IMG/VR virus record: IMGVR_UViG_3300045051_001505 | Coordinates: 1 to 28,027 of that record | From: a virus | Strand: one strand, 5' to 3' | DNA length: 28,027 nt | In this document: positions 1 to 28,027 of the stretch, in pieces | Layout: the number at the start of each line of letters is the position of its first letter | Numbering within the stretch: the stretch's first letter is position 1 | Made by a program: the position numbers and the translations under genes | The notes under the pieces: generated by a model | Told to the model about the DNA's origin: nothing | Seen by the model: only the letters and a program-made list of their open reading frames with translations | Databases searched by the model: none

Positions 1-969
1 ATGGACTCCAGGTTTCCGAGTAGATTCCTGGAATCCAGCCGAGTAAAAAAACTAATGGATAACAACATCAAAAAACCAGAGAATGCTGGGCAAACGCATG
101 TCGTTACCACTCCCACTAATTTTAGAACTTTGCTTGCAACAAACTACATCAAGCAAATCAACAATTTCTTTGGAGATGAAAAGAAAGCGTTGAAGTTCTT
201 AAGTGGGGTAATGGCAGATGTCGGGCGTACTCCGAAACTGATGGAGTGCGCACCGGACACGCTCATCAATAGCTATATGGTGATGGCTCAATTAGAGCTC
301 ATGCCGTCTGGCGTCTCTGGTGAGGCCTATGTGCTTCCATACAATGATAAGAGGCGCGGAATGATCGCGCAGTTTCAGCTTGGCTACCAGGGGTTAGTCA
401 CGCTGTTTTACCGCGCAGGTGTCCGCTCTATTGTTGCAGAAATTGTCTATGAAAATGACGATTTTAATGTGACGAACGGAGTTATCACCCACAAACCCGA
501 TTATTTCAGCGATAACCGTGGCGCGGCCAAAGGTGCATATGTGATCGTTGAATTGCAGGCAGGAGGAAAGGTTAGCAAGGTGATGAGCAAAAAGCAGATC
601 CTTGAAATCGGTCAAAAATTCTCAAAGACATTCAATTCTGATTTTACGCCTTGGAATGAAAAGAACGATCCTGATTTGTGGATGTGGAAAAAGACAGCGC
701 TTAAGCAGGTAGGCAAATTGGTACCAAAAAACGAAACCATCTTTAAGGCGATTGCCGAAGATAACAAAGACAGCGTTATCGGTGATCGCCTTGTAGGCGC
801 ACTAGAGTCGGGTGATGACCTAAAGATGGGTAGCTTGCTAAAAAAAGGGAATGAAAACACCAAGCAAACCAAAAACAAAAAGAACGCGCCGGATAGTGAA
901 AGTGCGCCCGAATCTAAAAATGCCGAGGGCAATTCTTCGGCAGATAACGGCGAACCCGTCATCGAATAA
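1..969 (+). CDS. recT: RecT-family single-strand annealing protein
   Basis: This is a RecT-type recombinase, which anneals complementary single strands or invades duplexes during phage recombination and replication. About residues 35-260 carry the family pattern: a MAQLELMPSGVSGEAY segment (RecT proteins have L-x-L-x-P-x-G-x-x-G-x-A-Y here), then LPYNDK and AQFQLGYQGLVTLFYRAG. The C-terminal 60 residues are a charged low-complexity tail rich in K, N, E and S. The window opens exactly on an ATG. A second ATG at 55 (MDNNIKKPEN) looks like the better start, because residues 1-18 do not resemble the family and the upstream sequence is not visible. The 3' end overlaps the next gene, a nuclease-translocase, by 50-119 bases. 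That pairing fits the usual exonuclease plus annealase module. The family call is strong; the exact start is uncertain. Confidence 0.93.
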   Translation: MDSRFPSRFLESSRVKKLMDNNIKKPENAGQTHVVTTPTNFRTLLATNYIKQINNFFGDEKKALKFLSGVMADVGRTPKLMECAPDTLINSYMVMAQLELMPSGVSGEAYVLPYNDKRRGMIAQFQLGYQGLVTLFYRAGVRSIVAEIVYENDDFNVTNGVITHKPDYFSDNRGAAKGAYVIVELQAGGKVSKVMSKKQILEIGQKFSKTFNSDFTPWNEKNDPDLWMWKKTALKQVGKLVPKNETIFKAIAEDNKDSVIGDRLVGALESGDDLKMGSLLKKGNENTKQTKNKKNAPDSESAPESKNAEGNSSADNGEPVIE

Positions 970-3010
970 AGAGCGCGATTTCCCGTTGGATCACATATCG
1001 TATTCTGCGATGGTGCGGTTCTCGACGAACCCGATTCTGTTCAAAATCATTGATATCAATCACGACTATTTTGACTCAACGAGAAGCATCACCACGATCA
1101 TCGGGCAGGCATTCCATACAGGTATGGAGGTCTATAACGGAGGTAGTGATACGGTAGTGCCAAACAATGAATCAGAAGCGATTGAGGTGGGGATTAAGGC
1201 GGCGATGGACTACATGGAGAAATACCCGGAGGGATTTCTTAAGTACACAACCACCGTGCCGAATAAGCAAAAAGCCTTCGATCTCTTGGCTTTTGCCTTC
1301 AATTCCTATGTCAAAGAATTCCCCTATCAACCCGACAAATTGGTTTCCTGTGAGGAAAAAATTGTTGAGCTGATAGATGTGGAATGGCGGGGTGAAAAAT
1401 TAACCTTGCCGGTGAAGTTAAAAGGGAAGCTGGATAAAATCGAGCGCGAGGATGGTGAGCTGGTCATTACAGATTATAAAACTTGTTCAGCCTACTCCGA
1501 CCCCGAAAAGATCGATGGAGCGAAGATGTTGCAAGCGGTTGAGTATTACTTCCTTGTTCACGCCAAATATGGCGAGGCCCCGACTAAGATGCGGTATCAG
1601 GAAGTGAAAATGACTCAAAACCGCGATGGCAGCAAGCAGGTGAAAACCTACGAAGTGGTGTATGCGGAAAATGAATCGTTCTTTGATTTCTATTTCCGCT
1701 ACTACGCCGATGTGATACGCGCTCTCAATGGTGAGCAGGTATTCGTTCCGAATGTGCACGCCATCTTTGACAACGAAGTGGCAATCATCGCCTATATCCA
1801 TCACCTAGACATCGCAGAAGAAAAAGCCGAGCTGATGAAAAAGCACAAAGTAGATAATATCACTGATCTACTCAAGCGAGAACTGCACAGCGCGAGCAAT
1901 ATGAACAAACTGCTGAAGGCAATGGAAAAGCAGTTTGTCGAAGCAAAATCAATAAATTATTCAACTATGAGCAACGAAGAAAAAATCAAAACAAAGCTCA
2001 TGGAGCACGGGATGGTGCTGCAATTTGATAGCGTAGTTAATGGGGCCAGTGTTGACCTCTACCGCTTTACGCCTTCGATAGGCATCAAAATGTCCCGTCT
2101 CAAGGGCTATGTGGCCGACATTGAGCAGGTGTTAGGTTCAAGCGGTATCCGAGTGCTGGCACCTATCCCGGATACTTCATTTGTCGGTTTCGAGGTGCCA
2201 AAGAAAGAGAGAAGTTTCCCATCGTTGGCTGATTCAACTGGTGGCTTTGACATTGCCATCGGCGAGACTGTAATGGGCGAGGTGCGACGGTTCGATATTC
2301 GCACCGCACCGCACTTGCTGGTTGCCGGGGCGACTGGTTCTGGCAAATCAGTCTTCTTGAGCTCTCTCATCAGCCAGTTAAGCAAAGTATCGGAGCCGTG
2401 TGAGATCCATCTATTTGACCCGAAGCATGTGGAGCTCGTGATGCACGCCAACGATGCCAATGTGGTAGAGCATGAGACCGATATCATGGAGATCCATGAC
2501 AGCTTGGAGTCTCTAGTTTCGCTGATGAATAAGCGATACAAAGAACTAGCTAAGGCGGGAGTGCGCGGCATCCAAGATTATAAGGGGAATATGCCGTACA
2601 AATTTGTGGTGATTGATGAGTTCGGTGATCTCATTATGCAGAAATATGTTGATGTGAAAGTGGTAAAAACCGGCCATGTGTTTCAGAAGGGAGAACGCGC
2701 CGGCGAGGAAGAGACTAGAACAGTTGAGACGCAGGTATCGAAAGAGATCAGCGATTTCATTCTCTTGCTGGCCCAAAAAGCACGCGCCGCCGGCATTCAC
2801 ATCATCATTGCCACACAGAGGCCATCGGTGGATATCATCACTGGTTCGATTAAGGCAAATTTCCCCACAAAGGTCGCGTTCCGCACAGCCAAGGCGATCG
2901 ATAGCCAGGTGCTAATTGATACCGATGGCGCGGAGAAATTGCTTGGTAAAGGTGACATGCTTTTTGCTTCCGACAGGGGCATGGAGCGCCTTCAAGGCTA
3001 CAAAAATTAG
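851..3010 (+). CDS. RecB/Cas4-type PD-(D/E)XK nuclease fused to an FtsK-type DNA translocase
   Basis: One open frame joins two enzymes. Residues 47-345 read as a RecB-family nuclease: H89 in IIGQAFH, D195 in GKLD, D208-x-K210 in ITDYK, and the Q-x-x-x-Y motif Q228-Y232. Residues 373-719 read as the alpha and beta domains of FtsK/SpoIIIE: APIPDTSFVGFEVP, Walker A GATGSGKS (493-500), Walker B FVVIDEFGDL (585-594), IIATQRPS and GAEKLLGKGDMLF. There is no membrane region and no C-terminal gamma (DNA-recognition) domain; the protein stops right after the motor core. The start at 851 gives a 119-base overlap with recT; ATG 920 is an alternative, since the recognisable fold begins near residue 47. 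I infer a motor-driven end-resection enzyme that feeds RecT, analogous in logic to HerA-NurA or AddAB. The domain calls are firm and the joint function is inference. Confidence 0.9.
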   Translation: MKTPSKPKTKRTRRIVKVRPNLKMPRAILRQITANPSSNKERDFPLDHISYSAMVRFSTNPILFKIIDINHDYFDSTRSITTIIGQAFHTGMEVYNGGSDTVVPNNESEAIEVGIKAAMDYMEKYPEGFLKYTTTVPNKQKAFDLLAFAFNSYVKEFPYQPDKLVSCEEKIVELIDVEWRGEKLTLPVKLKGKLDKIEREDGELVITDYKTCSAYSDPEKIDGAKMLQAVEYYFLVHAKYGEAPTKMRYQEVKMTQNRDGSKQVKTYEVVYAENESFFDFYFRYYADVIRALNGEQVFVPNVHAIFDNEVAIIAYIHHLDIAEEKAELMKKHKVDNITDLLKRELHSASNMNKLLKAMEKQFVEAKSINYSTMSNEEKIKTKLMEHGMVLQFDSVVNGASVDLYRFTPSIGIKMSRLKGYVADIEQVLGSSGIRVLAPIPDTSFVGFEVPKKERSFPSLADSTGGFDIAIGETVMGEVRRFDIRTAPHLLVAGATGSGKSVFLSSLISQLSKVSEPCEIHLFDPKHVELVMHANDANVVEHETDIMEIHDSLESLVSLMNKRYKELAKAGVRGIQDYKGNMPYKFVVIDEFGDLIMQKYVDVKVVKTGHVFQKGERAGEEETRTVETQVSKEISDFILLLAQKARAAGIHIIIATQRPSVDIITGSIKANFPTKVAFRTAKAIDSQVLIDTDGAEKLLGKGDMLFASDRGMERLQGYKN

Positions 3011-3014
3011 ACAT

Positions 3015-3764
3015 ATGGCACAAAAAAGAATGCTAAATAAGTCGATCAGTCTCTCAAAACAGGTCAATGCCCTGTCTCTGAAGCACAAATTGCTCTTCAC
3101 TTGGACCATCCCGCACCTAGACGACTATGGTCTGATAGAGAACGACCCGGAGGTAATCAAAGCCACCGTATGCCCTATGGTCAAGGAGGTGACCATTAAG
3201 GACATCATAGAGTTCAAAGTTGAGGCCGAAAGATTGGGCTTGACCCGAGAATATGAGGACTGTCTTCAGTATTTGGGATTCGAAAATCATCAGTCTATTT
3301 CGGCTGAGAAGCGTGCCGTCTGTAAATTCCAAAAAATCCCAAAAATCCCCAATATTCCCCAAGAAAATTCTGGGGAAAATAATAATCCCCAAAAATCCCC
3401 TGTACAAGTTAAGTTAAGAGAAGATAAGAGAATAGAAGAGAAGGGAAGAGAGGACGCTACCGCTGACACTCCATCTACCAAAGCCGAAAAGTTTTTTGGC
3501 ATGGTGGTGGGTGCCGGCGATGGCCTCCGGGATTATCTCGCTCGCCTGTCGTCTCAGTCCGGGGCAAACATTCAGGCGCTGGAGTATGAGCTCAAGAAGT
3601 TTACGAATTACTGGACCGAGTTAAACAAAAGCGGCACAAAGCAAAGGTGGCAACTTGAACGAACCTTTGAGGTCGAGCGCCGTCTCGGTACTTGGTTTAG
3701 AAATATCAAGCAGTTCCAGGGGGTGAAAGTCGAATCCCCTAAGTATCAAGTTGGAAAAGTATGA
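3015..3764 (+). CDS. Replisome-organiser / DnaD-like phage replication protein
   Basis: The N-terminal 90 residues resemble phage replication initiators with a winged-helix domain (pattern MAQKRMLNKSISLS, then LSLKHKLLFTWTIPHLDDYG, DPEVIKATVCP). A low-complexity linker at about residues 100-155, rich in P, N, K and E, separates it from a C-terminal helical region of about 90 residues (KAEKFFG to WFRNIKQF) that may bind helicase or DNA. ATG 3015 was chosen because the upstream in-frame extension from 2916 lies inside the translocase gene and is unlike the family. The gene follows the translocase by 4 bases and overlaps the next start as ATGA. The linker DNA carries a cluster of TCCCCAAAAA-type repeats, as in phages whose origin lies inside the initiator gene. 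The role in replication is inferred from the N-terminal pattern and context. Confidence 0.65.
   Translation: MAQKRMLNKSISLSKQVNALSLKHKLLFTWTIPHLDDYGLIENDPEVIKATVCPMVKEVTIKDIIEFKVEAERLGLTREYEDCLQYLGFENHQSISAEKRAVCKFQKIPKIPNIPQENSGENNNPQKSPVQVKLREDKRIEEKGREDATADTPSTKAEKFFGMVVGAGDGLRDYLARLSSQSGANIQALEYELKKFTNYWTELNKSGTKQRWQLERTFEVERRLGTWFRNIKQFQGVKVESPKYQVGKV
3327..3400 (+). repeat. Iteron-like TCCCCAAAAA repeat cluster inside the replication gene
   Basis: Short related units recur in 74 bases: TTCCAAAAAA at 3327, TCCCAAAAA at 3337, TCCCCAATA at 3346, TTCCCCAAG at 3355, an inverted TGGGGAAAA at 3371, TCCCCAAAAA at 3386 and TCCCC at 3396. An AG-rich run follows at about 3409-3453. The cluster encodes the unstructured linker of the replication protein. 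Lambda and several Gram-positive phages place origin iterons inside the initiator gene, so this is a candidate origin. It could instead be codon-level low complexity (Lys-Ile-Pro, Asn-Pro-Gln). Confidence 0.5.
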
Positions 3765-4072
3765 TGTTTATTAAATTTATTTTATCCAAGGGTGATCCGA
3801 TCACATTGCCGTTTGAGAAGGCAGAGACAGTCTTAACCTCTCAACAGCAAATCGTAATGATCACCGATGAGAGCGGAAAATGGACCGGCCAGACGATCAA
3901 TAAGGCCCATATCGTTGTCACGATGCGAGACCGGGAAGCCGAGAAGGACGCGGCACGGGATAAAGAAAATAAGACGCCAAAACTACCCGAACCAAAATCA
4001 AACTTTTCACCCAACAACAGTCCGGCCTACCAGGCAATACAGGCAAGATTTAGAAAACCATACAAAGATTAA
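3761..4072 (+). CDS. Hypothetical phage protein
   Basis: I do not recognise this family. The protein is about 103 residues. Residues 1-60 look like a compact beta-rich fold (FIKFILSKGDPITLPFEKAE, then IVMITDESGKW and AHIVVT). The C-terminal 40 residues are charged and probably disordered (many D, E, K, P, N). The start overlaps the stop of the replication gene as ATGATG, so translation could begin at 3761 or at 3764 and is probably coupled. It ends one base before the rusA start. Its position between the replication protein and RusA suggests a DNA-metabolism accessory, but no motif supports a specific function. Confidence 0.7.
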   Translation: MMFIKFILSKGDPITLPFEKAETVLTSQQQIVMITDESGKWTGQTINKAHIVVTMRDREAEKDAARDKENKTPKLPEPKSNFSPNNSPAYQAIQARFRKPYKD

Positions 4073-4073
4073 A

Positions 4074-4523
4074 ATGCAGATTATTGAATTTTCAATAAAA
4101 GGAAACCAGGAAAACGCCGAGGGTAATCCGATTCCATATTTCCGGCAGACTCAAAATACTAAATGGACCGATGGAGCGCGGCGTTACGAGGAATGGAAAA
4201 ACTATGTTGTCTCCTCTATGCTCGCCCATTGTGGTACACCGGATATGTTAAGAAACGATTTGAATTATAATCGTCCGCTCGAGATCCCGAATGGCGGAGA
4301 GGCGAGAATGGCAATAGAGATTTGGTGGGCCAGCCGGGCACACGGAGACGGAGATAATATTTTCAAGGGGATAGCAGATGCACTTTTCATAAACGATAAG
4401 GAAGTGGTCGAAGGAAGTTTTAAAAGCCAAATGTCGACAGACAAAAAGGGCCGGGTGGAGGTAAGAATACTGATCAACAACAAAAGCAATATTAAGGAGG
4501 TAGCGCCTAAAAAGGCAAAATAG
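4074..4523 (+). CDS. rusA: RusA-family Holliday junction resolvase
   Basis: This 149-residue protein matches the length and key residues of RusA endonucleases, which resolve four-way DNA junctions and debranch phage DNA before packaging. The acidic signature is clear: D92 and D94-N95 in HGDGDNIFK, K98, D102 in GIADAL, and D108 in FINDKEV, the normal RusA order. The N-terminus (FSIKGNQENAEGNPIPY) also fits the family. ATG 4074 was chosen over the longer frame from 3867, because the extra 69 residues overlap the previous gene in another frame and look random. Function in recombination is supported by recT and the nuclease-translocase upstream. Confidence 0.9.
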   Translation: MQIIEFSIKGNQENAEGNPIPYFRQTQNTKWTDGARRYEEWKNYVVSSMLAHCGTPDMLRNDLNYNRPLEIPNGGEARMAIEIWWASRAHGDGDNIFKGIADALFINDKEVVEGSFKSQMSTDKKGRVEVRILINNKSNIKEVAPKKAK

Positions 4524-4535
4524 ATCTTTGAATTT

Positions 4536-4545
4536 TAAGGAGGTG
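4536..4545 (+). promoter_or_regulatory. Strong Shine-Dalgarno site TAAGGAGGTG
   Basis: TAAGGAGGTG lies 5 bases before the ATG at 4551. It is the only clear full-strength ribosome binding site I found directly before a gene in the window, and it fixes the start of the small zinc-ribbon gene. A similar AAGGAGGT about 4494-4501 lies inside the 3' end of rusA and precedes no start. Confidence 0.75.
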
Positions 4546-4550
4546 AAATC

Positions 4551-4721
4551 ATGTGCAGAGTATGTCCGCAATGCCAAAGCAAAACGCTGTTGGCCGATCA
4601 AAAAGTCTGTTCCGATTGCGAAAGGAGTTTAGATCAAGATCGGGAAGCCCGCCGTAATGCCCGCCTTCGCCTGGTCGAGAAATTGCAAGCCGATCAGCGC
4701 GCCATCTATGCCCGCGATTAA
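4551..4721 (+). CDS. Small Cys-rich zinc-ribbon-like protein (56 aa)
   Basis: This short gene encodes 56 residues. Cysteines sit at positions 2, 5, 8, 20 and 23 (MCRVCPQC and VCSDC), giving two C-x2-C knuckles typical of a small zinc ribbon. The remaining 33 residues are a charged, Arg-rich helix (EARRNARLRLVEKLQADQRA). The perfect Shine-Dalgarno sequence upstream and the conserved knuckles argue that it is real. It lies between rusA and the tRNA. Such peptides are common in phage early regions and may bind nucleic acid or host proteins, but I cannot assign a function. Confidence 0.75.
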   Translation: MCRVCPQCQSKTLLADQKVCSDCERSLDQDREARRNARLRLVEKLQADQRAIYARD

Positions 4722-4765
4722 TCCCACCAGGTCCGCCAGTACCTATCCCTAAAACTGGCTTTATT

Positions 4766-4871
4766 AGCCGATTAGCTCAGTGGTTTAGAGCGTTTCGCTG
4801 GTCAATGCAGTTTGAAAGTTTTCTGCAACGACTCGGAGAGGCCAGGGGTTCGATTCCTCTATCGACTACCA
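4766..4871 (+). tRNA. tRNA-Thr(GGU)-like gene with a 29-base insert in the anticodon loop
   Basis: The parts of a tRNA can be traced: acceptor AGCCGAT (4766-4772) with ATCGACT (4861-4867), one C-A mismatch; D arm GCTC/GAGC (4775-4791); anticodon stem TTTCG (4793-4797) with CGGAG (4834-4838), two G-U pairs; variable loop 4839-4843; T arm AGGGG-TTCGATT-CCTCT (4844-4860); encoded ACCA. The anticodon loop should be 7 bases but is 36 (4798-4833). It begins CTGGT, which would place U33 and a GGU anticodon. The extra 29 bases can form a hairpin (TGCAG 4806-4810 with CTGCA 4823-4827). It could be an intron-bearing phage tRNA or a decayed gene. It is too short for a group I intron, and I see no clean archaeal bulge-helix-bulge. 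Confidence 0.75.
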
Positions 4872-4892
4872 TTAAAAAATAATTATAAAAAT

Positions 4893-5051
4893 ATGTTAGG
4901 AAAAATATTTAAAGCAGTTGTAGATACAGCCACCGCCCCGCTATCTGTAGCGGCAGACATTATCACTCTCGGAAATGTTGGGTCTGACGAGGGGAGTTTT
5001 ACTAAGAGGAAAATTGAACAATTAGAAGAAGACTTGGACGATATCTTATGA
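4893..5051 (+). CDS. Small phage protein (52 aa), unknown function
   Basis: The protein is 52 residues: a basic N-terminal helix (MLGKIFKAVV), an Ala/Thr/Leu-rich middle (TAPLSVAADIITLGN) and an acidic end (IEQLEEDLDDIL). From memory, this layout recurs in short hypothetical proteins of many tailed phages. ATG 4893 follows the A/T-rich stretch typical of starts here; the longer frame from 4812 would run through the tRNA and is rejected. The TGA overlaps the next ATG as ATGA, so the two are probably co-translated. The helical, weakly hydrophobic middle could touch membranes, but no function is known to me. Confidence 0.72.
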   Translation: MLGKIFKAVVDTATAPLSVAADIITLGNVGSDEGSFTKRKIEQLEEDLDDIL

Positions 5052-5215
5052 AGCAGATCAAAAAGTGGAGGCGAATCAATCCGTATGTGTGCAAGGGGTG
5101 CGGAAAGAAGCGGTACTCGTTTAAGTACACCAGGGCCCACCAAACGGAGATCTGCACCAAGTGTCAAAAGTTAATGCCAAACGAGAATCAGGGGAAATTA
5201 TTTAAAAATCTATAA
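5048..5215 (+). CDS. Small Cys4 zinc-ribbon protein (55 aa)
   Basis: The 55-residue product has two C-x2-C knuckles, C15-x2-C18 (YVCKGCG) and C36-x2-C39 (EICTKC), spaced as in a zinc ribbon. Its N-terminal third is strongly basic (KQIKKWRRINP), suggesting nucleic-acid binding. It overlaps the previous stop as ATGA and ends 7 bases before the next start. The knuckles and the overlap make it a credible gene. The role is unknown; phages often place such ribbons near terminase genes. Confidence 0.75.
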   Translation: MKQIKKWRRINPYVCKGCGKKRYSFKYTRAHQTEICTKCQKLMPNENQGKLFKNL

Positions 5216-5222
5216 AATAATC

Positions 5223-5465
5223 ATGAGCCAAAAATATCTTAAGAAATTACGCCGATCAGTAAGGAAGCAGGTGCGCGATGTTGACCAGTTCAAGAGCGCT
5301 GACCTGGTACATCGTCTAATGAGCAATAAGCCGTGGTGGATGCCGAAGGCGGTCTGGAGCAGAGCCATAGCAAGGTCGATATACGAAGTGAATATTAAAC
5401 ACAATGCCAAAGAAGAAAACATCAAAGAAACCGAGCAGGGCGAAGAAGCCGGAATTGCTGCCTAA
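5223..5465 (+). CDS. Small basic protein upstream of terminase, unknown function
   Basis: An 80-residue protein with a basic helical N-terminus (YLKKLRRSVRKQVRD), a Trp-rich segment (NKPWWMPKAVWSRAIARS) and a charged C-terminus. Short proteins with a K-P-x-W-x-P-x-x-W pattern occur just before terminase genes in many phages, as I recall, without a known role. The last 62 bases overlap the small terminase gene in another frame, so part of the Glu-rich tail is constrained by the overlap. ATG 5223 follows an A/T-rich stretch with no Shine-Dalgarno sequence. Confidence 0.65.
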   Translation: MSQKYLKKLRRSVRKQVRDVDQFKSADLVHRLMSNKPWWMPKAVWSRAIARSIYEVNIKHNAKEENIKETEQGEEAGIAA

Positions 5466-5901
5466 GCAGGAGTTGTTTTGCCAATACTACGCTACCAATG
5501 AAGAGTTCTTTGGTAATGGGGTGACATCGTATATCAAGGCGTATGCCGGAGCGAAGGGGCAACGGATCTCATACAATACAGCAAAATCCAATGCATATCG
5601 CTTGCTCACTAATGCTGACATTTTGGGACGTATCAACGAATTGTTGGATCTCACCTTGAATGATCAACATGTTGATAAGCAGTTGTCACTTGTGGTGACT
5701 CAGAATGCCGACTATCGGGCTAAGGTTGCCGCGATCAAAGAGTACAACCAGCTTAAAAAGCGCGTGACTAGTAAGATTGAAATTGGGGGCAGTCTCAAGC
5801 ACGAGGTACAGCTCGGCAAAGAGGATCAAAATTTATTAGCTAAGGCAGTGTCTTTCGCCCTCAATGCAGGATCTAGCAAAGATTCAAAAAAGGATAATTG
5901 A
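5404..5901 (+). CDS. terS: Terminase small subunit
   Basis: The 165-residue protein fits the small terminase family that recognises phage DNA and loads the packaging motor. After a Lys-rich N-terminal tail it shows a helix-turn-helix-like region: LLPKQELFCQYYATN, then SYIKAYAGAK, then NTAKSNAYRLLTNADILGRINELL, the usual order in Terminase_2-type proteins (residues 17-85). The remainder is helical and may form the oligomer. It lies directly upstream of the large subunit and overlaps it by 38 bases. No other plausible family fits as well. Confidence 0.85.
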   Translation: MPKKKTSKKPSRAKKPELLPKQELFCQYYATNEEFFGNGVTSYIKAYAGAKGQRISYNTAKSNAYRLLTNADILGRINELLDLTLNDQHVDKQLSLVVTQNADYRAKVAAIKEYNQLKKRVTSKIEIGGSLKHEVQLGKEDQNLLAKAVSFALNAGSSKDSKKDN

Positions 5902-7291
5902 AAGCCGGGACTTCCGAAAGTCTTTGGCCGCTAGTAGTTTCTACTGGTTTTTTCATATTTACTTTGCGCATTATTTAAAATATCCTACAGCGGAATTTCA
6001 AAAAGAAATATGCGATCTTTGCCAGGATGATTCAATACCGTTTGTTGAAATCGTTGGATTTCGTGGCTGTGCCAAGTCTTCGATCATCTCAATGGCCTTC
6101 CCGATCTGGCGGATTATTACCGGAAAATCACACTATCCGATTTTAGGGTCTGATACCTCTGGCCAAGCAAAGCAATTAATTTTTAACCTCAAGGTGGAAC
6201 TGGAAACTAACCGACTTTTAATTTCTGATTGGGGACCGTTCGAAAGTACCGATGAATGGACCGCGACCAACATTGTTTTAACTGGATACGACGCGCGTCT
6301 ACAGGCAAGATCTACCGGCCAGCGAATGCGAGGTTTACGCCATAAAGAGCATCGCCCCGATTTGTTCATCCCGGACGATATTGAGAACCTGGAATCTGTC
6401 CGCACCAAAGAGCAGCGAGACAAAGATGAGCGCTGGCTGTTGGCCGAAGCCTTGCCAGCGCTAGATCCGAAAGCCAAAGTTGTTCTATCTGGCAACTTAC
6501 TTCACTCTGATAGTTTGGTGGTCCGCATTAAACGGCAAATTTTAAACGGAGAACGCCGGGGAGTGATCCGAGAATATCCGATCGTTGATGGAAATAATAT
6601 CTTATGGCCTGGGCGCTTTCCCGATATGGCAGCGATTGATGAATTGAAGCGAACGATGCGCGACCCAAGCGGTAACCCCTTGAAGACCTGGCAGCGCGAA
6701 TATTTACTGCACATAGTGCCAGAAGAAGGGCAGGCGATCACTGAAGAAGATATACACTACTACGAGGAATTGCCGGAAAAAGTAACTTTTGGATTGAGTG
6801 GAACCGGTACCGACTTGGCCATCAGCCAGAAGCAGACTGCTGATTGTACGGCGATGGTATCCGGGAAGATTGCGACGATCGAAGGACATCCACAGATCTA
6901 TATTGGCCGCAACCCGATCAATGCCCACTTAGATCTTTATGGCACGATTCAACAGGCAAAGGGGATCAAGGAAACGATCGGGTGTTACCATCAATTTTTT
7001 GTGGAAGATGTAGCCTATCAAAAAGCAGCCATCGATGAATTCCAGCGCAACTTATTACCGGTTATTCCGATGAGGCCGATAAACGACAAGAGGGCCCGGC
7101 TTAATTCGGTGGCGCCGTATATTAAAAACGGTACGGTCCTATTTCCTCGAATTGGTTGTGAAGATCTGATTGTGCAGTTGCTTGGGTTCGGCATTGAAGC
7201 GCATGACGACATGGTAGATGCCTTGGTCTATCTCATCATGGGACTGGTCAACCAGGGAATGCAAGAAATGAAGATAGTCGGCCTACTATGA
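5864..7291 (+). CDS. terL: Terminase large subunit
   Basis: This 475-residue protein is the packaging motor and nuclease. The ATPase half shows an atypical P-loop, GFRGCAKSS (65-73, K71 and S72), and a Walker B region PDLFIPDDIEN with D170-D171. The nuclease half shows an RNase H-like first acid in LSGTGTDLAIS and the last acids in HDDMVDALVYLIMG near the C-terminus, as in other large terminases. Length is normal. Replacement of the usual GxGKS by GCAKS is the main oddity, though variant P-loops are known in terminases. It overlaps terS by 38 bases and the next gene as ATGA. Confidence 0.93.
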   Translation: MQDLAKIQKRIIESRDFRKSLAASSFYWFFHIYFAHYLKYPTAEFQKEICDLCQDDSIPFVEIVGFRGCAKSSIISMAFPIWRIITGKSHYPILGSDTSGQAKQLIFNLKVELETNRLLISDWGPFESTDEWTATNIVLTGYDARLQARSTGQRMRGLRHKEHRPDLFIPDDIENLESVRTKEQRDKDERWLLAEALPALDPKAKVVLSGNLLHSDSLVVRIKRQILNGERRGVIREYPIVDGNNILWPGRFPDMAAIDELKRTMRDPSGNPLKTWQREYLLHIVPEEGQAITEEDIHYYEELPEKVTFGLSGTGTDLAISQKQTADCTAMVSGKIATIEGHPQIYIGRNPINAHLDLYGTIQQAKGIKETIGCYHQFFVEDVAYQKAAIDEFQRNLLPVIPMRPINDKRARLNSVAPYIKNGTVLFPRIGCEDLIVQLLGFGIEAHDDMVDALVYLIMGLVNQGMQEMKIVGLL

Positions 7292-7506
7292 GCAATAATT
7301 TTAAACAACCAAAAATTAAGATTACGATCGAACTCGAAGAAGAGTGGATCAGGCTCATTCAGGTAGCCGGTAAGATCAAGTATGGCAAGATCGATATTGT
7401 TGTCCAAAACGGCATACCTGTTCGGCTTGATAATGTGATCCAGCAAATTAAATTAGATGATCCGGCCGACTTCAGAGACAAGATGGAATGCGTGCCTCTA
7501 CTTTGA
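7288..7506 (+). CDS. DUF2292-like small protein
   Basis: The 72-residue protein resembles the short DUF2292 pattern: a helix followed by KYGKIDIVVQNGIPVRLDNV, where the family shows YG-x-I-x-V-x-V-Q-x-G-x-P-V. The fold is probably a small alpha/beta unit; no biochemical role is known to me. It overlaps the terL stop as ATGA, so expression should be coupled to terL. It is the last gene before regulatory cassette A, and its TGA is one base before the DnaA-box-like sequence. Confidence 0.7.
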   Translation: MSNNFKQPKIKITIELEEEWIRLIQVAGKIKYGKIDIVVQNGIPVRLDNVIQQIKLDDPADFRDKMECVPLL

Positions 7507-7507
7507 T

Positions 7508-7516
7508 TTATCCACA
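7508..7516 (+). promoter_or_regulatory. DnaA-box-like TTATCCACA (cassette A)
   Basis: This is a perfect match to the bacterial DnaA-box consensus, ending 20 bases before the -35 box of promoter A. The same nonamer at exactly the same distance precedes promoter B (13797-13805). The paired placement suggests an activator site for the phage structural operons. Direct binding by DnaA is not shown. Confidence 0.6.
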
Positions 7517-7536
7517 CATTTGTTGTCCGATTCTGT

Positions 7537-7564
7537 TTGACTGAATATTTGTTAGTGTTAGAAT
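7537..7564 (+). promoter_or_regulatory. Promoter A, TTGACT-16-TAGAAT
   Basis: The -35 box TTGACT (7537-7542) and the -10 box TAGAAT (7559-7564) are separated by 16 bases. A TG at 7556-7557 gives an extended -10. Predicted transcription starts near 7571, 35 bases before the cassette A hairpin. A TATAAT at 7565 would need a 22-base spacer and is less likely. This is the only promoter-like sequence directly before the portal operon. Confidence 0.7.
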
Positions 7565-7605
7565 TATAATAACTTTAATATTTTAAGCTCGAGTGGAATA
7601 ACCAT

Positions 7606-7652
7606 AGGGCTGTAGCACAACCTCATTTCGGGGCGTCGCTACAGCCCTTTTT
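7606..7652 (+). terminator. Structured hairpin plus U-run before portal gene (cassette A)
   Basis: AGGGCTGTAGC (7606-7616) pairs perfectly with GCTACAGCCCT (7638-7648) and is followed by a T-run to 7652, the form of an intrinsic terminator. The top holds a second small hairpin, CCTC-ATTTC-GGGG (7621-7633), inside an internal loop. The run ends 6 bases before the portal ATG and lies downstream of promoter A, so it may act as an attenuator or as the 3' end of a short RNA of about 80 bases. Cassette B has the same design. Confidence 0.75.
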
Positions 7653-7658
7653 CGTATC

Positions 7659-9992
7659 ATGAATAAATTTATAGAAAATATTTTTGCAAAGATCGGTTTT
7701 ATTCCCAAGGAAAAAGGATACAGTGGCGCGTCTTCAGGTCTCGGTTCTATCGGGGCTATGCTTGGGTTGAGTGACAAGAAAGAAATTGTCCAAGGTGCTT
7801 TTAAAAATATTCGGGGATGGGTTGGTGCTGCTATTCGTGTCAAAGCCGAAGCGGTTGCGCAAATCGAGTTTCGCTTGTTCAGGATGAAAAAGGATGGCAC
7901 GAGCGAAGAGCTGTTTGATCATGATATTTTGACCTTGCTCAATGGCGTTAATCCCTATCAGACCGGCTACCAGCTGAAATACTTAACAGCCGCTCATTTA
8001 GACCTTGCAGGAGGGGCATATTGGCTCCTAGATGGCGTTAAAAGTGATACAGACAAGCCAACCGCTATCTATCCACTTAATCCGAAGTTTATCGAGATAG
8101 AAATCGAGGATCAATTACGCGGATTGGTAAAGGGGTATAAATACAAAGTCACTAATTCCGAGGGGAAAGAATTGCAGCCGTACGAAGTTTTGCACATCCC
8201 TTATCCCGATCCGGATGGTTCGCCTTATGGCCGTAGCACCTACGAAGTAGCCAGGGAGTGGATCGAGGCAGATGACTTTTCTACCAAGTGCAATCTGAAT
8301 TATTTCAAAAACGGCGCACGATTGTCTGGAACGATTGAATCAGACCAGCCATTGTCGCCGGAGCAGATGCAATCATTGCGTGAATCGTTTACGGATCTCT
8401 ATCAGGGCGCAAAGAATTTTTACAATGTCGCTATTCTACCGAATGGTGCAAAGTACAATGGCATGGGTGACAGTCCGAAAGATATGGACTTCGCCAATTT
8501 GCAGCAAGTAAGCCGGGATAAAATTCTCTCGGCCTTTCGCGTTCCTAAAACGGTCTTGGGTGTAGCCGAATCGGAAACAAACCGCGCAACGGCCGAAACC
8601 GCTAACTATGTTTTCTCTAGTCGCACCATAAAGCCGATGATGCAGTTGATCGTTACCTATCTCAATGAGTTTTTAGTCCCGCGCTTTGGTGATGATCTTT
8701 ATCTCGATTTTGCTGATCCAACCCCAGAAGATCGTTTGCAGCAAGTTGAAGAAATGAAAGCAGCCTTGGGTGGTGCGCCGGCTATTTCAGTCAACGAGGC
8801 TCGCGAAAATTATTTTGCAAAGGGCCCGATCGAAAACGGCGATGCTGTTATGACCAGTTTCAGCTTCCAGCCATTGGGTGAGCCAACAAAGAAAAAAGAA
8901 TACCGCGTTGAGGCAAAAGGCAAAGGACCGACACGAACCAAATTTGCTATCAATCAGGATGCCCGAAAGAAAATGTCGGCCGAGATCGTGGAAAAAGTAG
9001 GCGAGGCGATCAAGAGTTCCAACAATGTTAAATTTAAAGTGGCCTTAGGAGGCCGAAAAGCCCTCGCAGAGCTCACTGATGATCAGTTTGAGGTGATTCA
9101 TAAGGCTAAGATCAGTCGTGTCGCTCCATACGAGAAATCAGTCAAAGGAAAGGTCAAAGATTTTAACGCTAAACAGAAAGAAAAAGTGCTTGCTAATCTT
9201 TCTCAGATAGTGAAATCTGTTAGCCGAAAGAAAAAAGATATAAGCGACGGTGATCTATTTGATGCCGCTGCTGAATCAAATATCTTGTCGTCCGACATGA
9301 TGCCGATATACATCGATTTGTTTGGTACCGAAGGCAAAGAGGCGGCACGCTTAATCGGAATCGACGACATTAATATCATCAACGAACAGACAAAGAAGCT
9401 GCTCGAGAAAGCCGCGCAGTTGATGTCTGATTCCTATAACGAGTCAACCCTAACCTTGCTTAAAGATCGTCTGAATAAGGGCATAAATGAGGGCATGAGC
9501 ATTGATGAGTTGACCGCCGAGGTCTCAAGCGTTTATGAGTTTAGCGATTCTGTACGCGCCGAGACTGTCGCCAGGACGGAAGTGTTTAGGGTTGCCAATT
9601 ACGCAACTCGAGAGACATGGAAGGAATCTGGCGTTGTTACGACTTTGCGATTCTATACCGCCGAAGATGAACGAGTTTGCGACATTTGCGGTCCGATGAA
9701 TGGCAAGGTGATGGGGATTGATGAATCGATCGGAGAGCCGGGGGAACCGCTTATCGGAGCCAACGGAGAGCAAGTTATGGTCAATGGATCACCAATAAAA
9801 ATGTCTGACTATGGTGATGGCAGCGTACCGCAGGACCTCCATGTTAATTGCCGGTGCGAAGTGCGCCCAGACCAACTGGCAACTGAGGACGCAATCAATT
9901 CTAGCGAAACAAAAAGCGACAAGGATGATCCAGCCAACAATGAAGAGATCGACGCAGACTTACAAGATATAGAAAAAATGATCAATGAATAA
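7659..9992 (+). CDS. Portal protein fused to a MuF-type minor head protein
   Basis: Residues 1-420 read as an HK97-type portal, the dodecameric ring through which DNA enters the capsid (WVGAAIRVKAEAVAQ, LDLAGGAYWLLDG, PYPDPDGSPYGRS, VPKTVLGVAESETNRATAE). A Lys-rich helical linker follows. Residues 610-740 read as a Mu gpF / SPP1 gp7 domain: ETVARTEVFRVANYATRETW, C674-x2-C677 in VCDICGPMNGK, and H728-V-N-C731-R-C733 in LHVNCRCEV. Such fusions occur in some siphophages. The ATG is only 6 bases after a terminator-like U-run and has no Shine-Dalgarno sequence. The stop overlaps the next gene by 8 bases. The protein should sit at the capsid vertex, with the MuF part probably inside the capsid. Confidence 0.93.
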   Translation: MNKFIENIFAKIGFIPKEKGYSGASSGLGSIGAMLGLSDKKEIVQGAFKNIRGWVGAAIRVKAEAVAQIEFRLFRMKKDGTSEELFDHDILTLLNGVNPYQTGYQLKYLTAAHLDLAGGAYWLLDGVKSDTDKPTAIYPLNPKFIEIEIEDQLRGLVKGYKYKVTNSEGKELQPYEVLHIPYPDPDGSPYGRSTYEVAREWIEADDFSTKCNLNYFKNGARLSGTIESDQPLSPEQMQSLRESFTDLYQGAKNFYNVAILPNGAKYNGMGDSPKDMDFANLQQVSRDKILSAFRVPKTVLGVAESETNRATAETANYVFSSRTIKPMMQLIVTYLNEFLVPRFGDDLYLDFADPTPEDRLQQVEEMKAALGGAPAISVNEARENYFAKGPIENGDAVMTSFSFQPLGEPTKKKEYRVEAKGKGPTRTKFAINQDARKKMSAEIVEKVGEAIKSSNNVKFKVALGGRKALAELTDDQFEVIHKAKISRVAPYEKSVKGKVKDFNAKQKEKVLANLSQIVKSVSRKKKDISDGDLFDAAAESNILSSDMMPIYIDLFGTEGKEAARLIGIDDINIINEQTKKLLEKAAQLMSDSYNESTLTLLKDRLNKGINEGMSIDELTAEVSSVYEFSDSVRAETVARTEVFRVANYATRETWKESGVVTTLRFYTAEDERVCDICGPMNGKVMGIDESIGEPGEPLIGANGEQVMVNGSPIKMSDYGDGSVPQDLHVNCRCEVRPDQLATEDAINSSETKSDKDDPANNEEIDADLQDIEKMINE

Positions 9993-10869
9993 AGATCTGA
10001 TCAAAAAACTAAAGTCTGATATCGCGCAATTCAAGCTTAAAAATAATAAGCGGATTGCTGAATTAGAGGAAGATTTGCGCATTGCGAATCAGAAAGCACC
10101 AATCATTAAATTTTCTGACATTGTTTTTCCTACACCCCTAAAAGTGCACGGTGAAATTGATGTTAAAAATTTACCAAGTGATCAGAAAGTTCATGGTGCC
10201 GTAGAAATCAATGGGCTTAAAGAGGCCTTGGCTGACACTCAACATATCAGGCCAAAATGGTATAAGGAACCAAAGGAGAAGATTAAGGTAGAGATCGTTA
10301 AGCAATTAAAATCTGAAAAGCCGACCTGGTTAGACAACACGATCGGATCGACTCTTGAGTTGGTAACGACTCTGCTATCAAGTCTCGCCAGTAAAACACT
10401 CGATGCACAGGTTAAGTTTTGGTCCAGGTTATGGAACTCCGGTCTTAATGTTCGGCTAGAACATGGCGACCCACAGAAGCCGCAATTTGTTGTGATGCTA
10501 GACCCACATAGCGGTAAAGCAATGGGAGGCGCTGATTTTGCCGGTGGTGGGAGATCTATGGCGGTCATGTCGAGTCGCACTGGCGGGGGTGTTGGTGGTT
10601 TGCCCATAATCTACAATGTTCCGATGCCAACCGGGGCAACAGAATATTCTATTTGCCTACCGAACGATACCAAGAAAATCTTAATCAAATTACGCGAAAT
10701 CGGATATGATTTGCAGTTAGCTTGGAATGCTGGAGAATCGGGCAGTAATTATGTAACTGTTCCGGCCGGCTCCACAAAAGATATTTCGGGCGTAAATTTA
10801 TCAGACAAAACATTATATTTCCAATGCTCTGAAGCTAATCAGGTAGCGGAAATTGAAATATTTATATGA
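9985..10869 (+). CDS. Virion-associated protein with N-terminal coiled coil
   Basis: The 294-residue protein starts with a coiled-coil-like segment (LIKKLKSDIAQFKLKNNKRIAELEEDLRIA, described by position 4-33), then a linker with KVHG repeats. A glycine-rich stretch follows near 178-205 (GKAMGG, GGGRS, GGGVGG). The C-terminal 85 residues look like a small beta-sandwich (TKKILIKLREIG, LQLAWNAGESGSNYVTVPAGS, TLYFQCSEANQVAEI), a layout I have seen in phage structural proteins of unknown role. It overlaps the portal-MuF gene by 8 bases and the next gene as ATGA. A head- or connector-associated role is likely from context only. Confidence 0.7.
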   Translation: MNKDLIKKLKSDIAQFKLKNNKRIAELEEDLRIANQKAPIIKFSDIVFPTPLKVHGEIDVKNLPSDQKVHGAVEINGLKEALADTQHIRPKWYKEPKEKIKVEIVKQLKSEKPTWLDNTIGSTLELVTTLLSSLASKTLDAQVKFWSRLWNSGLNVRLEHGDPQKPQFVVMLDPHSGKAMGGADFAGGGRSMAVMSSRTGGGVGGLPIIYNVPMPTGATEYSICLPNDTKKILIKLREIGYDLQLAWNAGESGSNYVTVPAGSTKDISGVNLSDKTLYFQCSEANQVAEIEIFI

Positions 10870-12074
10870 AAAAAATAATTTTAACATCACTCATCGTTTC
10901 TTTGTTTGCAGTGCTTCCAATTATCTCTAGCGCCCAAATTTCGGCTCCAATTATTTGGAAAATTGTCGGCAATGTTTTACAGCCGATCAATAATTCCTTT
11001 GGGGTTAAGATTCCATCATTACCATCCGGATGCCTAAGTACCGACTCAGCCGGGAAATTGATGGTCATTCCTTGCATAGCCACCTCAACCACACAGACCT
11101 TAAATAATCTGAATCTTAACGGCAACTTAAATGTTTCCGGTTCTTCGATATTGGCTTCGACCACTGTCAACGGAGTCTTCCGAGTGATCGGGACAGCTGA
11201 AATTGCCGGGAAGTATGGCTCTGGGACGCTTATTGCTGGGGATGTGACGAACGGTTTCTCGGCCCGCTTTCAAGGCCAACACCAGAATGGGGTAGGAAAC
11301 TGGGAGTATGACCTCGATAATGTTTGGAAGGCTGACAAGCCGGTCAAAGTCCCGTCCTTGATCGCCACCTCGTCTTTAATCGATAATCTCACGATCAGCA
11401 ATCTAAATGGTCTGCTTACGGCTGTTAATGGCACTGTGGCCACTACAGCGACTTCTAGCCTAGGCTTAGAGAATCGCTTGACCTTCAGTGCTCCTCTAAG
11501 CCGAAATGTGAACACCGTATCGCTCGGACTCGCTGACGGAACCCATGACGGGGCTTTGGCCTCAACAACTTGGACAACTTTTAACAACAAAGTGTCAAGC
11601 CAATGGGTTGACGGGGGTTCAGGTAAGTTGTACTACTCGGGGGGAAATGTCGGCATCGGCACAACTTCGCCTCAAGCCAAACTAAGTGTGTACGGCAATA
11701 TGGAATTGGGCGATCCGGCTCAAGTGAACGGTATCTATCAGTACAATTCTAGCCGCACAGCTTACGGCAAAATTGTTCCCTACGACATCACGACAGGCAA
11801 TATGACCCTCCAGACCACTTATGCTAATGGCAATATATTTATTCTTCCTGGTTCAGCCGGCAATGTGGGGATAGGTACTACAACGCCGAATACAAAGCTA
11901 AATATCTACGGTGGAGGGCTCGGTTTGAACCCCGGCGCCACCGCTCAACCAACCTGTGCGACTTCAACGCGCGGGACCTTTTGGAACACCTTCGGAGCGG
12001 CCGGAGTAGCGGACAAAACAGAAGTATGTGCCAAAGACGCGTCTGATGTTTACTCCTGGAAGACCCTTTATTAA
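10866..12074 (+). CDS. Signal-peptide surface/fibre-like protein with NVGIGTT repeats
   Basis: The 402-residue protein starts with a clear Sec signal peptide (MKKI, then a hydrophobic run LTSLIVSLFAVLPII, then SSAQ). The body is rich in Ser, Thr, Asn and Gly with beta-strand repeats (NLNLNGNLNVSGSSILASTTVNG). The motif GNVGIGTTSPQAKLSVYG is repeated as GNVGIGTTTPNTKLNIYG. These motifs occur in phage tail-fibre stalks and in secreted CPR proteins. Four cysteines lie in the last 70 residues or near residue 36. A cleavable signal on a fibre-like protein is unusual; it suggests export to the host surface rather than assembly into the virion. Function is unknown; superinfection exclusion or surface conversion are possibilities. 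Confidence 0.72.
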   Translation: MKKIILTSLIVSLFAVLPIISSAQISAPIIWKIVGNVLQPINNSFGVKIPSLPSGCLSTDSAGKLMVIPCIATSTTQTLNNLNLNGNLNVSGSSILASTTVNGVFRVIGTAEIAGKYGSGTLIAGDVTNGFSARFQGQHQNGVGNWEYDLDNVWKADKPVKVPSLIATSSLIDNLTISNLNGLLTAVNGTVATTATSSLGLENRLTFSAPLSRNVNTVSLGLADGTHDGALASTTWTTFNNKVSSQWVDGGSGKLYYSGGNVGIGTTSPQAKLSVYGNMELGDPAQVNGIYQYNSSRTAYGKIVPYDITTGNMTLQTTYANGNIFILPGSAGNVGIGTTTPNTKLNIYGGGLGLNPGATAQPTCATSTRGTFWNTFGAAGVADKTEVCAKDASDVYSWKTLY

Positions 12075-12085
12075 GATCTCTGTCC

Positions 12086-12097
12086 TGTCATAAGACA
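12086..12097. promoter_or_regulatory. Operator-like dyad TGTCATAAGACA
   Basis: A short dyad, TGTC-ATAA-GACA, lies 18 bases before the -35 box of the integrase promoter. It could bind a regulator, but a 4-base half-site occurs often by chance. Confidence 0.3.
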
Positions 12098-12115
12098 TTA
12101 AACTAGGCCAGTTCT

Positions 12116-12144
12116 TCGACAAAACAATAGAGCGGTTGTATAAT
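12116..12144 (+). promoter_or_regulatory. Promoter for the integrase, TCGACA-17-TATAAT
   Basis: TCGACA (12116-12121), five of six matches to the -35 consensus, is followed after 17 bases by a perfect TATAAT (12139-12144). Predicted start is near 12151, about 20 bases before a perfect 15-bp inverted repeat and about 123 bases before the integrase ATG. It would let the integrase be transcribed independently of the structural genes. Confidence 0.7.
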
Positions 12145-12171
12145 CCTAAATGCGATCCTAACGGAGCGCAA

Positions 12172-12208
12172 AATAAGAGTTAAAGGGCGCAATCCTTTAA
12201 CTCTTATT
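12172..12208. repeat. Perfect 15-bp inverted repeat in the integrase leader
   Basis: AATAAGAGTTAAAGG (12172-12186) is the exact reverse complement of 12194-12208, with a 7-base loop (GCGCAAT). A shorter outer pair, CGCAAAA (12167-12173) and TTTTGCG (12220-12226), overlaps its foot and could form a competing stem. There is no direct T-run; TTTT follows 11 bases later. The 200 bases from 12075 to 12273 contain the dyad, promoter and this structure and no gene. It may be a leader attenuator, a recombinase binding site or an arm of an attachment site. Confidence 0.7.
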
Positions 12209-12273
12209 CGGAGAAGTCCTTTTGCGTTTCATTGATTCGCACCTTAAAAATTAATTATATTGCGCATAATTAT

Positions 12274-13092
12274 ATGAAAACTCACGAATTCGAACAGTTT
12301 CTAACTGTCCGCAAAGGCTTACAAGCGATTACTGTTCATGGCTATGTTGGTTCAGCCCGAAGGTTCACACGAGCACTCGGCGACTATCCAACACATGAGG
12401 CGATAGAGAAGTATGTTTATGTTCTCTTCACCTCGCAATATTCCTACAGCCACAAGCACAATACGGTCATCGCGATCGAATACTATACCGAATTCATCGG
12501 CAACCCGATTCACTTGGGCCGGCAGAAAAAGCCTCGCCCGATCATCAAGGACACCCTGACCGAATCGGAAGTAACCAAACTCATCTTTAATTGCAAAAAC
12601 AGCAGAGAGAAAGCGATCGTTTCGCTTCTCGCTTACTCCGGGATTCGTAACTTAGAACTATGCAACCTCAAAGTAAAGGATTTTGATCCTGGTAGAAATA
12701 CGATCACAGTTTGGAAAGGCAAGGGGATGAAAGATGGCGTTTCGCATATCTCGTCCGAATGCACCAGACTTTTAATTGAATACCTACAAGATTATCCTCG
12801 GGAAAGAAACGACTTTCTTTTTACGACTCTCCAAAAGAATCATCAGTACCACACCGGAGACACTAGAAAGCTGGTCCATATTCTCGCCCATCGCGCTCAT
12901 TTAAGTAAGCGCGTCTATCCTCATCTTTTGCGCCATTCGCTCGCAGCGAATATGCTTTTGCGCGGATCAAATATCGTTACATTGCAAAGACAGCTTCGAC
13001 ATTCAATGCTCGAAACGACTTTGCACTATGTAAACTCTATTGTCTTTGGAGAGAGAAACGAATATGACAAATTCGTACCTAGCTATATATGA
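12274..13092 (+). CDS. Tyrosine recombinase / integrase
   Basis: The protein has a SAM-like core-binding domain (residues 1-90) and a catalytic domain with the full tyrosine-recombinase set. Numbered from ATG 12274 these are R125 (SGIRNLEL), K148-K150 (WKGKGMKDG), H217-x-x-R220 (HLLRHS), H243 (LRHSMLETT) and Y252 (LHYVN). At 272 residues it is close to XerC/D size and lacks the large N-terminal arm-binding domain of lambda integrase. ATG 12274 was preferred to TTG 12232 because an A/T-rich run precedes it, as for the other starts here. It has its own promoter and hairpin leader and overlaps the next gene as ATGA. It may integrate the phage, resolve genome multimers, or invert a nearby segment. 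Confidence 0.9.
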   Translation: MKTHEFEQFLTVRKGLQAITVHGYVGSARRFTRALGDYPTHEAIEKYVYVLFTSQYSYSHKHNTVIAIEYYTEFIGNPIHLGRQKKPRPIIKDTLTESEVTKLIFNCKNSREKAIVSLLAYSGIRNLELCNLKVKDFDPGRNTITVWKGKGMKDGVSHISSECTRLLIEYLQDYPRERNDFLFTTLQKNHQYHTGDTRKLVHILAHRAHLSKRVYPHLLRHSLAANMLLRGSNIVTLQRQLRHSMLETTLHYVNSIVFGERNEYDKFVPSYI

Positions 13093-13346
13093 AAAAAATA
13101 ATCATTGCCTTGATCTTGCTTACTTGCCTACCGGCTTCGGCCGCTACAAGTACGCCGGTCATTGAAAAAGCACAAACTCTCACAGCGAGACAAAAGATCG
13201 TTCTGCTGCAAAATATCCAAGGCCAGCCGGTAGACATCCGGGAGTTTGTATTGATCCTTAATAAGACATTCCGTTTTTCGACAAGCACGCCGATCAACGG
13301 ACAGTTAAATTTTAAAAATCTTATTAAGAACTTCTACAAACTTTAA
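13089..13346 (+). CDS. Small secreted protein with signal peptide
   Basis: The 85-residue protein starts with a Sec signal (MKKIIIALILLTCLPASA) and a likely cleavage after ASA-A. The mature part of about 66 residues has ATSTP near its start, a helical segment (TARQKIVLLQNIQGQP) and STSTP near the end. ATSTP-type stretches recall secreted CPR proteins. The start overlaps the integrase stop as ATGA and the holin gene follows after 5 bases, so it is probably co-transcribed with both. The lysis neighbour raises the option of a spanin-like or lysis accessory role, but I see no supporting motif. Confidence 0.65.
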   Translation: MKKIIIALILLTCLPASAATSTPVIEKAQTLTARQKIVLLQNIQGQPVDIREFVLILNKTFRFSTSTPINGQLNFKNLIKNFYKL

Positions 13347-13351
13347 ATACC

Positions 13352-13792
13352 ATGGGGTACGCAAAAAACATCATTGAGATCGTTGAGTCTTTAAAAGAAA
13401 ACATCGTAGTAAAATTGATGGGCGGGTTTTCTATTTCAGCCGTTACTTTTTTGCTGGATATAAGACTCAAGGACCAATACACAGCCCTTTTACTTCTGAT
13501 TCTCTTTGATGCGGTATCTGCTATCTTCGTGGCATACAAGACCGGGCAAGCCATTGAGTCAAGACGGTTTATCAAGACGGCTTTTAAGATTGTTGCCTAT
13601 TTTGGAATGATCTCTGCGGGCCGGCTGGCTGAATACAGCACCCCTCAAACATTTTGTCTCATTGACGAAACAATTCTCTGGGTCTGTACTCTGAATGAAT
13701 TGATCTCGATTATCGAGAACATCGGCAAATTGGGATATGTCATACCAAAGAAGTTGCTTAACACCATGAAGGAATACCGAGATGGCAAATAG
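13352..13792 (+). CDS. Phage holin, phi29/Cph1-like (holin family 4)
   Basis: The 146-residue protein has hydrophobic segments at about 22-38, 43-60 and 70-90 and matches the Bacteriophage_holin_4 pattern: LLILFDAVSAIFVAYKTGQ, IESRRFIKTAFKIVAYFGM, then NELISIIENIGKLGYVIPKKLL, where the family ends in NE-x2-SI-x-EN-x-x-x-x-G-x-x-(I/V)-P. Holins form membrane pores that time lysis. It is unusual that it lies between the integrase and the prohead protease, about 12 kb from the enzymes of the lysis cassette. A second holin-like protein sits with those enzymes at 27348. Confidence 0.82.
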   Translation: MGYAKNIIEIVESLKENIVVKLMGGFSISAVTFLLDIRLKDQYTALLLLILFDAVSAIFVAYKTGQAIESRRFIKTAFKIVAYFGMISAGRLAEYSTPQTFCLIDETILWVCTLNELISIIENIGKLGYVIPKKLLNTMKEYRDGK

Positions 13793-13796
13793 GGAC

Positions 13797-13805
13797 TTAT
13801 CCACA
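13797..13805 (+). promoter_or_regulatory. DnaA-box-like TTATCCACA (cassette B)
   Basis: This nonamer is identical to the one at 7508-7516 and again ends exactly 20 bases before a -35 box. It lies 4 bases after the holin stop codon. The repeat in position and sequence makes chance less likely than for a single match. Confidence 0.6.
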
Positions 13806-13825
13806 ATAAGAGATCGTTTGGGGAT

Positions 13826-13853
13826 TTGACAGTCGAAACTTGTGTAGTAAAAT
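13826..13853 (+). promoter_or_regulatory. Promoter B, TTGACA-16-TAAAAT
   Basis: TTGACA (13826-13831) is a perfect -35 box; TAAAAT (13848-13853) matches the -10 consensus at five of six bases. The spacer is 16 bases, as in promoter A. Predicted start is near 13860, about 37 bases before the cassette B hairpin. It would drive the protease, capsid and tail genes if the hairpin is read through. Confidence 0.75.
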
Positions 13854-13896
13854 TAAAAGTAATTAAATAAATTTTCGGCCTAAATTGAACAACAAT

Positions 13897-13943
13897 AGGG
13901 CCTTGAGCAAAACCTTTCACGAGGGGCGCTCAAGGCCCTTTTT
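13897..13943 (+). terminator. Structured hairpin plus U-run before protease gene (cassette B)
   Basis: AGGGCCTTGAGC (13897-13908) pairs perfectly with GCTCAAGGCCCT (13928-13939) and runs into TTTTT ending at 13943. The apical part AAAACCTTTCACGAGGGGC matches cassette A in plan: A-rich 5' side, a small CCT/AGG-type hairpin, and GGGGC on the 3' side. The flank GAA-x-AAC-x-ATAGGGC is also shared. The protease ATG follows 33 bases after the run. It could be an attenuator or the end of a short RNA. Confidence 0.75.
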
Positions 13944-13975
13944 CTATTTTAAAAATTATAAGCCAATAAAATATT

Positions 13976-15181
13976 ATGCCTCCAGAGCAATACAAAAAGT
14001 TATCCGAAGCGATCAAGAGCGAGCTGGCCAGCCAACTCAGCAATGACGACTTCAAAAATTTCATTACTAAAACCAAGGACGCTAGCGGAGAAGACACCGG
14101 AACATTCGAGGTCATTATCTCCACTGCCGATTGCGATCGCCAGGGAGAGATCATCGATCAGAATGGCTGGGATCTCACAAACTATAAAAACAACCCTGTC
14201 GTGCTATGGGGTCATGACTATTGGAGTTTGCCGATTGGCATTTGTGATTCTATCGAGATGGTCAACGGCAAATTGGTAGCCAAAGGCCGCTTTGCTCCGG
14301 CTGAGGCAAATCCGTTTGCGCAGCAGGTACGCAAACTCTACGATCTGAAAATCGTGCGCACCACTTCGGTCGGTTTCATTCCGTCCGAGCAAACCGGCAA
14401 CACTATCACCCGCGCCGAATTGCTGGAATTCTCATTTGTTCCGGTGCCGGCCAATCCTTACGCCTTGTCTCTCCGACAGGTTAAGGAATTGGGCATTAAC
14501 ACCGAGATGCTTTCAATGAAAGGTATCGCCATTAAGGAGGTTGAGGAAGAGCCGAAAGTTGAAGGCGACGAACCTAAGGAAGATGAGACTGTTGAAAAGC
14601 CGGAAGAGGTGGAGCAAAAAGGCGCCATTGCCGACGAATTGAACGCGGATGAGATCATTGAGCAAAAGTGGGATTACTGTGATGAAGTCTATGAGATCAT
14701 AAGCGCTTTTTATAGCGTCTATCTCGATGAGGCTACGCCGGTTGACCAATTCTCTACGCTTTTGACCGAGGCCGCTAATTTACTTTTGCAACTAGCCCAA
14801 AATCCGGAAGCCGAATCGACAGAGACGGAAGGAAAGATCGCCAAAGCCAAGGGTCTGGGTGATCTTGTGAAGATGTTGGAAGCACGAAACCAGAAAGCCG
14901 GGCGCGTCCTATCTGAAAAGAACCGGACGACCATTAAAGATACCATCGATAGTTTAGAAACTACAACCGCAGCCTTGCAGGAGCTATACAACGCTACCGA
15001 ACAGGGTGACGGGACCGAGGAAGGCTCGAGCGATGCGAGCGGGTCAAAGCAAAGGTCGATTCGATCAGGGTCTGATAAAAAAGCATTCAGCAATTGGATG
15101 CTTTCGAAGCAGGTCTTGGTTTCGATTAATAACGCAACAAGCGAGGCACTTCGTAAATTTAACGAAGGATCTCGCAAATAA
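13976..15181 (+). CDS. HK97-type prohead protease with C-terminal scaffold-like region
   Basis: Residues 40-170 form the S78-type prohead protease that matures the capsid: H80 in VLWGHDYWSLPIG, S131 in VRTTSVGFIP, and the ELLEFSFVPVPANPYA segment with E148/E151. Residues 190-230 are acidic and disordered (EEEPKVEGDEPKEDE), and 230-345 are predicted helices (EIIEQKWDYCDEVYEIISAF and others), followed by a Ser/Gly linker and a basic C-terminus. The long helical extension is about the right kind of region for a scaffold, so protease and scaffold may be one protein. The gene follows cassette B and precedes the major capsid gene by 3 bases. Confidence 0.9.
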   Translation: MPPEQYKKLSEAIKSELASQLSNDDFKNFITKTKDASGEDTGTFEVIISTADCDRQGEIIDQNGWDLTNYKNNPVVLWGHDYWSLPIGICDSIEMVNGKLVAKGRFAPAEANPFAQQVRKLYDLKIVRTTSVGFIPSEQTGNTITRAELLEFSFVPVPANPYALSLRQVKELGINTEMLSMKGIAIKEVEEEPKVEGDEPKEDETVEKPEEVEQKGAIADELNADEIIEQKWDYCDEVYEIISAFYSVYLDEATPVDQFSTLLTEAANLLLQLAQNPEAESTETEGKIAKAKGLGDLVKMLEARNQKAGRVLSEKNRTTIKDTIDSLETTTAALQELYNATEQGDGTEEGSSDASGSKQRSIRSGSDKKAFSNWMLSKQVLVSINNATSEALRKFNEGSRK

Positions 15182-15184
15182 ACT

Positions 15185-16372
15185 ATGGATCCAGAACTTT
15201 TTAAGCAACTTGATGAGACGATCAAGAGTGCCGTAGATTCTGTCATGGAACAGCATTTGAAGGCTGCTGTCGGCCCGATGGTCGCTTCGGAAACGAAAGC
15301 GATTGTCGAGAAGATGCGCCTTGAAAAAGCTCTCTATGGTAAGGATGTATCGGGACTCTCTGACGATCAAAAAGTTGTCTTCGCGAAAACCGTTAAGGCT
15401 GTTGCCTTCGGTAAAACTAAGTCTGATGAAGCGATCATTAGTGAACAGGACGAGCGTGGCGGTTATTTGATCTCCACCGAAGTTGCCAATGCCATTTTGC
15501 GCATTGCGTACTCGGTTGGTTTGGTCATTAGCCAAGCTACCCCTTGGCCTATGGGCACTGATGAGAAGGACATCCCGGCTTACAGCGGAGCTGCTCTTGA
15601 AGGCGAATTCTTAGGTGTTGATGCAGCTGGCTCGGCCACTGGTATTACCTTTGATCAGGTTAGATTGGTAGTCAAGAAATGGCAGTTGGCGTTTGCTATT
15701 GGCAACGATGTGTTGGCCGATGCGAATGTTGACCTTGCTAACTGGCTGCTTGCACTTGGCGCCGAAGCTCTCGCTAACAGGGTAGACAAGGAAGCCTTAG
15801 TTGGTACCGGCAAGCCTTTCGTGGGCGTGATGAATCATCCTAAAGTTGCGACTTACACCCTGGCAGCTACCAAGACCGGATTCGATAAATTCGATCCGAT
15901 CGCAGATGCGGCCAATGTGGAAGCCCAAATTGAGGAATCAGTCTTAGACGGTTCGTGCTATGTAATGCACCGCACCGTTTGGGCTAAGATTCGCGCTGCC
16001 AAGGATACGGCAGGCAATTTCATTTTGCCTTTTGCTGGTGTCATGCAATCTCCGGCTATGGCTGCTTTCAGCGGTCAAATCGGAGGTCGCAAGCCTGTGG
16101 GGGAACTCAACGGCTACCCGGTCTTCACTTGCCGACATATGCCAGCCTTTTCTGCTAGCGCCGTTAGCACGCCATTTATGATCTTTGGTAACTTGAAAGC
16201 TATTGCTTTCGGTGACAAGGGTGAAATGACTGTTGACGAATATCGCTCAGGCAGTTTCGGCGGCAAAGAAATCGCTTTGGCCGACCAGCGCGCTCTCGTC
16301 TATCGCAGACGATTTGCCACCACTGTCGGTCTTCCTGGCGCTTTCGTGATCGTCAAGACAGCTGCGTCTTAA
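15185..16372 (+). CDS. Major capsid protein, HK97 fold
   Basis: The 395-residue protein fits the HK97 major capsid family. Residues 1-95 are helical (FKQLDETIKSAVDSVMEQHL, EKMRLEKAL) and resemble a delta domain removed by the protease. The family core begins at DERGGYLISTEVANAIL and includes TPWPMGTDEKDIPAY, VRLVVKKWQLAFAIGNDVLAD, NGYPVFTCRHMP and the late IALADQRALVYRRRFATTVGLPGAFVIVKT segment. It immediately follows the protease, as expected. The start at 15185 has no Shine-Dalgarno sequence, and the stop is followed by a strong hairpin. The call is firm; the cleavage site is not determined. Confidence 0.92.
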   Translation: MDPELFKQLDETIKSAVDSVMEQHLKAAVGPMVASETKAIVEKMRLEKALYGKDVSGLSDDQKVVFAKTVKAVAFGKTKSDEAIISEQDERGGYLISTEVANAILRIAYSVGLVISQATPWPMGTDEKDIPAYSGAALEGEFLGVDAAGSATGITFDQVRLVVKKWQLAFAIGNDVLADANVDLANWLLALGAEALANRVDKEALVGTGKPFVGVMNHPKVATYTLAATKTGFDKFDPIADAANVEAQIEESVLDGSCYVMHRTVWAKIRAAKDTAGNFILPFAGVMQSPAMAAFSGQIGGRKPVGELNGYPVFTCRHMPAFSASAVSTPFMIFGNLKAIAFGDKGEMTVDEYRSGSFGGKEIALADQRALVYRRRFATTVGLPGAFVIVKTAAS

Positions 16373-16384
16373 TCGCAGATGTTG

Positions 16385-16428
16385 TCTCGGCTCTTTGCCC
16401 CTAAACCTCGGGGGCAAGCCAGTCGAGA
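16385..16428. other. Stable hairpin after the capsid gene
   Basis: TTGCCCC (16395-16401) pairs with GGGGCAA (16411-16417) around a TAAACCTCG loop, and TCTC/GAGA flanks (16385-16388 with 16425-16428) add an outer stem. No T-run follows on the + strand (AAATATATATT follows), so it is not a typical terminator. It could shield the 3' end of the capsid transcript or act as a weak attenuator. Confidence 0.55.
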
Positions 16429-16460
16429 GAAATATATATTAGTTAATCGATAAAAAAAGT

Positions 16461-16685
16461 ATGACTACAGTCATGAAAAAATACAAAGTCCTTAAAACCA
16501 TCGCCTATAGCGGTGTTCAAGAAATTGGGTCTGTTATAGAGATGGATGAGGAAACAGCTCGAGCATTTGGCGGCGATTACGTCGCTCCGATCTCTGAATC
16601 CGTGACAACGGACGAGACCGCAAAAGCGGATCAGGTCGAAGAGAAGGAGGCTGTCCAGCCCAAAGTTACTCGTAAGGCTAAATAA
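16461..16685 (+). CDS. Small head-region protein, unknown function
   Basis: The 74-residue protein has a compact N-terminal half (YKVLKTIAYSGVQEIGSVIEMDEETARAFGGDYVAPI), a pattern I recall from small phage proteins encoded after the capsid gene. The second half is charged and probably disordered (TTDETAKADQVEEKEAV). A start at 16473 (MKKYKVL) is also possible and would keep the conserved part. The sequence gives no enzymatic motif. A head-completion or decoration role is possible by position only. Confidence 0.65.
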   Translation: MTTVMKKYKVLKTIAYSGVQEIGSVIEMDEETARAFGGDYVAPISESVTTDETAKADQVEEKEAVQPKVTRKAK

Positions 16686-16693
16686 TTATAAAT

Positions 16694-17113
16694 ATGCGCA
16701 GTTTATTTGCATCAGTATTAGACAAGGTTAGTGTCTATCCACAAGCTGCTTCCGCTGAAGTTGATGGCTCTGCCGTCGATACTCAGGGTTACAACACCGC
16801 GATGGCGATTATAACCAACGGAGCCGCTACTGGATCACCGACCAGCTACACTGTCGACGCAAAGGTTCAAACTTGTGACACGACCAATGGAACTTGGGCG
16901 GATGTCACTGGCGCTGCTATCACTCAGATCACCGCTGACAATAAATCAGCTCAGATCAGAGTGGATAATGTGACCAGTCTCAAGAAGTATCTTCGTGTGA
17001 TGGTAACACCGGCTATGACCGGCGGTACTACCCCGAAGGCTTTGATTAGCGCTCGCATTCTTCTTGGCAGAGGCTATCAGGAACCTGTCGGCAACAGTAC
17101 AACCGGAGCTTAA
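16694..17113 (+). CDS. Putative capsid decoration or head-stabilising protein
   Basis: The 139-residue protein is rich in Thr, Ala, Val and Gly and looks all-beta (TQGYNTAMAIITNGA, TSYTVDAKVQTCDT, AQIRVDNVTSLKKYLRVMVTPAM). A pattern of F-x-S-V-L-D near the N-terminus, then D-T-Q-G-Y/F, occurs in small virion proteins encoded just after HK97-type capsids. It lies between the post-capsid small gene and the connector gene. The call rests on position and composition; I see no defining motif. Confidence 0.5.
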   Translation: MRSLFASVLDKVSVYPQAASAEVDGSAVDTQGYNTAMAIITNGAATGSPTSYTVDAKVQTCDTTNGTWADVTGAAITQITADNKSAQIRVDNVTSLKKYLRVMVTPAMTGGTTPKALISARILLGRGYQEPVGNSTTGA

Positions 17114-17117
17114 GCGT

Positions 17118-17155
17118 CTACGCTTGCGGACTCTCTCTGAGGGTCCGCTCCGTAG
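17118..17155. other. Stable hairpin between decoration and connector genes
   Basis: GCGGACTCTC (17126-17135) pairs with GAGGGTCCGC (17139-17148) over ten pairs with one G-U and a 3-base loop. CTACG (17118-17122) and CGTAG (17151-17155) add an outer stem. No T-run follows. It may be a processing or stability element for differential expression of head and connector genes. Confidence 0.55.
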
Positions 17156-17179
17156 GGTCTGAAGTGCCCTATAACAAAT

Positions 17180-17806
17180 ATGGCCAGCGACAAATTACTT
17201 AACTATGCACTAACAACCAAAGACCGGATTAAGGACCGGCTTGGCGTCAAATCAGACAATACAGGTTTTGATGTTTTGTTTACTCGCCTATGTAATGCTG
17301 TCTCGGACTATATCGAGAACGCGTGCAGTATTCGCTTTTTAGAGACGACCTATACTGATCAGGTTTATTCGGTCCGCAATGGCCAGTCATTTTTATATCT
17401 GCGAAATTTTCCGGTCTCATCCGTGTCGACTATCTCTTACCGCATTGGATTACCTGGCAATCCGACCTGGGTGTCATTTCTTGATAATGAATACGAACTC
17501 TTGGAAGACGGACGACAGGGAATGATCAAGTTTTATATTTATATTAATGGGATCAATTCCGTAAAAGTGTCGTATGTTGCCGGGTATAAGATCGACTGGG
17601 CCAATGTTGGAGATCTCACCAAACACACCTTGCCAGCTGATCTGACGGATCTAGCTGAACGCTTGGTTGTCCGCTGGTTTAAGCGCCGCGAACACGAAGG
17701 CAAAGACAGCGAGAGCTTTGATCGTGGCAATACCAACTGGAGCAAGGAATTAACGGCCGAAGATAAAGACACGATTGCCAGTTTTAAGCGGATGGTTTTT
17801 GTCTAA
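17180..17806 (+). CDS. Head-tail connector protein (gp6-like)
   Basis: This 208-residue protein fits the head-completion/connector family that forms a ring under the portal (HK97 gp6, SPP1 gp15-like): a helical N-terminus (TTKDRIKDRLGVKSDNTGFDVLFTRLCNAVSDYIENACSIRFL, residues 12-55) and a beta-rich insert with YLRNFPVSSVSTISYR. A C-terminal helical part includes LPADLTDLAERLVVRWFKRREHEG. The D-x-L-x-x-x-I-x-x-x-(S/T)-x-x-I-E-x-x-C pattern is typical. It is followed by the neck protein after 4 bases. Identification is from pattern plus position. Confidence 0.8.
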   Translation: MASDKLLNYALTTKDRIKDRLGVKSDNTGFDVLFTRLCNAVSDYIENACSIRFLETTYTDQVYSVRNGQSFLYLRNFPVSSVSTISYRIGLPGNPTWVSFLDNEYELLEDGRQGMIKFYIYINGINSVKVSYVAGYKIDWANVGDLTKHTLPADLTDLAERLVVRWFKRREHEGKDSESFDRGNTNWSKELTAEDKDTIASFKRMVFV

Positions 17807-17810
17807 AAAT

Positions 17811-18320
17811 ATGAGTAATTTATTTGAAATTAAAATAGAAAAACTGCCAGAATTGCGTCAATCATTCAAACGCTTTCCGACTGTGGCAGCGCCAATACTA
17901 TCTAGGACCATCAACATGGCCTTGGCTCTTCTTGGTGGTGAGGCATTGCAAGAGGTGCCCGTTAAGACGACCAACCTACGCAAGAGTTTTAAAACAATGC
18001 TCGCCTCTCCGACCAGCCTAGTCGGGGCTTTCTGGCCGACAGCAAAGTACGCACCCTATGTTGAATATGGGACAAGACCACACATCATCAGACCGAAGAA
18101 TGCGCGTGTCTTAGCCTGGGAGAGCGGTTTTAGAGGGATGACGACCAGCAAGGGAGGCAAGAGATATTACGCCAATAAAACTAGTGCCAATTTTGCCGCA
18201 TATGTGAATCATCCTGGCACCAAACCTAATCCTTTTATGGAAAGAATCATCGCTCGAACAGAAGGCAAAATTAACGACCTGTTTTCTAGGGCGCTAGAAC
18301 AAATTTTAGCTTCAACATAA
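17811..18320 (+). CDS. HK97 gp10-like neck / tail-completion protein
   Basis: The 169-residue protein shows the gp10 pattern: an N-terminal helix-turn region (LPELRQSFKRFPTVAAPILSRTI), ALQEVPVKTTNLRKSFKT, then the hallmark YAPYVEYGTRPHIIRPKNARVLAW, and a C-terminal NHPGTKPNPFMERII. ATG 17811 was chosen; an upstream in-frame ATG at 17775 lies inside the connector gene. Members of this family help join head and tail. Confidence 0.85.
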   Translation: MSNLFEIKIEKLPELRQSFKRFPTVAAPILSRTINMALALLGGEALQEVPVKTTNLRKSFKTMLASPTSLVGAFWPTAKYAPYVEYGTRPHIIRPKNARVLAWESGFRGMTTSKGGKRYYANKTSANFAAYVNHPGTKPNPFMERIIARTEGKINDLFSRALEQILAST

Positions 18321-18322
18321 TT

Positions 18323-18763
18323 ATGGCTATCATCACCGACATAAAAAATCAGATCAAGGCAAAGCTAGACGCTCTAGTGACTTCTGGCGTTCTGGGTTCT
18401 GTGATTATGGACGACTTCAAAACCGATCCGACCAGTATCGATATTCCTAAGTACCCTTGCGCCATTCTCTCTACTCCGGCCTGTGGCTCGCAACCAGAAA
18501 CCAACAGGGAGAATATGCGAGATTACACTTTTGACATTCCGATTATCGAGAAAGGAGAGAATGTGACCGGTGCGACACAGATCGAAGAGCTGATTGAGGC
18601 AATCCAGGACGCTTTCGACAATGATCCTACCCTGGGAGGCAAGGCGGACGGGGGAATCGAACCGGCCATATCAAATCCCGATTCCATAAATACCGGAGAC
18701 AAGTCGATCATTATGTTTGTTGTAACGCTCAAAGCCAAAGCATCAAAATTTTTATCATTTTAA
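18323..18763 (+). CDS. Tail terminator-like protein
   Basis: This 146-residue protein has the size and order of phage tail-terminator proteins (lambda gpU-like position): an N-terminal helix (ITDIKNQIKAKLDALV), beta strands with YPCAILSTPACGS and RDYTFDIPIIEKG, a central helix (IEELIEAIQDAFDNDPTLGG) and a terminal strand KSIIMFVVTLKAKA. The order strand-helix-strand with a late D-N-D-P-T-L is typical. It is 2 bases after the gp10-like gene and before the tail tube. The family is inferred; the location is the expected one. Confidence 0.65.
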   Translation: MAIITDIKNQIKAKLDALVTSGVLGSVIMDDFKTDPTSIDIPKYPCAILSTPACGSQPETNRENMRDYTFDIPIIEKGENVTGATQIEELIEAIQDAFDNDPTLGGKADGGIEPAISNPDSINTGDKSIIMFVVTLKAKASKFLSF

Positions 18764-18783
18764 TTATTAATTAAGAAAAATAT

Positions 18784-18966
18784 ATGCAAAAAGAATCAAA
18801 AAACAAAGCGATGGGAGGTTCCGAAGTGGATATTAAGGTTGAACCGATGGAGCAAGATTACTTTTTCCCGGGTGGCGGTGAATATGTACCGCAAACCATT
18901 AAAGCAACATCTCGCGAAGACGCGGAAGGAAAGTGGGAAAAGTCGCGGGTAAAGGTCGAGAATTAA
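18784..18966 (+). CDS. Small protein before the tail tube gene, unknown function
   Basis: The 60-residue protein has a Gly-rich centre (DYFFPGGGEYVPQTIKATSREDAEGKWEK) and charged ends. The FFPGGGEY-x-P segment with a later A-S-R-E-D-A-E-x-x-W-E resembles short phage proteins I have seen without annotation. An A/T-rich stretch precedes the ATG. It could be a tail assembly factor because it lies between the terminator and tube genes, but that is position only. Confidence 0.6.
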   Translation: MQKESKNKAMGGSEVDIKVEPMEQDYFFPGGGEYVPQTIKATSREDAEGKWEKSRVKVEN

Positions 18967-18992
18967 TTATTAAACATTAAGAATTTACATTT

Positions 18993-19982
18993 ATGACTCA
19001 AAAAATTGGTAGAACATTTAGCCTCGGGTTGGCTAAGGAAGCTGTGCGAGGGACCGCTGAAGCAGCCGCCACTTTCTGGCCGGCTTTCACGGAGTGCGCG
19101 ATAGAAGAGAAGGATGTCAAGATTTTTGATGATTCTTCTTACGGCATTGTCGAAGATGCTGTTGGTTGGGCCATTGTGAAGCAGTGGGCCGAAGGTAGCA
19201 TCAAAGGCTATGTTGGAGATAAGAGTTTCCCTCTTCTCCTATTGGCTGCACTCGGCACTATTGCGTCAACCGATGATGCCGACACGGATCCAACTATTAA
19301 GGATCACGCCATCACTGTGTCCGAAAGCGCTCAGCATCAGTCGCTAACGCTCTTCTTGGATGATGTCGCTGCGGGAGTGGATTATAAGCACGCTTTGGCT
19401 TGCTTGACCAGCCTGGAGCTCAAATTGGAGTTGGGTAAATGGATTGACTTCGCTGCTGGCTTTAAGGCTAAGAAGGGCGCTAGTGCCACTCTGACGCCTT
19501 CTATGACAGCTGAGAATCGTTTCCATTCCTCTCATGTGGTATTCAAGACAGCGACGAATCTGGCCGGTCTCGATGCCGCTTCGGCGATGTCCATCCGAAA
19601 CTTGTCGCTCAAAATCGACAAGAATCTTGAGGATGATGACGCGCTCGGATCTGCTTCGCCGGTAGACTTCTTGAACAAGCAATTGGTCATTGAAGGTACT
19701 GTTGAGGCGGTCTGGAAAGACGAAACATCGTTTAAGACCGCTACTTTGGCTGGAACCGCTAAGGCGATGCGAATTGATCTCAAGAATACCGATGTCACCA
19801 TTGGCGCTGCAGCCAATCCGGAGATCAAGATTGATCTGGCTAAAGTGGTCTTTAAAGAGATCAGCCGTCCAATCAAGATCAATGATGTAGTAACGCAGTC
19901 TCTTTCCTTCAAGGCGGTGTATTCCGTTGCTGATTCGAAGATGATCGCCGTTACCTGTGTGAACGCTCAAGCATCTTACTAA
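18993..19982 (+). CDS. Major tail tube protein
   Basis: The 329-residue protein shows the layout of siphophage tail tube proteins: an N-terminal SLGLAKEAVRGTAEAAATFWPAFTECAIEEK strand-rich segment, then SIKGYVGDKSFPLLLLAALG and KHALACLTSLELKLELGKWIDFAAGFKAKKG, where family members have a G-x-K segment and T-L-E repeats. The C-terminal half (AMRIDLKNTDVTIGAAANPEIKIDL) fits a second beta domain. It is long for a tube protein, but many are 250-350 residues. It is the last + strand gene before the minus-strand insertion. Confidence 0.8.
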   Translation: MTQKIGRTFSLGLAKEAVRGTAEAAATFWPAFTECAIEEKDVKIFDDSSYGIVEDAVGWAIVKQWAEGSIKGYVGDKSFPLLLLAALGTIASTDDADTDPTIKDHAITVSESAQHQSLTLFLDDVAAGVDYKHALACLTSLELKLELGKWIDFAAGFKAKKGASATLTPSMTAENRFHSSHVVFKTATNLAGLDAASAMSIRNLSLKIDKNLEDDDALGSASPVDFLNKQLVIEGTVEAVWKDETSFKTATLAGTAKAMRIDLKNTDVTIGAAANPEIKIDLAKVVFKEISRPIKINDVVTQSLSFKAVYSVADSKMIAVTCVNAQASY

Positions 19983-20012
19983 AACCAAAATCCCGGGCCT
20001 AATGGCCCGGGA
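19981..20012 (-). terminator. Intrinsic terminator of the minus-strand moron
   Basis: TCCCGGGCC (19991-19999) pairs perfectly with GGCCCGGGA (20004-20012) around TAAT. Read on the minus strand, the stem is followed by TTTTGGTTTT, complement of 19981-19990, so it ends transcripts from the minus-strand genes. On the + strand no T-run follows, so tail transcription may pass through, though the stem could still weaken it. Confidence 0.75.
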
Positions 20013-20036
20013 CAAGGTTTGCTTGCTCTTTAAAAT

Positions 20037-20198
20037 TTAGCGAGAACGATGGCAATGATATTGACCTGTACGGAGATGCCACTTGGCGCAGTTGGTTCGG
20101 CAAACATGGCAACCTTTCTTATCGGTGCGACCAGGATGGGCAAAAGCTACAGCTGGCACGATCGTCATTAAAACGAGTAGAACGATGATGTATTTCAT
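20037..20198 (-). CDS. YHYH-domain secreted small protein (53 aa)
   Basis: This short minus-strand gene encodes a 20-residue signal peptide (MKYIIVLLVLMTIVPAVAFA) followed by AHPGRTDKKGCHVC, then NCAKWHLRTGQYHCH. That is the YHYH-type pattern H-x-G-x-T-D-x-x-G-C-H...W-x-L-x-T-G-x-Y-H-C-H, rich in Cys and His and probably metal-binding. The stop is TAA at 20037-20039. It starts 8 bases after the neighbouring minus-strand gene ends and shares its promoter and terminator. Exported Cys/His proteins of this type have no known enzymatic role that I can cite. In a phage, one exported during lysogeny would fit a moron that alters the host envelope. Confidence 0.75.
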   Translation of the reverse strand: MKYIIVLLVLMTIVPAVAFAHPGRTDKKGCHVCRTNCAKWHLRTGQYHCHRSR

Positions 20199-20206
20199 AG
20201 CTCGGT

Positions 20207-20686
20207 TTAATTATACGAATCAATTATGCCATCATCATTTCGATCATAGAAGCATGAAGGATTGTAGTTATCCCAACAATACTGATATTGATTGCTCCCA
20301 CCATAGTTAGATAAATTCTTGTGATCTGGTTTTCCAAAAAGATAGACCAATTGCTCAACAGACATTCCTACCCAAAACTTTTTCTCGATAAGAAGTTGGC
20401 AGTCATCTTTAGCCCAAGTTGGATGAGCAATACAAAGTTTACCGGCCGGAGATTTCTGGAATGCCAAATCAGCGTCTTTCTCTGCTTGAATTTGTGCCGC
20501 TGTTTTAGGTTGATCCGGTGTGGCAGAAGAAATAGACATCACAATGTTAAAAAACATTATGACAAAAAAAATAGCGACGATCCAAAGTAGGACTTTGCCA
20601 AATTTTGTAGGAAATTTTTTACCGCAATGTTTGCAAACTTTCGCTTCATTAAGCACCTCTTCGGCGCAATGAGGACATTTTTTCAT
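20207..20686 (-). CDS. Zinc-ribbon membrane protein with BamE/SmpA-like domain
   Basis: This 159-residue minus-strand protein has a zinc ribbon (C4-x2-C7 in CPHC, C18-x2-C21 in CKHC), one hydrophobic membrane segment (about 29-50, VLLWIVAIFFVIMFFNIV), and an outer part. The outer part includes FWVGMSVEQLVYLFGKPDHK, which fits the SmpA/BamE fold (G-M-S-x-x-x-(L/V)-x-x-x-x-G-x-P). The tail has an EF-hand-like loop, DRNDDGIIDSYN. The promoter at 20698-20726 gives a leader of only a few bases before the ATG. It is the first gene of the minus-strand unit. Such proteins are more typical of bacterial chromosomes than of tail modules, which supports acquisition as a moron. Exact function is unknown. 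Confidence 0.8.
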   Translation of the reverse strand: MKKCPHCAEEVLNEAKVCKHCGKKFPTKFGKVLLWIVAIFFVIMFFNIVMSISSATPDQPKTAAQIQAEKDADLAFQKSPAGKLCIAHPTWAKDDCQLLIEKKFWVGMSVEQLVYLFGKPDHKNLSNYGGSNQYQYCWDNYNPSCFYDRNDDGIIDSYN

Positions 20687-20697
20687 ATAAAAAGATA

Positions 20698-20726
20698 ATT
20701 AGACCAATAATTTTAAATATATTCAA
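20698..20726 (-). promoter_or_regulatory. Promoter of the minus-strand moron, TTGAAT-17-TCTAAT
   Basis: On the minus strand TTGAAT (20726-20721) and TCTAAT (20703-20698) are separated by 17 bases, with TG one base before the -10. Transcription is predicted near 20691, only about 5 bases before the ATG at 20686, so the message may be nearly leaderless. It faces away from the tape measure gene. Confidence 0.6.
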
Positions 20727-20755
20727 GGGTAGCAAAAAAATAGTAAAAAAGCAAT

Positions 20756-22852
20756 ATGGCAGAAAAAGATCTAAAAATAGTAATAACCGCAGACAACCAA
20801 GACGCGATTAAGAAAATCGAGGATTTTTCGAAGACACTTGATGGCGTCTCTGTCGCTAGTGCCAAGACTGGAAAGGCTCAAGAGAATATGACCAGCAGCG
20901 TCTTTAAAGGTATTGCCGCCTGGGATTTGCTAAAGGAGGGCATCAAAAAGTCTACTGATTTTGTCATGGGTAGCGTGAATGCGTATTTAGAAGCACAGAA
21001 AGCGATGGATTTGGTTCGGGGGACGGTTGAGTCTATGGGGAAGTCATACGATGCCGTTAGTCCACAGATTATTGCCTTTGGAAACAGGATGGCTGATTTG
21101 GGAGTCGATGATGAAGCAGCAATGCTCTCGATGGTGAAATTAGGAAAGGCCGCCGGCGGGGATATGGCAAAGGGGATGGAATTAGCCAAACTTGCCGCGG
21201 ATCTAACCTCTTCGGGAATCGGTGATCTCCAAAGCAACACAGATAATTTGCAGAAGATCATGGTTGGTAAGGGACAAAGAGCTCTGATGGAGTATAAATT
21301 GAACCTCGACCAAACAGCTTCCACGGCAGAAATTTTGAATGCCGTTCAAGGCAAAGTGACACAAACCGTTGAACAGTTTGCCGGTACTGTTCCCGGTCAA
21401 ATTCAAAGTGTTACCGAAGCGTACGCAAATATGAGAGAAGAGATTGGCGGCGCGTTCGTTGCTTCAATGGAGTCGGCTTTTTCCAGTGCCGGCAAAATGA
21501 ATGATGGACTGGGAATGATAAAGGATACTGGCAAGATTGTTTCTGTTTCAATCTTTGAGGTTGTGAGCGTTTTTAAACTTCTAGTTGTGAATGTTGCCTT
21601 GGTGATCTCTAAAATTATGGAGTATTACACCGTTGTCGCTAATGCAAAGGGCTTAATCACCGACCACAAAAAGGCGATGGATAACATCAATGCTGCCTTT
21701 CAAAAAACAAAAGATATTCAGAAAGATGTGACGGATACCCTAAAAGGAATGGTGAGCCCGGTTAAGAGTTTAGAGAAAGCGCAAGCAGAGTTGGCTCAGC
21801 AGCATGTTAAGACCGCAAAAACTGCGGTACAGGTTGGTGATGATATCACCAATGCAAACAAGCAGGCCGCGAATAGTTACGATCAGATTAAAGATAAGGT
21901 CAAAGCGTTTGGCAAGGAAACGGAAGATACGAACTACAAGATGGAGACGACCACCCGCGACTACTACGAAAAAATCGACAAACTGGCGGATGATCACCTT
22001 CAAAAAGTCAAAGACATCAACAAGCAAATCGCTGATGAAAATTCCAAATTCACAGACGATCAATCCAACAATTATACCGACCTTCAAAAGAGTATCGGCG
22101 AAACCATCGTCGCACACGAAGACAATAAAAAATCTCTTGAGTCGCAATTAAGTGATGAGGTGGCTAAAGGAAAAGACGCCAGCACCGACAAAATATCTCA
22201 ACTACAGAAAGAAATTGCCGCCGAAAACGCCTTTTTAGATAAACACAAGATCGACATTGCGCAGTACAACCTCGATATGACGGCGATGCGCGATCTGGCC
22301 CACAAGGACGACATCGAAAAGAAGATTTTGGATTACCAGGAGCAGAAGGCGACCGACGAAAAGCAACACGCCGAACGCTTGGCAGCTTTGCAGGATAGTT
22401 TGAACAAAGAAAACGCCGCTTATGCGACCGCGCTTGCCGAACAGAAGAGACAAACCGAAGAAGCGTTGGCTGATATGGTCCGCACCTACACGCAGAAATT
22501 TGCGGAAATTGCCGAGATCGTGAAGGGCGTGCAGAGCCTAGTAAACCAAGTGATCGCCTCTACCTCTACCCTGAAGGTTCCGACACTATCTGGACCGACT
22601 GGAGCAACCTCATTAGCCGGGAAAAGGGCCTCTGGTGGCCCCGTAAGTGGCGGTGGCGCTTATCTGGTTGGAGAACAAGGCCCTGAGTTGTTTGTGCCCG
22701 GTCAAAGCGGTGGAATCGTGCCAAATGGCGATTTGGGAGGCGGTACAACAATCAACATCCACATGAACGGGGATTTTTATACGACCCGAGAGATAGCCGA
22801 GAAGTTTGCCAATGAGATTGCTAGACAGATCAAATTTAGAATCAAAGTTTAA
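20756..22852 (+). CDS. Tail tape measure protein
   Basis: The 698-residue protein sets tail length and may reach the cell envelope at infection. It opens with LKIVITADNQDAIKKIEDFSKTLD, as many tape measures do, then a TMP-core region (AMLSMVKLGKAAGGDMAKGMELAKLAADLTSSG), a hydrophobic segment at about 261-290, a long coiled coil (about 310-600), and a C-terminal RASGGPVSGGGAYLVGEQGPELFVPGQSG motif that is common at tape measure ends. It is on the short side, which implies a tail of about 100 nm by the usual rule of 1.5 angstroms per residue. No chaperone frameshift pair precedes it; the minus-strand moron fills that place. Confidence 0.93.
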   Translation: MAEKDLKIVITADNQDAIKKIEDFSKTLDGVSVASAKTGKAQENMTSSVFKGIAAWDLLKEGIKKSTDFVMGSVNAYLEAQKAMDLVRGTVESMGKSYDAVSPQIIAFGNRMADLGVDDEAAMLSMVKLGKAAGGDMAKGMELAKLAADLTSSGIGDLQSNTDNLQKIMVGKGQRALMEYKLNLDQTASTAEILNAVQGKVTQTVEQFAGTVPGQIQSVTEAYANMREEIGGAFVASMESAFSSAGKMNDGLGMIKDTGKIVSVSIFEVVSVFKLLVVNVALVISKIMEYYTVVANAKGLITDHKKAMDNINAAFQKTKDIQKDVTDTLKGMVSPVKSLEKAQAELAQQHVKTAKTAVQVGDDITNANKQAANSYDQIKDKVKAFGKETEDTNYKMETTTRDYYEKIDKLADDHLQKVKDINKQIADENSKFTDDQSNNYTDLQKSIGETIVAHEDNKKSLESQLSDEVAKGKDASTDKISQLQKEIAAENAFLDKHKIDIAQYNLDMTAMRDLAHKDDIEKKILDYQEQKATDEKQHAERLAALQDSLNKENAAYATALAEQKRQTEEALADMVRTYTQKFAEIAEIVKGVQSLVNQVIASTSTLKVPTLSGPTGATSLAGKRASGGPVSGGGAYLVGEQGPELFVPGQSGGIVPNGDLGGGTTINIHMNGDFYTTREIAEKFANEIARQIKFRIKV

Positions 22853-22854
22853 TT

Positions 22855-24273
22855 ATGTCACTTCAGCTTAAAATTAATTCCGTCGATGTTTCCTTGCAGG
22901 TGTCTTGGGAGTCTTTGGCTAAAGTGGAAGGTTTGACCAAAGAACCGGATACCCTGGCTTTTAGCATCAACAAAACACCGACCAAGACCATTCCGGATCT
23001 GGGTGCCATAGTTGAATTGTACGAAGATAGCGTCAAGATCTTCGCCGGCGCGATCGTGGGGCGCAAGGATGTGATCGTTGGGGGCATTCTCGAGGGTTAT
23101 GAGTTCGATTGCAAAGACTATACCGATCAGCTCGATTCGATGCTTGTTGTTCGCCGGTATGAAAATCAGACCGCGCGAGATATTTTGCTGGATATTATTG
23201 CTCAATTTGCGACCGGCTTCACGACCACCAATGTTGCTGCGAGTACGCCAGATGTGGCATCGATAAAATTTAATTACGAGCCCGTCTCTAAGGCAATTCA
23301 GAAACTAGCCGATCTAATCGGCTGGGACTGGTATGTCGATTATGACAAAGATATTCACTTCTTTGCCGAAGAATCACTATCGGCACCTTTTAATTTAGAC
23401 GACACTAGCGGAAATTTTGAATGGGGAAGCCTGGAACTTTCCGGATCTATTCTTGAGTTGCGCAATTCTATTTTTATTCGAGGGGGCGAGTATCTATCGA
23501 CCATTGCCGAAGCGGATGCGGCCGACAAGGGGATTGCCGATGGTACGCAGCGCGTCATTTTGATGGGCTATCGTTACCAAAACATCCAGATCAAGGTTGG
23601 AGGAGTGGCGAAGACTGTTGGCATTGATCCGATTGATGACCCCACCGCTTTTGATTGTCTCTATAACTTTAACGAAAAGGCGCTTAAATTCCGCGACGAT
23701 AACAAGCCGGCTGCCAGTGCTTCCTACACTATTTTTGGCAATGCCTATATCCCGCTCATTGTGCATATTCAAGACCAGGGCAGTATCGGATCTTATGGCG
23801 AGCGCCAGCATGTCGAGTTTCAGAAAGACATCACCAGTATTGATGAGGCGATTACCTTTGGCCGCTCACAACTCCGTCAATGGAACGCCGGGGCACAGGA
23901 AGCCAAATTTAAGACAAAGGTAACCGGATTAAAGACCGGAATGTCGATCAGAGTCACGAGTGTTATTCGAGGAATCGATAAAACATTTAAGATCAACAAG
24001 ATCGATGGAAAAGCTAGAGGCAATGACCATATGATCTATGAAATCTCTCTTTTGGCTTCCGGCCAGGTGACCTTCACCGATATGATGGAGGGTCTTTTGA
24101 GTGCCGATCGCAAGAATGTGGAGATTGCCGACAACGAGATTTTGCAGCGTTTGATGGAGTTTAATGAATCAATCTCTATTAGTGACACAGCATCGGCTTC
24201 GAAGCGATCGGGACCGTACAAATGGGGAGCGGACGCTAATGCCCTAGTCTGGGATTTATCAACTTGGAGTTAA
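22855..24273 (+). CDS. Tail hub / baseplate protein (Gp37-like)
   Basis: The 472-residue protein fits siphophage tail-hub proteins of the Gp37/gp27-like class: an N-terminal beta domain (LKINSVDVSLQVSWESLAKVEGLTKEPDTLAFSI), IVELYEDSVKIFAGAIVGRK, then FDCKDYTDQLDSMLVV and a domain with IQKLADLIGWDWYVDYDKDIHFFA. The sequence (A/V)R-D-I-L-L-D-I-I-A-x-(Y/F) and the L-A-x-x-x-G-W-x-W-Y-(I/V)-D pattern are typical of this class. It is 2 bases after the tape measure. The C-terminal SRVTSVIRGI to FKINKIDGKARG region completes the hub fold. Exact subfamily is uncertain. Confidence 0.8.
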   Translation: MSLQLKINSVDVSLQVSWESLAKVEGLTKEPDTLAFSINKTPTKTIPDLGAIVELYEDSVKIFAGAIVGRKDVIVGGILEGYEFDCKDYTDQLDSMLVVRRYENQTARDILLDIIAQFATGFTTTNVAASTPDVASIKFNYEPVSKAIQKLADLIGWDWYVDYDKDIHFFAEESLSAPFNLDDTSGNFEWGSLELSGSILELRNSIFIRGGEYLSTIAEADAADKGIADGTQRVILMGYRYQNIQIKVGGVAKTVGIDPIDDPTAFDCLYNFNEKALKFRDDNKPAASASYTIFGNAYIPLIVHIQDQGSIGSYGERQHVEFQKDITSIDEAITFGRSQLRQWNAGAQEAKFKTKVTGLKTGMSIRVTSVIRGIDKTFKINKIDGKARGNDHMIYEISLLASGQVTFTDMMEGLLSADRKNVEIADNEILQRLMEFNESISISDTASASKRSGPYKWGADANALVWDLSTWS

Positions 24274-24277
24274 ATAT

Positions 24278-24769
24278 ATGAATATACAAACAAAAGAAAA
24301 ATTTAATATCAGTGGAAAAGTAAAAATCATCACGACCAAAGTCGGAACTGATGAAGTTTTGCGTGAGACAGACTGGATGAAAAATCTAGTGATGAATGGC
24401 GCCAGTACCGGCATTAATTTGATCGCACAAAAGCTCTGTGGCGACAATACCTATTCTTTGAATATCAACAAGGCAGACATCGGCACCGGTACAAACACGC
24501 CAGCCAATGGCGACACACAACTTCAGACTGCCGTGGCGCGCGGGGTGGCGACTCCTCAAGGATCAGCCGGGGGTGTAGCAACGCTAAAATTCTTCTTTTC
24601 TGATGGCGTTTTGGCCAACGGAACATATAAAGAATTTGGAACCTTCGTTGATGGTGGAGTGGCAGTCAATACCGGACAGATATTTAATCGCATTCTATTT
24701 GGAACACCCTACACCAAAGGGACCGGAGAAGACACGACGATATTAGTAACTTTAACAATTAGCAATTAA
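24278..24769 (+). CDS. Tail-tip / fibre-associated structural protein
   Basis: The 163-residue protein begins with GKVKIITTKVGTDEVLRETDWMKNLVMNGA and continues with INKADIGTGTNTPANGDTQLQTAV, then KFFFSDGVLANGTYKEFGTF and QIFNRILFGTPYTKGTGEDTTI. The G-(T/I)-G-T-x-T-P-A-x-x-D-T-x-L, F-x-(N/S)-R and K-x-x-x-(D/E)-x-x-x-(V/I) order is widespread in phage tail and baseplate proteins. It lies between the hub and a fibre gene, 4 bases after the hub stop. It probably links hub and fibre; the biochemical role is unknown. Confidence 0.65.
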   Translation: MNIQTKEKFNISGKVKIITTKVGTDEVLRETDWMKNLVMNGASTGINLIAQKLCGDNTYSLNINKADIGTGTNTPANGDTQLQTAVARGVATPQGSAGGVATLKFFFSDGVLANGTYKEFGTFVDGGVAVNTGQIFNRILFGTPYTKGTGEDTTILVTLTISN

Positions 24770-24777
24770 ATAAAAAT

Positions 24778-25779
24778 ATGATACAAGCAGGACAAACAGC
24801 AGCGGCATCAGATTTCGTCAGTTCCTCATCCGGAGCTGGTGATAGCGGCAAGGTACCAAAACTAGATGCGGCGGGAAAACTACTCGCGGCTTTCTTGCCG
24901 TATCTCTTTAAAAACACATCGGCCGGGGCGGGCGATGCTGGCAAGGGCCCATTGCTGGATTCTACTGGCCAACTCGATAAAACATTTATCAAATTCGATT
25001 TGCCGGTGGTAAGAACCTATGTCACTTCGAATATCGGGAATACTGATACTCGATTCACGATGACAAAGGTTAGCAATACGATCCGATATACCTATACCGG
25101 GACCGGAACTAACCCAAATATTTCGGCCGCAACTTTCCCGGTGGGGACGCCTGTTCAGATTTATAGCCATTCCTTCAATGGAAATAATAACGGCAATTTT
25201 ATAGTCACAGCATCAGGGGCAAACTATTTTGAGGTCACAAATGCGGCCGGAGTTGCGGAAAGCGACAAGACGATGGATGCAAACTTCATTCTAATGAAAG
25301 GAAGTATTTGGACTAAGCCAGCAGGTTTGAAATATATAGAAGTGGAGTTGGTAGACGGAGGTAATGGCGGCGTAGCTGGAAAGGGTGGAATGTCTGGCGC
25401 GTATGCGAGAAAACTGATTGCCGCTGCTGATCTTGCGGCCACTATGGCCGTCATGTCCGGGGCCTTTGGTCTAGGGGCATATTATGCCGGCGGTGGCTGG
25501 AATGGTAGTGGAAGAGCAGCCGGAATATCATATTTTGGCACACTCGTTGATAACACTCATGGAGATCTGCTTATTTCCGGACAAGATGGAGACACCAATC
25601 GTTCGGGAACATCTAGTCAGGGAGGGAATGGAGGGTCTAATCCTCTTGGTTTTGGTGGTGTTGTCGGAACGGGTCCAACTGGCTACGGTGGCGGTGGGTG
25701 TGGCTGGAACGGTGACGGATATGGAGCGGCAGGAAATGGGACTGGTGGAATTGTTATTGTTAAAGAATTTTATAACTAA
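24778..25779 (+). CDS. Glycine-rich tail fibre / receptor-binding protein
   Basis: The 333-residue protein has two N-terminal repeats of SGAGDSGKVPKLDAAGKL (about 18-35, again about 47-65 as AGAGDAGKGPLLDSTGQL). A beta domain follows with VGTPVQIYSHSFNGNNNGNFIV, and then a Gly-rich C-terminal domain beginning at SIWTKPAGLKYIEVELVDGG and including GGNGGSNPLGFGG and GGGGCGWNGDGYG. The W-x-K-P-x-G-x-K-x-(I/V)-x-V-(E/Q)-(V/L)-x-G-x-(G)-(G/N) pattern marks the glycine-rich adhesin domain found in phage receptor-binding proteins. It is the last tail gene before the lysis cassette. The specific receptor cannot be read from sequence. Confidence 0.8.
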   Translation: MIQAGQTAAASDFVSSSSGAGDSGKVPKLDAAGKLLAAFLPYLFKNTSAGAGDAGKGPLLDSTGQLDKTFIKFDLPVVRTYVTSNIGNTDTRFTMTKVSNTIRYTYTGTGTNPNISAATFPVGTPVQIYSHSFNGNNNGNFIVTASGANYFEVTNAAGVAESDKTMDANFILMKGSIWTKPAGLKYIEVELVDGGNGGVAGKGGMSGAYARKLIAAADLAATMAVMSGAFGLGAYYAGGGWNGSGRAAGISYFGTLVDNTHGDLLISGQDGDTNRSGTSSQGGNGGSNPLGFGGVVGTGPTGYGGGGCGWNGDGYGAAGNGTGGIVIVKEFYN

Positions 25780-25787
25780 CACGATAT

Positions 25788-26864
25788 ATGACTAATTTTC
25801 TAAAAAATATATTTAAGAAAAAAGATCCGGTATTGTTGCCCGGAGCCCTGGATGATCCGCGGCCTTACGAAGATCGCATTAGCGACAAAAAGTTTGAGGA
25901 AACCGTCGCGCAAATTAATCCGGTCAAATGGGTAGAAAAATCGATCAGCGAATGGCGCCGGTTCTCTATCCGCAATCAAGACGGCTCGGGTAGCTGTGTC
26001 GCTCAAACAATCGCCAAATTGTGCGAGATCTTGTGGTTTCTGCTTACAGGCGAGAGGGTCCAGTATTCGGCCGCAGATCCATACCAAAAGCGCTCAAACA
26101 AAAGTAGCTCGGGGATGAACTATGGAGATGTGCCGACTGTGACGAAAGATGGTGTTACCCTTGAAGTTTTAATGCCCTCGCAGAATATGTCTGAAAGCGA
26201 GATAAATTCTGCTACGCGCACAAAAATGGCCGACAAAATCAGCAAAGTCTTTCCTCTCGGAGATTGGCTACAAATGCAGTTTGATATTGAGACGATTGCC
26301 TCTGTCATCCAAACAACCGGCAAAGGGGTGATGGTTTGGTTCAAATTTAATTATCCGGACTGGACTGATATACCGACTGTCGCCACCGCCAACCCGCAAT
26401 ATGGTCACTCGGTCACCGCGGTTGATTTTACGCTCTACAAGGGCAAGAAATATCTCGTGATAGAGGATAGTTGGGGCAAATTTGGCCTGTTTGATGGACA
26501 AAGACTAATTAGCCAGGAGTTTATCAAGGCTAGAATGTTCTTGGCCGCCTACCCGATCAATTTCCGTAACGAAGAAGAAAAAAGACCAACTAAGCCGATT
26601 CACACTTTCAGTAAAGAGTTACGCTTTTCGCCTTCCTATTCTACCGATCCGGATGTTGTCGCGCTTCAAGATTGTCTGAAGTATCTCGGAATTTTCCCGA
26701 CCAATATTGCGAGCACCGGATACTATGGCGCGATCACCGCTCAATATGTCCTAGAATTTCAGAAGCAATATGGCGTGAGCGATATGGCAACGCTAGACAA
26801 ACTAGGCGGCCGGGTCGTCGGTCCGAGCACCTTGGCAAAATTAAACGAATTATTTAACGCTTAA
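25788..26864 (+). CDS. Papain-like peptidase with peptidoglycan-binding domain
   Basis: The 358-residue protein has a C1 (papain-like) peptidase domain: Q64 and C70 in NQDGSGSCVAQTI, H207 in QYGHSVTAVDFTLYKGKKYLVIEDSWG, with the Asn of the usual N-S-W-G triad replaced by D227 (D-S-W-G). The C-terminal 90 residues are a PG_binding_1 domain: SPSYSTDPDVVALQDCLKYLGIFPTNI, STGYYGAITAQYVLEFQKQYGV, and a last VGPSTLAKLNELF. Together they suggest a wall-targeted peptidase acting at lysis or on entry. There is no signal peptide, so export would need a holin or virion delivery. It is the first gene of the lysis cassette, 8 bases after the fibre gene. Confidence 0.88.
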   Translation: MTNFLKNIFKKKDPVLLPGALDDPRPYEDRISDKKFEETVAQINPVKWVEKSISEWRRFSIRNQDGSGSCVAQTIAKLCEILWFLLTGERVQYSAADPYQKRSNKSSSGMNYGDVPTVTKDGVTLEVLMPSQNMSESEINSATRTKMADKISKVFPLGDWLQMQFDIETIASVIQTTGKGVMVWFKFNYPDWTDIPTVATANPQYGHSVTAVDFTLYKGKKYLVIEDSWGKFGLFDGQRLISQEFIKARMFLAAYPINFRNEEEKRPTKPIHTFSKELRFSPSYSTDPDVVALQDCLKYLGIFPTNIASTGYYGAITAQYVLEFQKQYGVSDMATLDKLGGRVVGPSTLAKLNELFNA

Positions 26865-26867
26865 AAT

Positions 26868-27308
26868 ATGGATCAGAGCGAAAAATTATATACCACGGCC
26901 AAGAGCTTGCTGGGCTACAACCTAGCCAAAGGAAACGAGATGCTTGGCTGTGCGCAGTCTATCTCTGCGGTAATCAACGAGGCTTTTCCAGATGATCGCG
27001 TCCATTTTGTCGGGACTGGAGAGGTATATGACTGGTGCAAAAAAAGCGATAAATGGGAGCAGGTAGACAAACCGCAGGCCGGCGATCTGATCGTTTCGCC
27101 AACAACGATGATTCCGAGCGGATCACCATTAGAGCATGGACATGTGGGCATTGTGGGGATGATTCCGTCTGCTGATGGTTCGGTCTATATCATGTCGAAC
27201 AACTCACTGGAGGGCTATTTTGACACCCACACCACCCTTAGAAAGTGGTTAGATTATTACCACATCTATGGCCAAATCCCAACATTCTTTTTTAGAAGAA
27301 TTGCCTGA
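26868..27308 (+). CDS. CHAP / NlpC-P60-like peptidoglycan hydrolase
   Basis: The 146-residue protein shows the papain-like wall hydrolase plan: C28 in EMLGCAQSISAVINEAF, the QAGDLIVSP strand (70-78), H92 in HGHVGIVGMIPS, and a polar residue in IMSNNSLEG (N111/N112). This is the C-H-N order of CHAP and NlpC/P60 amidases and endopeptidases that cut peptide cross-links. It is a single-domain enzyme without a signal peptide and follows the C1 peptidase by 3 bases. It is the second of three likely wall hydrolases in a row. The bond cut cannot be decided from sequence alone. Confidence 0.8.
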   Translation: MDQSEKLYTTAKSLLGYNLAKGNEMLGCAQSISAVINEAFPDDRVHFVGTGEVYDWCKKSDKWEQVDKPQAGDLIVSPTTMIPSGSPLEHGHVGIVGMIPSADGSVYIMSNNSLEGYFDTHTTLRKWLDYYHIYGQIPTFFFRRIA

Positions 27309-27347
27309 TCTAGTCCATCGGGCTTTAGAAGTTAATTAAAAATTATT

Positions 27348-27593
27348 ATGGAAAATAAATTTGGTATTCTCTCATCATCGGTTAATTCCGATCAGTTAAG
27401 CGCCACGGTCTCGGGGGCGATCTTGTCGGTCGCTGCGCTGATCATTATGCTAGGAAAAGCGTTTGGTATCGAGATCGCCAGTGATCAGATCACAACTTTT
27501 GCTTCGCAGGCAGGTCTTGCGGCCGGCAGTCTCTGGTTCCTATATGGAGCAATCCGGAAGGTGATTGTAAAAATCGCCGCGCCGAAGCAGTAA
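27348..27593 (+). CDS. Holin-like small membrane protein
   Basis: The 81-residue protein has two hydrophobic segments (about 20-38, SGAILSVAALIIMLGKAFGI, and about 50-69, AGLAAGSLWFLYGAIRK) with a basic C-terminus (KVIVKIAAPKQ), the plan of a small two-segment holin. It lies in the lysis cassette between the CHAP-like enzyme and the SLT lysozyme. The ATG follows an A/T-rich stretch. A holin of a different type lies at 13352, so one of the two may be a second holin, antiholin or a non-lytic membrane protein. Confidence 0.75.
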   Translation: MENKFGILSSSVNSDQLSATVSGAILSVAALIIMLGKAFGIEIASDQITTFASQAGLAAGSLWFLYGAIRKVIVKIAAPKQ

Positions 27594-27622
27594 AAGCCGG
27601 GCGGTGCTTTAACCGCTACACC

Positions 27623-28027
27623 ATGTTTACATCTTTATTGTTGCTCCTATCCTTGGGGACTACTACCCAACAGGTAAAACTAGCGGATGAGCCTCTGGAA
27701 CCAAAGCAACAAATCGTATATTACGCCAAGCGGTACGGAGTTGATCCGGATCTTGCGGTTCGGATCGCCGACTGTGAAAGCCATCTTGCTCAATTCAAGG
27801 ACGGTAAGGTCTTGCGAGGGGTCCAAAATCCACAGGACATCGGACTTTTCCAAATTAATGAAAAATACCACCTTGAAAATAGCAAGAAAGCCGGCCTGAA
27901 TATTTACGAACAAGAAGGAAATATAAAATATGCCGCGCTTCTGATGAGAGACCAGGGTACAACGCCCTGGAACTGGTCAAAAAACTGCTGGCAAGTGCGC
28001 AATAAAATAAATTCTGCGCAAGATTGA
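27623..28027 (+). CDS. SLT-type transglycosylase / lysozyme with N-terminal signal
   Basis: The 134-residue protein starts with a short hydrophobic signal-like segment (FTSLLLLLSLG) and continues with the SLT lysozyme plan: E52 in IADCESHLAQF as catalytic acid, QDIGLFQIN (71-78), NIKYAALLMRDQG and WNWSKNCW near the C-terminus. It would cut the glycan strands of peptidoglycan. An N-terminal signal suggests Sec-dependent export, unlike the other two hydrolases. The gene ends exactly at the window end with TGA. Start 27623 gives the signal, so it is preferred to internal ATGs. Confidence 0.87.
   Translation: MFTSLLLLLSLGTTTQQVKLADEPLEPKQQIVYYAKRYGVDPDLAVRIADCESHLAQFKDGKVLRGVQNPQDIGLFQINEKYHLENSKKAGLNIYEQEGNIKYAALLMRDQGTTPWNWSKNCWQVRNKINSAQD

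Follow-up and report, generated by a model that had tools for sequence, protein, structure and literature searches.

Each of the two promoter–hairpin cassettes found in a viral genome record probably acts, in our judgement, as an attenuator of transcription within the leader of a virion operon, with a small DUF2292/XtrA-like protein as the best candidate for the factor aiding read-through; no transcript data are available. The DNA analyzed (the window) comprises 28,027 bases, positions 1–28,027 of the IMG/VR virus record IMGVR_UViG_3300045051_001505. An attenuator needing antitermination had been suggested before from the letters alone (the sequence-only reading), and this suggestion is supported by further copies with covariation, by a mutually exclusive antiterminator and by the placement before structural operons.

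Cassette architecture and gene context

The genes of the window run from RecT, a PD-(D/E)XK/FtsK fusion, RusA, the small and large terminase and a 72-aa DUF2292 protein to cassette A, the portal and further genes, followed by an integrase, a holin, cassette B, a head protease, the major head protein and tail genes. The window holds two cassettes, and the integrase–holin block stands between portal and protease. The portal/head-morphogenesis fusion gene is inferred to be under the control of cassette A, and the capsid operon, with the head maturation protease as its first gene, under that of cassette B.

The sequence-only reading had placed the cassettes at 7508–7652 and 13797–13943, each consisting of a 9-mer, a promoter, a hairpin and a U-tract with near-identical spacing and each preceding a structural operon. 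Places and parts were confirmed (Table 1). Both cassettes have 20 bases between TTATCCACA and the −35 box, TTGAC, a 16-base promoter spacer and a −10 box, and PHROGs profiles identified a portal behind A and a protease and capsid behind B. Transcription is inferred to start at about 7571 (promoter A) and about 13860 (promoter B).

Table 1. Positions of cassette parts and adjoining genes in the window.
Feature	Position	Strand	Basis or detail
Small gene, DUF2292-like (72 aa), lying after the terminase and ahead of cassette A; candidate antiterminator protein	7288..7506	+	Pfam PF10055, E 2.8e-5
DnaA-box-like TTATCCACA upstream of promoter A	7508..7516	+	enriched; set distance from −10 in relatives
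Sigma-70-type promoter A, TTGACT-16-TAGAAT	7537..7564	+	TTGACT 7537-7542, TAGAAT 7559-7564
Antiterminator hairpin A, AGCTC-GA-GTGG-AATAA-CCAT-A-GGGCT	7586..7611	+	MFE shape, covariation
Terminator hairpin A and U-tract	7606..7652	+	hairpin 7606-7648; 7606-7611 common to antiterminator
Portal/head-morphogenesis fusion gene	7659..9992	+	PHROGs portal, E 2.8e-100
DnaA-box-like TTATCCACA upstream of promoter B	13797..13805	+	enriched in window
Sigma-70-type promoter B, TTGACA-16-TAAAAT	13826..13853	+	TTGACA 13826-13831, TAAAAT 13848-13853
Antiterminator hairpin B, GGCCT-AA-ATTG-AACAA-CAAT-A-GGGCC	13877..13902	+	MFE shape, covariation
Terminator hairpin B and U-tract	13897..13943	+	hairpin 13897-13939
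Head maturation protease, capsid operon gene 1	13976..15181	+	PHROGs head maturation protease, E 3.5e-22
Major head protein, capsid operon gene 2	15185..16372	+	PHROGs, E 3.2e-35

The 9-mer TTATCCACA occurs twice in the window (0.13 expected), and none of 100 shuffles gave two. Upstream of structural-operon promoters, this exact DnaA-box consensus was counted 25 times on the coding strand against 3.3 expected, mostly 27–33 or 40–48 bases before the −10 box; it also stands at such promoters in loci L004, L006–L009, L046, L070, L177, L178, L181 and L199. Since it is found too in Patescibacteria-type phages without a hairpin cassette, these data suggest that the late promoters are linked to DnaA or a protein of similar specificity. 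A separate arrangement was seen between early genes, where pairs of DnaA boxes on the opposite strand lie 147 bases apart (L046, 3862–4009; same place in L004, L006, L007 and L008), perhaps forming a replication origin or an operator.

Each window hairpin is directly followed by TTTTTC. Their folding energies are −26.2 kcal/mol in A (z −6.6) and −27.9 kcal/mol in B (z −6.0), with no shuffle as stable, and in a two-strand scan they were the only GC-rich terminator-like hairpins preceding a gene on the plus strand (the scan used energy and stem limits; earlier loose thresholds gave noise). From the claim that termination falls close to the start codon, the position of the hairpin before the ATG stands, the precise distance being 10 bases in A and 36 bases in B. 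In contrast, the “CCT/GGGGC internal loop” described earlier could not be upheld, as this part forms a short inner helix, which the relatives do not conserve.

Three further observations concern the window in general. A PD-(D/E)XK nuclease domain and an FtsK/SpoIIIE motor domain are joined in a single ORF (851–3010). Shine-Dalgarno sequences are nearly absent from the major genes, whose starts are preceded by A/T-rich stretches. At 4766–4868, a stretch of 103 bases matches an Rfam tRNA with 44 bits, yet ARAGORN detects none there; the tRNA may hold an insert.

Copies of the element and the alternative pairing

A related portal (45–54% identity) was found in 13 viral contigs. In all 13, the portal start is immediately preceded by a promoter and by a GC-rich hairpin of differing sequence with a U-tract. 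Since the assembled-genome relatives are Nomurabacteria and Taylorbacteria, the hosts are Patescibacteria. Most relatives have a single cassette, before the portal; in L011, further head genes follow the portal without interruption, and of the three cassettes in L076, one precedes the portal, one a small structural gene and one the protease. A terminase-based scan gave one distant locus only, and the element has no Rfam family match at gathering score. Overall, over 30 copies have the antiterminator shape, with strong compensatory changes between them, and copies are observed before portal, protease, tail-sheath and baseplate operons. A lack of further copies in related phages, which would have refuted the sequence-only reading, was therefore not encountered, and the stem covariation that it had taken as a sign of a selected RNA structure is now seen in related and unrelated phages.

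In an alignment of 16 copies, two helices were found without prompting, P1 (4 bp) and the terminator stem P2 (13–14 bp); compensatory changes are present at 14 of the 18 pairs, and the score was reached by none of 500 shuffles. When the copies were compared with one another, the sequence RGYCY just 5′ of P1 was seen to pair with the GGGCY that forms the base of the terminator stem (in the window AGCUC/GGGCU in A and GGCCU/GGGCC in B). In the resulting antiterminator hairpin, a 2x1 internal loop (GA or AA opposite A) separates a lower stem of 5 bp from an upper stem of 4 bp, which is closed by an A-rich loop. This hairpin cannot coexist with the terminator as GGGCY is common to both. The “GAA-x-AAC” box noticed earlier is the upper arm and loop of this second hairpin, which had been missed.

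The antiterminator is the MFE structure, with the same shape, in almost all of 26 copies. Between 94.2 and 95.1% of its alignment cells are paired, and the covariation score is 0.53–0.68, compared with 0.20–0.24 for shuffled and approx. 0.1 for slid alignments. In the lower stem, 97.6% of the cells are paired, a value never reached in 20,000 permutations of distinct stems. Its outer pair varies jointly between A-U, G-C and C-G, the second between G-C, C-G, U-G and U-A, and the third between C-G, U-G, U-A, A-U and G-C. In several phages, GGAC disrupts the terminator pair (A.C) yet preserves the antiterminator pair (U-A). A single antiterminator is only moderately unusual on its own (shuffle P 0.016 for each window copy) and, therefore, the case rests on the comparison of copies. 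When folding of the growing transcript was computed, the antiterminator was the MFE structure from 7611 to 7645 in A and from 13902 to 13935 in B; once the 3′ arm of the terminator is made, the terminator is favored by approx. 8 kcal/mol in the window and by 2–11 kcal/mol in other copies. As the terminator is the more stable state, we infer that a stabilizing factor is needed for the antiterminator to prevail.

DNA-pattern scans of viral contigs were used to find copies beyond the window clade. The element is present in phages whose other genes do not match those of the window, namely L227, L247, L249, G297, L306 and L254 (model E-values 4e-11 for L227, 1e-7 for L247, 1e-11 for L306 and 3e-8 for L254; all model E-values are rough due to short calibration). 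The pattern matches L246, L248 and L251, in which P1 is not formed, were set aside as likely chance. G297 has three cassettes with a nearly identical P1, before head protease, tail sheath and baseplate genes (identities read from the sequence, not by profile). The L254 copy stands before the gene of a protein with relationship to the ArpU regulators known from Paenibacillus phages; no cassette was found when ArpU-bearing Paenibacillus phages were searched with the element model. A host role for the element was considered and rejected, as a search of 286 genomes from the class of the relatives gave weak matches only; two of these were inspected and neither proved to be a cassette, one being a gene-end terminator and the other a terminator-like hairpin without cassette features.

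Among streptococcal satellite phages, 54 were found to have an XtrA-like gene; seven of these were inspected, and each has the element immediately behind this gene, apparently within an operon. Because the seven were chosen for having an XtrA-like gene, they test whether the element accompanies the gene, not whether the gene accompanies the element. Model E-values are 1e-8, 1e-8, 6e-8 and 5e-6 in four satellites and 0.001 to 0.02 in the other three. The lower stem of Javan734 reads AUACU/GGUAU; Javan211 is the weakest model match and was missed by a strict shape search. Three satellite rows in alignment A9 were entered by hand.

The small upstream gene as a candidate for the factor

The window protein reaches 24 bits against DUF2292 (PF10055; Pfam cut-off 22), and several relatives fall below the cut-off. 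A DUF2292-like gene is observed between terminase and cassette in every window-clade cassette locus with a readable interval (L003 and L070 are among the loci listed in this survey). The cassette-free loci tested have no such gene, with the exception of L167, where, at approx. 2290–2350, the gene and a promoter occur with a bare U-tract hairpin at the inferred transcript start and no antiterminator. Within the clade, this association could be due to shared descent. In L227 and L247, a DUF2292-like gene directly upstream of the cassette is the sole match to a window gene, with Pfam scores below the cut-off. The L306 cassette has PBSX XtrA as its immediate upstream neighbor (PF17356, E 1.5e-9, 37.9 bits vs. 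a cut-off of 29.7). The window protein itself does not match PF17356. A profile comparison links DUF2292 with XtrA (hhalign P 1.1e-5), the aligned part being the C-terminal 34 columns.

DUF2292 was found in none of 93 host genomes, among annotated phages no protein related to the DUF2292 proteins of the window or L247 turned up, and we found no paper assigning DUF2292 or XtrA a function or a link to antitermination. Models of DUF2292 are of low confidence and a fold search matched no known fold; therefore, RNA binding is not shown. With this reservation, we lean slightly toward the DUF2292/XtrA-like protein being the antiterminator factor. The wider proposal, that DUF2292/XtrA is a new antiterminator family acting on the hairpin to switch on virion operons in Patescibacteria phages, other phages, streptococcal satellites and probably the B. 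subtilis PBSX prophage (where the function of xtrA is unknown), appears evenly balanced to us. It is possible, though we doubt it, that the same two-state attenuator responds to another phage or host protein or to a small ligand which stabilizes the antiterminator. Such a signal would fit the cassettes of G297, L249 and L254, for which no DUF2292/XtrA gene was found (in G297, or adjoining the L249 and L254 copies), as well as the unknown fold of the protein, but would leave unexplained why the gene stands upstream in all readable loci of the clade, in three phages with otherwise unrelated genes and in the seven satellites, even if the latter were selected for it.

Proposed switch, remaining alternatives and known systems

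According to the attenuator model, RNA polymerase would start at the promoter and make a leader of approx. 85 bases, in which the antiterminator hairpin would form first, as GGGCY emerges. The emerging 3′ arm of the GC-rich hairpin would then take GGGCY, and the terminator, formed beside the U-tract, would halt transcription ahead of the first codon. At the late stage of infection, an RNA-binding factor of the phage is supposed to hold the antiterminator hairpin; the terminator stem would then stay short and apart from the U-tract, allowing read-through into portal, protease, capsid, sheath or baseplate genes. As cassettes precede several operons, one factor could thus switch on several of them. 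If this factor is the DUF2292/XtrA protein, it would come from the preceding operon, bind the hairpin and release the late operons; in the satellites, with gene and target apparently in one operon, a timed early-to-late switch may result. The analysis shows the two structures with their covariation and energetics, the placement kept across copies and the association with the gene; termination and read-through in vivo are inferences, as are the need for a factor and its identity. Ribosome-mediated attenuation was rejected, since no ATG, and consequently no leader peptide, was seen in the window leaders between inferred start and hairpins.

Alternatively, the cassette might yield an independent short RNA of approx. 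85 bases with its own function, like lambda 6S RNA, read-through being incidental. The sequence-only reading had allowed for such an RNA of about 80 bases, which the proximity of promoter and terminator predicts and which cannot be excluded because the terminated transcript would be just that. Nevertheless, we regard it as improbable: the conserved alternative pairing with the terminator base would be unneeded, the satellite element sits inside an operon right behind the XtrA-like gene, and loop and stem sequences are not conserved, unlike an sRNA seed. Just as little speaks for a 5′ RNA element for RNase III processing, mRNA stabilization or put-like, factor-independent downstream antitermination. 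Some stems are indeed long and nearly perfect (L004), and the adjacent hairpin pair resembles the HK022 put RNA; yet a GC-rich stem followed by 5–7 U is the mark of an intrinsic terminator, with which the lower antiterminator stem is mutually exclusive. Ordinary terminators of upstream genes combined with a chance promoter are hardly credible, although some copies follow the terminase operon, since the hairpins lie 69–160 bases past the upstream stop codon with the promoter in between, second and third copies have unrelated upstream genes (holin, fiber) while the downstream structural gene class is kept, and P1 and antiterminator covary.

As far as we found, late-gene timing in Patescibacteria phages is unknown, and an RNA switch that is portable and accompanied by a small gene provides a directly testable answer. 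If true, the proposed switch and factor would explain what two functionally uncharacterized protein families do, link Patescibacteria phages to Gram-positive phages and satellites, and offer a compact new antitermination part.

In phage lambda, the late promoter pR′ is followed shortly downstream by the terminator tR′, which must be overcome for late genes, and the default product is a short RNA; the Q protein acts from DNA and a paused polymerase. The cassettes equally consist of a late promoter closely followed by an intrinsic terminator before late genes, but differ in their conserved RNA antiterminator, which covaries with the terminator. No Q-like protein was noticed in the window, the early region lying outside it. 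HK022 put RNA and lambda nut boxB are, like the cassette hairpins, short RNA hairpins near a phage promoter; their targets are terminators lying further downstream, and they are not known to exclude a terminator, whereas the cassette antiterminator excludes its own terminator. PBSX XtrA and DUF2292 resemble each other as small proteins encoded directly upstream of the element.

ANTAR-dependent antitermination requires two hexaloop hairpins with conserved A1 and G4 (PMC8934654). The cassettes share with these systems (EutV, AmiR, NasR) the mutually exclusive antiterminator and terminator hairpins, but not the dual-hexaloop motif, having a single hairpin with mostly 5-base loops; an ANTAR domain (PF03861) search gave no match, nor did control genomes. 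In protein-dependent antitermination of the RAT/CAT type, the terminator stem is made shorter by the antiterminator and displaced from the U-tract (PMC3369936), which is also the geometry of the cassettes. A regulator of this type was not detected, CAT_RBD (PF03123) being found in 0 of 11 phage and host records with positive controls. The cassettes resemble the RAT leaders of LicT, SacY and BglG in having an antiterminator hairpin, interrupted by an asymmetric internal loop, that extends into the 5′ base of an intrinsic terminator and is mutually exclusive with it; they differ in the hairpin itself (5 bp, 2x1 loop, 4 bp and an A-rich pentaloop) and in preceding phage structural operons rather than sugar operons.
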